A stretch of 64,000 bases of DNA from Bradyrhizobium barranii subsp. barranii (GTDB lineage: Bacteria > Pseudomonadota > Alphaproteobacteria > Rhizobiales > Xanthobacteraceae), in the NCBI RefSeq assembly GCF_017565645.3, contig NZ_CP086136.1, forward strand, positions 8,911,501-8,975,500, written 5' to 3'. This document shows positions 1-64,000 of the stretch, one piece after another; within the stretch, counting starts at the first letter, position 1; each line of letters starts with the position of its first letter. The notes below the pieces were generated by a model, which made no database searches, was not told where the DNA came from, and worked only from the letters and a program-made list of their open reading frames with translations. A program made the translations under genes and the position numbers.

Positions 1-803
1 AGATTGTCGCCTAGGGCGCCGAAATAGCTCGCAAGCATGATCTTGATAGCGGGTCCCTCCTTTGCGAACCGGTTATAGGCGTGCAGCAACGATTGTCGCG
101 CCGCCTCATCCAGATCAAGGACCAGGCAGGGCTCATCAAACTGAACCCAACTTGCCCCTCGTTTGGCTAATTCATGCAGAAGGTCGATATAGACAGGTAT
201 CAGATCATCGAGGAGAGAGAGGGGCTGGAACGCGCTATCGGTACTCTTGCCGAGCTTTAAAAATGTGACCGGCCCGATCAGGACAGGGCGGGTCTGAAAG
301 CCAAGAGCCCTGGCTTCCTCATACTCTTCGACGGGTTTGCGAGAGCACAGTCTGAACGCCTGTCCCCGGTAAAACTCGGGAACCATGTAGTGGTAGTTGG
401 TATCGAACCACTTGGTCATTTCCTGCGCGGGCACGCCAGATCCCCGCGTACTCTGGTCGCAACTCGCATCCTGATCGCCGCATTGCGATCCGCGGGCCAT
501 GGCGAAGTACGTCTGGAGCGAAACGGATTCTCCGCTCGAGGCGTAGATCTCCGGGATGGCGCCAACCATGACACTTGTATCAAGCACCTGATCATACAGC
601 GAGAAGTCGTTTGACGGAATGATCGTGACGCCGAGCGATTTTTGACGAGCCCAGTTCGCTGCGCGTAGGCCGGATGCGTCTTCGTACAACTGCTGTTCAC
701 TAATCTTTCCAGACCAGTAGCTTTCTAGAGCGAGCTTGAGCTCACGCCTTGGGCCGATGCGTGGCGTTCCGAGCGTAGCAACTGGAAGAGAGAGAGGAGA
801 CAT
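1..803 (-). CDS. metE: Cobalamin-independent methionine synthase MetE, N-terminal part (runs off window)
   Basis: This is the first 267 codons of 5-methyltetrahydropteroyltriglutamate-homocysteine methyltransferase, the B12-independent enzyme for the last step of methionine synthesis in the cytoplasm. The reading frame is open from the ATG at 803 to the window edge. It shows the N-terminal MetE features: a start region ending in TPRIGPRRELKLALESYW, the block EMTKWFDTNYHYMVPEF, GPVTFLKLGK, and WVQFDEPCLVLDL near the edge. The C-terminal zinc-binding catalytic half is outside the window. A stretch around residues 103-115 (SQCGDQDASCDQS) looks inserted or divergent relative to the usual MetE sequence between the FAMARG and PAQEMTKWF blocks. 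A cobalamin riboswitch lies directly upstream, the classical arrangement that turns metE off when B12 is available. Identification is firm; whether the gene is intact beyond the edge cannot be seen. Confidence 0.93.
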   Translation of the reverse strand, partial: MSPLSLPVATLGTPRIGPRRELKLALESYWSGKISEQQLYEDASGLRAANWARQKSLGVTIIPSNDFSLYDQVLDTSVMVGAIPEIYASSGESVSLQTYFAMARGSQCGDQDASCDQSTRGSGVPAQEMTKWFDTNYHYMVPEFYRGQAFRLCSRKPVEEYEEARALGFQTRPVLIGPVTFLKLGKSTDSAFQPLSLLDDLIPVYIDLLHELAKRGASWVQFDEPCLVLDLDEAARQSLLHAYNRFAKEGPAIKIMLASYFGALGDN

Positions 804-921
804 CGCGTTAACCCCTGTTGGGGACAAAGGCCATGGCGGACGCAGGCAGGAGAAGTCGCGCGTGCGACGGCTGCTTGGCGTACCACCGAGACACCCCGCC
901 CGTGGACCAATATATTGTCGG

Positions 922-1100
922 GGCCGGTCTCCTGGCTTGCTGGTCATCGCTGCTGTCCGGCCTTCCCGAAGCCGTGCAGGCTTCAGTGACATCGTTGGAC
1001 AGCGGCTCGCCACTTACAGTTGCGGGGGCAGCGCCGGCATTTGCACCGGCTTCCCTCTTAGCTCCGGATCAATGGGAACCGGAGAACCTCGACGACTTGG
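922..1100 (-). promoter_or_regulatory. Cobalamin (B12) riboswitch upstream of metE
   Basis: Read on the minus strand, this leader contains the conserved cobalamin-riboswitch blocks in order: AAGAGGGAAGCCGGTGCAAA, then GCCGGCGCTGCCCCCGCAAC followed by TGTAAGTGGCGAGC, then GGGAAGGCCGGACAGC, and finally the B12 box AAGCCAGGAGACCGGCC. It ends about 120 bases before the metE ATG. In bacteria with both methionine synthases this riboswitch represses the B12-independent enzyme when adenosylcobalamin is present. The ends given are approximate because the outer stem was not folded. Confidence 0.93.
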
Positions 1101-2027
1101 ATTATCGGCACGAGAACTCTTCCGTCAACCTCTCAGATTATGTGCAAGCTAATCTGCGACATCTGCTAGCCGAATGACCGTGCATCTCTGTGACTTACCA
1201 CCATCCAGAAACATTCTCTAATCAGAGATGTCATAATCAGACATATCCTTCTCAGATACCGGAATAGCATCCGGAGCTGGAGCCGCACGCTAGATCGATG
1301 AAAGGGACAGAAGCAGCCTTCCGGCGGGAGTACCGACGTTTCTATCAGAATGCTTTCGATGCGGCCTTGCGATTTCCAGAGTTTCGCCCAGCACCTCGGC
1401 TAGCCAGCTATTCTCTCAACTAAAGGATCTGCAGCGAATAGGCCAAGGCACGTGGCGGAATTTAGCAACATACGAGGCGAGGGGTTGATTTGCGTGCCAC
1501 CCAGACTTCAAAGCCGGGATCAAGCCGGCTTGGTGCCGCTGGCAATCATGCAGCTCGAACGCCGGCGGCACGATAGCGAACCACACAGCTCAATAGCGGC
1601 AAACGCACTTCCGTCCATCAGGCATCCGGCATCGAGGCGTTCAACTCTTCTGCTAAATATCCGGTGCGGGACAAGGATGCACAAGCTGCGGCGGATACAC
1701 TGAATAGGAACACCGAAAACGTGCAAAGGTCAGAAAGTCGACAAGAGCGACACAAACTCTGTGAAAATTTCCGCCTATTGCCTGGCACGAAGAATGCAGA
1801 CCCTCGGCATGCCCAGTCTCCTCCTGCTGGGCAGGTCCAGCTCAGCCAATTGACGCAGTCGCTGTCGGGGAAGTTAGCTGCGCATGACATACAGGGAGCG
1901 CCTGATCGCGCGGGACAGCCAGCGGGTGCCACGTCGCATCCCCGTAAACTTCTTGCGATGGCTCATAGCAGGTTCGAGGTTGCCTGCTTTACAAGATGTT
2001 TGGATGAAACGCGATAGGCCGAGGGTT
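1101..2027. other. Intergenic region, no supported gene
   Basis: About 0.9 kb between the metE leader and the next plus-strand gene. Short open frames exist on both strands but none has a convincing start, ribosome-binding site or recognisable product. The end of the stretch overlaps a possible longer N-terminus (GTG/ATG codons from 1884) of the next gene. Confidence 0.5.
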
Positions 2028-2831
2028 ATGAAGAGAATGTCTGGAAGACCCGCGCTATGGCTTTGCTTGGTCGGATTTTTAATCTGCCTCGCCTGGCCGG
2101 CTGCCATGAGCAACAATATTCGGGCCAGCGACAGCCCCCTTGTCGAACGATTGAAGTCAACTTGGCGAGCGCAAGATGGTGAGACGATAGAACAAATTAT
2201 CTCCAATGTCTCGAAGGTGGCACAGTTCGTGCCTCAAATGTGGGGCGTTATTGAACTTGGCCAAAACGACTTTATTTTCGTTTCGTGGACCAGACACCGG
2301 GACAACAAATCGGACGAACAGTACGTTATCACCTGGAAGATCGCCCTCGACGGCACGTTTGAACTTGCGTCGACTTATGCGAAGCCGATGGAATTGGGCT
2401 GGCGCGCCCTGGCGCTCTCCCTGATCGCCAGTGAAGTCGCAGATGGCGAAAGGGACGCAAATCTTCGCTTTCTGCATGATCCGGCCAACTTCAACTTCGT
2501 GGCCACCCCGCAAGGCCGGCTCGGCGATCTTCTGCGGCAGGGCCGCTGTACTATCATTGAACCAGTTGGAGTGGACTACTTACCGAAGCGGAATGGCAAA
2601 CCGGCCGAGACGGGTGACGTGTGGCGCGTTCTGCTCTTGGTGAATTGTAGTATCCAAGGACCACGTTATTTTGCACACAACGGGGTCATCACTTTCGAAA
2701 AGAGAGAAGGACAGGATTGGGAGCCACAATCCTCCTTTGCCAAGCGCATCGCGAAATTTGCCCCTGGCTCCTGGTTCCAACGCACCGAGCCAAATGAAGA
2801 GGAAGACTTAGGAGAGCGAAGGCCCGAGTAA
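2028..2831 (+). CDS. Hypothetical exported or membrane-anchored protein
   Basis: A 267-residue protein of unknown function. The ATG at 2028 is preferred because it puts a basic start followed by a hydrophobic run (ALWLCLVGFLICLAWPAA, about residues 8-25) at the N-terminus, a good signal peptide or membrane anchor, with a GAGG about 5 bases upstream; the frame stays open to 1884. The mature part is mixed alpha/beta in character, with no cysteine motif or catalytic signature that I recognise, and ends in an acidic/basic tail (NEEEDLGERRPE). It stands alone, with more than 600 bases to the next gene on either side. I could not assign a family. Confidence 0.6.
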   Translation: MKRMSGRPALWLCLVGFLICLAWPAAMSNNIRASDSPLVERLKSTWRAQDGETIEQIISNVSKVAQFVPQMWGVIELGQNDFIFVSWTRHRDNKSDEQYVITWKIALDGTFELASTYAKPMELGWRALALSLIASEVADGERDANLRFLHDPANFNFVATPQGRLGDLLRQGRCTIIEPVGVDYLPKRNGKPAETGDVWRVLLLVNCSIQGPRYFAHNGVITFEKREGQDWEPQSSFAKRIAKFAPGSWFQRTEPNEEEDLGERRPE

Positions 2832-3453
2832 ACTGCCGCAGAGCAACATCGCGCCGCAGTTCCTCCATGGCCCAGTGCCTCGGACCGACTGCAAGACATA
2901 CGCGCTCGGCACTTGCTTTGTTTTAGCTTCCGCAACGGTCCGGGTGCCTTTCTCGCAGCAGTCCGGCCCGTCGCAAGAAGGTCGGCCGCGCGATTGCGTT
3001 TGTTCCGCCTAGTGTCAGCGGCGCGCACGAGCTTGCGAGATGTGGTTTTCCCGCCTTCACTCCAGCCGGTGTGAGGACACCACTGTGCGTGAGTATAGCA
3101 ACGTCGAAGGCACCAGGAACTGGGTGTGAGACGAAACCGGCGAGGAAGTTACCGGGAGACGTTCACCGGTAGCGACCCGGCATACCGCTGAGCGCTTGCG
3201 CATTTCCGAGCGCGCAGGCCGGGAAGCTCAGGGGCCGTACGCAAGAAAACGTCGAGGACCAGACTGGCTCGACCCTAGCTTAGCTGGCACCCATTCGTCT
3301 GCATGTCATCGATCCAGATTTCGAAGCATGGAAAACGCCTGTTTAACTCTGCTCCACCTGCCCAGGTCGACATCAACGATCAATCTTGCCGGGCGTAAGA
3401 AGGTTAAGTTATGCGCGGGCGTCTACCCTGAACTCCATTGCGTCTTCTTCTAA

Positions 3454-3484
3454 ATCGGTCAGAGAAAGCCAGACCGATCTTTTT
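3454..3484 (+). terminator. Intrinsic-terminator-like hairpin
   Basis: A perfect 7-bp stem (ATCGGTC ... GACCGAT) with an 11-base loop is followed by CTTTTT on the plus strand. It lies about 620 bases after the nearest upstream plus-strand gene, so what it terminates is unclear; it may mark a lost or unseen short transcript. Confidence 0.45.
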
Positions 3485-3787
3485 CACATCTTTTCGTGTG
3501 AAGTGCGAAATTTCATTGCAGAACCGTTGGCAGCGGCCATTTTGCCGATGGAAACCGTCGCCAACCAGAAAGGTTGATGCTCCACGCCTGACTCCAGCGC
3601 GAGCCAGCGCTTCATCGTCGGCCACTTTTTTTTGCAAAGACAACGTTCCGGGGTTCGGGTTTGTTCAGCATCGCCAGTTCGGCGCCGCCCGCGAGGATCT
3701 CCCCTCAGGTGGAGAGAGTAAAGCGCGGTCCTAGTGAGAGAGCCGCTGATGCTCGAAGAATAGCGCCGCACGCCCCAAAGAAATCAC

Positions 3788-3818
3788 TTGATCCTTACGC
3801 AGCGTCAGGCCGTAGGTT
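3788..3818 (+). promoter_or_regulatory. MerR-family-type promoter/operator, site 1 of 3
   Basis: TTGATC and TAGGTT are separated by exactly 19 bases, the long spacer typical of MerR-activated promoters, and the spacer contains the near-palindrome CCTTACG-CAG-CGTCAGG centred between them. Two very similar sites occur at 44118 and 46091. It points toward the nuclease gene 137 bases downstream. No merR gene is visible in the window, so the regulator is unknown. Confidence 0.45.
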
Positions 3819-3954
3819 CGCGTTCCGGCGAAGCCCTCATAAAGCGCGTCGGAAATGCCGGCGGAATAACGGACGTAACGCTGTCAAGCAGTCGAATGTA
3901 TCGGCACCGTGTCGTGCGTGAAACGTGGATCAGGAGCGAAAGGTTGTTGTCGGG

Positions 3955-4671
3955 ATGAAGAACCGCGGAATTATGTTCGCATTGCTCGCTCTCGTCACAT
4001 CTCCGGTCTGCGCCGCGACGTTCAGCGGTGCTCCGCGCATCCTCGACGGCAATACGATCGAGATCGACAAAACCAACGTTCGGCTCTCAGGCATCGAAGC
4101 TCCTGAGACGGACCAGATTTGTCTCGACGCCAAGGGCCGGAAATGGGCCTGCGGCGTAGCTGCTCGCGACGAGCTTATCAAGCATTCAAATGGGCGAACC
4201 TGGGATTGTCATACCCAGAGAGTCGATGAGTACAGACGAGCCCTCGGTAACTGCTTCATCGAAGGCGAGAATGTGAACGTCTGGATGGTACGCTCGGGCT
4301 GGGCACTATCGGCTGCTCCATCTCACGCTGTCTATGAGTTGGCGGCAAGCACAGCCCATACGGGACTGTGGTCGGGAGCGTTCATCGCTCCCTGGGACTG
4401 GCCTCGCCGCAATAAGGGCACGATTATCGTCGGCGCGTGGTCGGTTCCGATCGACGCGCAGGAAGTACTGCTCGGATCCGTCCTGCTGTCGGAACCGCCG
4501 TCCCCCGAGTGCCTGATAAAAGGCACTGTCGAGCGCAGCGGCGAGCGGATCTATCACCTGCCAGGGCAAGCCAGCTACGAACTAATCGACATGACGAAGA
4601 AGCGTAGCGAACGCTGGTTTTGTAGCGAAGCGGAAGCCGAAGCCACCGGGTGGCGTAAGGCCGTGCGTTGA
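3955..4671 (+). CDS. Secreted SNase-like (thermonuclease family) nuclease
   Basis: A 238-residue protein with a signal peptide (MKNRGIMFALLALVTSPVCA) and a staphylococcal-nuclease-like OB-fold domain at about residues 22-145. Family landmarks visible are the early acidic position in LDGNTIEI, RLSGIEAPETD (Arg plus acidic residues of the active site) and YRRALGNCF, which carries the second catalytic arginine. The C-terminal part (about 178-238) contains an IKGTVERSGERIYHLPG / ERWFCSEAEAEATGWRKA module seen in other rhizobial nuclease-like proteins. The family cleaves DNA and RNA at the 5' side of phosphodiester bonds with Ca2+. The ATG at 3955 is chosen over an upstream frame start at 3925 because it begins the signal peptide. 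Its stop overlaps the possible TTG start of the carbonic anhydrase gene by 4 bases, so the two are probably cotranscribed. Confidence 0.85.
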   Translation: MKNRGIMFALLALVTSPVCAATFSGAPRILDGNTIEIDKTNVRLSGIEAPETDQICLDAKGRKWACGVAARDELIKHSNGRTWDCHTQRVDEYRRALGNCFIEGENVNVWMVRSGWALSAAPSHAVYELAASTAHTGLWSGAFIAPWDWPRRNKGTIIVGAWSVPIDAQEVLLGSVLLSEPPSPECLIKGTVERSGERIYHLPGQASYELIDMTKKRSERWFCSEAEAEATGWRKAVR

Positions 4672-5423
4672 GGCGACACATGCATGCAGCCAATTCTCCA
4701 AATATGTACCATTTAACCAGGACCGCGCGTTCGCGCCGTTCGCTGTTGTTGTTTGCTGCGTCGACAGTTTTCCTGCGATTCGGCAATAAGATCGCCGATG
4801 CGAAGGAAGCAAAAAGCACGCCCAAGCCAGATAACCTGCTGTCGCCAGATGCTGCCCTGAAGCGGCTGCTGATGGGAAACGAACGTTATGTCCAGGGTGC
4901 ATCACGAGCCGACGATCTTAGGCGCGAGCGTTCGGCTTTGGTCGAAGGCCAAAATCCATATGCGGCGGTTCTGAGCTGCGCCGACTCTCGCGTGGCGCCC
5001 GAATTTGTGTTCGACAGCGGGCTAGGTGATTTGTTTGTCTGCCGCGTCGCCGGCAACTTCGCTAATGATGATACACTCGCCAGTATGGAATATGCGGTCG
5101 CAGTACTGAACACGCCGCTAATCCTCGTACTAGGCCACGATCATTGCGGCGCGATAGACGCTACGATCAAGTCGCTCCATCAAGATAAGCCGCCGCCAGG
5201 GCACATTTCAGCCCTGGTGACCGCACTTGCTCCCGCCGTGAACGCATCTCTAGGGCAGGCCGGCGATACATCCGCCCGCGCAACCCGAAACAATGTGATC
5301 GACAATGTCAACAAACTCAGATCGACGGGCCCTATTCTGAAGGCTGCAGTCGAGCAGAACCGGCTGAAAGTCGTCGGGGCCCTGTATCGGATCGACAACG
5401 GTAAGGTCGATATTGTCAGCTGA
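4668..5423 (+). CDS. Beta-class carbonic anhydrase with Tat-like export signal
   Basis: Beta-carbonic anhydrase interconverting CO2 and bicarbonate. In the 251-residue frame the zinc ligands are visible as C104 in SCADSR (with D106 and R108 forming the usual dyad), H157 and C160 in GHDHCGA. The N-terminus carries SRRSLLLFAASTVF after a short basic leader, resembling a twin-arginine signal, so the enzyme probably acts in the periplasm. The frame begins at a TTG that overlaps the stop of the nuclease gene; ATGs at 4680 and 4704 are alternative starts, and 4704 would still retain the export signal. Function is secure from the motifs; the exact start and the physiological role in the nodule are inference. 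Confidence 0.9.
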   Translation: MRRHMHAANSPNMYHLTRTARSRRSLLLFAASTVFLRFGNKIADAKEAKSTPKPDNLLSPDAALKRLLMGNERYVQGASRADDLRRERSALVEGQNPYAAVLSCADSRVAPEFVFDSGLGDLFVCRVAGNFANDDTLASMEYAVAVLNTPLILVLGHDHCGAIDATIKSLHQDKPPPGHISALVTALAPAVNASLGQAGDTSARATRNNVIDNVNKLRSTGPILKAAVEQNRLKVVGALYRIDNGKVDIVS

Positions 5424-7367
5424 CACTAGCACATTCACACCCGAGGCAAATCATCTGCCGTGCGATACGGCCCTTCCGCTCCGCTGTTTGGTCCATCGTC
5501 TGCGACAAATGCCCCGGATACCATCCGCTCCACAATAAATGATCAACTCGGGAAGTGCTTCGGTATGCGTGGCGTCTTGATTCTGCTCATGTTCTACGTA
5601 CTCATGCTAGCAACACGCGGCGAGCATCAAAAAACGCACCTAACGCGTCCGACAGCGTTCATGCCTCCATATTGAGTTGCAAACCCAATAGCGTGGTTCC
5701 GGCAGCAGATCGCGATAAAGCGCATTGCCTGGCTGTGAACTCCAGAGCCGGCGACGATCCTGAGATCTTCTGGCTCCGATCGAGCACGCCATGAATGGTG
5801 TTGCTTTATCACCAAGCTCAGCCAGGGCTGCAGATCACATAGAACAACCAGCAGGACTGGCCGCCCGGTCTGTAAACGAACATGCCACCCGCGCCAGTAG
5901 GCCAGCCGCATCCATCATTCGTTAGATAGTCTCGTTCGCCGCCAAGGGACCCGGCCCGCAATGATGATGCCGTTGAAAGCATGGTTGTTTTCACCACGAT
6001 CTCGCATGCACTGCCTGATATTGCGCACAATCGCACGACCCGCCCACTTGCACAATTTACTATCCGTCCTCCATAACGAGGTCGATACGAGACGAAACTG
6101 GCAGCTTGCAGATTGCATAGTGTGTACGCGAAGCCCATCAGGTTGTTAGTTGCTGCGGACACAGTAAATTGTGCCAGATTTGTCAGCCCAGGCGAATACC
6201 AGAACAATGATTCAAGTGTTGCGCACCGTCTGCCAGCCAGAAATCATCTGGCAACCGATCGACTTGGCAAGCAAGCTCTTCAACCACGGCGTCGCTCAGT
6301 AGGAAACAGAAGACTAGCTTCAGAACGTGGATCCCTCATCAGTCGCAACGCTCGTAGTGCGGGCATGCTGCGCGAATTTGGCAAGCTCGGCCAAAATCGG
6401 AAGCATTGGAAAACCGCCGAAGATGGAGGCGCCGGCGGCTGCAAAAGGGGTCGACAGGTCAGAATTCTGCCCGAATTTCTTGCGTCCTGTAGGACAGAAG
6501 GTAGACAGCTCGTGTGCTGCAACGAGCCTCCTAAGCTCCCCGGGGCCTCTTCGAAGCGCCTTGTCTTTGCTTGCATGAGCCGGGTACTCTTGCAGTCACC
6601 TCGAACAGATTTGATCGCGTAATTCAGCGTCTTGAGCTCCGTGCGTTTGCTGAACACCAGCTGTCTGGAGGTCCGCTTCTAACCAGGCGCTCACCCGCAG
6701 TCGCACGAACGGCTATTGGGCTGTTGGTGGCATCGGGAGATCGGAGCGGGTGCTAATTTTGGCATTAACGTTGAATCTGGCCGGTCGGCGAACGAGGTCC
6801 GCTTCTGTCGTTTTGCTTGCGGTTTGTTGAGTCAATGACATTGGCGGAAAGTATACACGAAATTCACGAGCATGTGCTGGCACCGCGCGGCGGAATGATC
6901 TCGCGAGATTCGGACAAGGCCGGCAGACATGCTTAATGGCACGCCGATTGCTGGAACGATGAAAACTAAGTCGCAGGCTTGAGCGCTCTCCCGAGCATAA
7001 CTCAGGAACTCCACACTTGGTTCGACCCGGCTTGTCCGACGTGTGAGCACACGTCCATGGAGAGGACATGACATCGCATGCCCCGATCAACCGCCGGAGA
7101 CCCAGTCCGGCAACGACGGCCGATATCGCGCCGCCGCCTACCGGCTGTTTTGCCGGCCAGCCTCCATGCAACGGCAACAGCTCCATCTCAGTCTAGCTTC
7201 CCGGCCCGTAAATTGGGAAGCTACCGTGCGCAATCACATGCAAGCGATATCAACTGCGACAACTCTGAGAATGTCCTCCCGCCGGTATGGTATCACCCAG
7301 TTTCGCCCCGTGCGCAGTCCATGAATGACGCGCGACCATGATCGGCACAAGACGCGGAGGACGATTT
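5424..7367. other. Long gene-poor region
   Basis: Nearly 2 kb without a gene I can support. Several frames of 80-160 codons exist on both strands, but they overlap each other, lack ribosome-binding sites and show no recognisable motif. A minus-strand segment near 5818-6118 has runs that look protein-like in two different frames and might be a decayed gene, but I do not recognise it. A perfect inverted repeat lies at 7038. If the gene after this region is nrgC-like, an nrgB-type partner would be expected here, but none is evident. Confidence 0.4.
7038..7055. repeat. Perfect 8-bp inverted repeat, operator-like
   Basis: GACGTGTGAGCACACGTC is an exact palindrome with a 2-base centre, about 310 bases upstream of the hydroxylase pseudogene. 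Size and symmetry suit a dimeric regulator, but no regulator can be named. Confidence 0.4.
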
Positions 7368-8535
7368 ATGAACGCTTCACCCGAAAAGCAATGTCCCGAA
7401 TCCCACACCGCGGCTGCGACCTGGGATAATCTGTCGCCGCTACTTGTCGAGATCCGTGCGCGTCGCAACGAGTTTGGCCCCGCGCAGGAAATTCCAAAAG
7501 AGATCATCGACGGCTTCAGGCGCATCGGCATCTATCGGGCTATGGTCGCGAAGCGATTCGGCGGCGAGGAGCGAACACCAGCCGAATTTTGCCGCCAGAT
7601 CGAGCGCATCTCCGAGGCCGACGGATCCGCCGGTTGGGTCGCCAGCTTCGGGGATGGAGCTCGCTACCTCGCTGCTCTTCCGGACGACACGCTTCGAAAA
7701 GTGTACGCCAATGGACCTGACGTCGTATTGGCGGGTGCGCTCTTCCCGCTCCAGCCCGCCAGGCGATGCGCCGACGGATTTGTCGTGAACGGCGTGTGGC
7801 CATTCGCTAGCGGCTCGCCCGGGGCGGATTTGATAGGAGTTGGTATAACACTGGAAGACGATCCGGCCGGAGACCTCCCGCGTGTAGCGGTGATTCCGGC
7901 AGAGAAGGTTACAATCCGGCCCAATTGGGACGTCATCGGACTGCGAGGCACCGGAAGCCACGACGTTGTCGTCAGCGACGTCATTGTGCCAGAGCAATGG
8001 ACCTTGATCCGCGGCGGTCCGGTGACACTTGATGGGCCGATCTATCGTTATCCGTCCGTCGCTTTCGCTGCGCAAGCGCATGCGATGCGTCGGCATCGGG
8101 ATTGCGCGAGCCGCAATAGACGAGGTGATCGCCATGGCCGGAAGCCGCGCCTCGATCACTGGAGCGCCCGTGATGGCTCAGCGCGGCTATGTCCAACTTG
8201 AAATCGCCAAAGCCGAATCCATGCTACGTTCCGCTCGTTCCTTCTTTTACGAGGCCACGGAAGAGCTGTGGAAGCAAGCGCTCACGGGCGAGGTAAATCT
8301 GAGCACCACGATGCAAGTGCGGCTCGCCGCGACGAACGCCGCGCGGCAGGGCGCTGAGGTCTGCAGGATCTCGAGCGGTCTTGCTGGAACTGAGGCGCTC
8401 TATACCAGCAGCAATCTAGCACGCGCCATGTGCGACAGCTTCGTGGTTGCCCAGCACGCAGCTTTAAACGAGGGAACGCTTCAGAGTGCTGGCCTCGCCC
8501 TGCTCGGAACTGCAATACAGCCCGGCTTTCCATGA
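7368..8535 (+). pseudogene. Acyl-CoA-dehydrogenase-fold flavin hydroxylase (nrgC-like), frameshifted
   Basis: A flavin-dependent hydroxylase of the acyl-CoA dehydrogenase fold (HsaA/DszC type). The N-terminal part runs from the ATG at 7368, which has GGAGG 7 bases upstream, through ADGSAGWVASFGD and the middle beta-domain (VNGVWPFASGSPGADLIGVG, DVIGLRGTGSHDVVV). It then loses frame near 8077-8092; the C-terminal four-helix part continues in another frame (GIARAAIDEVIAMAGSRAS through a CRISSGLAGTEALYTSSNLAR block) to 8535. Together the two frames give a normal length of about 390 residues, so one indel has broken the gene. B. japonicum has a NifA-regulated hydroxylase-like gene, nrgC, in the same island; equivalence is my inference. 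No clear -24/-12 promoter is visible directly upstream. Confidence 0.8.
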
Positions 8536-8754
8536 AGTAAAGGGATCAGGCGCGGGCAACAGGCCACGCGAATGGATTACCGGACCGGCGTCATGATGTG
8601 GTCTGCTGCTGAGGACGTGGCGACCTTGTTTCAATGTGAACAAAGACACTACTGGGCTCTCCCTCCTTCAAAACGAAACCTCGTATCCTGGACCATTCGT
8701 TCGTCATCCAAACACGGCGATGTTTTTTGAGCCTCTACGCCCCTGCCCGATCAT

Positions 8755-9090
8755 TGACGTGCCGAGCGGGATCTACCTGAATTTCTGCGCAACGGCTCGC
8801 GGTTCAACCGACGAACTTTCCAAATCACCGAGCGACGGGGCTCGACTCTCGCGGGCTGTGCCGCCTGGGCGCACGGTGCAGCACTGCACGGCGCAATATC
8901 CTGGCACTCAACCTTGCCGCTTATCGATGCGGCACGCCGACACTGGCAAGGGCAGTACGACATTGATGTGAAGCGTACCGTGCACCTCCATCGGAATGAT
9001 GGATCAATCTGGCTCTTGGCCGCTGCTGGCGGATCGGCATCGACGGCGCGGAAGAGACGCTGCGGCCGCATGAGATCGCGCATCGCCTAA
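8755..9090 (+). pseudogene. Unidentified coding remnant cut by IS21
   Basis: One plus-strand frame here is continuous and protein-like for about 100 codons (FNRRTFQITERRGSTLAGC, HWQGQYDIDVKRTVHLHRND, GSIWLLAAAGGSAS) but has no start. Another frame running into the IS21 target can be continued past the element (GHLPAEETHVSPP after 11804), so the insertion probably hit an already decaying gene. I do not recognise the family. Confidence 0.4.
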
Positions 9091-9198
9091 CCCCCGTGGG
9101 TCGGTCAAAATCCCCCGGGTATGGTCACTTGAAACTCCCCCACCTGATGATCGCCGTCAGCGCCGCTGAACAGCAGTAGCCGGTCAGGCAGGACGTTT

Positions 9199-10956
9199 AT
9201 GTTCGACCCCTTTAGCCAGCAAGGGGCCGGGGAGTTGAACGTCTTGAAGCGACATCTGCAAAGCACCGTACTTACATTACTTGATCGCAACACCAGCCAG
9301 CGCGAGATTCACCGGCTGACGGGTGTCGATCGCAAGACGATCCGGCGTTATCAGGCGCTGCGGGCCGGTGCGGAGGCAAATTCCCCCGGGGAAGTGACCA
9401 CCGGCTCGGTGAGCGCGGACGGCCAAATTCCTCCACCCCGACCACCGGCTTTTGGGACATCGGAAGCGACGGTCACCAGCAGCCTGGCCCGTTCGGCTTG
9501 CGAAGCGCATCGGACGTGGATCGAAGAACAGGTCCGGCTGAAGCGGAACGCGCAGGCGATTTACCAGGACCTGGTTGATCAATTTGGCTTTCCGTCCAGC
9601 TACCAGAGTGTCAAGCGGTTTGTGCGCCGGTTGCGGCACGCTGATCCTGAGCAGTTTGATCGTCTTGAGTTCCTCCCCGGCGAGGAAGCTCAGGTCGACT
9701 ATGGCGAGGGCGCGCCGACGGTTGATCCGAAGAGCGGGCGGTACCGTCGTCCCCGCCTGTTCGTGATGACGCTACGCTACTCGCGGCGCAGCTTCCGGCG
9801 GGTAGTCTGGAAGTCCAGCCAACAAGTCTGGGCGCAGCTCCACGAAGAGGCGTTCCGGTATTTTGGCGGGGTCCCCAGCTATGTCGTGCTCGACAACCTG
9901 AAGGAAGGCGTCCTCAAGCCGGATTTGTACGAGCCCCAGCTCAACCCGATTTACAGCGCGATGCTGGCTCATTACGCCGTGGTCGCCGATCCCGCGCGCG
10001 TGGCCGATCCAAATCGGAAAGGATGCGTCGAGAATGCGATTCAACATACCCAGGGCACTGCGCTGGCCGGACGGCGCTTCGAGACGCTGGAGGCGCAAAA
10101 CGAGTTCTTGAGGCACTGGGAGGAGAACTGGGCTTCCAAACGCATCCACGGCAGCACGCGCCGTCAGGTCGAGGCGATGTTCCAGGAAGAGAAGCCGCAC
10201 CTGCGGCCGCTGCCTGTCGCTCCCTTCCGCATCTTCACCGAAGTCGTCCGGACTGTCTGCGACGACACCACCGTACGCGTCGACAACAGCTATTACGCCG
10301 CGCGGCCCGCGCCGATCGGCAGCCAGGTCGTCGTGCGCATCTACACCACCACGATCGAGATCCGTGATCGCCACACCCGTGCGCTGCTGCGTGTTCATTC
10401 CCGGATGGCGCACCCCGGTTCTGTCGTCCTGCCGACCAGCGAACGGCCGTTCAACCCGTCGCGGCAAACCGCCGTGCTGCTGGCGAGCGCCGAGCGCATC
10501 GGACCGCAGACCAGGGCCTTGTGCCAGCAGGTGTTCGACACCGAAGGGCGCCCCGGACAGCGCGCGATGTGGGGCATTGTCGGGCTGGGCCGGAAGTATC
10601 CGGCGCGGCTGGTCGAGCAGGCCTGCGCGCACGCCATCGACAACCGCATCTACCGCTACAAGCACGTGCGTGCGACCGTCGAGCGGTTGTTCGAACAGGC
10701 GATCGAGCAGGTTGGAGTGACGCCACAGCCGGCATCGCCGCTCACCCAGGATCATCCGCTGATCCGTACCCCCGCGGAATACGGCGACCTCTTCAGCCGC
10801 GCTGTGCGGCGCGACGCCGACGACAATGGTCGGCAGGCCGAGGCTCACGACGATCACGCCACGGCAATCCGCGCTCGTGTCGCCTGCGCAACCCCGGCCA
10901 ACTCCGGCGCCACGAGCGCTCCCGCTGCACCTTCTCACCTTAAACTGGAGACCTAG
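9199..10956 (+). CDS. istA: IS21-family transposase IstA
   Basis: The 585-residue DDE transposase of the element. An N-terminal helix-turn-helix (TGVDRKTIRRYQALR, about residues 40-55) is followed by the catalytic core, with acidic residues in EAQVDYGEG, VVLDNLKEGV and GCVENAIQHTQ. It binds the multiple terminal repeats and carries out cut and strand transfer together with IstB. The stop lies 4 bases before the istB ATG. No disruption is visible. Confidence 0.93.
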   Translation: MFDPFSQQGAGELNVLKRHLQSTVLTLLDRNTSQREIHRLTGVDRKTIRRYQALRAGAEANSPGEVTTGSVSADGQIPPPRPPAFGTSEATVTSSLARSACEAHRTWIEEQVRLKRNAQAIYQDLVDQFGFPSSYQSVKRFVRRLRHADPEQFDRLEFLPGEEAQVDYGEGAPTVDPKSGRYRRPRLFVMTLRYSRRSFRRVVWKSSQQVWAQLHEEAFRYFGGVPSYVVLDNLKEGVLKPDLYEPQLNPIYSAMLAHYAVVADPARVADPNRKGCVENAIQHTQGTALAGRRFETLEAQNEFLRHWEENWASKRIHGSTRRQVEAMFQEEKPHLRPLPVAPFRIFTEVVRTVCDDTTVRVDNSYYAARPAPIGSQVVVRIYTTTIEIRDRHTRALLRVHSRMAHPGSVVLPTSERPFNPSRQTAVLLASAERIGPQTRALCQQVFDTEGRPGQRAMWGIVGLGRKYPARLVEQACAHAIDNRIYRYKHVRATVERLFEQAIEQVGVTPQPASPLTQDHPLIRTPAEYGDLFSRAVRRDADDNGRQAEAHDDHATAIRARVACATPANSGATSAPAAPSHLKLET

Positions 10957-10960
10957 CCAC

Positions 10961-11728
10961 ATGATGACCATGCCGGAAATTGAGCGTTGCCTACGACAGC
11001 TGCGCCTGTCGGGTGTCCGCGACACGCTGCAGACGCGCGTGCTCCAGGCGCAGGGCGCCAACCAGCCCTTCCTCGAGACCTTCTCCCTTATCCTGCAGGA
11101 TGAACTGGACCGTCGTCAGTCCCGTCTTATCGAGCGGCGATACCAGCAATCCGGGCTCGACGAAAAGCTGACGCTCGCCGAGTTCGACTGGTCCTTCAAT
11201 CCCAAACTGCCACGTCAGACCTGCTTCCAGCTCCACACCCTGGCGTTCATTGCCGCTGGCGAGAACGCTCTGCTTGTTGGCAAACCTGGCACCGGGAAGT
11301 CGCACATCGCCAAGGCGATTGCCTATCAGGCGATCCTGCAAAGCCACAAGGTCCAGTATCTTGAGACCGACGACTTCTTCCACCGCTACGCCCTGAACTC
11401 TCCGGCACAACGCGAGGTCCGGCTGCGAACCATCATCGACTGCGATCTCCTCGTGCTGGACGATCTATTCCTCGCACGCGCCATCCCCGACGACGCCGGC
11501 ACTTTGCTGCAGACCCTGATCCATCAGCGTTACAAACTGCGCCGCAGCGTCATCGTCACCTCCAATCGCGTCGTGCAGGATTGGGGGGCATACCTTGGGG
11601 ACAACACTATGAGCACGACGATCCTCGATCGCCTTATGCATCATTGCCATCTGCTTGAGTTCGACGGACGCAGCTATCGGCTCAAAGAAGCCGCTGAAGC
11701 TCTTGCCCGGGAAACAAACTCAAACTAA
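10961..11728 (+). CDS. istB: IS21-family ATPase IstB
   Basis: AAA+ helper ATPase of 255 residues that assists IstA in target selection and transposition, related to DnaA/DnaC. The Walker A motif GKPGTGKSHIAK and the Walker B segment LLVLDDLF are present. The start is the ATG of MMTMPEIERCL, just after istA; the frame remains open further upstream inside istA but that extension is a shadow. Intact. Confidence 0.93.
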   Translation: MMTMPEIERCLRQLRLSGVRDTLQTRVLQAQGANQPFLETFSLILQDELDRRQSRLIERRYQQSGLDEKLTLAEFDWSFNPKLPRQTCFQLHTLAFIAAGENALLVGKPGTGKSHIAKAIAYQAILQSHKVQYLETDDFFHRYALNSPAQREVRLRTIIDCDLLVLDDLFLARAIPDDAGTLLQTLIHQRYKLRRSVIVTSNRVVQDWGAYLGDNTMSTTILDRLMHHCHLLEFDGRSYRLKEAAEALARETNSN

Positions 11729-11898
11729 CAGTCCCTTGTCCTGCCTCGCGGGTGGAGGAATTTGACTGACCACACCCGGAGGAATTTGAAGTGACCCGCG
11801 GGGGCCTAACCGGCCATCTTCCGGCTGAAGAGACCCATGTCAGCCCTCCAATACAGCCAGCCCTCTGCCGTTGGGATGGAGTGACATTAGCAAGCTAG

Positions 11899-13864
11899 CC
11901 CGTCCTATTCGTGAGAGTGCGGCTTTTGGGCCCGATTGATGCGGCCGCACATCTTGTCTGACGAGGCGCACAGGATTGCCTTCGGCTTTTCGCCGCCTGA
12001 CGACCGGTACTTTGCAACGCGCTTGAGGGATGGGTTGGGCGAACGGGGGCGGACGCCCCGCCGGTCAAGGACCGAGCGGCAGCAGCGCGCCGGGCAAGCC
12101 GCAGATCAGGTCGGCTTCGGGACATGCCGCGGCAAACGCAAGGCGAATGCGGCTCGTGGTCTCGACGACACGGGCGGCGATTTTCAAGAGCCGAAGACGC
12201 AGCGTCGCGAACTCGGCAGCGGCCAATTCCCGGGCTTTGGGAATGGCGTCGCGCACGGTCAGCATCAGCCAATAAGCGGCCGTATGGAGCACGAGACGGA
12301 CCTGGTTGGCGAGCGCCGAACGGCAGCTGGTGCGATCGGAGGCGAGCTGCGTCTTATGCAGCTTGATCAGATTCTCGGCTTGGCCGCGCGCGCAATACAG
12401 GCTGTCGTAGATCCACTCGGCCGAGCCGACATCGAGGCTGGTGACGACGAAGCGGATGTCGAGGCCGAGCATCGTCGCCTCAATACGGGCGACAGTGCGC
12501 CGTTCGCGATCCCAGGACTTTGCCTTGTGGCGCGTCTCGGTATAGCCACGCAGAACCGGCAGGTTCTCGATGGCGCGTCGCGTGCGGATGTCGTCGGCGA
12601 CCTCGTCGACTTTTCTGGCGAGAGGCTTGGTGCCGGACAGACCGAAGATGTAGTCGATGCCGTTGGTCTCGCACCACGCCATGGCCTCCGGCCGGGCATA
12701 GTGCCCGTCGCCACGGAACGTAATTTGCGTGTTGTGCCATCGCGTCCGGATATGCCGTACCAGGCGGCGCAGATGGGCACGCACCTCGACGCCGCCCGGC
12801 GTCTTGCCGGGCCGCAGCACGACGGCCACGGGCCGGCTCTTCTCCGTGTCGTAGACGTGGATCGGCAGGAAGCAGCGTTCGTCATAATGAGCGTTGAACA
12901 GCGAGAGCTGCTGATGGCCGTGGACGACGTCGCAGGTATCATCGATGTCGAGCGTGACGGATGCCGGCTCGCGCGGGTAGCTATCCATCCATGCGTCGAC
13001 CAAAATGTAGGTCAGCCGGATCACGTCGCGCAGGCGCGGAGCATTCTCCAGCCGCGACAGCGTCGGCTGGGAACACAAATCCCGGCCCGTGTCCGGCAGC
13101 CGTCCGCAGGCCAGTTTGAATGCCGGATCGGACCTCAGATGATCGAGGTCGTCGGCGTCCTCGTAGCCGCAGCAGATCGCGAACATGCGAGCGCGGAGCA
13201 TATCGACCAGGCTGTGCACGACCCGCGTCGGATCGCGCCGATCCGGGAACACCCGGGCCAGATTGTTGGCCAAACCGAGACGCCGCTCGGCCATCGCCAG
13301 AAGCATCACGCCCCCGTTCGAGGTTAGGCGCCCACCATCGAAGGCAGCTGTGACTTTCTTGGCGTGAACGGCTGGAAACGAGAAGGGCGGAATCGTATCG
13401 TCGGTCATGGCGGGCGTGGCGTTCGCGGTTGGAGGTGATGGGGTTGGCTTCGCAACCGAATCCTACGCCGCATCAGCGCTTTACCCCTCAGGCGCACTCT
13501 TACGAATAAGACGGGTTAAGTTGAAGAAAGATTGAGTGACTCCCGATCATTTCTGTGCCGAAACGTGGAGTCGCGGTCGTGCCGCGTCCAAAGAAACCGG
13601 CGCGAGCGGCCTATTAGACGCGGTAGGTGATCAGCCTCCGAAACGAGACTATCAAGCATGAAGAGATCGAGCGCGAGGCAGAGGTTTTATTTGTGTTGAA
13701 TTCTTGCTTCTCGATAGTGGTCTGAAATCGTATCATCGGTCATGGCGGGCGTGGCGTTCGCGGTTGAAGGTGATGGGGTGGCTTCGCAACCGAATCCTAC
13801 GCCGCATCAGCGCTTTACACCACGCTCGCCAGCCTCTCAGGCGCCCTCTCGCGAATAAGACGGG
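11899..13864 (-). mobile_element. IS1380-family unit, copy 1, with duplicated right end
   Basis: 1966 bp bounded by the direct repeat CTAG (11895-11898 and 13865-13868) with inverted ends CCCGTCCTATTCG / CGAATAAGACGGG. A second copy of the right end lies inside, finishing at 13515 and itself followed by TTAA. Between the inner and outer ends are about 211 bp of foreign sequence and a second copy of the transposase start region (13727-13864). Copies 2 and 3 have the same structure. Confidence 0.92.
12065..13408 (-). CDS. IS1380-family transposase, copy 1
   Basis: 447-residue DDE transposase. The N-terminus FDGGRLTSNGGVMLL is typical of the family. The catalytic acids are visible in VTLDIDDTCD, FRGDGHYARPEAM and the C-terminal ARGQAENLIKLHK. 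Full length, no stop or frameshift. It is nearly identical to copies 2 and 3. Confidence 0.93.
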   Translation of the reverse strand: MTDDTIPPFSFPAVHAKKVTAAFDGGRLTSNGGVMLLAMAERRLGLANNLARVFPDRRDPTRVVHSLVDMLRARMFAICCGYEDADDLDHLRSDPAFKLACGRLPDTGRDLCSQPTLSRLENAPRLRDVIRLTYILVDAWMDSYPREPASVTLDIDDTCDVVHGHQQLSLFNAHYDERCFLPIHVYDTEKSRPVAVVLRPGKTPGGVEVRAHLRRLVRHIRTRWHNTQITFRGDGHYARPEAMAWCETNGIDYIFGLSGTKPLARKVDEVADDIRTRRAIENLPVLRGYTETRHKAKSWDRERRTVARIEATMLGLDIRFVVTSLDVGSAEWIYDSLYCARGQAENLIKLHKTQLASDRTSCRSALANQVRLVLHTAAYWLMLTVRDAIPKARELAAAEFATLRLRLLKIAARVVETTSRIRLAFAAACPEADLICGLPGALLPLGP

Positions 13865-13868
13865 CTAG

Positions 13869-14246
13869 ACCCGGTTTGGGGCGCGCCGACGAGGCCGCGC
13901 GATGGATTGGCGTGATCGGCAGTAGATCCTGGCGACTGCCGGTAGAGCGGAACCGACGAAGCGGCGTCATGAATGTGCGAACGCCTTGCTGCTACATCGG
14001 CTGTCCGATCGCCACGGCAGCGCCACGGCGCCACGGCCTTAGCTCCTCAGGATCGGATGGACCCGCTGACTGCCATGGCGCTGGCCGCACCCTACGGACC
14101 GGCTGGCGCTCACGCCGGCCCGAAACCGCACACCAATCGGGCTAACGATAGCCGCCCGCCTTGACGATCACCGTTGTGCGGGTGCGGCCATCACAGAGTC
14201 CGTTGATCAGGCGCGGCATGAATGAGACGCTAGATATGAGTAGCTG
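13869..14246. other. Short region without a supported gene
   Basis: About 380 bases between the IS1380 unit and the FkbM gene. Open frames are short and GC-biased, with nothing recognisable. Confidence 0.45.
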
Positions 14247-14972
14247 CTAGACACGCGTATTCCTGAGCAATACATCACCTTCCACTGCGCGCGGATAGTG
14301 AGCCGCCACTTCAAATGATGGCAATAAGCTAAGAATGGCTTGCAGGCTCAACTGCCCTTCGTAGAGCTCGCGATCACTATATTCGGTGTAGATAAAGCGC
14401 GTGTTGCTCAAGGTCCGCATACCGCCGGCGATAACGTCGGCTTCGGCTCCCTGAACGTCCATCCAGATGAAATCGACTCCGTCCAATTTGGCTTCGCTGC
14501 ACCAGTCGTCAAGCCGCCGTGTTTCAACCGAGACAGGCCGATCAAACCGGACCCAATCATACTCGGTAAGATGATTCTTTGGGCGGCGTATTGAACCGGA
14601 CAGGTCCCAATCTTTCGCATCCCCATCTGCATTACTCGGATGGAAGTCGATCGTCCCGTTTCGGTCACTGATGGCAATTTCTAGCAGCTTCACCTTATTG
14701 AGGGATGGACCGAGCTTCTTCTTGAAGCGCGCGATCGCTCGGGGGTCCGGCTCAAAGCAGTAAAGCTCGGGTTGCGGGCACAGCTCGAGGAACTTTTGCG
14801 TATCAGTCCCATCATTGCAGCCAATATCCAGGATGACCGGATTCGGCTTCTGCAGAAGTGAGACGATGTGCTGATGTACTTCTACGGACGACACAGATGC
14901 TCTTCCATGGTGCGCGGAGATCGGATGAATTTTGACTTGGAAGTCGATCACACGCCGGAAGCAGCTGCACAA
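14247..14972 (-). CDS. FkbM-family SAM-dependent methyltransferase
   Basis: 241 residues. The SAM-binding motif I is VILDIGCNDGTDTQKF (about residues 46-61), followed by YCFEPDPRAIARFKKK, the motif for the ribose-binding acid, then AISDRNGTIDFHPS and DFIWMDVQGAEADVIAGG, all standard FkbM blocks. The family O-methylates sugars or polyketides; in rhizobia such genes often act on surface polysaccharide or Nod-factor-type glycans, but the substrate here is unknown. The ATG giving MCSCFRRVIDF is used; a later start near the first conserved block is possible. It is transcribed away from groESL and has no close partner. Confidence 0.85.
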   Translation of the reverse strand: MCSCFRRVIDFQVKIHPISAHHGRASVSSVEVHQHIVSLLQKPNPVILDIGCNDGTDTQKFLELCPQPELYCFEPDPRAIARFKKKLGPSLNKVKLLEIAISDRNGTIDFHPSNADGDAKDWDLSGSIRRPKNHLTEYDWVRFDRPVSVETRRLDDWCSEAKLDGVDFIWMDVQGAEADVIAGGMRTLSNTRFIYTEYSDRELYEGQLSLQAILSLLPSFEVAAHYPRAVEGDVLLRNTRV

Positions 14973-15650
14973 CGTATATCAAGGTATATTGCTCTTAAAT
15001 CCGCCAATCCCTTCGATCCTCGACAGCTGTTTGGATGCCATCGACATCAAAAGGAGGGAGTCTATCGAGCACCTCGCGATGCAATTCTCGACCCTATCGC
15101 CGGAAAATGCGGCCTCAGTGAGTCAGATCGCCGTCTTGGCTTTTTGCCAGCCGAAAGAACGCCTTGGTTCAAGCGCCACCTGCCGGATATGATTTATGGC
15201 ACGTGCCGAGCAGAGTGGCCCCTCGTGCATAGCAACAGCCCCTCATCTCGATGACAATTGCGCAAAAATGCGCGCTCTCGGCTCATGGCCGCCATCTCAG
15301 ATAGTAGCTCCCGGCACTCTCTTCCTCGGAAACGCAGGCGAGGAACGCAACCGTGAAAGCACAGCGGTACGCGATGTCCGGCGCAATCAAGCTTTCGCGG
15401 CGCGTGCAAATTTCTTCAAGTGCTGCCGGCACGATGACCAGGGTGAATTCAATAGGGTTTGAGCGCCGCCGCTGGACACCGCTTGTGGACCGCACGCTTT
15501 GTCCGCCACAGCTGCTAGATGGTGCCGTCAGGCGATCACGTGCAATGCCGGCACCGCCGCCAACACGCGCAGTCTTTCGAACTGTCCAACGGCCCCCGGA
15601 GCAGCGTTGAAGTGTTCCCGGGATCAAAGCAGTATTCGAAGAAACGCAAT
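14973..15650. other. Region between FkbM gene and groESL upstream site
   Basis: A plus-strand frame (14932-15192, ending in LDAIDIKRRESIEHLAMQF and a SPENAASVSQIAVLAF segment) looks mildly protein-like, but it overlaps the FkbM start and has no clear ribosome-binding site. Nothing else is supported. Confidence 0.35.
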
Positions 15651-15666
15651 GTCATTTTCACGACAG
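15651..15666 (+). promoter_or_regulatory. NifA upstream activator site for groESL
   Basis: TGTCATTTTCACGACA is an exact match to the NifA-binding consensus TGT-N10-ACA. It sits about 100 bases upstream of the -24/-12 promoter, the normal distance for NifA activation through DNA looping. Confidence 0.8.
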
Positions 15667-15768
15667 CGGGCGGGCTGGTGCACCTCTACGCGTTTGCTTC
15701 TGGACAACACACGCGCAGCCGCTGAATGCTTCAGCGGAACTGGAAGGGCAGATCGCTTAGCGCATTTC

Positions 15769-15784
15769 TGGCCTGACTCTTGCT
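15769..15784 (+). promoter_or_regulatory. Sigma54 (-24/-12) promoter of groESL
   Basis: TGGCCTGACTCTTGCT fits the RpoN consensus with GG and GC exactly 10 bases apart and a perfect TTGCT at -12. With the activator site upstream it predicts NifA/RpoN-dependent expression, as described for groESL3 of B. japonicum. Confidence 0.82.
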
Positions 15785-15843
15785 ACGGGCTGCTTGTCAC
15801 ATTGTGCTTAACTCCAACTTGTTCAGACGCTCAGGAGACCTCT

Positions 15844-16158
15844 ATGAAATTCCGTCCGCTTCACGACCGCGTCGTGGTCAAGCGTATCGACGCAGAAGAG
15901 AAGACCGCCGGCGGCATCATCATCCCCGACACAGCCAAAGAAAAGCCATCGCAGGGCGAAGTCATTGCAGTTGGCCCGGGCGGCCACGATGATAGCGGCA
16001 AGCTAATTCCGATCGACATCGAAGTCGGTGATCGCGTGCTGTTTGGCAAGTGGTCCGGCACCGAGGTCAAGATCGATGGGCAAGACCTGTTGATTATGAA
16101 GGAGAGCGACGTGATGGGTGTTCTCACCGATGTCTTCTCCAAGAAGAAAGCCGCCTAA
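15844..16158 (+). CDS. groES: Co-chaperonin GroES
   Basis: 104-residue lid of the GroEL chaperonin. It starts [15 protein letters not shown] after CAGGAGACCTCT, a good ribosome-binding site. The mobile-loop region ([20 protein letters not shown]) and the C-terminal block [19 protein letters not shown] are typical. It is the first gene of a two-gene operon with groEL, 82 bases apart. The sigma54/NifA promoter upstream suggests the paralog dedicated to folding nitrogen-fixation proteins under low oxygen rather than the heat-shock copy. Confidence 0.96.
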
Positions 16159-16222
16159 TTCACAGCAAAGCTCACCCCTCCTGAGGAGAGCCCATCGGGC
16201 GCGCCAAAGGATGACTTAATAG

Positions 16223-17881
<1,659 letters not shown>

Positions 17882-17909
17882 TCGGCCTCCTTAAATTCTC
17901 GATGGCATG

Positions 17910-17942
17910 CAAAACCCTGGCGATAATGTCAGGTTTTTTTTG
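17910..17942 (+). terminator. Rho-independent terminator of groESL
   Basis: CAAAACCCTG pairs with CAGGTTTTG (one bulged C) around a short loop and runs into eight T residues, 29 bases after the groEL stop. Confidence 0.75.
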
Positions 17943-18213
17943 CAGCGAGCGGTCTGTAGCCTGCCAGTCGACGAAGAATACAGCCCATGGGCCTATCGGC
18001 CTATCCATGTGCGCGGCGGCAGGCCCCGGCTCAACTTGCTTGTGACCGTTCCTTGGCGGCGACAGGACCGCGTCCGGCACGACGCGCTGAGGGGATGGAA
18101 TGTGTCTATGCTGACGATATTTTACGTTGGTCGTCCACTAGGCAGATGGCTGGGTGCTAGGCAGCAGGGCATGAACCCGCGCAGGCGCTTTCGCCGGATG
18201 CATGCCGTCGGGT

Positions 18214-18234
18214 TCGTCAGCTTTTGGACAGCTA
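18214..18234 (+). promoter_or_regulatory. tts-box-like site without an intact gene behind it
   Basis: TCGTCAGCTTTTGGACAGCT followed by A matches the TtsI-binding tts-box core (GTCAGCTTnTCGAAAGCT) at all but two fixed positions. Downstream on the plus strand there is only a 9-codon frame from the ATG at 18246 and no type III effector gene. Confidence 0.5.
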
Positions 18235-18252
18235 TTCGGTGTACAATGACTC

Positions 18253-18340
18253 TTGAAGTTAGCGGCGCGTGGTAGGGACAGCGCTCGCCCCGAGTATGCG
18301 TGGGGATTTCGGCGCCGAGTCACGCTCCTGCTAACTTCAA
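18253..18340. repeat. Inverted repeat with 66-base spacer
   Basis: TTGAAGTTAGC (18253-18263) and GCTAACTTCAA (18330-18340) are exact reverse complements. They lie just after the tts-box-like site and could be the ends of a tiny mobile remnant; no transposase is present. Confidence 0.4.
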
Positions 18341-19121
18341 CCAGTCGCGCATGCGCGGCAGAGACAGCGTCTGATCCATCCACCCGACCAGCGCCCCCGC
18401 TGCTTCCCGCGTAATCGGATCCACGCTACCGGGCGCCGGTCATCCGAATTAGCTAAATACCCCCCATGCGAGCGCTCCGCGCAGGAACTCCTCGTCCAAA
18501 CTTCGCGATGTCACTCGCACTATTCGGCACTTTAATCCGTGAAAGAGTGCTCCAGCTCGGCGCACAATTCCATTGAGAAGCTTGGAACAACACAGCGCTG
18601 CAATATCACTGAGTCAGATCGCGGATGAGGTCCTCACCGAAGCCGTCAATCAAGTCCAGCGACGAGAGAAGGCGGATTGTCGCGGAGCTCGTGGCGAGCG
18701 ATGACTGGCTTTGAGGCGCCGGTGCGACGGCAAGCCGATGCCCCCGGCAGCAGCTATTTGGTTGGTGAGCTCACTATAAAAGCGGCTGGCGGTGATTCCG
18801 AAGCAGATCGGCTCCAGCTAGTGCCGACTCTGTGGATGCTTGGTTGCCGACCGGCCCCCTGAGCGCGATTGGGCGTCGGGTAACGCAACCCTACGAGGAG
18901 GTTAGCCTAACGGGCCGCCGGTCCGGCCTGAGAGGAAGCGCAGGCGATTGCTCTGACACGCGATGGCGCGGGGCTCACAAACCTCAGTGACCGGCGAACC
19001 TATGTCGCTAAACATTCCCCTCTCTGCACTACTTCCAGAGAACTTCCATCGAGAGCATCGATTGAACATCCACAGAAACCGCGGCGGGTGAAACAAGGCG
19101 GGCGATGCGGCTGCCTCGTGT

Positions 19122-20018
19122 CTACCGATGAGGTTCCGCGCGCGGGAATAGGGCAAGGTCCGTTGCATTGGGATGCCCATACCTGATCCTTTGTGTGACG
19201 ACCGCCGAAATATCACGTTTGTTCAGGGTGCTATAGCGCTCGGCAAGACTCTTAAACAACCCTCCGACCCGATCTGACGGAACAGTAAATTCGCCATAGT
19301 TAGGATCAGAGAGGATCGTCGTTCCATTCGACGTTGCCGTTGCAATCGTGTGGGTGCCGGCGCCAGGTTGGACGAATTTCAAGCTGACCAAATGGACGGA
19401 TGGATCCTGCGCAAGCTCGTTTACGATCTTGTCGATGCACGAAGATGTACCAAACCTATATCGCGTCTCTTCAGCAGATGGTTCTAGGCCGGCGTCACGC
19501 AAGATTGTGCTTTTTGCCTGGAAATTGTGAGACCCTTCCGCCTTATCCTCTTTCAATTGAGTCTTAAGCTTTTCAGACTGTTCCTGCCGTCTTGCCGCCG
19601 AGCGGTGATTTTCCGTGCCCGGGAGCAGAACCCCCATTCGGGAGGAAGCGCTGCTTGGGAGATCAAGGAGCCACTCCGCGGCCAATCCAACACAGATTCC
19701 ACTGACATTGGCTTGGGGCAATTCCGCCGTCCTGTAATCGAACAGAGGACGGACAGGGCTAGTGGCAACGGATAACTCGGAGCTGGAGGACAGAGAGGAT
19801 GTGCTGAGGCCCGAGGTGTTTGAACTATCATCGATTGCATCTGAGGTATGCGGCTTGCTGAAGCAGAGCCCCATTCTATCGAACAATTCGCCGGGCGCCA
19901 GGCTCTCCAGCCGCGCGATTTCGGTGAGTGTTTGGGCACATTCGCTACCGTCTGCGGGCCAACTCGATTCCTCAGCTTGCTCAGTATGTGCGTATTCGCC
20001 ATCGACTCGATTATACAT
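19122..20018 (-). CDS. nopT: NopT-type C58 cysteine protease, type III effector
   Basis: 298-residue effector of the YopT/AvrPphB (peptidase C58) family, injected into host cells by the rhizobial T3SS. The catalytic triad is visible as C109 (NVSGICVGLAAEWL), H223 (GTHTIATA) and D238 (LSDPNYGEF). The sequence D47-R48-M49 followed by G50-L-C matches in position the NopT autocleavage site (DKM at 47-49 in the NGR234 protein), which exposes a glycine for myristoylation and a nearby cysteine for palmitoylation in the plant cell. The N-terminal 100 residues are serine/threonine-rich, as usual for secretion signals. All key residues are present, so it is probably active. A weak tts-box-like sequence lies about 70 bases upstream. 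B. japonicum has two nopT genes; which one this matches is not resolved. Confidence 0.9.
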   Translation of the reverse strand: MYNRVDGEYAHTEQAEESSWPADGSECAQTLTEIARLESLAPGELFDRMGLCFSKPHTSDAIDDSSNTSGLSTSSLSSSSELSVATSPVRPLFDYRTAELPQANVSGICVGLAAEWLLDLPSSASSRMGVLLPGTENHRSAARRQEQSEKLKTQLKEDKAEGSHNFQAKSTILRDAGLEPSAEETRYRFGTSSCIDKIVNELAQDPSVHLVSLKFVQPGAGTHTIATATSNGTTILSDPNYGEFTVPSDRVGGLFKSLAERYSTLNKRDISAVVTQRIRYGHPNATDLALFPRAEPHR

Positions 20019-20628
20019 GCTGGTTCACCGGCTTCTTCCGCGTGCGTCTCCTCAGAGGGCGCGCTGCTCACATCTTGCCTGCGACCGATATCGCGGCAAA
20101 CTGACGAGGAGCTGGCCACCACACAAGCTTAGGGAAGCTATCGCCGTCATGGCAAATTGGCTGTGCGACAGTCCCTGCTTCCGGGCGCTGCTGCAGGTGT
20201 GAGGCAGTGGCCGACCAGCTAGTGACTCTTGCACAGTGAAAGAGGTCGCGCTCGTGTAATTTCAGCTTCAGTCAGGATGATGGCTGCGTTAGACGATGCC
20301 TTCACCAAACCAGGCTCGGTCGTGGGCTTGAGATCGATCTCACCCTCATCGTGCCGCGCCGCCCGGCGCCCAAAACTTCGCCTCCAAAGAGCGCGCAATT
20401 CGCGTCCCCAGTTCGCCCCGTGATCGGCTATCAGCGAGCGAGATGCTGTTGTTCGCTCTGAGGCTGCTCCTGTTTGACAGCGGCATTTCATCTCAGCCCG
20501 CCTTGCACGCCGCAACGGCCGAGCGAGCCTGACATACACCCGCTTGTGACATCTCATCGGGACGCCGAACCGGTGCTTGTGCACCCGCTCGGCCTCACCT
20601 TGTGCTCGGATATTGTAAACTCAGTCCG
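20019..20628. other. Intergenic region between nopT and the DUF7694 gene
   Basis: About 600 bases with the possible nopT tts box at its left side and otherwise only short random-looking frames. Confidence 0.4.
20088..20110 (-). promoter_or_regulatory. Possible degenerate tts box of nopT
   Basis: On the minus strand CTCGTCAGTTTGCCGCGATA begins with the exact TCGTCAGnTT half of the tts box, but the second half departs from CGAAAGCT. The position, about 70 bases before the nopT start, is right for TtsI control. Confidence 0.35.
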
Positions 20629-21048
20629 TCATGCTGTCGCGCTCATCCGCGCGAACAACGTTGCCGCATCTGAGGGACTCAATCCAACGACGCCTACGAA
20701 GCTCGGAGACGGCATCGGAATGTCTCGATAAATGGGTCTCCACAAATGAAGGCAATATCGGCTGTTATTCACATAACGCGAATGTGGCGGATGCAGTTGC
20801 ATGACGCACTCTTCTTCATCCCAGAACATGTCTTTGACAAAGCACATCTCCTCCCAGTTTGGACAACGCCGCGGTGTCGAAACAGCGACATGCTCCCACC
20901 CAGGACGGACAAATGCACTTATCTTTAGTTCACACCCGCAAGGCCCCTGCACAAAGAAGAGACCGCAAGGGCCTGATCCCGGAGCAGTCGCGAACCGGCC
21001 ATGCTGCACCCGGCCCGCCTCCAGCTTGTCTACCACCTGCGCTCGCAC
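20629..21048 (-). CDS. DUF7694-type small protein
   Basis: 139 residues. The core (about 48-108) has the pattern GWEHVAVS, PNWEEMCFVKDMFWDEEECV, QLHPPHSRYVNN, CLHLWRPIYRDIP, which I recognise as the conserved domain now labelled DUF7694, found in phage and Alphaproteobacterial genomes. Function is unknown; the tryptophan/histidine-rich motif suggests binding or a small enzyme but this is speculative. The frame starts with a GTG and no better start is visible upstream of the core. It stands alone. Confidence 0.65.
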   Translation of the reverse strand: MRAQVVDKLEAGRVQHGRFATAPGSGPCGLFFVQGPCGCELKISAFVRPGWEHVAVSTPRRCPNWEEMCFVKDMFWDEEECVMQLHPPHSRYVNNSRYCLHLWRPIYRDIPMPSPSFVGVVGLSPSDAATLFARMSATA

Positions 21049-22129
21049 GCCCGCTCCTTTGCCTCTCGGATAGCCCTGAACTCTACGTAGATGACGTTGT
21101 CGCGCAACAAGTCAACCTCCGCGATTCTCGGCCCAGCTTTCCTGAACCACTCTACAACGCACCATCCGCAAAAGCGGTAGACGTCTATCATCACTCACGC
21201 TCCTCTAGTTATGCCTCTGGTGCTCGAATTGCGCTCGGTGCCGCCGGTTGCCTGAGGACGGGCGGTGGCACGATCTGTACGTTGAGTTAGGCGACCCGCC
21301 GATCGAATCTTCCCGCTACTTATGTAAGTCCGCCATTGAGCCTCTCCGCGGCGAAGCAGTCTTGATCGGTGCCAGGCATTCACTGCTCATCGCCGGCAGA
21401 GCGCACATCACGCTTGAGCATGCGAAGTCGGCGGCTCTTGAGGCCTCATCTCGTCTTCAATGAATTGTCCCTCATCATGCCATGCTCTCCTATTGGCGGC
21501 GGAATCCAGACTTCATGATGCTCGCAGTTGCCGCACCAGATAGCTCCGGGCGACATTGCTGCTTCTGCGGGAGTGTACTTGATCCCTTGCGGCCTTCTCG
21601 CAAAGGCTGAACAGTCCTAATGCGTCAATTATGTGAAAACCATTCAGTTTTATGGCGTCCAAATCGGCTCGTACATAGCCGCAGACGTCTGGAATGCACT
21701 TCTTAGCTGGCACATCCAGCGGACCGCTGCGACCTCGATCGTCAGCTAACGGTCAGGAACAATGATTAACCGATCTCATTGGCTGCCACTGCAAATATCG
21801 CTCGATTTATAGGCCTCACTAAGATGCGGCCCTTAACGCGTTCGCTACGTGACCTTGCCCCCATATGTGGAACGGCCCGCGAGGCAAGAGCTTTTTCAGT
21901 CGATTTCACACATTGGAACGGTGCGGTCATATGTCCGGCCTTTGCGCGCGGCACAATATGGCCGCTGGCCTCGATGAGATCCGCGGAACGAGGAGCTAAA
22001 TCAAGTTTACGCGCTTGAGCGCATTGGGGGCAGTAGCTTCACTCGTTTCGGGATTTCGTCCCATGGGTTCATCGCCTGTTGTTGCACCTCGCCCTCTGCC
22101 GGCCTGCGCCGGTCAGATCGTTTTGGCGG
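21049..22129. other. Region without a supported gene before the mobile cluster
   Basis: About 1.1 kb. A plus-strand frame (21248-21463, with IEPLRGEAVLIGARHSLLIA) looks weakly protein-like but has no supporting feature. The last 100 bases are the outer end of the IS110 element. Confidence 0.4.
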
Positions 22130-22730
22130 TCACTGCGTCACCGCGGCAATCGCCAATGGGTCGGGACGCCGATAAATTTCGCCCTTGTTCAGGAGCGCCC
22201 AGATGATCCGCGCCGTCTTATTGGCCTGCGCGACGGCGGCAACCTTGAAGGGGCGTCTGGCGAGAAGCGCCTTCAGCCACGGCCGCGCCCGAACGTCGTT
22301 TCGGACAAGCCGCAAGACGGCCGTTGCCCCGACAACGAGGAGAGAGCGGAGTTCTGGATTTCCCATCTTCGATATTCGTCCCAACCGCTCTTTGCCTCCG
22401 CTTGAATGAGGCCGCGGCGTCAATCCCAGCCAGGCGGCAAAGTGGCGAGCCGACTTGAACCCGCCGGGATCCGGCACAAGCGCTTTGATGGTCGCCGCCG
22501 TAATGGCGCCGACGCCAGGGATCGTGGTCAACCGACGCATGTCCTCGTCGTGCTTGGCCTCCGCGACGATTGCGCGCTCGAGCCTCTCGATCTGGTCGGC
22601 TGAAGCTTCAATCTCGTCGGCAATAGCCATCAGTGCGGATTTCACGGATCGTGAGCATCGATTTCGCGCGATCGTGAGCACTGAATTCAGACGATCGTGA
22701 GCAGCCCGCTACGGCCGATGGGAGATAGAG

Positions 22731-23492
22731 TCAGTGTTCTGGTTGGCCGTCAAGGGTGATGGTTTTGGCGCTGCGTTTTCGCATGCTTTCTCCGGTGAGC
22801 TGGAGGCGGTGGGCGTTGTGGACGAGGCGATCGAGAATGGCGTCGGCGACCGTGGGGTCCCCAATGGCTCCATGCCAGGTGTCCACGGGGAGCTGACTTG
22901 TGACGATGGTGGATGCGCGGCCATGGCGGTCCTCGAGGATTTCGAGCAGATCGCGGCGTTCCGCGGCGGTGAGCACCGATAGTCCCCAATCATCCAAAAT
23001 CAGAAGCTGAGCGCGGCCGAGGCTTTTGAGGAGCCGAGCGTAACGTCCGTCTCCGCGCGCGAGCGCGAGCGCCTCGAACAGCCTTGGAACGCGATGATAG
23101 AGGACTGATCGGTTGTCGCGGCAGGCCTTGTGGCCGAGCGCGCAGGCTAACCAACTTTTGCCCAGGCCGGTTGCCCCGGTGACGAGCAAATTCTCGTGGC
23201 GATCGATCCAGCGACCTTCGACGAGTTTGGCGAAAACGGCGCGGTCGATGCCCCGCGGGGTGCGCAGATCGACGTCCTCGACGCAAGCAGTCTGGCGCAG
23301 TGCGGCGATCTTGAGGCGCGTGGTGAGCCGCCTGGTGTCGCGTTCGGCGGCTTCGCGGTCGACCAACAGGCCGATGCGATCTTCGAACGGCAGGGCTTCG
23401 AGATCGGGCGATCGGCGCTGCTCCTCGAAGGCCTTGGCCATTCCGGTCAGGCCAAGCTCGATCAGCCGTTCGTGGGTTGGGTGGTTAAGCAT
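22731..23492 (-). CDS. istB: IS21-family ATPase IstB (second element)
   Basis: 253-residue AAA+ transposition helper. Walker A is GATGLGKSWLACAL and Walker B LLILDDWGL. Its start region overlaps the 3' end of istA by about 30 bases, the usual coupling in IS21. Intact. Confidence 0.93.
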   Translation of the reverse strand: MLNHPTHERLIELGLTGMAKAFEEQRRSPDLEALPFEDRIGLLVDREAAERDTRRLTTRLKIAALRQTACVEDVDLRTPRGIDRAVFAKLVEGRWIDRHENLLVTGATGLGKSWLACALGHKACRDNRSVLYHRVPRLFEALALARGDGRYARLLKSLGRAQLLILDDWGLSVLTAAERRDLLEILEDRHGRASTIVTSQLPVDTWHGAIGDPTVADAILDRLVHNAHRLQLTGESMRKRSAKTITLDGQPEH

Positions 23493-25051
23493 GCCGGGTC
23501 TCTCCTTGCTTCAGTGGAAGTAGTCGCGTCCGCGGATGTTGCCGGGGCGCAGGGGCTGGTGCTCGAAAGATTCGTCGAAGAACGTGCGATCGAGGCCGTT
23601 CTGGAGGATCGATCTAATCGAGGCGACGGAGCGCGCCTTGATGAGGATGCCCTCCGGCAGGCTGCGTCGAGGCGTTCGGCGCCGTAGCTTTTGACGAGCG
23701 CCAGAATGCCAAGGCAGGTTCGAAAGCCTTGTTCTGGATGGGGCCGGGCGTCGATCACGGCCTGGAAAAACGCTGCTGTCGAAGGACCGATCCGCTCGCC
23801 GGCGGCGATCACCGCGGCGGGGGTCCATTTGCCGTAGCGGCGATGGGCGCTCGGCATGTGGTCGGCGATGGTGGTGTGTCCGCGTCGGTTGGGCGCGCGG
23901 GCATGGCTGGCGATCCGCTGGCCCTTGTGGAAGATCTCGACCGTCCGATCGTCGATACGGGCATCGACCAGCTCGCCAATCAGACGATACGGCGCGGAGT
24001 ACCAATGGCCGTCGACCTCGACATGATAATCGGGAGCGAGGCGGCAGCGCTTCCAGCGTGCGAAGGCATAAGGCTGATCTGGCAGCGGGGTTAGCTTGGG
24101 TTTGTCGAGTTCGGCAAACAGTTCGGCGCGGCTTGAGCCGAAGCCACGCATTTGACGAGCATTGAGTTCGTCGACGAGTGTCTTGATGGCGGCGTTGAGC
24201 TCGGCCCGGGAAAAGAAGCGCTGATTGCGCAGCCGGGCCAGAATCCAGCGCTGGGCGATTTGCACCGCGACCTCGACCTTCGCCTTGTCTTTTGGGCGCC
24301 GCGGCCGTGCGGCGAGAATGGCCGTGCCGTAATGGCTCGCCATCTCGGCATAAGTGCGATTGAGGCCGGGATCGTAGCGGTCGGGGTTGCTGACGGCGGC
24401 TTTGAGGTTGTCGCAGACCACGAACGTCGGCGTTCCGCTCAAAAACGTGAACAAGTTGACGTGGGCCCGGATCCAGTCGGCCAAGCTCTCGCTGGGGCAG
24501 GCCTCGGCGTAGGTGTAGTTCGAAGCGCCCATCGCCGCGACGAACAGCTTCATCGGCTGCACTTCCCCGGTCAGGGGATCGACGATGTCGATGGTGTCGC
24601 CGGCGAAATCCACGAACACCTTCTCGCCGCCCAGATGAATCTGCCGCATCGAAGGTCGGACCCGCCCCTTCCAGGCCTCGTAGGTAGTGCAGAACCACGT
24701 GTACCCGAAACCGTCGGGATTAACGGCGCGATACTCCTCCCAGAGCAGGCGACGGGTTACGTTGCGCCGGCGGAGCTCTTTATCGATGTAGCTCCAGTCG
24801 GGCACCGGCCGCTGCGGGCTCTGAGACGCTGGTCGTGGGGCCGGGAAAAGCAAAAGCTCCAGGTCTTCATCGGTCATTCCCTCCGGAAGCGGCCAGCTCA
24901 ACCCAGCAGAGCGGGCGCGGCTCAGGTAGCTGTGCACAACGCCGTTGCTGACGCCCACGCTCCGCGCGATGGCCCGCTCTGGCAGGCCTTGAAAATGTTT
25001 TAACCGAAGGACTTCCTTGATCCGGCGCATCGACAATCTCTGGGTAGGCAT
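23462..25051 (-). CDS. istA: IS21-family transposase IstA (second element)
   Basis: 529 residues with an N-terminal helix-turn-helix (RAIARSVGVSNGVVHSYLSR) and the DDE core: VFVDFAGDTIDIVDP, FVVCDNLKAAV and KDKAKVEVAVQIAQRW. It starts at the ATG of MPTQRLSMRRIKEVL. Intact. Confidence 0.93.
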   Translation of the reverse strand: MPTQRLSMRRIKEVLRLKHFQGLPERAIARSVGVSNGVVHSYLSRARSAGLSWPLPEGMTDEDLELLLFPAPRPASQSPQRPVPDWSYIDKELRRRNVTRRLLWEEYRAVNPDGFGYTWFCTTYEAWKGRVRPSMRQIHLGGEKVFVDFAGDTIDIVDPLTGEVQPMKLFVAAMGASNYTYAEACPSESLADWIRAHVNLFTFLSGTPTFVVCDNLKAAVSNPDRYDPGLNRTYAEMASHYGTAILAARPRRPKDKAKVEVAVQIAQRWILARLRNQRFFSRAELNAAIKTLVDELNARQMRGFGSSRAELFAELDKPKLTPLPDQPYAFARWKRCRLAPDYHVEVDGHWYSAPYRLIGELVDARIDDRTVEIFHKGQRIASHARAPNRRGHTTIADHMPSAHRRYGKWTPAAVIAAGERIGPSTAAFFQAVIDARPHPEQGFRTCLGILALVKSYGAERLDAACRRASSSRRAPSPRLDRSSRTASIARSSTNLSSTSPCAPATSADATTSTEARRDPACLTTQPTNG

Positions 25052-26134
25052 TGGACTTCCTCGTTAACCACGAGGTCATCCCTAAGCCGGTTGAGTTGTC
25101 GGCCGAAGCGCTGCAAGGCTCCGAAAGCCTTGCTCACGATCCCGCGAAATCGTTGCTCACGATCGTCTGAAATCTCTGCTCACGATCCCCTGAAATCCGC
25201 GCTCACGATCCCGCGAAACGCGCAGCCATCAGCGCGAAGCGCGCTGCTGCGGGCAGGCGTGCATCTGTCTCATCCCGTATGATTGCGACCAGCGCCTCAA
25301 CCTTTGCCAGGCCGGCGGTGGCGATGATCCCCAATTCTGCCAGATGCGCGCGCAACGCGTTGACTGATTGCGTTCGCTGCCGCACTAGAAGAGCGCGGGG
25401 TCTTCAGCACCATCGCGGCAGCCTGTTGCTCAGCCGTCTTAATCGGCACGAAGCGCATGGTCTTTCGGGTCACCGCTTCGCTGATGGCCTCAGCGTCCGC
25501 CGCATCCGTCTTGCCACGCTTGACGAAGGGTTTGACATAAGCCGGCGGAATGAGCCGGACCTCATGACCGAGAGCTGCGATCTCGCGCGCCCAATAGTGG
25601 GCGCTACCGCATGCTTCCATCCCCACCAGGCATGCTGGCAGCTTCTCAAAGAAACGCAGAACTTCGCTGCGCCGTAGCTTCCGGTTGAACACGGGTGAGC
25701 CCTCGGCATCCGCCCCGTGAACCTGGAAAACGTGCTTGGCCAGATCCAGCCCGATGGTGATAACCTGTTTCACGGAACGGTCCCTCCTTTGTGGCGTTCG
25801 AACAACGACCACGTTCTAGCACTTTGATGCTGTTGGAGCGGGCCGTTCCACCACATCAAGTTTTATCCGGTCCTGAGTTCGCCCCGGCTGTTGGATTTGC
25901 TCGGTTGGGCGGTGGCAGCGGCGGGAGCTGGCGCGGAGCCATCGGCATAGCGCAGCGCCAGATCCCGTCGCGGGTTGCAGGTGAAGGCAAACTCCGATGG
26001 TGTTTTCCATCCGAGTTGCGAGTGAGGTCGCGTATCGTTGTAGTCGGCCCGCCAATGTCCGAGTTCGACGCGGGCCTGGGCCAGCGACGTTAACAGCGTC
26101 TCGTTCAACAATTCGTCTCGGAGACGGCCATTGA

Positions 26135-27492
26135 TGGGGAAGACGGCCCCGCTCCCTCGGCGCCGGCGATATACTGGCGATGGACGAACCCGCTAACAGG
26201 AGCAATTCACCATGGAAATCGCGACAATTGGGTTGGATATTTCGAAGCACGTATTTCACATCCATGCAGTTGATGGCCAAGGCCAAGTGGCCGGTCGCCA
26301 ACGCCTCCGGCGAGGCGAGATCGTGTCGTTCTTCTCCTCGCTCGCACCTTGCCTAGTCGGCATTGAGGCCTGTGCGACTGCTCACCACTGGGCGCGGGAG
26401 ATTCGGCAGTTTGGACACGATGTGAGATTGATCCCGCCAGCCTATGTTAAACCCTACCTACGAAGAGGAGCCAAGAATGACGCCGCTGACGCGGCCGCGA
26501 TCTGCGAAGCGGTCACCCGTCCCAATATGCGGTTCGTTCCAATCAAGAGCGTTGAGAACCAGGGCTTCTTGATGCTTCATCGTGCAAGAGGCTTGTTGGT
26601 CCGCCAACGAACCATGACAGCCTGCGCGATTCGGGCTCACTTTGCTGAGTTCGGAATCATTGTCGGGCAAGGCCGGCAACGGGTGGATGGTCTGGTGGAC
26701 TTGTTGGATGACGAGGAACTGACGCTACCGGCCCACGCCCGCATCGCACTAGCCGTCCTTGTGAACCAACTGAAGGAATTGGACCGGCAGGTCGAGGCCA
26801 TCGAGCGCGAGATAGCTCAGATCCAGCGAGTAAATCCGATGGCGAAGTTGCTGTCCACAATTCCGGGGATCGGTCCCATAACGGCCACGGCTCTCGCCGC
26901 GACCGTACCGGACGCAACAATGTTCCGCTCCGGGCGGGAGTTCGCGGCCTGGCTTGGCCTGACGCCTAAGCAGAATTCCACCGGCGGGAAGGATCGGCTC
27001 GGCCGGATTACGAAACAGGGCGATTCCTATCTCAGGCACTTGCTTGTCATCGGGGCACGTAACGTCGTTCGGTACCCAAAGGCTCGCTCCCGGGTTGGAG
27101 GCGGCTGGATCGAAGCCCTGCTTGAACGGCGTCGGCCGATGGTCGTCGCCATCGCCGTTGCCAACAAGTTGGCCCGGATCGTCTGGGCGATGATGACGAC
27201 CGGGGAATTCTATCGGCCTAAGCTCGCGGCCTGACTTTCCGCGTATGTTGGCCACCTTATGGTGTGAGGGCAAATGACAGCATGATGGACACCGGCGGAG
27301 CTGGGGATCGAGCAAGCCCGAAGAGCTTTAAGCGCAACAAGCGCGACCCGTTGATGAGGCCTCGATCCGCGATCTCCATCAGGGCCAGCGGCCATGGCAT
27401 CGGTCGCACTAACAGGCCGGATACATGAACGCACCGGACCGGAATCCAAAGTGCTGCTGAAATCCCTTGCATCCGCGGGGCCGTCTATACAT
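26135..27492 (+). mobile_element. IS110-family element inserted in IS3 orfB
   Basis: The IS3 sequence GACGGCCATTGAAGC is interrupted after TTGA on the left and resumes at GAAGCTTTCG on the right, leaving at most a 2-bp duplication, as expected for IS110. Near the ends are inverted AGACGGCCCCGC (26141) and GCGGGGCCGTCT (27475), the subterminal repeats of IS1111-like members. Total about 1358 bp. Confidence 0.85.
26212..27234 (+). CDS. IS110-family transposase (intact)
   Basis: 340 residues. N-terminal RuvC-like DEDD domain: IGLDISKHVFHIHAVDG, LVGIEACATAHHWAREI, KNDAADAAAICEAV. C-terminal domain: STIPGIGPITATALAATVP and FAAWLGLTPKQNSTGGKDRL. The start ATG follows AGGAGCAATTCACC. No disruption; it is a relative of the broken IS110 gene next door (about half the residues shared by eye). 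Confidence 0.93.
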   Translation: MEIATIGLDISKHVFHIHAVDGQGQVAGRQRLRRGEIVSFFSSLAPCLVGIEACATAHHWAREIRQFGHDVRLIPPAYVKPYLRRGAKNDAADAAAICEAVTRPNMRFVPIKSVENQGFLMLHRARGLLVRQRTMTACAIRAHFAEFGIIVGQGRQRVDGLVDLLDDEELTLPAHARIALAVLVNQLKELDRQVEAIEREIAQIQRVNPMAKLLSTIPGIGPITATALAATVPDATMFRSGREFAAWLGLTPKQNSTGGKDRLGRITKQGDSYLRHLLVIGARNVVRYPKARSRVGGGWIEALLERRRPMVVAIAVANKLARIVWAMMTTGEFYRPKLAA

Positions 27493-28527
27493 GAAGCTTT
27501 CGATGAAGGCATTCTGCGTCGGCTTGCGGGGCGCGATGTAATGCCAGTCGACACGGCTCTGGTCGGCCCATGTCAGGATGGCGTTGCTGGTCAATTCGAT
27601 GCCGTTGTCGCTGACCACCATTTTGGGCTTGCCGCGCTCAATCATCAGCCGGTCCAGCTCCCGCGCCACCCGGGAGCCCGACAGCGAGGTGTCGGCCACC
27701 AACGCCAGGCATTCGCGCGTGCAGTCGTCGACCACGGTGAGGATACGGAAGCGGCGACCATCGGTGAGCTGGTCCGAGACGAAGTCGAGCGACCAGCGGT
27801 CATTCGGCGCTATCGGCACCACCATCGGCGCCCTGGTCCCGAGCGCCCGCTTGCGGCCACCACGGCGACGGACCGCGAGCCTCTCTTCCCGGTAGAGCCG
27901 GAACAGTTTCTTGTGGTTGACCAGATAGCCCTCCCGCCTGAGCAGAACATGCAGGCGCCGATAGCCGAAGCGACGGCGCACCTCGGCAATCGCTCTCATG
28001 CGTTGGCGTAGGGCCGCGTCGTCCGCCCGGGTCGTCCGATATCTGATGGTCATGCGGCAACAGCCGATGGCTTTACACGCCCGCCGTTCGCTCATCCCGT
28101 GGGCGTCCACGATCGGCCAAAAGCCGCTTCAGCCGCGTGTTCTCATCCTCCAGCGTCCTCAGCCGCTTGGCCTCCGAGACCTCCATCCCGCCAAACTTGG
28201 CTTTCCATTTGTAGATGCTGGCATCGCTGACGCCGTGCTTCCGGCACAGATCGGCAACCGACACGCCAGCTTCGTGCTCCTTCAAAATCCCGATGATCTG
28301 CTTCTGTATTCGGTCTGCTTCTGTCAATCCCTTAAGAGCGCGTGCCGCGGGTACCTTGCTTCTGTTCGTGGTCGGCAAAGCCGCCACACGATGGGATTCG
28401 GTTGAATGGTCGGTTCAAGCTCTTCGGCGTAGTCAGCCGCCTGGAGGGCGGACGCCACGACAGATCATACGAACTCGACCATCCCCACGCCCCGCGACGG
28501 GCGTCTCTTGGGATGGCGATGGCGTCC

Positions 28528-29547
28528 TTACGCCACCGCCGTCCATCGGAATTCGGTTCCATCAACCCACATTCGGTGAAGGACGACCGCCATCTTTCTG
28601 GCCAGCGCGACCTTCGCACGCTTGCTTCCTTGCCGGTGGGCAACACGCACCGCCCAAGCCTTCATCGGAGACCATCGGGTTGATGGCCTGAGAACAACGT
28701 TGGCAGCTTCGAACAGGGCTGTGCGCGTCTCTCCATCTCCGACTTTTGTGATCCGTCCCACCCGATCAACCTCGCCAGATTGGTATCGCCGGGGCGTTAA
28801 CCCGAGATAGGCCCCGACGGATTGGGAATGCAGGAATCGCCTAGGATCGTCCACAGTGGAGCGGAAGGTCAACGCAGAGACCGGGCCGATCCCCGGCATC
28901 GTCATCAAGAGCCGACAAGCCGGGTCACTGCGCACGACCTTCAGAACCAGACGATGCAGTCGGGCGTACTCCCGCATCAGCGCTTCGCGTCCGGCAAGCA
29001 GCGGATTCATGATCGCCTCCAGCAAGGCGTCATCGCCCACCAACTCACGAACTCGCGTCGCGAACAGAGTCCGCGAGACGACTCCGACTTTGAGACCGAG
29101 CGGACGCAGAAGTCCGCGGATGACCTGCTCTGCGGCAGCGATGGAGCGGATGATATGCTTGCGAGCCGCGGCCAGCGTCCGCGCCCTTTGGCTGCCGATG
29201 CTCTTGACGTGAACAGGCTTGAACCATCCCGTTCTCACCACCTGCGCGATCCCACGGGCGTCATTCCGATCGGTCTTCACCGGCATGGCCGAAAGTGCCG
29301 CCTTAACCTGGCGGGCTTCCAAACTGACGGCCGGCAGCCCCAGTTCGATTAGATTTGCGGTCAGCCATTCTGACGTCGGTCCTGCCTCAAGGCCCACCCG
29401 TTCAACTTGACCAGCCCATGGTTCGAGGTACTGCACAATCGATGGCGCGTCCGCCAAGGTGGTTCCCTCCCGGATAAGCTTTCCGGTCTCGTCCACCGCA
29501 CATACCGCAACGGAATTCAGCGAAACATCGAGGCCGACGTAGATCAT
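28528..29547 (-). CDS. IS110-family transposase, different subgroup
   Basis: 339 residues: MIYVGLDVSLNSVAVCAVD, RVGLEAGPTSEWL, KTDRNDARGIAQVVRTGW in the N-terminal DEDD domain and MTMPGIGPVSALTFRSTV, LGLTPRRYQSGEVDRVGRI in the C-terminal domain. It is divergent from the other two IS110 proteins here. Frame intact; the element ends were not resolved. Confidence 0.92.
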   Translation of the reverse strand: MIYVGLDVSLNSVAVCAVDETGKLIREGTTLADAPSIVQYLEPWAGQVERVGLEAGPTSEWLTANLIELGLPAVSLEARQVKAALSAMPVKTDRNDARGIAQVVRTGWFKPVHVKSIGSQRARTLAAARKHIIRSIAAAEQVIRGLLRPLGLKVGVVSRTLFATRVRELVGDDALLEAIMNPLLAGREALMREYARLHRLVLKVVRSDPACRLLMTMPGIGPVSALTFRSTVDDPRRFLHSQSVGAYLGLTPRRYQSGEVDRVGRITKVGDGETRTALFEAANVVLRPSTRWSPMKAWAVRVAHRQGSKRAKVALARKMAVVLHRMWVDGTEFRWTAVA

Positions 29548-29627
29548 GACTTTTCTCCTTCGGATGGAGTAGGTCCGTGATCATCAGCCAAAACGTGCCG
29601 CGCGGCAAATAGGTCAGGCGATCGGGA

Positions 29628-29720
29628 CCGAATACCCCATCTCTTCCGTAAAGCGGCTGCGCTTCATGCTCTGGTCCTCATATCGGCCAGAGCGAACTTC
29701 AATCTGGATTAAGTCCACGG
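29628..29720 (-). mobile_element. IS3-family left-end fragment
   Basis: On the minus strand a TGGACTTAATCCAGATT end-like sequence is followed by AGGACCAGAGC and an ATG opening MKRSRFTEE, the usual start of an IS3 (IS407-group) orfA, after which the similarity stops (MGYSVPIA, stop). It is only the first few dozen bases of such an element. Confidence 0.5.
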
Positions 29721-29807
29721 GGCAAGGTCATACGGCATGACGCTCGCGAGGCGCTCACCTTTTGCTGTCGAGTAGGCCGAGGGAGTTTCACCCTCGGCCG
29801 CTCACAG

Positions 29808-29840
29808 ATCCGGACGTGATACTCTCGCATCATCCGGCTC
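29808..29840 (-). ncRNA. Group II intron domain V
   Basis: Minus strand GAGCCGGATGATGCGAGAGT followed by ATCACGTCCGGATC forms the standard 34-nt domain V hairpin: AGC catalytic triad, GCGAGAGT loop region, two-base bulge and closing CCGGATC. The catalytic core of the ribozyme therefore looks intact even though the encoded protein is broken. Confidence 0.82.
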
Positions 29841-30576
29841 CTGTTATCCAACCGTAGCCCGTCCAAGCTTTTGCCAATGGACAAAGAGCTTTGGATTTTG
29901 CTTCGCCATCTCGTTGAGTTTCCGCAACGACCGTCCCCGATGGCCCTTCAGTTGCTTGTACTTGCACCGAAGCCACGCGCCGAGGCGCTCATCGAAGTAC
30001 TCATAGAGCCTACGCAGTTCCGTCGGGTAGAATCGCCCGTAGTATTGATCCCAGCCCCGAAGGACGGGGCTGAGACTACGCGCGATGTCTTCAAGCGGAA
30101 GCGGCGAGTGCTGAGGCAAGCGCCATCCTCGAATGCGAGCCCTCATCTCCTTGAGAGAGTTCGGACTCACGCCCGGAAGGAAGCAGGTGAAGATCCTGCC
30201 CCACCGGCTCTTCGCCATACGGGGGCGGAAGCTAAAGCCCAGGAAGTCAAAATGGATCTGCGGGTAGGACCGCCGTCGATTGCTGTCAGCGCAGTAGACC
30301 ACTTTAGTCTTCTCCGGATGCAGCAATAAATGGCAGTCAGCAAACCGTCGTTCCAGCGCCGATTTAAGTTCCTCCGCTTCCTGCCGCGTGCGGCAATGGC
30401 AGATGATGTCGTCGGCGTAGCGTTCGAACGGAATGTGGGGATAAGACCCCTTCATCCAAACATCGAACACGTAGTGCAGGAACAAGTTTGCCAGGATTGG
30501 ACTGACCACACCCCCTTGGGTGTGCCTGTCGTCCTCGCCCGAACCGATCCATCGGGCATCTCGACCGGAGCCTTAA

Positions 30577-32542
30577 CCCGTCCTATTCGTGAGAGTGCGG
30601 CTTTTGGGCCCGATTGATGCGGCCGCACATCTTGTCTGACGAGGCGCACAGGATTGCCTTCGGCTTTTCGCCGCCTGACGACCGGTACTTTGCAACGCGC
30701 TTGAGGGATGGGTTGGGCGAACGGGGGCGGACGCCCCGCCGGTCAAGGACCGAGCGGCAGCAGCGCGCCGGGCAAGCCGCAGATCAGGTCGGCTTCGGGA
30801 CATGCCGCGGCAAACGCAAGGCGAATGCGGCTCGTGGTCTCGACGACACGGGCGGCGATTTTCAAGAGCCGAAGACGCAGCGTCGCGAACTCGGCAGCGG
30901 CCAATTCCCGGGCTTTGGGAATGGCGTCGCGCACGGTCAGCATCAGCCAATAAGCGGCCGTATGGAGCACGAGACGGACCTGGTTGGCGAGCGCCGAACG
31001 GCAGCTGGTGCGATCGGAGGCGAGCTGCGTCTTATGCAGCTTGATCAGATTCTCGGCTTGGCCGCGCGCGCAATACAGGCTGTCGTAGATCCACTCGGCC
31101 GAGCCGACATCGAGGCTGGTGACGACGAAGCGGATGTCGAGGCCGAGCATCGTCGCCTCAATACGGGCGACAGTGCGCCGTTCGCGATCCCAGGACTTTG
31201 CCTTGTGGCGCGTCTCGGTATAGCCACGCAGAACCGGCAGGTTCTCGATGGCGCGTCGCGTGCGGATGTCGTCGGCGACCTCGTCGACTTTTCTGGCGAG
31301 AGGCTTGGTGCCGGACAGACCGAAGATGTAGTCGATGCCGTTGGTCTCGCACCACGCCATTGCCTCCGGCCGGGCATAGTGCCCGTCGCCACGGAACGTA
31401 ATTTGCGTGTTGTGCCATCGCGTCCGGATATGCCGTACCAGGCGGCGCAGATGGGCACGCACCTCGACGCCGCCCGGCGTCTTGCCGGGCCGCAGCACGA
31501 CGGCCACGGGCCGGCTCTTCTCCGTGTCGTAGACGTGGATCGGCAGGAAGCAGCGTTCGTCATAATGAGCGTTGAACAGCGAGAGCTGCTGATGGCCGTG
31601 GACGACGTCGCAGGTATCATCGATGTCGAGCGTGACGGATGCCGGCTCGCGCGGGTAGCTATCCATCCATGCGTCGACCAAAATGTAGGTCAGCCGGATC
31701 ACGTCGCGCAGGCGCGGCGCATTCTCCAGCCGCGACAGCGTCGGCTGGGAACACAAATCCCGGCCCGTGTCCGGCAGCCGTCCGCAGGCCAGTTTGAATG
31801 CCGGATCGGACCTCAGATGATCGAGGTCGTCGGCGTCCTCGTAGCCGCAGCAGATCGCGAACATGCGAGCGCGGAGCATATCGACCAGGCTGTGCACGAC
31901 CCGCGTCGGATCGCGCCGATCCGGGAACACCCGGGCCAGATTGTTGGCCAAACCGAGACGCCGCTCGGCCATCGCCAGAAGCATCACGCCCCCATTCGAG
32001 GTTAGGCGTCCACCATCGAAGGCAGCTGTGACTTTCTTGGCGTGAATGGCTGGAAACGAGAAGGGCGGAATCGTATCGTCGGTCATGGCGGGCGTGGCGT
32101 TCGCGGTTGGAGGTGATGGGGTTGGCTTCGCAACCGAATCCTACGCCGCATCAGCGCTTTACCCCTCAGGCGCACTCTTACGAATAAGACGGGTTAAGTT
32201 GAAGAAAGATTGAGTGACTCCCGATCATTTCTGTGCCGAAACGTGGAGTCGCGGTCGTGCCGCGTCCAAAGAAACCGGCGCGAGCGGCCTATTAGACGCG
32301 GTAGGTGATCAGCCTCCGAAACGAGACTATCAAGCATGAAGAGATCGAGCGCGAGGCAGAGGTTTTATTTGTGTTGAATTCTTGCTTCTCGATAGTGGTC
32401 TGAAATCGTATCATCGGTCATGGCGGGCGTGGCGTTCGCGGTTGAAGGTGATGGGGTGGCTTCGCAACCGAATCCTACGCCGCATCAGCGCTTTACACCA
32501 CGCTCGCCAGCCTCTCAGGCGCCCTCTCGCGAATAAGACGGG
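30577..32542 (-). mobile_element. IS1380-family unit, copy 2, inside the intron RT gene
   Basis: 1966 bp with TTAA duplicated at 30573-30576 and 32543-32546; the TTAA is the Leu-Lys codon junction of the reverse transcriptase. Same inner and outer right ends and captured segment as copies 1 and 3. Confidence 0.93.
30743..32086 (-). CDS. IS1380-family transposase, copy 2
   Basis: 447 residues, nearly identical to copy 1; one visible change is Val to Ile in the N-terminal FSFPAIHAKK. All catalytic segments (LDIDDTCD, RGDGHYARPEA, GQAENLIKLHK) are present. Intact. Confidence 0.93.
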   Translation of the reverse strand: MTDDTIPPFSFPAIHAKKVTAAFDGGRLTSNGGVMLLAMAERRLGLANNLARVFPDRRDPTRVVHSLVDMLRARMFAICCGYEDADDLDHLRSDPAFKLACGRLPDTGRDLCSQPTLSRLENAPRLRDVIRLTYILVDAWMDSYPREPASVTLDIDDTCDVVHGHQQLSLFNAHYDERCFLPIHVYDTEKSRPVAVVLRPGKTPGGVEVRAHLRRLVRHIRTRWHNTQITFRGDGHYARPEAMAWCETNGIDYIFGLSGTKPLARKVDEVADDIRTRRAIENLPVLRGYTETRHKAKSWDRERRTVARIEATMLGLDIRFVVTSLDVGSAEWIYDSLYCARGQAENLIKLHKTQLASDRTSCRSALANQVRLVLHTAAYWLMLTVRDAIPKARELAAAEFATLRLRLLKIAARVVETTSRIRLAFAAACPEADLICGLPGALLPLGP

Positions 32543-34340
32543 TTAAGCCACCGCTCAATGTAGAGCCGGATCCAGTCAGCTTTCGTGTGTCGATAGACCG
32601 CGCGCATCAAGAGTTCATGATCGATCGTGTCGAAAAAGCTCTTGATGTCGAGATCTACGACCCAGTCGTGCTGCCAGCACCGCTTACGCGCCTGCTCTAT
32701 GGCCTGATGGGCCGATTTTCCGGGCCTGTAGCCGTAGGAGTCCGGATCAAATTCTCCATCCAACACCGGCTCCAGACACCGTTTGACCACCATCTGGGCG
32801 ATACGGTCCGCGACCGTCGGTATGCCAAGAGGACGAATCCCACCGCCGGCCTTAGGAATCTCGACCCGCCGCACTGGTGGCGGGAAGTAACTTCCTGACA
32901 CCAACCGATTCCACAGCCGGTAGAGGTGGTTCTCAAGATCGCCGGCAAAGTCTTCGAGACTCTGGCCATCGACGCCCGCCGCCTTTCCCTTCTTCACAAG
33001 CTTATAGGCTTCCCACACCATCCGCTTGGTGATGGGCAACGGTTTGCCGGAGTTCACCGTGCTCCTCCCGGTCTTCCCGGTTGGCGCAGTGACGCCGGCA
33101 GGATAACGCAACCCCTTTGCTCCACGGCCATTACAGCCGCTTCCTCACTATTACGGGTTGCTCCGCCCCTGACGCATTGCGTCAGGTTCCGACGTTCCGT
33201 GTTGAAGCCTGTGACGAGATCATGCCGCCTATGCACCGGCTGCCGCGTGGGCCGTAAACAGGCTCCGCCCACACTCCTCCGAGCGCTACTACCCCACGCC
33301 CGTCTTGACAGCATCTTGAACCCATTTCGATACGTCATCGGCGGTTCGCTTGCACTCATCTTCTTGTCACTTACCTGACGGTTTCATTCACCGCCTTTTT
33401 CCTCATCGCTCACCACCGCGCCTTTTGAACGCGGCAGCATGAGGTGGTTTGAAGCCTGCCCCTGAAGGCCGGCTCCGGGAGGCCAAACTCCCATCTTCAA
33501 CACAGCATCACCGGCGTCGCCGCCGGTGTTCGTTGCACACGGTAATGCGGGTTTTGTTTCCGACAGGAATGTCGCGACTCCGACGTCGCGCAGCGGCTCC
33601 GTTTGACCAACCCATCAAATGAAAGGCGCTGCCGACAGTTCTACCTTCTGGCATGTAGCTTGCTGCGTGGGCCGAACGCGACCTTGCCGTTCCGAAGATA
33701 CACGAGCAATCAATCGGCCGAGTGGTCGCGACGCAACGAACATCGTTTCTCCTACCGCCCTATGAAGAGAGGACTGCTAGCTTATGAGTGATAGGAGGCA
33801 TGCAAAGCTTGGCATATTTCTGTTGGCCGGCGCTCAGCGCAATGAGACGTACATTCGCGCGCAACAAAGCCCCCAATGATCAAGCATTTCGGCGCCGATC
33901 GTCCCTCCTTGCAACCGCAGAGAAGGTGGAACTGGGAGCTCCTCGTCGCACTTCTCATAAATGCGGTGCTTTGGGCTGGAATCTACTTGGTCATCACAGC
34001 CTTCTTCTGACAGCCTCCCGTGCATGGCGACCGCGCGAGGCTTCTAGGGCCTATCGCATGCTGCAGCCGCCACGGCTGCGAATAACCTGATGCCGGCGCG
34101 CAATTCGCGCTGCGACCTGGATTTAGAGTGCGCTGTTCCGGCGACCGCAATAGGAATTCCGACGCATAACCCAGATGTCTGAAATGAAAGACACTGATAT
34201 GCCGTTGCGGCCGCGGCTAAGTGCCAAAAATGACCAGTAGCAGCTCGACGTACCGCGCAGGTGGCATCCGGGCTTCCTCGTTAGGCGCAACGGATTGACT
34301 GCAAGTGAGAACTGGTACTCCGCATTACCGTTATGTGAAA

Positions 34341-34364
34341 GCTAGCTTTCGAGAAGCTGACGAA
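34341..34364 (-). promoter_or_regulatory. tts box (TtsI-binding site) without an intact effector gene
   Basis: The minus strand reads TCGTCAGCTTCTCGAAAGCT followed by AGC, an essentially perfect tts box. TtsI activates type III secretion genes from such sites. The DNA behind it contains no substantial reading frame before the group II intron 800 bases away, so the effector gene seems lost or displaced. Confidence 0.8.
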
Positions 34365-34394
34365 GCAAAGAGACCTGAAGGAACGTTGGGCAAG

Positions 34395-34440
34395 CGGCCG
34401 GCTCCGCCCTCACGTCCTATGGCATAGGACGGCCCGGCCG
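34395..34440. repeat. Extended imperfect palindrome
   Basis: The core CGTCCTATGGCATAGGACG (34413-34431) is a perfect 9-bp inverted repeat around one base, flanked by GCGGCCGG on the left and CCGGCCGC on the right, so the whole 46 bases can fold into a cruciform or long hairpin. It is followed by a GC-rich CTCGCTCCTCGCTCCCGC run. Confidence 0.5.
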
Positions 34441-34565
34441 CCTCGCTCCTCGCTCCCGCAACGCTCGGAGCAGGCGGGATTGACTTGCTTGTTGAGCGAT
34501 ATCAGCCTCGCCCTTGGGTTGGGTATAGTTCAAAAGGCTGAAGCCTTGATTGGCCGTAGCAGCGC

Positions 34566-34772
34566 TTACAGCTCTTGCTCAGGCCACGTATCGTCCTCAT
34601 TTTTGCGCATCCGCCACACGAGGGCGCGCTGCGCTAACTTGTCGTATTCGAATGCAATCTTAAGCAACCTGTCTTTTGCTTTCCCGTCAACGAGCGCTGC
34701 CGCCTTCTTTCGCGTTGCTTGCGCGCGGCCTCGCCAGTGATCGGGTTGGTAGAGTTTGCTTTTCGGATTCAT
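34566..34772 (-). CDS. Small conserved-looking hypothetical protein
   Basis: 68 residues from MNPKSKLYQPDHWRGRAQ; the frame can be extended 9 codons upstream. The centre GKAKDRLLKIAFEYDKLAQR is an amphipathic helix resembling many small Bradyrhizobium proteins of unknown function that I have seen near mobile DNA. No membrane segment or cysteine motif. No ribosome-binding site stands out. Confidence 0.55.
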   Translation of the reverse strand: MNPKSKLYQPDHWRGRAQATRKKAAALVDGKAKDRLLKIAFEYDKLAQRALVWRMRKNEDDTWPEQEL

Positions 34773-35161
34773 GCCGAGAGCATGCAATTCGTAGATCAAA
34801 CAATTGCGACACCTACGCTCCGTATCATCACGTAGGAGCGACGCTCGTGGCTCGGCTGCCGAAGCGGTCGATCCCTAGTCCACAGCCCCCGACAGCTTTA
34901 GACCATCGGTCTTATGAAGAGACTTTGAATCGCATGCATCGTTAGATTGTACGAGTTGGGACAAGTGGGGATCACCACTGAGAGCCAGGGGATTCCTGAC
35001 ATCACGACATTTGCGAATGCTTCAAATATGTACGCTAGCCCAGGACGACCAAATAGAGAGCCTAACACCATCGATAGCGGTACGACGACCCCACCTCGTT
35101 TAGGTGGACGGGATGAGCGAGACTCGCGCGTGGATTTGACAACGCGAGGGACGCTCGTTCC

Positions 35162-35584
35162 ATGCATCAAGACAGACATCAAGACGGGCATGATGCCGCC
35201 TCCTATCAGCGGATCGAGGTGATCACAGGGGAGAGGCGACGGCGCAGTTGGAGCGATGCGGAGAAGGCGCGGATCGTGGCCGAGAGTGCCGATCCGGAGA
35301 CGAGCATTTCCGAGGTGGCTCGACGCAACGGGGTGAACCGGGGACTGCTCAGTGTGTGGCGGCGCCAGGCGCGGCTCGCGTCGAGCGAAGCGCCGCAGTT
35401 CGTGCAAGTCAGGCTCGAGGCCGCCGTCGAGGCGCAGCCGAACGCGATCGATAAGGCGCATGTTCTGACGGATCCGGCCGAGCGGATCGAGGTGATGATC
35501 GCGGGCGCGACGGTGCGCGTGCCCGTCGGCGTCGACGCCGCGACGCTGGAGCGCGTGCTGGCGGCGGTGAGATCGACGCGATGA
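35162..35584 (+). CDS. tnpA: IS66 accessory protein TnpA, copy 1
   Basis: 140 residues; DNA-binding accessory protein of IS66 with a helix-turn-helix around residues 40-65 (SDAEKARIVAESADPETSIS, VARRNGVNRGLLSVWRRQAR). Its stop overlaps the tnpB start by 4 bases, indicating translational coupling. Same protein in all four copies. Confidence 0.93.
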   Translation: MHQDRHQDGHDAASYQRIEVITGERRRRSWSDAEKARIVAESADPETSISEVARRNGVNRGLLSVWRRQARLASSEAPQFVQVRLEAAVEAQPNAIDKAHVLTDPAERIEVMIAGATVRVPVGVDAATLERVLAAVRSTR

Positions 35585-35937
35585 TCTCTTTCGGTCCAAT
35601 GGTCCGTGTGTTCGTCGCGACGCAGCCGATTGACTTTCGTAAAGGCGTTCATGGCCTTGTCGCGCTGGTAGCGGAGGGATTAGGCGGCAAGCCCTACAGC
35701 GGTGACGTTTATGTCTTCCGATCGAAGCGATCGGATCGTTTGAAGCTACTGGTTTTTGACGGCTCGGGAATGGTTCTAGCGACGAAGTGGCTGGAGAATG
35801 GGGGCTTTGCCTGGCCACCTGTTCGCGAGGGTACGATGCCGGTGACGGGGGCGCAACTGGCGATGCTGATTGAAGGTCTTGCGGAGTGGTCGCGTGTGGT
35901 CCCGAAGGTGACGAAGCGGCCGACGAAGGTTGCCTGA
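35581..35937 (+). CDS. tnpB: IS66 accessory protein TnpB, copy 1
   Basis: 118 residues of the IS66 Orf2 (TnpB) family: VFVATQPIDFRKGVHGLVAL, VYVFRSKRSDRLKLLVFDGS and the GGFAWPP segment are hallmarks. Needed for IS66 transposition; biochemical role unsettled. Confidence 0.94.
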   Translation: MISFGPMVRVFVATQPIDFRKGVHGLVALVAEGLGGKPYSGDVYVFRSKRSDRLKLLVFDGSGMVLATKWLENGGFAWPPVREGTMPVTGAQLAMLIEGLAEWSRVVPKVTKRPTKVA

Positions 35938-35987
35938 AGCGTCTTGTTTTGCTGGCGATTGCGAGTGCGTTCGTGTAGCTCTGCGAT

Positions 35988-37538
35988 ATGGCGCTTCGCC
36001 CCGAAGATCTCCCCTCTGACCCTGCGGCTCTTGCCGAGATGGTGCTGGCTTTCGAAGGCGAGAACGATGATCTGCGCGCAGAGATCGCCACGTTGAAGAG
36101 CCTGATCTTCGGCGCACGATCGGAGCGCGCGGCGATCGTCTGCGCCGAACAGATCGCGTTTGATCTGGAACGGACCGCCGGCTCACAGCTCCCGGCCAAT
36201 GACGACAAACCGGACGCGCCGCGGCCGGAGCGGCGCAAAGCGAAGCGCAACATCGGCGCGCTGCCGGCGCATCTGCCTCGGGTCGAGCGGGTGATCGAGC
36301 CGGCGTCCACGCTGTGCCCGTGCTGCACGGGTCAGATGCATCGGATCGGCGAGGAGAGCAGCGAAGCGCTCGATCGGGTTCCCGCGTGGCTGCGTGTGCT
36401 CCGCACGATCCGTCCAAAATACGCCTGCCGCTCCTGTGAGGGCCCGATTGTCCAGGCCCCGGCACCGGCGCGGCTCGTCGAGGGCGGCATGGCAACGACG
36501 GCGCTGATCGCGCATATCGCCGCGGCCAAATATGCCTGGCAATCGACGCTCTATCGCCAGACGCAGATCCTGGCGGGTCAGGGTGTCGTCGTCGACCGTC
36601 AGACGCTGGCGCGCTGGATGGGGAGCGCGGCGTGGCTGGTCAGGGGCCTCTACGATCTGCAACTGAAGACTATGCACGGCTTCGAGCGGCTGTTCTGCGA
36701 CGAGACGCCGATGCCAGTGCTCGATCCGGGACGCGGCCGCACGAGGATCTGCCAGTTCTGGGCGCACGCGACGGACGATCGGGCGTGGAAGGGGCCGGCG
36801 CCGCCGGCGGTCGCCTACGTGTTCGCAGGTGGTCGCGGCAAAAAGGAGATCGTGGCGCAGTTAGCCGGCTTCGAAGGCGTGCTGCAAGTCGACGGCTATG
36901 CCGCCTACGCCTCGCTGGCGGGCGATGCGATGATGTCGGGCCAGATCCAGCTGGCGTATTGTCTCGTTCACGCGCGCCGCAACTTCGTGAGGGTGCACAA
37001 GACGACGAACTCACCCTTCGCCGCGGAGGTCATCGAGCGCATTGCGGCCGTCTACGCGATCGAGGAGAGGATCCGCGGTCTCGATGCTGGGGAACGCCGC
37101 GCGACGCGACAGGCCGAGACGAAGCCGCTGATGGAGGCGTTGAGGGCCCGTCTGATCGCGGTGAAGGACGGGATCTCCCGCCGCTCGACGCTCATCAAGG
37201 CGATCGACTACATGCTCGAACGCTGGCAGGGCCTGACGACGTTCCTGGATGACGGGCGGCTCGAGCCGGACACCAACACGGTCGAACGATCGATCAGGCC
37301 AATTGCGATCGGAAAAAAGAACTCGTTGTTCAGTGGTGACGAAGGCGGGGGCGAGACCTGGGCGATACTCGCTTCGCTTCTTAACACAGCGAAATTGAAT
37401 GGCCTCGACCCCGAGGCGTATCTCGTCGACGTTCTCGATCGCATGGTGAGCGGCGCCACGAAGACCAACCAGCTTCACGAACTTCTGGCCTGGAACTGGA
37501 AGGCCGCACGCGAAGCCGAAAAGCGGGCCGTGGCATGA
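35988..37538 (+). CDS. tnpC: IS66 transposase TnpC, copy 1
   Basis: 516-residue DDE transposase. An N-terminal coiled coil (about 10-40) precedes a zinc-binding segment CPCCTGQMHRIGEE and CRSCEGPIVQAPAP, then the catalytic region with CDETPMPVLDPG, LQVDGYAAY and NTVERSIRPIAIGKKNSLF. Full length. Confidence 0.95.
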   Translation: MALRPEDLPSDPAALAEMVLAFEGENDDLRAEIATLKSLIFGARSERAAIVCAEQIAFDLERTAGSQLPANDDKPDAPRPERRKAKRNIGALPAHLPRVERVIEPASTLCPCCTGQMHRIGEESSEALDRVPAWLRVLRTIRPKYACRSCEGPIVQAPAPARLVEGGMATTALIAHIAAAKYAWQSTLYRQTQILAGQGVVVDRQTLARWMGSAAWLVRGLYDLQLKTMHGFERLFCDETPMPVLDPGRGRTRICQFWAHATDDRAWKGPAPPAVAYVFAGGRGKKEIVAQLAGFEGVLQVDGYAAYASLAGDAMMSGQIQLAYCLVHARRNFVRVHKTTNSPFAAEVIERIAAVYAIEERIRGLDAGERRATRQAETKPLMEALRARLIAVKDGISRRSTLIKAIDYMLERWQGLTTFLDDGRLEPDTNTVERSIRPIAIGKKNSLFSGDEGGGETWAILASLLNTAKLNGLDPEAYLVDVLDRMVSGATKTNQLHELLAWNWKAAREAEKRAVA

Positions 37539-38185
37539 CGAAGCCGAAGCAAGGGCGGGGAACGCGAAAAGCACGCAAGACGACGATGGCGGACTATGCC
37601 ATGTCGTTCGAACGGCTCGGGCAATGGATCAGCAAGCGCGCCAGGTCGCCGACGCTTCGGCATCCGCGGGCGACGTCGCTCTCCATGCTCGATGGCGCGG
37701 TGGCCGCGGTCGTCGCCGGGCCGGTCTCGATGGCGTCCGAGGAATGGGTGTGCCCGCTCCTCGGCGTAGATCCCGACGCCTTCAATCACGACACCGAGGA
37801 GTTCTCGGCAATCGCCGCCACGCTGATGCGCCACAACGCTATCAGCGAGACGCTGTCGACGAGACCGGAGAGCTTCGAGCCGCTGTTCGTGCGATCACCG
37901 GACGGCGAAGTCGACCCGCAGCCCTGGTGCATGGGCTTCTACGCCGTCATGAAGCTTCGGCTTCTCGTCTGGTCGCGGCTTCTCCCCCCGAATGGAACCG
38001 AACACCTTATGCTGCGGCCGATCTTGGTCCATTGCATCGACGACGCCGGTCGACCCTTGCTACCCCCGGCCCGGCGCACGCTGGGAACGCAGCCCATCAT
38101 CCAAAACGCCTGGCGCAACATTCCAGCAACCGTCGAGGCCCTCCGGCAGTTCTGGATGCCTATACGCTTCAAGCGCGGTGCGTAG
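37535..38185 (+). CDS. UPF0149 (YecA-like) passenger protein of IS66, copy 1
   Basis: 216 residues starting in an ATGA overlap with tnpC. The segment SMLDGAVAAVVAGPVSMASE, EWVCPLLG and PWCMGFYAVMKL fits the UPF0149/YecA family, which has no known catalytic role; the C-terminal SEC-C zinc motif of YecA is absent. Presence in all three complete copies, with coupling to tnpC, makes it part of the element rather than a host gene. Confidence 0.8.
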   Translation: MTKPKQGRGTRKARKTTMADYAMSFERLGQWISKRARSPTLRHPRATSLSMLDGAVAAVVAGPVSMASEEWVCPLLGVDPDAFNHDTEEFSAIAATLMRHNAISETLSTRPESFEPLFVRSPDGEVDPQPWCMGFYAVMKLRLLVWSRLLPPNGTEHLMLRPILVHCIDDAGRPLLPPARRTLGTQPIIQNAWRNIPATVEALRQFWMPIRFKRGA

Positions 38186-38233
38186 GCCGTCCGCACCAAG
38201 TCCGTGGCTCCGTGGGCCTCTCGTACCGTTTAC

Positions 38234-38952
38234 GATAGGACGCCGGCGGCTGGTCAGAGGACTGCAGTCGCTTGATACCAGAACAATAGCGTCGTCTCGA
38301 GCCTGCTTGCCGGCGATATTAGGAGGGTCACAAGGCTTTTGGCTTCCGGCGCCGCCGTGGCGGGGGCCGCCGGTTAACCTTCGTGCGATGTGCTGCACGT
38401 GAGCTGGGACGACTTCTGGTAAGGAGCCGGGCGGACAAGTCGTAGCACCTTCACTTCGATCTGCTGCTCTGATTGCCGATGTCCCGCCCGGAGATCACGT
38501 ATCGGCATTGCTGACTGAGGCGATCTTGCTTGGATCTGAGGCAGACAGTGATAGCAAAGCGATCTGGTATGTGACTACTACAAAGGCGTAACACGTCTTC
38601 CATACAGGCCTCTTTCTCCTCTGCGGTCGGCGCTTGATCAAGCGCGTTGGCTGGCGCGAGCATGACCGTTGTCATTGCCAGGCCAAGAGCGATGGCGCCG
38701 TAGCGAAGTCCGAGGTCCGAAGCCAACTTAGTTCGTTGTTTCTGAATCATAACATTCCTTCAATTCGGGTGGGGTGACGTTTTGTTCTTGCTGTGTGCGG
38801 AGCGCATCATCTGCCAACCGGAAAGCTGCGGATCTGCTTAGCTGGCTGTCGGCAAGCTCGTTATTCTACTTTGCGGTTCTCATTGTACGGAGCCCGTCAT
38901 CCGCCGGGAATGGCATTCGATGAATCGGGGGTAGGCCTGCACCGGATGGTGT
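38234..38952. other. 719-bp segment between inverted IS66 copies, itself inverted
   Basis: Host DNA lying between IS66 copies 1 and 2. The flanking 8-mers show that this piece was turned around by recombination between the copies: in the ancestral order its 38952 end adjoined 35072 and its 38234 end adjoined 42122. It encodes one small exported protein. Confidence 0.8.
38451..38750 (-). CDS. Small exported cysteine-rich protein
   Basis: 99 residues with a signal peptide (GAIALGLAMTTVMLAPANA, ending about residue 37) and a short mature part with four cysteines: ACMEDVLRLCSSHIPD, ITVCLRSKQDRLSQQC. This spacing (C-x6-C-x13-C-x11-C) is a common motif of small periplasmic Bradyrhizobium proteins of unknown function. 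The gene lies in the inverted segment, so its present orientation relative to neighbours is secondary. Confidence 0.75.
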   Translation of the reverse strand: MIQKQRTKLASDLGLRYGAIALGLAMTTVMLAPANALDQAPTAEEKEACMEDVLRLCSSHIPDRFAITVCLRSKQDRLSQQCRYVISGRDIGNQSSRSK

Positions 38953-39000
38953 GTAAACGGTACGAGAGGCCCACGGAGCCACGGACTTGGTGCGGACGGC

Positions 39001-39651
39001 CTACGCACCGCGCTTGAAGCGTATAGGCATCCAGAACTGCCGGAGGGCCTCGACGGTTGCTGGAATGTTGCGCCAGGCGTTTTGGATGATGGGCTGCGTT
39101 CCCAGCGTGCGCCGGGCCGGGGGTAGCAAGGGTCGACCGGCGTCGTCGATGCAATGGACCAAGATCGGCCGCAGCATAAGGTGTTCGGTTCCATTCGGGG
39201 GGAGAAGCCGCGACCAGACGAGAAGCCGAAGCTTCATGACGGCGTAGAAGCCCATGCACCAGGGCTGCGGGTCGACTTCGCCGTCCGGTGATCGCACGAA
39301 CAGCGGCTCGAAGCTCTCCGGTCTCGTCGACAGCGTCTCGCTGATAGCGTTGTGGCGCATCAGCGTGGCGGCGATTGCCGAGAACTCCTCGGTGTCGTGA
39401 TTGAAGGCGTCGGGATCTACGCCGAGGAGCGGGCACACCCATTCCTCGGACGCCATCGAGACCGGCCCGGCGACGACCGCGGCCACCGCGCCATCGAGCA
39501 TGGAGAGCGACGTCGCCCGCGGATGCCGAAGCGTCGGCGACCTGGCGCGCTTGCTGATCCATTGCCCGAGCCGTTCGAACGACATGGCATAGTCCGCCAT
39601 CGTCGTCTTGCGTGCTTTTCGCGTTCCCCGCCCTTGCTTCGGCTTCGTCAT
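39001..39651 (-). CDS. UPF0149 (YecA-like) passenger protein of IS66, copy 2
   Basis: Same 216-residue protein as in copy 1, again overlapping tnpC by 4 bases. No change visible. Confidence 0.8.
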   Translation of the reverse strand: MTKPKQGRGTRKARKTTMADYAMSFERLGQWISKRARSPTLRHPRATSLSMLDGAVAAVVAGPVSMASEEWVCPLLGVDPDAFNHDTEEFSAIAATLMRHNAISETLSTRPESFEPLFVRSPDGEVDPQPWCMGFYAVMKLRLLVWSRLLPPNGTEHLMLRPILVHCIDDAGRPLLPPARRTLGTQPIIQNAWRNIPATVEALRQFWMPIRFKRGA

Positions 39652-41198
39652 GCCACGGCCCGCTTTTCGGCTTCGCGTGCGGCCTTCCAGTTCCAGGCCA
39701 GAAGTTCGTGAAGCTGGTTGGTCTTCGTGGCGCCGCTCACCATGCGATCGAGAACGTCGACGAGATACGCCTCGGGGTCGAGGCCATTCAATTTCGCTGT
39801 GTTAAGAAGCGAAGCGAGTATCGCCCAGGTCTCGCCCCCGCCTTCGTCACCACTGAACAACGAGTTCTTTTTTCCGATCGCAATTGGCCTGATCGATCGT
39901 TCGACCGTGTTGGTGTCCGGCTCGAGCCGCCCGTCATCCAGGAACGTCGTCAGGCCCTGCCAGCGTTCGAGCATGTAGTCGATCGCCTTGATGAGCGTCG
40001 AGCGGCGGGAGATCCCGTCCTTCACCGCGATCAGACGGGCCCTCAACGCCTCCATCAGCGGCTTCGTCTCGGCCTGTCGCGTCGCGCGGCGTTCCCCAGC
40101 ATCGAGACCGCGGATCCTCTCCTCGATCGCGTAGACGGCCGCAATGCGCTCGATGACCTCCGCGGCGAAGGGTGAGTTCGTCGTCTTGTGCACCCTCACG
40201 AAGTTGCGGCGCGCGTGAACGAGACAATACGCCAGCTGGATCTGGCCCGACATCATCGCATCGCCCGCCAGCGAGGCGTAGGCGGCATAGCCGTCGACTT
40301 GCAGCACGCCTTCGAAGCCGGCTAACTGCGCCACGATCTCCTTTTTGCCGCGACCACCTGCGAACACGTAGGCGACCGCCGGCGGCGCCGGCCCCTTCCA
40401 CGCCCGATCGTCCGTCGCGTGCGCCCAGAACTGGCAGATCCTCGTGCGGCCGCGTCCCGGATCGAGCACTGGCATCGGCGTCTCGTCGCAGAACAGCCGC
40501 TCGAAGCCGTGCATAGTCTTCAGTTGCAGATCGTAGAGGCCCCTGACCAGCCACGCCGCGCTCCCCATCCAGCGCGCCAGCGTCTGACGGTCGACGACGA
40601 CACCCTGACCCGCCAGGATCTGCGTCTGGCGATAGAGCGTCGATTGCCAGGCATATTTGGCCGCGGCGATATGCGCGATCAGCGCCGTCGTTGCCATGCC
40701 GCCCTCGACGAGCCGCGCCGGTGCCGGGGCCTGGACAATCGGGCCCTCACAGGAGCGGCAGGCGTATTTTGGACGGATCGTGCGGAGCACACGCAGCCAC
40801 GCGGGAACCCGATCGAGCGCTTCGCTGCTCTCCTCGCCGATCCGATGCATCTGACCCGTGCAGCACGGGCACAGCGTGGACGCCGGCTCGATCACCCGCT
40901 CGACCCGAGGCAGATGCGCCGGCAGCGCGCCGATGTTGCGCTTCGCTTTGCGCCGCTCCGGCCGCGGCGCGTCCGGTTTGTCGTCATTGGCCGGGAGCTG
41001 TGAGCCGGCGGTCCGTTCCAGATCAAACGCGATCTGTTCGGCGCAGACGATCGCCGCGCGCTCCGATCGTGCGCCGAAGATCAGGCTCTTCAACGTGGCG
41101 ATCTCTGCGCGCAGATCATCGTTCTCGCCTTCGAAAGCCAGCACCATCTCGGCAAGAGCCGCAGGGTCAGAGGGGAGATCTTCGGGGCGAAGCGCCAT
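39648..41198 (-). CDS. tnpC: IS66 transposase TnpC, copy 2
   Basis: 516 residues, same sequence as copy 1, all catalytic segments present. Likely active or only recently immobile. Confidence 0.95.
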   Translation of the reverse strand: MALRPEDLPSDPAALAEMVLAFEGENDDLRAEIATLKSLIFGARSERAAIVCAEQIAFDLERTAGSQLPANDDKPDAPRPERRKAKRNIGALPAHLPRVERVIEPASTLCPCCTGQMHRIGEESSEALDRVPAWLRVLRTIRPKYACRSCEGPIVQAPAPARLVEGGMATTALIAHIAAAKYAWQSTLYRQTQILAGQGVVVDRQTLARWMGSAAWLVRGLYDLQLKTMHGFERLFCDETPMPVLDPGRGRTRICQFWAHATDDRAWKGPAPPAVAYVFAGGRGKKEIVAQLAGFEGVLQVDGYAAYASLAGDAMMSGQIQLAYCLVHARRNFVRVHKTTNSPFAAEVIERIAAVYAIEERIRGLDAGERRATRQAETKPLMEALRARLIAVKDGISRRSTLIKAIDYMLERWQGLTTFLDDGRLEPDTNTVERSIRPIAIGKKNSLFSGDEGGGETWAILASLLNTAKLNGLDPEAYLVDVLDRMVSGATKTNQLHELLAWNWKAAREAEKRAVA

Positions 41199-41248
41199 AT
41201 CGCAGAGCTACACGAACGCACTCGCAATCGCCAGCAAAACAAGACGCT

Positions 41249-41605
41249 TCAGGCAACCTTCGTCGGCCGCTTCGTCACCTTCGGGACCACACGCGACCAC
41301 TCCGCAAGACCTTCAATCAGCATCGCCAGTTGCGCCCCCGTCACCGGCATCGTACCCTCGCGAACAGGTGGCCAGGCAAAGCCCCCATTCTCCAGCCACT
41401 TCGTCGCTAGAACCATTCCCGAGCCGTCAAAAACCAGTAGCTTCAAACGATCCGATCGCTTCGATCGGAAGACATAAACGTCACCGCTGTAGGGCTTGCC
41501 GCCTAATCCCTCCGCTACCAGCGCGACAAGGCCATGAACGCCTTTACGAAAGTCAATCGGCTGCGTCGCGACGAACACACGGACCATTGGACCGAAAGAG
41601 ATCAT
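41249..41605 (-). CDS. tnpB: IS66 accessory protein TnpB, copy 2
   Basis: 118 residues, same sequence as copy 1. Confidence 0.94.
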   Translation of the reverse strand: MISFGPMVRVFVATQPIDFRKGVHGLVALVAEGLGGKPYSGDVYVFRSKRSDRLKLLVFDGSGMVLATKWLENGGFAWPPVREGTMPVTGAQLAMLIEGLAEWSRVVPKVTKRPTKVA

Positions 41606-42024
41606 CGCGTCGATCTCACCGCCGCCAGCACGCGCTCCAGCGTCGCGGCGTCGACGCCGACGGGCACGCGCACCGTCGCGCCCGCGATCATCACCTCGAT
41701 CCGCTCGGCCGGATCCGTCAGAACATGCGCCTTATCGATCGCGTTCGGCTGCGCCTCGACGGCGGCCTCGAGCCTGACTTGCACGAACTGCGGCGCTTCG
41801 CTCGACGCGAGCCGCGCCTGGCGCCGCCACACACTGAGCAGTCCCCGGTTCACCCCGTTGCGTCGAGCCACCTCGGAAATGCTCGTCTCCGGATCGGCAC
41901 TCTCGGCCACGATCCGCGCCTTCTCCGCATCGCTCCAACTGCGCCGTCGCCTCTCCCCTGTGATCACCTCGATCCGCTGATAGGAGGCGGCATCATGCCC
42001 GTCTTGATGTCTGTCTTGATGCAT
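41602..42024 (-). CDS. tnpA: IS66 accessory protein TnpA, copy 2
   Basis: 140 residues, same sequence as copy 1, coupled to tnpB by a 4-base overlap. Confidence 0.93.
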   Translation of the reverse strand: MHQDRHQDGHDAASYQRIEVITGERRRRSWSDAEKARIVAESADPETSISEVARRNGVNRGLLSVWRRQARLASSEAPQFVQVRLEAAVEAQPNAIDKAHVLTDPAERIEVMIAGATVRVPVGVDAATLERVLAAVRSTR

Positions 42025-42124
42025 GGAACGAGCGTCCCTCGCGTTGTCAAATCCACGCGCGAGTCTCGCTCATCCCGTCCACCTAAACGAGGTGGGGTCG
42101 TCGTACCGCTATCGTCCTATCTAG

Positions 42125-44091
42125 CCCGTCCTATTCGTGAGAGTGCGGCTTTTTGGCCCGATTGATGCGGCCGCACATCTTGTCTGACGAGGCGCACAGG
42201 ATTGCCTTCGGCTTTTCACCGCCTGACGACCCGTACTTTGCAACGCGCTTGAGGTATAGGTTGGGCGAACGGGGGGCGGACGCCCCGCCGGTCAAGGACC
42301 GAGCGGCAGCAACGCGCCTGGCAAGCCGCGGATCAGGTCGGCTTCGGGACATGCCGCGGCAAACGCAAGGCGAATGCGGCTCGTGGTCTCGACCACACGG
42401 GCAGCGATTTTCAAGAGACGAAGACGCAGCGTCGCGAACTCGGCAGCGGCCAATTCCCGGGCTTTGGGAATGGCGTCGCGCACGGTCAGCATCAGCCAAT
42501 AAGCGGCCGTATGGAGCACGAGACGGACCTGGTTGGCGAGCGCCGAACGGCAGCTGGTGCGGTCGGAGGCGAGCTGTGTCTTATGCAGCTTGATCAGATT
42601 CTCGGCTTGGCCGCGCGCGCAATACAGGCTGTCGTAGATCCACTCGGCCGAGCCGACATCGAGGCTGGTGACGACGAAGCGGATGTCGAGGCCGAGCATC
42701 GTCGCCTCAATACGGGCGACAGTGCGCCGTTCGCGATCCCAGGACTTTGCCTTGTGGCGCGTCTCGGTATAGCCACGCAGAACCGGCAGGTTCTCGATGG
42801 CGCGTCGCGTGCGGATGTCGTCGGCGACCTCGTCGACTTTTCTGGCGAGAGGCTTGGTGCCGGACAGACCGAAGATGTAGTCGATGCCGTTGGTCTCGCA
42901 CCACGCCATGGCCTCCGGCCGGGCATAGTGCCCGTCGCCACGGAACGTAATTTGCGTGTTGTGCCATCGCGTGCGGATATGCCGTACCAGGCGGCGCAGA
43001 TGGGCACGCACCTCGACGCCGCCCGGCGTCTTGCCGGGCCGCAGCACGACGGCCACGGGCCGGCTCTTCTCCGTGTCGTAGACGTGGATCGGCAGAAAGC
43101 AGCGTTCATCATAATGAGCGTTGAACAGCGAGAGCTGCTGATGGCCGTGGACGACATCGCAGGTATCATCGATGTCGAGCGTGACGGATGCCGGCTCGCG
43201 CGGGTAGCTATCCATCCATGCGTCGACCAAAATGTAGGTCAGCCGGATCACGTCGCGCAGGCGCGGCGCATTCTCCAGGCGTGACAGCGTCGGTTGGGAA
43301 CACAAATCCCGGCCCGTGTCCGGTAGGCGACCGCAGGCCAGCTTGAATGCGGGATCGGACCGCAGATGATCGAGGTCGTCGGCGTCCTCGTAGCCGCAGC
43401 AGATCGCGAACATGCGCGCGCGGAACATATCGACCAGGCTGTGCACGACCCGCGTCGGATCGCGCCGATCCGGGAACACCCGGGCCAGATTGTCGGCCAA
43501 ACCGAGACGCCGCTCGGCCATCGCCAGAAGCATCACGCCCCCATTCGAGGTTAGGCGTCCACCATCGAAGGCAGCTGTGACTTTCTTGGCGTGAACGGCT
43601 GGAAACGAGAAGGGCGGAATCGTATCGTCGGTCATGGCGGGCGTGGCGTTCGCGGTTGGAGGTGATGGGGTTGGCTTCGCAACCGAATCCTACGCCGCAT
43701 CAGCGCTTTACCCCTCAGGCGCACTCTTACGAATAAGACGGGTTAAGTTGAAGAAAGATTGAGTGACTCCCGATCATTTCTGTGCCGAAACGTGGAGTCG
43801 CGGTCGTGCCGCGTCCAAAGAAACCGGCGCGAGCGGCCTATTAGACGCGGTAGGTGATCAGCCTCCGAAACGAGACTATCAAGCATGAAGAGATCGAGCG
43901 CGAGGCAGAGGTTTTATTTGTGTTGAATTCTTGCTTCTCGATAGTGGTCTGAAATCGTATCATCGGTCATGGCGGGCGTGGCGTTCGCGGTTGAAGGTGA
44001 TGGGGTGGCTTCGCAACCGAATCCTACGCCGCATCAGCGCTTTACACCACGCTCGCCAGCCTCTCAGGCGCCCTCTCGCGAATAAGACGGG
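42125..44091 (-). mobile_element. IS1380-family unit, copy 3
   Basis: 1967 bp (one extra G in a run near 42273) with CTAG at 42121-42124 and 44092-44095. It is inserted only 7 bases beyond IS66 copy 2. Again with the doubled right end. Its left 200 bases are more diverged from copies 1 and 2 than the rest, and so is 43280-43500. Confidence 0.93.
42292..43635 (-). CDS. IS1380-family transposase, copy 3
   Basis: 447 residues, a few substitutions relative to copies 1 and 2 (for example LADNLARVF for LANNLARVF, and LIRGLPGALL near the C-terminus). Catalytic residues intact. Confidence 0.93.
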   Translation of the reverse strand: MTDDTIPPFSFPAVHAKKVTAAFDGGRLTSNGGVMLLAMAERRLGLADNLARVFPDRRDPTRVVHSLVDMFRARMFAICCGYEDADDLDHLRSDPAFKLACGRLPDTGRDLCSQPTLSRLENAPRLRDVIRLTYILVDAWMDSYPREPASVTLDIDDTCDVVHGHQQLSLFNAHYDERCFLPIHVYDTEKSRPVAVVLRPGKTPGGVEVRAHLRRLVRHIRTRWHNTQITFRGDGHYARPEAMAWCETNGIDYIFGLSGTKPLARKVDEVADDIRTRRAIENLPVLRGYTETRHKAKSWDRERRTVARIEATMLGLDIRFVVTSLDVGSAEWIYDSLYCARGQAENLIKLHKTQLASDRTSCRSALANQVRLVLHTAAYWLMLTVRDAIPKARELAAAEFATLRLRLLKIAARVVETTSRIRLAFAAACPEADLIRGLPGALLPLGP

Positions 44092-44117
44092 CTAGGGCAC
44101 CATCGAATGGAGAGGGC

Positions 44118-44148
44118 TTGACCCTCACGTAGCGTCAGGTTGTAGCGT
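44118..44148 (+). promoter_or_regulatory. MerR-family-type promoter/operator, site 2 of 3
   Basis: TTGACC - 19 bases - TAGCGT, with the near-palindrome CCTCACG-TAG-CGTCAGG in the spacer. It points to the TrpD-like gene 157 bases downstream. Same layout as sites at 3788 and 46091. Confidence 0.5.
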
Positions 44149-44304
44149 CGCCACAGATGCTCACGTTTCATCTGTCGGCCGCCTGTTGGACAAGTGCGGC
44201 ATAGCGAGTGCGAATAGACAGGCAGCTGCAACAAGGCACTCGGCTGCAAAGACGTCTGGCTGAACGGTCGGAGCTCAGATTGGACAAGGGACGTGCACAG
44301 TTCG

Positions 44305-45318
44305 ATGGAACCGCTCAAGTCGATCATCGCGAAAGTTGCCACGGGCGCCATACTGACGCGCGAGGAGGCTGCGTCAGCGTTCGACAGCATGATGTCGGGT
44401 GACGCAACTCCCTCGCAGATCGGTGGCTTGTTGATTGGGATGAGAGTCCGCGGCGAAACAGTCGAAGAAGTCACCGGCGCCGCGTCCGCAATGCGGAATT
44501 TAATGCCCAAGGTGGAAATGCAATGCGACCCCATCGATATCACTGGTGCGAGCGACGGGGCGATGCGTCCGCTCAACGTATCGACGTGCGCTTCCTTCAT
44601 CGTCGCCGGGGCCGGCGTTCCTGTCGCCAAGTATGTTAACCGCGCTGCGACTTTGCGTTCAAGCACCGCAGACGTGTTGGCGAGTCTAGGCGTAAAGGTC
44701 GATCTCAAGCCTGATGCGATCGCACGTTGTGTGCACGAAGCCGGCATTGGCTTCATGTTTGCGTCAGCCGGCTATCCTGCGATGCAGCGCATCAGCCAGA
44801 TCCGAAGCGTGCTTGGAACCCACACAATGTTCAATCTGATCGAGGCTTTGTCTAATCCGGCCGGCGTCAAGCGGCAGATCCTTGGAGTTTTCGCTCGCAA
44901 ATGGGTGCAGCCATTGGCGTACGTCTTGAAGAACCTGGGTGCCGATTCGGTATGGGTTGTTCATGGCTCGGACGGGCTCGATGAAATATCCCTCGCCGGG
45001 ACAAGCTTTGTTGCTGCGGTCGAGGCCGGTACAGTCCGCACGTTCGAAGTGACGCCGGAAGAAGCCGGGCTCCCCCGCTACCGCGCCGATGCGCTGGAGA
45101 GCTGTGATTGCGAGTCTCATGCCATTGCGTTAGAGAAAGTGCTCGACGGCCTCCCAGGCCCTTTTCGTGATGCCGCACTTTTGAACGCGGCGGCGGCACT
45201 GGTGGTGGCCGGTCGTGCCTCGAACCTACAGCAAGGCGTGGCACTTGGCCAAGAATCACTTGATCACGGCGCTGCAGCCGCCCGGCTGACTCGCTTGATT
45301 GCGGTTTCAAACGCCTAA
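44305..45318 (+). CDS. TrpD-like anthranilate phosphoribosyltransferase paralog, motif-degenerate
   Basis: 337 residues of the anthranilate phosphoribosyltransferase family (glycosyltransferase family 3). The N-terminal helical domain and the overall length are normal ([32 protein letters not shown]). The PRPP-binding loop, normally GTGGD followed by TFNIST, reads [15 protein letters not shown], and the KHGNRAVSSKSGSAD block reads [15 protein letters not shown]. The loss of the double glycine and the histidine suggests altered substrate or reduced classical activity. No other trp gene is nearby, so it is unlikely to serve tryptophan synthesis; it might attach phosphoribose to another aromatic acid. 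The ATG at 44305 is used; a GTG 12 bases upstream is possible. Confidence 0.82.
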
Positions 45319-45557
45319 AGCTGAGCTGGCTGAGGCTCGACTAATGCGATCAAGAGTGCAGCTTACGTGCGCAAGAATATTGCAGCTGCAAATGCGCGCC
45401 ACTTCTGCGGAATTTGAGTGAGCGCCGCTGACGAAACAACTCGCGCTGAGCAGGTGTCCGACAGCCACCCCTTTGCCGACTAGAGGCTGTTCTCGGCCCG
45501 GTTGCTGAGGTGAGGACCCGCGGCGCAACGTGCGTTACGCGCCAAAGGAGACAATGG

Positions 45558-45743
45558 ATGATGCCCTGGCAGAGGATGGAAACACTGGGAACGATCGCAA
45601 CAATAGAACACATCATCCGGAAGTTTCGGGAATTGATCGATACAGATAGCTCCATCCCGCCAGAGCTGCGGCGTGCGCTGCACGATACCCTGGATGAGCA
45701 TCTTTTCGAGGCAAAACGACGTGTTCTGCTGAGAGCGCATTAG
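45558..45743 (+). CDS. Small hypothetical helical protein
   Basis: 61 residues. AAAGGAG lies 7 bases before the ATG, the best ribosome-binding site in this stretch. The protein (IEHIIRKFRELIDTDSSIPP, LRRALHDTLDEHLFEAKRR) is predicted helical by eye, without cysteines or membrane segment. Function unknown. Confidence 0.55.
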   Translation: MMPWQRMETLGTIATIEHIIRKFRELIDTDSSIPPELRRALHDTLDEHLFEAKRRVLLRAH

Positions 45744-46090
45744 GTGCGCCGTTGCCGCCTACATGCCGAGAGACTGGCAGGCCAGCGTGGCGCTTTACGC
45801 AAACGCCAAAAACACTTGCCAAGCTTGGCTTCGATATCTCGCCTTCTCAGACTGACCGCCGATGGTGATTCCCGCATACGCCCCCTGAGCAACTCCAAAT
45901 TTCGCCGGAAGCGAGCGGCGACGTGCGTTGGGTACGCCGCCGACGCGTTCGCTGGATCTCTCCTCAATGGCCCTCATTAACTGGGGCTCGCCCCCCTCAC
46001 GGCGGCGCTACATGTTCGCGATAGCCCCTTGGGGGACTGCTTGGGCCAGCATTACCTTGGTCACGTTTTCATAGGCCGCAAAAAAGGGGC

Positions 46091-46121
46091 TTGAATCTGA
46101 CGTAACGTTAAATCGTACGCT
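46091..46121 (+). promoter_or_regulatory. MerR-family-type promoter/operator, site 3 of 3
   Basis: TTGAAT - 19 bases - TACGCT with CTGACGTAACGTTAAAT in the spacer. The dyad is weaker than at sites 1 and 2 but spacing and the ACG-CGT core are the same. Confidence 0.4.
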
Positions 46122-46525
46122 CTCGGGCGTGGCACCTATCGTGTGAGGGACTGCGAATGCCTCAGCTGGTCATATCCGCTGACCGATGGCCGGTCATGCT
46201 CCTCATTGTCTATAGTCCCTCGCTCGGGAGGGCTGTGCAGCGAGTTCCGATCGCGGCGCCAGAGCTCGCACGTAGCTCTAAATGGTTCGGCATTTCTGAT
46301 CCTGACAATATGGCCGCCGGCGGCCACTTCGCCACGGGAGCCGATAAGGTCAGAATTGATCGACGTGGAAGTCTATCGGAAGCGCTTAGGTGGCGCCCGC
46401 TTCCTGAAGCTGCTCGTCTCGCGCAGCAACGCACAAAACTCAGTTCGCCGAACCCGCCACCTTCAAGCTCCTTTCCGCACCTGGCAAGGCGTTTCGACCG
46501 TGCAAGGTTTGGCAGATGGTGAGCC

Positions 46526-46557
46526 CGCGCGGGTTTCGACGAGTGGCCCGCGCGGGC
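46526..46557. repeat. GC-rich hairpin
   Basis: GCCCGCGCGGG and CCCGCGCGGGC flank a 12-base spacer and can form an 11-bp stem. No T run follows, so it is not a standard terminator. It lies just before the small cysteine protein gene. Confidence 0.45.
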
Positions 46558-46594
46558 GACTCCGCGTGACCAGCGCGGCATCGGAAGAAATTGT

Positions 46595-46876
46595 TTGGCA
46601 GGCTGGAGCAGCAAGTTGAAAGACCGCGATGGCCTTAAGAAGGTCCTGTTAGTTCATCATGTTGAAGGCCAGTGCCGTTGCATCATCGGTTTCAAAGATG
46701 GAGATATGAGAGCGGCCTATATGTGCGGCGAGCCTGTATATCAAAAACGCGGCAAGAAGACCTCTTCGTGGTGTGCCGATCATTACCGGAAGATGCACAC
46801 CGCAGCTGAGCAGAGCGGAGTGATCGATCGATCGGCAGATTTCCCTCGAGCGATATCCATCGTTCGCACCCCATGA
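46595..46876 (+). CDS. Small protein with GcrA-like cysteine module
   Basis: 93 residues from a TTG (start uncertain; another TTG at 46616). The central part CRCIIGFKDGDMRAAYMCGE and KKTSSWCADHYRKMH arranges Cys/His like the C-terminal zinc-ribbon-type module of GcrA regulators (CxxPxG ... FCG ... YCxxH). The N-terminal DNA-binding part of GcrA is missing. It may be a small regulatory protein or a remnant. Assignment is tentative. Confidence 0.45.
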   Translation: MAGWSSKLKDRDGLKKVLLVHHVEGQCRCIIGFKDGDMRAAYMCGEPVYQKRGKKTSSWCADHYRKMHTAAEQSGVIDRSADFPRAISIVRTP

Positions 46877-47169
46877 CAGCCATTAAAAGCAGGCTTCCGC
46901 CAAGACCGTGTGAGCACAGCCTGTACAAGCGCCAGCCGAAGCATATGACCGGGGCCTCGTCAGGATTTGGGGGGCCGTTGCGGGTGGCGCAAACAGAATG
47001 CGCGGACCTGACACGCATGAATAGCAAGCTGAATTTTTCCACCCCGGCCGAGGGAAGCGCTACCTATACCTTTGACAAGACCGCGATTCATTTCGAACGG
47101 AAGCCGTCCAGCTATGTCATCCTCAATCGATACATTGAGCGGATCGCTCGCGCCTTGGAGAGCCAGTTT

Positions 47170-47390
47170 GGTGCCCTGAGAGGAGCCCGACTCGAGATCC
47201 CCAGCCTCGCCGGCGACAATGGACACTGCGAGGCCGATGGATCTATTCCGCTTCACCGCGGCAAAACAACTCTCGATTATTTCAAGCGAGAATATCTTTC
47301 CAGCAAGAATAGAGCGAGTGCTTACGGAACATCCAAATGTAGCCGAATGCTGGTCGGTCGAGCCGTTGCTCGATGGGAAGACGCACCCGC
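47170..47390 (+). pseudogene. Fragment of an AMP-forming acyl-CoA synthetase
   Basis: One frame gives GDNGHCEADGSIPLHR, matching the GDIGxxDADGxLxxxxR hinge of adenylate-forming enzymes, and a second frame continues with RFTAAKQLSIISSENIFPAR and IERVLTEHPNVAECWSV, the C-terminal subdomain with its conserved ENI-P motif. Only about 70 codons survive, with a frameshift between the parts, and the rest of the gene is absent. Confidence 0.65.
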
Positions 47391-47679
47391 CGCTTATGTG
47401 ACCAAGCGGCGGCGACTGCCGGATCGAGGCGCAAGCGCTGATCGCCCATGTTTGGTCAGAGCCCGTTTATCGGGCTCTGCGAGATCATTTCATACGCGGC
47501 CGAGCCATAAATTGAGATCGGCAGATTCGAGGCGGGCCGTTCTCTCCCGCTGCATCGCAGGTGACATCGAGATGGCGCAAATTCTCCCCTCTCCCAGAGC
47601 CTTGCCACGGCATGGCAACGACTTCGTGGTTGCCATGACGATCCCATCCTGATCACGACCAGATGTCCGGAGGTCGAGA

Positions 47680-48990
47680 ATGCCGCGAATCCTGATTATG
47701 AATGCCGGTACGCCTCAGATGTCGGGCGCCCACCTAACAAAAGCTCAACTTTCGCTGGCCGCCAACTCGGCATTTCGTTCAGCGTGGTTTGCTCAGGAGG
47801 GCGACCTGATAGTCTCTCCGGTAGTGATCCCGGCCGATCTGTTATCCTTCATTGGCGGAACGCTCAATTTCCATTCATCGGCTCTTCGCCTGCTTGTACC
47901 TGCGAGCCGCCAATCGACAATCCTCGATGATTGTACGTTACTGTCCAAAACTGTTGTCGAGCGGCTCAAAAGACATATTCGCCAGAAATCAGACTGGCAA
48001 TTGTATCCCTGCTACTCTACTGAAGGCGTCGCACGCTTGGCGGCCATTCTAGGCATACCGAAGACCGGTGACGACTTCGCTTTGCAGCGCGGGCCTGATC
48101 TGTTGAATCGCAAGAGCCACTTCCGTCAATTGGCAACAAGCGTTGCACTTCCGCTCCCCCATGGATCAGTCGCGACAGACCCAAATGGACTGTTCAAAGC
48201 CGTCACCTCCCTCAAATCCGAGACCGGCAGGGTCATTGTAAAGTTGGATAATGGAGCTGGTGGAGTTGGAAACGTCATCCTGACCAGCAATAAGAGCGAT
48301 CCGCTACCTGGAGCCAGAGATACTCGGTGGGTTTCGTGGCCGTCGTTTGATCCCGAAGCATTGTGGTCTGAGATGACAACAGCCTCGTGTAAGACGCTGG
48401 TCGTGGAATCGTACCACTTGGCCCGATCTTTATTCTATCTCGAGTATACAATCCAGGATGATGCATCAATCGCTTTTGTCAATAGTGGAAGCATACGTCT
48501 GCGTAAAAGCGCAGACCGATCCGAAAGAGCTCTGATCTGGACGGGACTTGAGCTTCCAAGCGACTTGGAGGACGAGCAATTGTTAGCTGCCCAGGCCCAT
48601 GCCTACCGTTTTGTGGCACTCGCGCGAGACCTGGGGTATCGCGGAATGATCAACATCGACGCCATTTTCGCACAAGACGGGCGGTTGCTGTTCAATGAAG
48701 CGAACGGCCGCTGGGGTGGCGGCTCGGTGTTACACAACATTGCCGTCCGGCTGCTAGGCGTCGACTATTTCGGCTGTAACGTTATTTTATCTGTGAGAAA
48801 TGTGCGATCAGCATCCTTCCGGGCGGCGCATGATCGTCTCGTCAAGGATGGACTTATATTCGACCACACACGTAAGGAGGGCGTGATCCCGCTTGCTGCC
48901 GATGAAAAGGCTGGCACTGTGGAGTGCGTTGTGATTGCGCCGAACAGGCCCGCGGCCCACGATCAGCAACACCGACTATTGAAGTCGTAG
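47680..48990 (+). CDS. ATP-grasp peptide-ligase-like enzyme (PGM1-type)
   Basis: 436 residues. An N-terminal pre-ATP-grasp region (about 1-130) is followed by an ATP-grasp fold: KLDNGAGGVGNVIL (about 190-203) resembles the glycine-rich nucleotide loop, and NIDAIFAQDGRLLFNEANGR plus WGGGS carries the metal-binding Asp/Glu/Asn. This pattern is that of PGM1-related ligases, which join amino acids or peptides using ATP with an acyl-phosphate intermediate. GGAGG lies 6 bases before the ATG. No ligase partner is adjacent; the oxygenase genes 3-6 kb away on the other strand could belong to the same pathway. Substrates are unknown. Confidence 0.75.
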   Translation: MPRILIMNAGTPQMSGAHLTKAQLSLAANSAFRSAWFAQEGDLIVSPVVIPADLLSFIGGTLNFHSSALRLLVPASRQSTILDDCTLLSKTVVERLKRHIRQKSDWQLYPCYSTEGVARLAAILGIPKTGDDFALQRGPDLLNRKSHFRQLATSVALPLPHGSVATDPNGLFKAVTSLKSETGRVIVKLDNGAGGVGNVILTSNKSDPLPGARDTRWVSWPSFDPEALWSEMTTASCKTLVVESYHLARSLFYLEYTIQDDASIAFVNSGSIRLRKSADRSERALIWTGLELPSDLEDEQLLAAQAHAYRFVALARDLGYRGMINIDAIFAQDGRLLFNEANGRWGGGSVLHNIAVRLLGVDYFGCNVILSVRNVRSASFRAAHDRLVKDGLIFDHTRKEGVIPLAADEKAGTVECVVIAPNRPAAHDQQHRLLKS

Positions 48991-49055
48991 CAAACATCGT
49001 CAGCCGCTCAATTCATCGCTTCGAAGCCTGGGATACACCATCGCGCACCGGGAAC

Positions 49056-50454
49056 GAGCTATGGCGGAATCTGGGTGATGACGGTGTGAGGAAGGCGGCG
49101 TATCGAGGCGGGTGACGAGCCTGCCAGAACCTCTCGAGGAGAGCGATACGCCATGACCGAGACTACCAATGTTCTTGCTTTCCGTCAGCCGTCCGCGGTT
49201 GATGATCCACTGACCGATATCGTTCGAGCCGGCGCGCGGGACCTGCTTGCCAGGGCGATCGAGATCGAGGTTGGCGCGTTTCTGGCCAGCAAGGCCAATC
49301 TGACGCTGCCCGACGGTCGAGCGCGCCTGGTCCGACATGGGCACGGTCCGGTGCGCGAGATTGCGACCGGCATCGGTCCGGTGGAGGTCGCTCGTCCCAA
49401 GGTCCGCGACCGCGGAGCGAGCGGGCCAGGCGACCGCCTCCGCTTCAGTTCGGCAATCCTGCCGCTATGGGCGCGGCGGACGAAGAGCCTGGATGCCTTG
49501 ATCCCGGTCCTCTATTTGCGCGGCATCTCGACCGGCGACTTCCAGGAGGCGCTCTCGGCGCTGCTCGGCAAGGATGCGCCGAACCTGTCGCCTTCGGTGA
49601 TCGCCGGCCTGAAGGCCGATTGGCAGGTCGAGTACGAACGCTGGCAGAGACGCGATCTGTCGGCGCGTCGCTATGTCTACATCTGGGCCGATGGCGTGTA
49701 CCTGCAGGCCCGCATGGAAGATCACAGCGAATGCATGCTGGTGCTGATTGGCACCACGCCGGAAGGCAAGAAGGAGCTGATCGGCTTCCAGGTCGGCGTG
49801 CGCGAGAGCGCGCAGAGCTGGCGCGAACTCCTGATCGACCTGCGGCAACGCGGGTTACGGATTGCCCCGCAACTCGCCATCGGCGACGGCGCCCTCGGCT
49901 TCTGGAAGGCACTGGACGAGGCCTTTCCCGGCACGCGGCACCAACGATGCTGGTGCCATAAAGTGAGCAACGTACTCGACAAGGTCGCCAAATCCGTGCA
50001 GGGCCCCATGAAGAACGACCTGCGGAACATCTATCTGGCCCCACACCGGGCCGAAGCTGAAACCGCGATCGACGTCTTCGTCGAGAAATACCACGTCAAA
50101 TACGGACGTGCGGTGGAGTGCCTGATCAAGGATCGCCATGCGCTGCTCGCCTTCTTCGACTTCCCTGCTGAGCACTGGATCCACCTACGCAGCTCGAACC
50201 CGATCGAGAGCGTCTTCGCCACGGTGCGCCACCGAACGGTGCGGACCAAGGGATCGCTGTCGCAACAAACTGCGAAGCTGATGGTGTTCAAGCTCATCGA
50301 CGCCGCATCGAAGACCTGGCGGCGATTGAAGAGCACGAACCAGTTGCCGAAAGTCATCGCCGGTGTAAAGTTCATCGACGGAATCGAAGTCATTCCGAAC
50401 ACTGAAAGCCACGCCGCCTGATCAGGCCGCGTCACCCAAAATCAGCCATAGCTC
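49056..50454 (+). mobile_element. IS256-family element, 8-bp target duplication
   Basis: 1399 bp bounded by CCGGGAAC at 49048-49055 and 50455-50462. The ends GAGCTATGGCGGAATCTGGG and (inverted) GAGCTATGGCTGATTTTGGG are near-perfect inverted repeats. One gene. Confidence 0.94.
49153..50421 (+). CDS. IS256-family (Mutator-type) transposase
   Basis: 422 residues with the DDE residues in YIWADGVYLQA, AIGDGALGFWKAL and SNPIESVFATVRHRT, and the conserved RHQRCWCHKVSNVLDK block. Intact; the element inserted only 65 bases downstream of the ATP-grasp gene without disrupting it. Confidence 0.95.
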   Translation: MTETTNVLAFRQPSAVDDPLTDIVRAGARDLLARAIEIEVGAFLASKANLTLPDGRARLVRHGHGPVREIATGIGPVEVARPKVRDRGASGPGDRLRFSSAILPLWARRTKSLDALIPVLYLRGISTGDFQEALSALLGKDAPNLSPSVIAGLKADWQVEYERWQRRDLSARRYVYIWADGVYLQARMEDHSECMLVLIGTTPEGKKELIGFQVGVRESAQSWRELLIDLRQRGLRIAPQLAIGDGALGFWKALDEAFPGTRHQRCWCHKVSNVLDKVAKSVQGPMKNDLRNIYLAPHRAEAETAIDVFVEKYHVKYGRAVECLIKDRHALLAFFDFPAEHWIHLRSSNPIESVFATVRHRTVRTKGSLSQQTAKLMVFKLIDAASKTWRRLKSTNQLPKVIAGVKFIDGIEVIPNTESHAA

Positions 50455-50462
50455 CCGGGAAC

Positions 50463-50866
50463 GCGCGCCTCCCTTCCTTCACGTGGCGACGAAGGTGCCC
50501 CAATCACCGAGCAAGCTTTGGTCGGACGATGAATGGTGGCCCTATGAGAGTGCTCTTGTTCGGCCCGGACGAGACCAGCGGTGCGCCGAAGCTTGTACAG
50601 CGACGAGCGTCATGGCGTAAGGCTGCCAGCGCAGTTGCCGACCCCAAAAGCTAATCGCATTGCACGTCCTGCTTGGCCGATTTGCGACGCCTACGTTGAA
50701 ACTCGACAATACGATGGGCGATTGCACTCGCTGGCTTGGGTTTATGCGAGTTTCACTATGAAATAAGCGGCCCCAAAAGACCGCACTTTGCCGGCACGTA
50801 AATTGCTGCATAGGAGCAGGAGTTGCCGCAAAGAACGCGGCCGCAGCAGCTATCTTCGGAGCCCCA
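50463..50866. other. Short region, no supported gene
   Basis: About 400 bases. A short frame from the ATG at 50544 (MRVLLFGPDETSGAPK) is preceded by no clear ribosome-binding site and stops after about 37 codons. Confidence 0.4.
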
Positions 50867-51334
50867 ATGAGGCTGATCCGATTGATCTTGTTCGACTTGG
50901 CTTTGATTCTGCTTGCATCTGGAGTTGCAAAAGCCATGAATGTGGCCGCTGGCGCAAGTTCCGCATTTGTCAGGCAGACTGCTCTGCGCGAGGTGGCACC
51001 GAGCTCCAAGCATGGTGGTCCCTACTACAGCCAAACGCCGCTCGTTCCCGGGCAGCCGCCGGACAACCCCGGTCGGGACCAGCTGGCTGACAATTCCGCG
51101 GGGATGCAACCCAGCTTTGGATGTGTGGTCCGTGAGTCCCGACGCCCGACTAGCTATATCTTCGATAGCACTGAGAGTTTCAATCTCCCGCCCCGTGTGA
51201 TGCCGTCGATCTGCAATCCTATCGCCTCGCCTCTCAGCCTCCTACCTGCGGGCAGCGGAATGGTCATCATGGCCTTTGCGACCACTCTCCTCGTGATTGT
51301 GGTGATTGTGGTGGAAATATTCGGCCCATTGTAA
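50867..51334 (+). CDS. Hypothetical protein with two hydrophobic ends
   Basis: 155 residues. The N-terminus MRLIRLILFDLALILLASGV is a signal peptide or anchor, the middle is proline-rich and polar (PGQPPDNPGRDQLADNSAG), and the last 25 residues (GMVIMAFATTLLVIVVIVVE) form a membrane segment. If real, it would be a bitopic membrane protein. No family recognised and codon use is ordinary for this region. Confidence 0.45.
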   Translation: MRLIRLILFDLALILLASGVAKAMNVAAGASSAFVRQTALREVAPSSKHGGPYYSQTPLVPGQPPDNPGRDQLADNSAGMQPSFGCVVRESRRPTSYIFDSTESFNLPPRVMPSICNPIASPLSLLPAGSGMVIMAFATTLLVIVVIVVEIFGPL

Positions 51335-51434
51335 CGGCGTGAGGCCCCAACCGCTCCCCTTTCGGCGCCCGCGATACAGCTCGGCATGAGCGGATCCGTG
51401 GAGGAGGAACGATGGCAAATACCATGCTCGAGCC

Positions 51435-51720
51435 AGTAGCAAGGTGATCGTCGCGTCGAGGTGATCACTGGGATCGTCGCCGACGATGGACGGGCGAGGA
51501 AAAGGCCCGGATCGGGGCGCAGAGCTTGGAGTAACAATGACACGACCAAAGCGATCACTTCATCGCCACAGCCAAGCCCTAGATCCACAGGCTTGTGCTG
51601 GCCTGCCTGCTGGATCATCTCGCCAAGCGCGTCCACGAACTCACGCCCGGAATTGGTAACCTCAGAACGTCGCTCATGCCCCATGAGCGAGGTCGGCCAT
51701 CCGCTCAAGACGCCCAACTA
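51435..51720 (+). mobile_element. Insertion-sequence debris with an IS66 tnpA trace
   Basis: At 51455-51515 the sequence GAGGTGATCACTGGGATCGT followed by CGCCGACGATGGACGGGCGA resembles the start of IS66 tnpA (IEVITGERRRR..., AEKARI) with gaps. The following 200 bases look like another decayed transposase-type fragment that I cannot place. Confidence 0.4.
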
Positions 51721-51877
51721 GGGGCCGTCACCGGACGCGTACGATCAATGTAAGCCATCGCTTGCGACCAGACTCGTGTCGGACCTCACGAAGGACCCGC
51801 AAGATGGGAAAGCCATCAATTCCCCGGATAGCTCGCTCAGCCCACGATTTGCAGAGACCCATACCAGGCGCGGCACG

Positions 51878-52555
51878 CTAGGGCCGAGCGTTAGAACCCT
51901 CGATGATCCGGCGGATCACGCCGCTGCGTTTTGAACAGAAGTATACGAGGGATCGGCGCTCCCCGCTTGATACCGGCTTTACCTCATGCCGGACCTTACA
52001 GGTTGTGACAAGCACAGCGCCAAATGGCGGCCGGAATACGTGTTGTTCGTACCCGGTTGGATATACCACGAATTCACCGCCGTCGAAGTCTCTCGCTAGC
52101 TGCACAATCACCGAGTACTCGAAATCCGGATCACTCGCCGCATCCAAATGAATGCCGATAAAGGACCCCGGCGGCATACGATGCATCTGGCATCGGCGAA
52201 CCACGTAATCTGCGGATGCTCCGAAGATCTTTCTTAGCGCGAAGCTGCGATCTCTACTTTCGAGCAGCTCCATGATCTGACCCGAAGCAGTACCACTCAC
52301 GTTGCTAGGCGCGTGGCCGGGCGGGTCTACCCTCACGCGCTGGACAAAGACGCTGTGCAAGTCGCCCGCATCTCCCTCCCGCACTTCTTCTTCCGGAATC
52401 TCAGCCTGCAGCTGATCGATCCTGGCTATGTCGTCTTGAGTGAATAACATTTGCGGGGCGATTACGACGGACCCCTTTACTAGCAGCTCAATCCGGTACT
52501 TTGTCAGGACTTCTTCTGAAAGAAGACAGGATTTATCTTTCATTGCGCGCGCCAT
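51878..52555 (-). CDS. 2-oxoglutarate/Fe(II)-dependent oxygenase
   Basis: 225 residues. The double-stranded beta-helix carries the iron ligands HxD in FIGIHLDAASDPDFEYSV and the distal His in CKVRHEVKPV, with the Arg in SSGERRSLVYF as the 2-oxoglutarate anchor. Prolyl-4-hydroxylase-like enzymes of this type hydroxylate amino acids, peptides or small molecules. Its start overlaps the end of the GFA-containing gene by 16 bases, so the two are one operon, with the oxygenase last. The substrate is unknown; free amino-acid or ligase-made peptide is possible given the ATP-grasp gene nearby. Confidence 0.87.
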   Translation of the reverse strand: MARAMKDKSCLLSEEVLTKYRIELLVKGSVVIAPQMLFTQDDIARIDQLQAEIPEEEVREGDAGDLHSVFVQRVRVDPPGHAPSNVSGTASGQIMELLESRDRSFALRKIFGASADYVVRRCQMHRMPPGSFIGIHLDAASDPDFEYSVIVQLARDFDGGEFVVYPTGYEQHVFRPPFGAVLVTTCKVRHEVKPVSSGERRSLVYFCSKRSGVIRRIIEGSNARP

Positions 52556-53763
52556 TCGAGCTCACTCCTTTGATCTTCGAAGCATGACTCCGGGTCCTGC
52601 TGCATTGACAGGAATGCTTGCTCCCAATGCGCGCCATCGAACTCAGATATTCTTAAGTGCTCGATGGTCTTTCTATCCAGACATCGGATATTTACGCTGT
52701 ACCCGGAGGGATTCGACCTCGGCCTATAGAATGGCTTTACGCCACAAAGCCGGCAAAACGTGTGCCGCGCAATATTCTTGTTGAACTGGTATGTCGTGAG
52801 GAACTCTTCGCCGCACTCGATGCGCAGCTTATCGCCAGGTACGAGCAAGTGGACAAATCCAGACATTTGACAAATTGAGCAATTGCATCGAACTGCAGAG
52901 AGCTCTCGAGGTGCATTGACGTAGAATTTGATAGCGCCGCAATGACAACGGCCATGATGTTGCATCTCGGAGTGATCATCTCCCGTACGCGCCGCCGTTC
53001 CGAGCAGATCGCGACACCACTGGACGCTGAGCCGATAGGCTCGGCCGAATTCATTCAAAAAGCGATCATTAAGGCCAGGCTGCACAAGTTCACCAATCAG
53101 CCGGCCTGTCATTTCTCCGTGGTACTTCTCCGCGGGATCTTCTCCGCCGACATGGCCGCGAAAATACTCAAGATCGTCCGGCCGCGCCTTGAAGGTTTTG
53201 ACCAGAGTGGTCCACAGCGACTGGATCATGTCTGCAGCATGGAGCTCAAAGGCGACCATGTAGGCGCAACGAACCAGGGGGTCTTTCGATGACAATCCGG
53301 CATAGAGAGAATGCAGGTACTGCTTCGTCCTGTCGCTATAGTTGGGCCTTATCGCTCTGCCGAGTAGTCATGCAGCATCCTTTCTCAAGAGGTTGGAGTG
53401 AAAGTTTTCTGTCAAAAGAATATCGGGCAACGCCGCCTTGCCGCCCCGGAGAATCCCGCCATGGCCACCGGTCTCATCCCAGCAGATAAAATTCGCGACC
53501 ACGCTGGTCAGTTCAATGTCCCTCCCAATGTCCCGATTTTGATGCATTGCATCGAATATGAGGTCCCTTTGCGACCCTGCCTGCAGGTACGGGAACGCCT
53601 GTGACATCGCTAGGTATTCAGGCAGCAGGCTGGCGACCTGGTCTCCGGACATCTGGGAGGCGAACGGATGCGGGCCGAACAAGGCTCGCACTCGCTCAGT
53701 CAAGTACTCGCAGGATAACTTCGGAGGCTGATCCGGTGCAAATCGAGACGCTTGAGATATCAT
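52540..53763 (-). pseudogene. Heme-oxygenase-like diiron protein joined to a GFA domain, with an in-frame TGA
   Basis: A single frame of 407 codons with one TGA at 53368-53370. The part before it (131 codons: YLAMSQAFPYLQAG, DIELTSVVANFICWDETGGH, LTENFHSNLLRKD) and the part after it (LLGRAIRPNYSDRTKQYL, MVAFELHAADMIQSLW, HVGGEDPAEKYHGEMT) together make a heme-oxygenase-like diiron oxidase/oxygenase (HDO) domain; candidate ligands are the Glu in DIELT, Glu/His in FELHA and the His-Glu-His of HVGGEDPAEKYH. The same frame continues, from an internal ATG at 52965, into a glutathione-dependent formaldehyde-activating (GFA) zinc domain (GRCHCGAIKF, CNCSICQMSG, CRLCGVKPFY). With TGA read as stop, only the second piece could be made from a TTG with no ribosome-binding site. 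GFA alone might still be translated from 52965. Confidence 0.75.
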
Positions 53764-54344
53764 TTGACTCCCTGCAGATGAGAAGCGAAACGGTCCTTGA
53801 CGAAGCTACCTTCATGTCCGGGCCGACTATTGACCGCGCTGAGTTCATTGGCTTCAAAGGGCCTAATGTTGCGTTCACCTTTCACGCAAACTTTCGTCGT
53901 TCTCCTGGCCACGGCAGATTGCGGTCTTCTCTGTCCTGGTCATGCGCATCGAAGGGACTTCGTTCATTGAGGGAGCGGCGAGGATCCGGTTGGCTTCCAG
54001 TCCAGCAGCAATCCGATGCCGCAATGGCAGCCACGGCGAGCATGCGCGCGGAGAATCGTCTTGGATACTTCGCCGCGCATGCCATTCTGATGCTAATGCC
54101 GCATGCGCGAATGACACGCCTAGTCGCGCGGTGCAGCTTTGGCTTCCTGAGCAAATGAATGAAGCCCTCGCGGTTGCTGCTGCCGCCATTTCATCGAACC
54201 GCTGTCAACTTGGTACAGCATTGTAAAATCCAATTCGTGCCTACCGACCTCACAGGGCCTCAGGTCGTTCGTGGCATGCCGCTCGCCTGTTCTTCGCATT
54301 CGCGGTTACCCCCTCTTAATTTTTACTGGCTAACAGCAACCATC
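53764..54344. other. Region upstream of the HDO gene, no supported gene
   Basis: About 580 bases with overlapping low-quality frames only. A -24/-12-like sequence TGGCATGCCGCTCGCC (GG and GC 10 bases apart) occurs at 54273 pointing to the small frame at 54345, but the -12 element is poor. Confidence 0.35.
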
Positions 54345-54524
54345 ATGCCAACTCTTGAATTTGCTCCGTCAGATTCCGAAGAAGCTGGTATAACACTTGT
54401 GACCTATCCTCATAGCAAGTGCATAGCACTTGAGAGGCTGCGCACCGCCGTCAGGAACGAAACAGCGGCTGTTCACATACACACGGCTGCTGAATTGGCG
54501 GATTGCTTCAAAGGCGCCGCATAG
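54345..54524 (+). CDS. Possible small protein
   Basis: 59 residues from MPTLEFAPSDSEEAGITLVT, continuing to VHIHTAAELADCFKGAA. Balanced composition and a plausible fold, but there is no Shine-Dalgarno sequence and no family. A further frame from 54585 (MVTRVADVFRLCSRPVRRKQ) would be 79 codons if the IS66 copy at 54799 is removed; it may be a second small gene cut by that element. Confidence 0.35.
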   Translation: MPTLEFAPSDSEEAGITLVTYPHSKCIALERLRTAVRNETAAVHIHTAAELADCFKGAA

Positions 54525-54846
54525 GTTGGCTTTGCTCCTTAAAGCCAGCGACAGGGCTTTGGACGTGCAGACGGCAGCGCTAGCATGGTGACCCGGGTTG
54601 CTGACGTATTCCGTCTTTGCTCGCGACCGGTACGGAGGAAGCAATGGTCTTCCACGGTCGAACACGACAAAACGGAAGATCTGAAATATGCGCAGGCCTG
54701 TTTGGCCGTGCCCCGGCAATCCTGGGCGGCTCCGGACTCGATCGTAGCGATAACGTGCTCTACGGAACATGCGGCCTCAGCCGATGGCGAGATCGACGGT
54801 AAACGGTACGAGAGGCCCACGGAGCCACGGACTTGGTGCGGACGGC

Positions 54847-55497
54847 CTACGCACCGCGCTTGAAGCGTATAGGCATCCAGAACTGCCGGAGGGCCTCGAC
54901 GGTTGCTGGAATGTTGCGCCAGGCGTTTTGGATGATGGGCTGCGTTCCCAGCGTGCGCCGGGCCGGGGGTAGCAAGGGTCGACCGGCGTCGTCGATGCAA
55001 TGGACCAAGATCGGCCGCAGCATAAGGTGTTCGGTTCCATTCGGGGGGAGAAGCCGCGACCAGACGAGAAGCCGAAGCTTCATGACGGCGTAGAAGCCCA
55101 TGCACCAGGGCTGCGGGTCGACTTCGCCGTCCGGTGATCGCACGAACAGCGGCTCGAAGCTCTCCGGTCTCGTCGACAGCGTCTCGCTGATAGCGTTGTG
55201 GCGCATCAGCGTGGCGGCGATTGCCGAGAACTCCTCGGTGTCGTGATTGAAGGCGTCGGGATCTACGCCGAGGAGCGGGCACACCCATTCCTCGGACGCC
55301 ATCGAGACCGGCCCGGCGACGACCGCGGCCACCGCGCCATCGAGCATGGAGAGCGACGTCGCCCGCGGATGCCGAAGCGTCGGCGACCTGGCGCGCTTGC
55401 TGATCCATTGCCCGAGCCGTTCGAACGACATGGCATAGTCCGCCATCGTCGTCTTGCGTGCTTTTCGCGTTCCCCGCCCTTGCTTCGGCTTCGTCAT
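54847..55497 (-). CDS. UPF0149 (YecA-like) passenger protein of IS66, copy 3
   Basis: Same 216-residue protein as in copies 1 and 2, coupled to tnpC. Confidence 0.8.
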   Translation of the reverse strand: MTKPKQGRGTRKARKTTMADYAMSFERLGQWISKRARSPTLRHPRATSLSMLDGAVAAVVAGPVSMASEEWVCPLLGVDPDAFNHDTEEFSAIAATLMRHNAISETLSTRPESFEPLFVRSPDGEVDPQPWCMGFYAVMKLRLLVWSRLLPPNGTEHLMLRPILVHCIDDAGRPLLPPARRTLGTQPIIQNAWRNIPATVEALRQFWMPIRFKRGA

Positions 55498-57044
55498 GCC
55501 ACGGCCCGCTTTTCGGCTTCGCGTGCGGCCTTCCAGTTCCAGGCCAGAAGTTCGTGAAGCTGGTTGGTCTTCGTGGCGCCGCTCACCATGCGATCGAGAA
55601 CGTCGACGAGATACGCCTCGGGGTCGAGGCCATTCAATTTCGCTGTGTTAAGAAGCGAAGCGAGTATCGCCCAGGTCTCGCCCCCGCCTTCGTCACCACT
55701 GAACAACGAGTTCTTTTTTCCGATCGCAATTGGCCTGATCGATCGTTCGACCGTGTTGGTGTCCGGCTCGAGCCGCCCGTCATCCAGGAACGTCGTCAGG
55801 CCCTGCCAGCGTTCGAGCATGTAGTCGATCGCCTTGATGAGCGTCGAGCGGCGGGAGATCCCGTCCTTCACCGCGATCAGACGGGCCCTCAACGCCTCCA
55901 TCAGCGGCTTCGTCTCGGCCTGTCGCGTCGCGCGGCGTTCCCCAGCATCGAGACCGCGGATCCTCTCCTCGATCGCGTAGACGGCCGCAATGCGCTCGAT
56001 GACCTCCGCGGCGAAGGGTGAGTTCGTCGTCTTGTGCACCCTCACGAAGTTGCGGCGCGCGTGAACGAGACAATACGCCAGCTGGATCTGGCCCGACATC
56101 ATCGCATCGCCCGCCAGCGAGGCGTAGGCGGCATAGCCGTCGACTTGCAGCACGCCTTCGAAGCCGGCTAACTGCGCCACGATCTCCTTTTTGCCGCGAC
56201 CACCTGCGAACACGTAGGCGACCGCCGGCGGCGCCGGCCCCTTCCACGCCCGATCGTCCGTCGCGTGCGCCCAGAACTGGCAGATCCTCGTGCGGCCGCG
56301 TCCCGGATCGAGCACTGGCATCGGCGTCTCGTCGCAGAACAGCCGCTCGAAGCCGTGCATAGTCTTCAGTTGCAGATCGTAGAGGCCCCTGACCAGCCAC
56401 GCCGCGCTCCCCATCCAGCGCGCCAGCGTCTGACGGTCGACGACGACACCCTGACCCGCCAGGATCTGCGTCTGGCGATAGAGCGTCGATTGCCAGGCAT
56501 ATTTGGCCGCGGCGATATGCGCGATCAGCGCCGTCGTTGCCATGCCGCCCTCGACGAGCCGCGCCGGTGCCGGGGCCTGGACAATCGGGCCCTCACAGGA
56601 GCGGCAGGCGTATTTTGGACGGATCGTGCGGAGCACACGCAGCCACGCGGGAACCCGATCGAGCGCTTCGCTGCTCTCCTCGCCGATCCGATGCATCTGA
56701 CCCGTGCAGCACGGGCACAGCGTGGACGCCGGCTCGATCACCCGCTCGACCCGAGGCAGATGCGCCGGCAGCGCGCCGATGTTGCGCTTCGCTTTGCGCC
56801 GCTCCGGCCGCGGCGCGTCCGGTTTGTCGTCATTGGCCGGGAGCTGTGAGCCGGCGGTCCGTTCCAGATCAAACGCGATCTGTTCGGCGCAGACGATCGC
56901 CGCGCGCTCCGATCGTGCGCCGAAGATCAGGCTCTTCAACGTGGCGATCTCTGCGCGCAGATCATCGTTCTCGCCTTCGAAAGCCAGCACCATCTCGGCA
57001 AGAGCCGCAGGGTCAGAGGGGAGATCTTCGGGGCGAAGCGCCAT
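55494..57044 (-). CDS. tnpC: IS66 transposase TnpC, copy 3
   Basis: 516 residues, same sequence as copies 1 and 2; full catalytic set. Confidence 0.95.
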   Translation of the reverse strand: MALRPEDLPSDPAALAEMVLAFEGENDDLRAEIATLKSLIFGARSERAAIVCAEQIAFDLERTAGSQLPANDDKPDAPRPERRKAKRNIGALPAHLPRVERVIEPASTLCPCCTGQMHRIGEESSEALDRVPAWLRVLRTIRPKYACRSCEGPIVQAPAPARLVEGGMATTALIAHIAAAKYAWQSTLYRQTQILAGQGVVVDRQTLARWMGSAAWLVRGLYDLQLKTMHGFERLFCDETPMPVLDPGRGRTRICQFWAHATDDRAWKGPAPPAVAYVFAGGRGKKEIVAQLAGFEGVLQVDGYAAYASLAGDAMMSGQIQLAYCLVHARRNFVRVHKTTNSPFAAEVIERIAAVYAIEERIRGLDAGERRATRQAETKPLMEALRARLIAVKDGISRRSTLIKAIDYMLERWQGLTTFLDDGRLEPDTNTVERSIRPIAIGKKNSLFSGDEGGGETWAILASLLNTAKLNGLDPEAYLVDVLDRMVSGATKTNQLHELLAWNWKAAREAEKRAVA

Positions 57045-57094
57045 ATCGCAGAGCTACACGAACGCACTCGCAATCGCCAGCAAAACAAGACGCT

Positions 57095-57451
57095 TCAGGC
57101 AACCTTCGTCGGCCGCTTCGTCACCTTCGGGACCACACGCGACCACTCCGCAAGACCTTCAATCAGCATCGCCAGTTGCGCCCCCGTCACCGGCATCGTA
57201 CCCTCGCGAACAGGTGGCCAGGCAAAGCCCCCATTCTCCAGCCACTTCGTCGCTAGAACCATTCCCGAGCCGTCAAAAACCAGTAGCTTCAAACGATCCG
57301 ATCGCTTCGATCGGAAGACATAAACGTCACCGCTGTAGGGCTTGCCGCCTAATCCCTCCGCTACCAGCGCGACAAGGCCATGAACGCCTTTACGAAAGTC
57401 AATCGGCTGCGTCGCGACGAACACACGGACCATTGGACCGAAAGAGATCAT
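57095..57451 (-). CDS. tnpB: IS66 accessory protein TnpB, copy 3
   Basis: 118 residues, same sequence as the other copies. Confidence 0.94.
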   Translation of the reverse strand: MISFGPMVRVFVATQPIDFRKGVHGLVALVAEGLGGKPYSGDVYVFRSKRSDRLKLLVFDGSGMVLATKWLENGGFAWPPVREGTMPVTGAQLAMLIEGLAEWSRVVPKVTKRPTKVA

Positions 57452-57870
57452 CGCGTCGATCTCACCGCCGCCAGCACGCGCTCCAGCGTCGCGGCGTCGA
57501 CGCCGACGGGCACGCGCACCGTCGCGCCCGCGATCATCACCTCGATCCGCTCGGCCGGATCCGTCAGAACATGCGCCTTATCGATCGCGTTCGGCTGCGC
57601 CTCGACGGCGGCCTCGAGCCTGACTTGCACGAACTGCGGCGCTTCGCTCGACGCGAGCCGCGCCTGGCGCCGCCACACACTGAGCAGTCCCCGGTTCACC
57701 CCGTTGCGTCGAGCCACCTCGGAAATGCTCGTCTCCGGATCGGCACTCTCGGCCACGATCCGCGCCTTCTCCGCATCGCTCCAACTGCGCCGTCGCCTCT
57801 CCCCTGTGATCACCTCGATCCGCTGATAGGAGGCGGCATCATGCCCGTCTTGATGTCTGTCTTGATGCAT
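57448..57870 (-). CDS. tnpA: IS66 accessory protein TnpA, copy 3
   Basis: 140 residues, same sequence as the other copies, overlapping tnpB by 4 bases. Confidence 0.93.
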   Translation of the reverse strand: MHQDRHQDGHDAASYQRIEVITGERRRRSWSDAEKARIVAESADPETSISEVARRNGVNRGLLSVWRRQARLASSEAPQFVQVRLEAAVEAQPNAIDKAHVLTDPAERIEVMIAGATVRVPVGVDAATLERVLAAVRSTR

Positions 57871-58071
57871 GGAACGAGCGTCCCTCGCGTTGTCAAATCC
57901 ACGCGCGAGTCTCGCTCATCCCGTCCACCTAAACGAGGTGGGGTCGTCGTACCGCTATCGATCGACGGATGGCATAGCAAACTCTTATGGTAGCTTACCG
58001 CATTGCACAACGACATGTTGCGCTCTCATCGACTCGGGTGCGAGCGTTGATACATTTCTTGGAGCGCGTTG

Positions 58072-58938
58072 CTAACATTGCCCGGACAGTCCAGATCGGG
58101 CGTCACGAGCAAGTGTCGCCAGATCGGTTTCGAGCTTCGGTTGATTCAAGAAGATTGCGTCTATTAGCGCCTGCGCCGGCTGCTCGGCGGACTCAACCAG
58201 CGCCGCCCTCTCGGCCCGCGCAGGGGGAGCGAACACACGTTTGACGACAGTCGGCGAGCCCTTGAGCCCACATTTGGAGATGTCTTCGACACCTGCATCT
58301 TGCGCGCTCCATTTCACGATTTTGGCTCGCGCGGCACGCAAGGCATCCGCCATCGCGCCTCGCCGAATCTGATTCGTCGCCTCAAGCATGGTGATGAGGC
58401 AGGGCAACCTAGTGTGCAGAACCTGCACACCGCCTTCCGAGCGCCGCTCCGCTTCAATTGTTTCATTGGCGACGTCCACGGATCTGACCTTCGCAACGTA
58501 AGTTAGCTGCCCTACGCCCAGTCGCTTCGCGATGCCAGGACCAACCTGCGCTGTATCGCCGTCGATGGTCTGCTTTCCGGTGAAGATGAGGTTTGCCGGA
58601 CCATATGCCTTGCCAATTTTCCGGATCGCTGTTGCAAGCGCATACGTAGTGGCCAGCGTATCCGAGCCCGCAAAGCAGCGATCAGTAAGTAGGACGGCGC
58701 GATCAGCACCATAAGTCAGCGCCTTTCGCAACGACTCCTCTGCCGATGGCGGCCCCATGGTAAGCACGGTAATTTCGCCACCGAACCGATCGCGCAGCCC
58801 CAGCGCGGCCTCGAGCGCGAATAGGTCATACGGGTTGATGATGGTCGGCACTCCCTGACGCATGATTGTATTGGTCACGGGGTGCACGCGGATCTGCGCC
58901 GAGTCCGGAACTTGCTTGATGCAGACAATATTATGCAA
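58072..58938 (-). CDS. fixA: FixA, electron-transfer flavoprotein beta-type subunit
   Basis: 288-residue FixA, partner of FixB in the FixABCX complex that bifurcates electrons from NADH to ferredoxin/flavodoxin for nitrogenase. Family blocks: IVCIKQVPDSAQIRVHP, INPYDLFALEAALGLRD, TVLTMGPPSAEESLRKAL, YGADRAVLLTD, FTGKQTIDGDTAQVGPGIA. Full length. It lies downstream of nifA as in B. japonicum, with 517 bases between and its own -24/-12 promoter. fixBCX are not adjacent; an IS66 element begins about 110 bases after the stop. Confidence 0.96.
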   Translation of the reverse strand: MHNIVCIKQVPDSAQIRVHPVTNTIMRQGVPTIINPYDLFALEAALGLRDRFGGEITVLTMGPPSAEESLRKALTYGADRAVLLTDRCFAGSDTLATTYALATAIRKIGKAYGPANLIFTGKQTIDGDTAQVGPGIAKRLGVGQLTYVAKVRSVDVANETIEAERRSEGGVQVLHTRLPCLITMLEATNQIRRGAMADALRAARAKIVKWSAQDAGVEDISKCGLKGSPTVVKRVFAPPARAERAALVESAEQPAQALIDAIFLNQPKLETDLATLARDARSGLSGQC

Positions 58939-58976
58939 GGTGTTGCTCCTAAAGTTACGTCAGCTGGGAAGAGAAC

Positions 58977-58992
58977 AGCAAGTGTTGTACCA
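58977..58992 (-). promoter_or_regulatory. Sigma54 (-24/-12) promoter of fixA
   Basis: TGGTACAACACTTGCT on the minus strand has GG and GC 10 bases apart and a perfect TTGCT. The ATG of fixA is about 40 bases downstream. I found no exact TGT-N10-ACA site in the next 300 bases upstream. Confidence 0.75.
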
Positions 58993-59455
58993 TCCCCGCC
59001 GCTTGGGACCGCTCGCTGTCACAAGGCTTAAGACCGGGTAGTGCGCCCTCTCTACCCCGCGCTTCCTGAAAGGGATGCCGGCACAAAGCAGGCTCGGACA
59101 GCGCTGTTTCGCAGCACCACGCTGGCAAGTGGCGGCGGGACTGCTTGCGGATTGACTGCCGCTAATCCCCTGCAGGCCCGGACCGGTCGAGGGTCATTAA
59201 GCATTGCGTTCGCCAATCCGGCTTGATTGAGATAAGGATGATAGCTCTTTGCATTTCGAGCAACCGGCGGTTCGCGATTGTGCGACTCGCAAGTGAGGCT
59301 CTCCGCCCCATCTGTCGCTGAATAGTTGAGCCCTTCTCGGGGTCGCGGCAAGCCGACGCCCCCGGCGGTCCATTCCCCTCAGATTGCTAGATTAACTACG
59401 CGGACCGTCTTCACTTATCGATTTGGCGGAATCAGTCCAGGCCGATGCGGGGCGC
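58993..59455. other. nifA-fixA intergenic region
   Basis: About 460 bases without a gene. It holds the region where an upstream NifA site for fixA would be expected, but none of exact form is seen. Confidence 0.5.
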
Positions 59456-61204
59456 TCAGAACCGCTTTATCTCGATTCCGTATTTCCTCAGCGCGTAGCC
59501 GACTTGGCGCGGGGTTAGCCCGAGTAGGCGCGCTGCCTTGGCCTGCACCCAGCCAGACTTTTCCATAGCCGCAACGACCCGCTCGCGATCAGCCATTCTC
59601 GCACCACTAACGAGAACTGTGCCGGAAGGTGCCAATGAGCCCGGTTCGCAGACAGCCTGCGGCGGAGGGGCCGTTTCAGCCAGCGGGATGATGGACTTTG
59701 CAGGCACCGGTTGCATCGGTGCCGCCGGGTCTGTCTTGCCATACGATGTGCTTTTCCAAAGCGTCGTGGAAAGGCATTGGCCTTGGCTGCATGCAAAGTC
59801 ACTTCTTACAATCGATGATCCGGCACTGAGTGTCGCGGTCCGCTCGATGCAGTTCTCGAGTTCGCGGACATTTCCCGGAAATTTACAGCTCATCAGTACA
59901 TCGATCGCACTCGCCTCCAGAGTAAGAGAGCGGCCGTTCTCGCTGTTAAACTTTCTGAGGAACTCTCTTGCGAGCAGCGGAATATCACTGCGTCTTTCGC
60001 GAAGCGGCGGCAACAACAAGGGAACTACGCTAATACGATAGTAGAGGTCCGCGCGGAATTCGCTCCTTGCCACAGCCTCTTCAAGGTTCCTGTTGGTCGC
60101 AGCTATCACCCGAACATCGACTTTAATCGTGTGATTGCTGCCGACGCGCTCGAACTCCTGCTCTTGCAGAACTCGCAGCAACTTCGCCTGGAACGGAGGT
60201 GAGATCTCTCCGATCTCGTCAAGAAATAGCGTCCCTTTGTCAGCAAGCTCGAAGCGCCCCTTGCGGGCGCTGACAGCACCGGTAAAGGCACCTTTCTCAT
60301 GGCCAAACAATTCCGATTCCAGGACCGTCTCGGGGAGCGCCGCGCAATTCAGCTTAACGAACGGCCGCTTAGCACGAACGGACGACTCGTGAATGGCCTT
60401 GGCTACCAGCTCCTTCCCGGTACCGGATTCGCCACGCAGCAGAACCGTGCTGTTTGATCTGGCTACAACGACAATCTTCTCAAGCAGTGCGCTCAGCGCC
60501 GGGCTGTCGCCAATGATCCCGTGTGCCTGAAGCTGCTTGCGCTCGCGAGCGGGCGGCCCACGATCAACTGCCTGTTTCTCTAGCCGGTCCTTGTCCACCA
60601 ACGATTGTTCGCGATCGCCGGCGAACAAGCGATGTAACTTGATCGTTTGTCCTATCACGTTCGCGACCATGGCGAGCAGCCGCGCGTCGTACTCGAGAAG
60701 ACTTGAACTGCCTTCCGGGATACGGTCGATCGTCAGCGTACCAACGACCGTCGAATCAACGCGAATCGGGACCCCGATGAACGCTACCGGTATACTATCA
60801 GAGGCGCCGAGAACCTCCCGGTCGGCAGCGCTGAAGGCCGTCTCGGCGGCTACATTCTCGACCATAAGAGACCTGCCTGTCGCTACGATCTCGTGGATTG
60901 CTTTCTGCGGCACGCACGTCCGGTAACGTTCGTCAGTGCCTTCGCTCCAGCCGGCGCCAACTGTAAGTTCTGGAACGCCGTCATCGTTGAACAGCGAGAC
61001 GAGGCCGTGTCGCATCTGCACAAACGATTGCAGAAGACCGAGAACGTTGGCCAAGGTGACTTCGAGCCGGCCGGGAGCATTTAGTATTTTCGATATTTCG
61101 TAGATGCCGGCCAGCGCGCTCTCATGCGACGGCTCCCCCGGGGGGGCACGCTCCGGTTCCGGCTGCGAGGCAGGTCTTTCGCTCGAGGAGGGGATATGCA
61201 GCAT
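59456..61204 (-). CDS. nifA: NifA, sigma54-dependent activator of nitrogen fixation
   Basis: 582 residues from MLHIPSSSERPASQ, the length of B. japonicum NifA; the frame is open 23 codons further but this start matches the known protein. Domains: GAF (about 25-185), AAA+ ATPase (about 225-455) with Walker A GESGTGKE at 258-265 and the sigma54-contacting GAFTGA at 305-310, an interdomain linker, and a Fis-type helix-turn-helix at the C-terminus (AAKAARLLGLTPRQVGYAL). The oxygen-responsive motif C-x11-C-x19-C-x4-C is complete at C440, C452, C472 and C477, so activity should be lost in oxygen. It activates nif, fix and groESL promoters. Cotranscribed with fixR, 252 bases downstream of it. Confidence 0.97.
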   Translation of the reverse strand: MLHIPSSSERPASQPEPERAPPGEPSHESALAGIYEISKILNAPGRLEVTLANVLGLLQSFVQMRHGLVSLFNDDGVPELTVGAGWSEGTDERYRTCVPQKAIHEIVATGRSLMVENVAAETAFSAADREVLGASDSIPVAFIGVPIRVDSTVVGTLTIDRIPEGSSSLLEYDARLLAMVANVIGQTIKLHRLFAGDREQSLVDKDRLEKQAVDRGPPARERKQLQAHGIIGDSPALSALLEKIVVVARSNSTVLLRGESGTGKELVAKAIHESSVRAKRPFVKLNCAALPETVLESELFGHEKGAFTGAVSARKGRFELADKGTLFLDEIGEISPPFQAKLLRVLQEQEFERVGSNHTIKVDVRVIAATNRNLEEAVARSEFRADLYYRISVVPLLLPPLRERRSDIPLLAREFLRKFNSENGRSLTLEASAIDVLMSCKFPGNVRELENCIERTATLSAGSSIVRSDFACSQGQCLSTTLWKSTSYGKTDPAAPMQPVPAKSIIPLAETAPPPQAVCEPGSLAPSGTVLVSGARMADRERVVAAMEKSGWVQAKAARLLGLTPRQVGYALRKYGIEIKRF

Positions 61205-61456
61205 AAGCCTGTCTCCGTTTCCTTGATCATCCTCCCTGGACCCATGTCCGGATTGGCGAGGTTCGTTTTGCATGTCACTCTCGATCTAGCGCCAAGTGTT
61301 GACGAGATGACATCGAACCGTGACACTTTTTCATGGCACGACAGTAAACTTGCCGTGTGCCTTCGATTCATTTTCTGTTGATTGTATGCGCGTGGTCAGC
61401 GGAGAACGTGAGTCCGTTGGGAAGCTCAAGTCAGCTTCGCCGCCGGGCCGGCCGCT
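61205..61456. other. fixR-nifA intergenic spacer
   Basis: 252 bases within the operon without a gene; the long spacer is also a known feature of the B. japonicum operon. No promoter was identified. Confidence 0.5.
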
Positions 61457-62293
61457 TCACAGATGCTGGCCACCGTTGATCGGCACCTCGGCACCCGTAA
61501 CATAGCTCGCCGCATCCGAGCATAGGAAGAAGATGACCTTGGCCACTTCGTCCGGAGTACCCACTCTGCGCAGCGGGATACTTGCCACGACGCGCGCTTC
61601 CGCGTCGGGCGACAGCATGTCGGTCCTGATTTCGCCGGGCGCGATCGCATTGACGCGAATGCCATGCGGCGCATAGTCGCGGGCCAATTCGCGTGTGAGG
61701 CTCGCAAGCGCAGCTTTCGAGGTCGCATAGGCGCTACCGGCGAATGGGTGCACCCGCAAGCCCGCGATTGAAGTCACATTCACGATCGATCCTGACGCGG
61801 CTCTTAGCTCATCAAACAAACCCTGCGCCAGCAGGATCGGAGCCACCAGATTAAGATGAAAGACCCTCATCCAGGTATCGGTTGAGGTGGTCAACGATGT
61901 CATCCGATCGCCTGTGGGCGTTTTCGGCGACACACCCGCATTATTCACCAGCGCGTGCAAGGGCGCACCGGCCAAGCGTTTCTTAACCTCGGTGATTGCG
62001 CGCGGCAGCATTCGATGATCGCCGAGGTCGACCTGGAAATGATCGTCATTCCCAGCCTCCCAGGGGCATCGCTCGCCGTCGAACGGTTGGCGTGCGCAAG
62101 AAATGATGCGCCAGCCTGCCTCCGAGAATAGCTTGGCAGTGGCATGGCCAATTCCGCGCGATGCCCCGGTGAGTAACATCACCTTCGGTTCTCCACGATC
62201 AACGCGCGCATTAACGGCGTCAACGAGGCGATCCAAATGTGCTTCGGGCAGCGGACCTCGGATCAGATTGTCATTTGGCAGATCGAGACCCAC
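61457..62293 (-). CDS. fixR: FixR, short-chain dehydrogenase/reductase
   Basis: 278-residue SDR encoded ahead of nifA. The NAD(P)-binding TGASRGIGHATAKLF is at about residues 42-56, NNAGVSPKTP follows, and the catalytic SAYATSKAAL has the Y-x3-K pair. In B. japonicum fixR is cotranscribed with nifA but is dispensable for fixation and its substrate is unknown. Start and length agree with that protein. Confidence 0.94.
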   Translation of the reverse strand: MGLDLPNDNLIRGPLPEAHLDRLVDAVNARVDRGEPKVMLLTGASRGIGHATAKLFSEAGWRIISCARQPFDGERCPWEAGNDDHFQVDLGDHRMLPRAITEVKKRLAGAPLHALVNNAGVSPKTPTGDRMTSLTTSTDTWMRVFHLNLVAPILLAQGLFDELRAASGSIVNVTSIAGLRVHPFAGSAYATSKAALASLTRELARDYAPHGIRVNAIAPGEIRTDMLSPDAEARVVASIPLRRVGTPDEVAKVIFFLCSDAASYVTGAEVPINGGQHL

Positions 62294-62328
62294 GGCCGCC
62301 TCCTCTACTTTTGCGCCCGCGCACGCGT

Positions 62329-62344
62329 AGCAGGATTTGCGCCA
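62329..62344 (-). promoter_or_regulatory. Sigma54 (-24/-12) promoter of fixR-nifA
   Basis: TGGCGCAAATCCTGCT on the minus strand has GG and GC 10 bases apart. In B. japonicum this promoter gives NifA/RpoN autoactivation of the operon and overlaps a second, RegR-dependent promoter. Confidence 0.82.
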
Positions 62345-62374
62345 CTGCGATGTACGTAAATGCGCTTCCGTTTT

Positions 62375-62389
62375 GCGTCCTAATGTCGC
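62375..62389 (-). promoter_or_regulatory. RegR-binding site upstream of fixR-nifA
   Basis: GCGACATTAGGACGC on the minus strand fits the published RegR core GNG(A/G)C(A/G)TTNNGNCGC at every fixed position. Its centre lies about 63 bases upstream of the expected start of transcription, where RegR activates the operon aerobically and at low oxygen. Confidence 0.8.
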
Positions 62390-62911
62390 GCACGCGGAAT
62401 GCTTGGCGCATTCAAGACAGCGGAGGTGAGCTTTCTGACAGCGATGGTGACTCTGCTACGTAAGTTCGCGAGCACTCGCCCGCTTCATGAAAGGGCTACC
62501 CAGCCCGCGTTCGCTTTCACGATCGCACAACCGTACGAGCCTGCGGCTGGCCGGCGCCTCTCGTCGAAGTCGAAAAATGCCCGGGGATAACGGCCACGGC
62601 CATTAGCCGCCCCAACATAAAACTGATGTACCAAGCTTGCACGTTAGATTCGTCGGCGGCCACTTTTGATCTATCGCGCCATGCTCTGAGCGGCACTGGA
62701 TTTCGCGGCGCTAGTTCCAAGCATGAGCTGGCGAGCTGAAATGTTCATCCGTGATTGAGCGTTGTTTAGCTTCCGTCTGCGGCCCGCCCGAAGCGAAGAC
62801 GAAGGCGTGCTCCTTCTGTAAAACGCAGCGGCACTTTAGGGCCGTTGTTGTCGAAGCCGCGCCTTAGCCGAACGCATTCGGCCGCGGCTTCGTTCTCTTC
62901 GCCCCTGGAAC
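62390..62911. other. Region upstream of fixR, no supported gene
   Basis: About 520 bases up to the IS66 copy 4 end. Short frames on both strands; a minus-strand stretch (GEENEAAAECVRLRRGFDNN) is protein-like but has no start before the IS66 boundary. Confidence 0.4.
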
Positions 62912-63000
62912 GATAGCGGTACGACGACCCCACCTCGTTTAGGTGGACGGGATGAGCGAGACTCGCGCGTGGATTTGACAACGCGAGGGACGCTCGTTCC

Positions 63001-63423
63001 ATGCATCAAGACAGACATCAAGACGGGCATGATGCCGCCTCCTATCAGCGGATCGAGGTGATCACAGGGGAGAGGCGACGGCGCAGTTGGAGCGATGCGG
63101 AGAAGGCGCGGATCGTGGCCGAGAGTGCCGATCCGGAGACGAGCATTTCCGAGGTGGCTCGACGCAACGGGGTGAACCGGGGACTGCTCAGTGTGTGGCG
63201 GCGCCAGGCGCGGCTCGCGTCGAGCGAAGCGCCGCAGTTCGTGCAAGTCAGGCTCGAGGCCGCCGTCGAGGCGCAGCCGAACGCGATCGATAAGGCGCAT
63301 GTTCTGACGGATCCGGCCGAGCGGATCGAGGTGATGATCGCGGGCGCGACGGTGCGCGTGCCCGTCGGCGTCGACGCCGCGACGCTGGAGCGCGTGCTGG
63401 CGGCGGTGAGATCGACGCGATGA
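63001..63423 (+). CDS. tnpA: IS66 accessory protein TnpA, copy 4
   Basis: 140 residues, same sequence as the other copies. Confidence 0.93.
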   Translation: MHQDRHQDGHDAASYQRIEVITGERRRRSWSDAEKARIVAESADPETSISEVARRNGVNRGLLSVWRRQARLASSEAPQFVQVRLEAAVEAQPNAIDKAHVLTDPAERIEVMIAGATVRVPVGVDAATLERVLAAVRSTR

Positions 63424-63776
63424 TCTCTTTCGGTCCAATGGTCCGTGTGTTCGTCGCGACGCAGCCGATTGACTTTCGTAAAGGCGTTCATGGCCTTGTC
63501 GCGCTGGTAGCGGAGGGATTAGGCGGCAAGCCCTACAGCGGTGACGTTTATGTCTTCCGATCGAAGCGATCGGATCGTTTGAAGCTACTGGTTTTTGACG
63601 GCTCGGGAATGGTTCTAGCGACGAAGTGGCTGGAGAATGGGGGCTTTGCCTGGCCACCTGTTCGCGAGGGTACGATGCCGGTGACGGGGGCGCAACTGGC
63701 GATGCTGATTGAAGGTCTTGCGGAGTGGTCGCGTGTGGTCCCGAAGGTGACGAAGCGGCCGACGAAGGTTGCCTGA
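63420..63776 (+). CDS. tnpB: IS66 accessory protein TnpB, copy 4
   Basis: 118 residues, same sequence as the other copies. Confidence 0.94.
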   Translation: MISFGPMVRVFVATQPIDFRKGVHGLVALVAEGLGGKPYSGDVYVFRSKRSDRLKLLVFDGSGMVLATKWLENGGFAWPPVREGTMPVTGAQLAMLIEGLAEWSRVVPKVTKRPTKVA

Positions 63777-63826
63777 AGCGTCTTGTTTTGCTGGCGATTG
63801 CGAGTGCGTTCGTGTAGCTCTGCGAT

Positions 63827-64000
63827 ATGGCGCTTCGCCCCGAAGATCTCCCCTCTGACCCTGCGGCTCTTGCCGAGATGGTGCTGGCTTTCGAAGGCGA
63901 GAACGATGATCTGCGCGCAGAGATCGCCACGTTGAAGAGCCTGATCTTCGGCGCACGATCGGAGCGCGCGGCGATCGTCTGCGCCGAACAGATCGCGTTT
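63827..64000 (+). CDS. tnpC: IS66 transposase TnpC, copy 4, N-terminal part
   Basis: First 58 codons (MALRPEDLPSDPAALAEMVL onward), same sequence as copy 1 to the window edge. Confidence 0.92.
   Translation, partial: MALRPEDLPSDPAALAEMVLAFEGENDDLRAEIATLKSLIFGARSERAAIVCAEQIAF

Follow-up and report, generated by a model that had tools for sequence, protein, structure and literature searches.

A single reading frame on the minus strand of the window, the 64,000-nucleotide stretch of Bradyrhizobium barranii subsp. barranii DNA analyzed here, joins a heme-oxygenase-like (HDO-like) domain to a GFA zinc domain. This HDO-GFA architecture is real, conserved, and linked to nodulation, and it is undescribed as far as we searched: the initial annotation had named no described pathway with this combination in a symbiosis island, and searches of the open-licence literature likewise gave no description of it. 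In this strain, the gene is interrupted by an internal stop codon. The fusion gene and its parts are as follows.

52540 to 53763, minus strand: HDO-GFA fusion gene of 407 codons, interrupted in this strain, with intact copies in same-genus genomes and in protein record P0001
52999 to 53712, minus strand: HDO-like (heme-oxygenase-like) domain, about residues 18 to 255, delimited by AlphaFold2, VIA-align, and conservation
52606 to 52959, minus strand: GFA (Mss4-like zinc) domain, about residues 269 to 386, with cysteines C273, C275, C293, C295, C298, C337, and C340
53368 to 53370, minus strand: in-frame TGA at codon 132, within the HDO part; the frame is open in genomes G005, G021, and G058
52540 to 53295, minus strand: downstream frame left by the stop, with a TTG start and 251 amino acids, covering the C-terminal half of the HDO domain and the GFA domain

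In translation, the fusion frame, whose strand the initial annotation had not given, runs from 53763 to 52540, with the HDO-like part N-terminal and the GFA part C-terminal. As first proposed, the two parts share one frame with no stop between the domains, the HDO-like region (residues ~18 to 255) preceding a match to PF04828, and both domain calls hold under profile search and structure prediction. The claim of a 407-codon frame stood in part: a single frame does span both domains, but it is not open, being broken by the TGA inside the HDO part.

The PF04828 match scored 49.6 bits against a cut-off of 24.3 (E = 5e-13, residues 269 to 365 of the window translation), and the same family was found in all 22 aligned fusions. 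Each of the seven GFA cysteines is present in 62 to 64 of the 64 listed protein matches that cover this region; we take the seven to form two zinc-site groups (4 + 3). The domain thus shares its Pfam match, its seven cysteines, and its predicted fold with the GFA family, including the Paracoccus Gfa (1x6m) and Rhodobacter (3fac) structures, whereas here it forms the C-terminal domain of an oxygenase. According to the abstract of PMC4682968, the type GFA enzyme binds glutathione and did not catalyze adduct formation, making catalysis of S-hydroxymethylglutathione formation doubtful for that enzyme; GFA is proposed there as a possible carrier of glutathione to formaldehyde.

A heme-oxygenase-like fold was predicted for the N-terminal part by AlphaFold2 and VIA-align. 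Among the listed matches, E173, H175, H204, and E212 are conserved in 120/120, H215 in 119, H122 and D129 in 118, and E97 in 117, and we infer diiron binding by this part. The fold and a conserved set of histidines and carboxylates are shared with the HDO superfamily (CADD, UndA, PolF, HrmI, AetD, and SznF); the fusion differs from these proteins in its C-terminal GFA domain and in helix alpha-3, which reads H-x7-E-x2-H where known HDOs have H-x3-D-x2-H, an apparent four-residue insertion in core helix 3. Fifteen of the 22 aligned fusions matched PF14518 (Haem_oxygenas_2) at E ≤ 0.01; P0044 lay above the family cut-off (29.3 versus 28.9), P0063, P0077, and P0081 fell slightly below it, and P0001 gave no match. 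Among PDB sequences, none of the solved HDOs was matched by the HDO part at the sequence level, and neither P0001 nor profile A1 returned a BesC row up to E = 10, so that it is the fold that links this part to BesC. In the predicted model, the likeness to BesC is no closer than that to PolF or CADD, in a comparison with the VIA list that does not exclude HDOs missing from that list. According to an excerpt of PMC13108848, the function of roughly a dozen HDOs has been validated.

We searched 5.8 billion proteins and obtained 190 matches. Of the best 120, which were listed, 64 cover the GFA region, and among the matches listed, fusions from non-Bradyrhizobium sources or from sources taken as metagenomic extend down to 44% identity. 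When GTDB contigs were scanned with an alignment of the HDO part alone, 55 loci were detected, 49 in Bradyrhizobium and six elsewhere. A single tblastn match ran through both domains with no inner stop in 47/49 Bradyrhizobium loci, and the same frame is kept in 48/49 when L067 is counted through its protein record P0027; the lone stop in L067 is taken as terminal because P0027, from the same strain (391 amino acids), carries PF04828. Across comparisons of L076 with seven loci chosen from the 47 intact ones, dN/dS was 0.16 to 0.22 for the HDO part, 0.14 to 0.23 for the GFA part, and 0.19 to 0.86 for the short linker. Frame retention in 48/49 loci and low dN/dS in both domains therefore indicate that the fusion is an old, selected architecture. 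A chance frame is ruled out by the same two results, and the alternative that the join arose by a local indel between genes that are separate in homologs is contradicted by the homologous fusions and the 48/49 retention. The 49 loci and the 22 fusion-bearing genomes are not independent counts, since the two sets overlap (L077 and G058, for example, share a 72,841-base contig).

Matches to the HDO profile at E ≤ 1e-10 occurred in 3/398 sampled Pseudomonadota genomes, all Bradyrhizobium. A scan of viral contigs gave no relative, and plasmids gave no DNA match; at the protein level, 186 plasmid records matched, none spanning 80% of the query. One protein record, P0067, unites the C-terminal part of the HDO domain, the GFA domain, and a 2OG domain in the same order as the operon. 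Apart from two insertions, the window region is 99.6 to 99.9% identical to loci L076, L077, L092, and L093. The genes and elements around the fusion are as follows.

51878 to 52555, minus strand: 2OG-Fe(II) oxygenase gene (PF13640), starting 16 bases before the fusion end
54335 to 54350, minus strand: TGGCATGATGGTTGCT, a -24/-12 element of the sigma-54 type, situated ~590 bp ahead of the fusion
58072 to 58938, minus strand: fixA, identified from its translation, the next conserved gene upstream of the operon
59456 to 61273, minus strand: nifA, identified from its translation, in a conserved position
47680 to 48990, plus strand: PGM1-type ATP-grasp ligase gene with PreAtp-grasp and PGM1_C domains, convergent to the fusion and downstream of it on the other strand
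46873 to 47652, plus strand: AMP-binding remnant, part of which resembles the N terminus of an acyl-CoA-synthetase-like gene
54800 to 57959, no strand assigned: insertion between fixA and the operon, presumably IS66-like, absent in the near-identical L076, L077, L092, and L093
49057 to 50445, no strand assigned: insertion between the 2OG and ATP-grasp genes, presumably IS256-like, absent in the same four loci

The 2OG-Fe(II) oxygenase gene that had been reported to overlap the end of the fusion is confirmed by its PF13640 match (41.2 bits, cut-off 27), with an overlap of 16 bases. H136-x-D138, H190, and R200 are invariant in 13/13 aligned sequences, and H136, D138, and H190 form the predicted metal-binding triad. 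Upstream of the fusion on the same strand, genes named from their translations as fixR, nifA, and fixA lie in the conserved order fixR-nifA-fixA. The fusion operon is restricted to nodC+ strains. The ATP-grasp ligase gene and the fusion occur in an identical set of 22/100 genomes, a co-occurrence to be read with the caveat that both genes are linked on one island and that descent is shared. In 15/33 loci examined, an intact 520-amino-acid AMP-binding (acyl-CoA-synthetase-like) gene adjoins the ATP-grasp gene (e.g., L036:13527-15095 and L039:13924-15486); the window keeps only a decayed piece.

Such a -24/-12 element was detected in 32/49 loci, where it precedes the HDO match by 440 to 675 bp (the rate in mononucleotide shuffles was 0.0005 per locus), and was absent within 800 bp in the other 17/49. 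In 24 of the 32, a TGT-N10-ACA motif lies 50 to 150 bp upstream of the element; no exact copy of this motif (UAS) was found near the element in the window. Judged by eye, the upstream frames include no conserved small gene between promoter and fusion. The operon may be NifA-dependent. In a portion of PMC4926349, blr2041 and blr2042 carry log2 values of -4.2 and -4.8 (one value each), which we take to be the nifA-mutant column; with fixA as blr2038, gene order and strand make it probable that these two correspond to the fusion gene and its 2OG neighbor. In B. japonicum SEMIA 5079, the gene BJS_07621 is very probably the counterpart of the fusion gene; excerpts of PMC9069715 describe its product as a genistein-induced PF04828 protein whose closest fixation gene is fixA. 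The PF04828 domain, the symbiosis-island location, the proximity of fixA, and the genistein induction reported in those excerpts are thus shared; in contrast, BJS_07621 is annotated there as Gfa only, and "heme oxygenase" has 0 matches in that portion of the text. The same source interprets the protein as a Gfa enzyme behind RpoD-like, not RpoN, promoters, which speaks against the sigma-54 reading.

All six non-Bradyrhizobium loci carry a stand-alone HDO gene. The HDO of Legionella drozanskii (L081) is 48% identical to the HDO part of the fusion. Behind it, in the same orientation, come genes for a desaturase, a PreAtp-grasp protein (28% against the window ATP-grasp), a permuted ATP-grasp-like protein, a 2OG enzyme of family PF10014, and an SDR. 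Beyond these, the opposite strand carries a Cys/Met-family PLP enzyme (BesB type) and then a stand-alone GFA gene 6.2 kb from the HDO. This neighborhood (L081:3852-12368) also holds a LuxR-type regulator. The L081 GFA shares 51% identity over 115 residues with the fused GFA domain by BLASTP (48% by tblastn), hardly more than the 47% of an unrelated stand-alone GFA, G084. It is the shared neighborhood, not identity, that speaks for a joint function of HDO and GFA. This arrangement strengthens the suggestion of joint action by the two domains, although the opposite strands and the 6.2-kb distance count against it. In the window copy, the HDO part is broken.

The neighborhoods of G084 and G095, the nearest long stand-alone GFA matches (same order), looked unrelated when frame starts were compared by eye. 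The permuted ATP-grasp of the Legionella neighborhood was not found in eight Bradyrhizobium genomes, in a search without a positive control, and the L081 desaturase does not resemble that of G387. At L101, L103, and L104 (genomes G191, G508, and G532 of another genus), a permuted ATP-grasp-like protein precedes the 2OG relative; one such protein is homologous to L081:8047-9360 (23% identity, single-comparison E = 3e-45), and the two that were scanned gave no Pfam match of note.

The Bes pathway of Streptomyces cattleya (BesA to BesE) yields a terminal-alkyne amino acid. In outline, that pathway uses the same kinds of enzyme as the present locus, namely, an HDO, an ATP-grasp ligase, and a 2OG enzyme, which here is a hydroxylase with the BesD fold. 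The likeness ends at several points: the HDO part here has no sequence match to BesC and is fused to GFA, and the 2OG protein carries an H-x-D of the hydroxylase type (invariant in 13/13), unlike the halogenase BesD, which lacks the carboxylate in its facial triad. No BesB-like PLP enzyme of the Cys/Met family was noticed next to the Bradyrhizobium cluster. The ATP-grasp protein scored 23.7 bits with the BesA model, whose cut-off is 750, and has its nearer relatives in 8ynd and PGM1. By sequence, by the halogenase triad, and by BesA, the locus falls outside the Bes family. PreAtp-grasp and PGM1_C domains are shared by the neighboring ligase, the ATP-grasp peptide ligase 8ynd, and PGM1, which we take to be the pheganomycin peptide ligase. 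BesC itself converts 4-chlorolysine to an allylglycine, ammonia, and formaldehyde, according to an excerpt of PMC13108848.

By analogy, we tentatively propose that nodulating Bradyrhizobium could have a small pathway, encoded by a NifA/sigma-54 operon and leading to a modified amino acid or amino-acid conjugate, and that this locus could be its core, broken locally; we hold this plausible reading somewhat short of probable. The 2OG enzyme would hydroxylate an amino acid, either free or in a closely derived form. The HDO half, as a diiron oxygenase, would then cleave the side chain in the manner of BesC, freeing a small aldehyde, most simply formaldehyde, and the fused GFA zinc domain would bind a thiol and capture the aldehyde at once as a thiol adduct. 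The PGM1-type ATP-grasp enzyme would ligate the resulting compound with a further amino acid or carboxylate. The sigma-54/NifA promoter would drive the operon in the nodule, and the HDO step would have been lost in this strain. The fusion, its conservation, the predicted folds, the co-occurrence, the nonsense codon, and the promoter element are results of the analysis, whereas we infer aldehyde release, GFA capture, the order of steps, and the product by analogy; fusion of GFA to HDO is what would be expected if the HDO frees formaldehyde, and a GFA carrier beside an aldehyde source would fit the fusion well. The more specific version is rather unlikely in our estimation: a diiron amino-acid lyase with a built-in formaldehyde trap would, as one polypeptide, break up an amino-acid side chain and pass the freed C1 unit to the fused zinc-thiol domain, within a NifA-controlled Bes-like operon (2OG hydroxylase, HDO-GFA, and ATP-grasp ligase) producing an unseen nodule metabolite in nodulating Bradyrhizobium only.

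Against the proposed pathway, many HDOs carry out N-oxygenation or cyclization. It is possible, if doubtful, that the HDO half acts on an amino acid like HrmI, RohS, and PolF, by oxygenating a nitrogen, desaturating a bond, or forming a ring, with GFA serving as a lid that binds substrate or thiol or as a remover of sulfur adducts and formaldehyde uninvolved. However, the tie between HDO and GFA, seen in both the fusion and the Legionella neighborhood, most simply suggests aldehyde chemistry, and the Bes set likewise has a 2OG enzyme and an ATP-grasp enzyme as partners of its HDO. The usual assignment of GFA proteins to formaldehyde metabolism favors detoxification, in which the operon would shield bacteroids from an aldehyde or plant compound, with 2OG and HDO degrading it, GFA handling the C1 unit, and no product exported. 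The genistein induction of the probable orthologue BJS_07621 behind RpoD-like promoters, as given in the excerpts of PMC9069715, points the same way. We nevertheless consider detoxification distinctly improbable: an ATP-grasp ligase of identical distribution suits synthesis better than breakdown, and the restriction to nodC+ strains and the NifA-type promoter suit a symbiotic product.

Compatible with any of these readings of the wider family, the fusion gene in this strain is probably a mere relic and the TGA a true nonsense mutation, as suggested by the position of the TGA at codon 132, the nearby IS insertions, and the nearby AMP-binding remnant. On the other side, the TGA could be a sequencing error, and the GFA part could still be produced from the 251-amino-acid frame. 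The start-to-stop frames that remain encode 131 and 251 amino acids. The fusion frame is open in G005, G021, and G058, of the same genus, with a protein identity that rounds to 100%, and also in L076 and L077 by tblastn. Since the first three copies are identical as rounded yet open, selenocysteine insertion and read-through at the TGA were set aside. Unless the TGA is a sequencing error, the window copy is a pseudogene, and its HDO part is non-functional in this strain because the copy is broken. Damage recurs elsewhere: the fusion is split in two pieces in G019 and frameshifted in L083 (tblastn), a GFA piece alone was detected in G042, and in G005, where the fusion is intact, the 2OG gene consists of two overlapping, frameshifted pieces (G005:C1:7052436-7053111). 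Given the broken copies in the window, in G019, and in L083 and the damaged 2OG gene of G005, the pathway is dispensable in some strains.

The operon adjoins fixA-nifA in many nodulating Bradyrhizobium, where the records examined carry only annotations such as "GFA," "2OG-Fe(II) oxygenase," and "hypothetical." The excerpts of PMC9069715 on BJS_07621 indicate that a commercial soybean inoculant strain is probably included. The conserved HDO-GFA fusion points to aldehyde handling and is therefore usable as a handle for finding the reaction, and the operon makes the question of extra bacteroid metabolites testable.

Several further features were observed. In Prochloron and in an uncultured bacterium, a small tRNA-binding gene (PF01588), presumably CsaA-like, lies no more than 120 bp behind a stand-alone HDO gene (L032:2550-3799 and L082:7816-8929). 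In two MAGs, one gammaproteobacterial and one from Legionellales, the gene that follows the stand-alone HDO encodes a metallo-beta-lactamase-fold protein (L078:9824-12192 and L079:9989-12384). One Bradyrhizobium genome carries two ATP-grasp relatives ~345 kb apart, the second of them distant (26%; G010:C1:7432490-7433755). The window is full of transposase-like frames, several with identical translations (e.g., 35988-37538, 39648-41198, and 55494-57044). A short 87-amino-acid frame (window 46595-46876; L050:14371-14634) with no Pfam match is kept in 29/33 loci and, we assume, resembles part of GcrA. At 44293-45318, the island carries a second trpD (anthranilate phosphoribosyltransferase), the other copy lying elsewhere in the genome; this island trpD is also present in nodC+ genomes without the operon.
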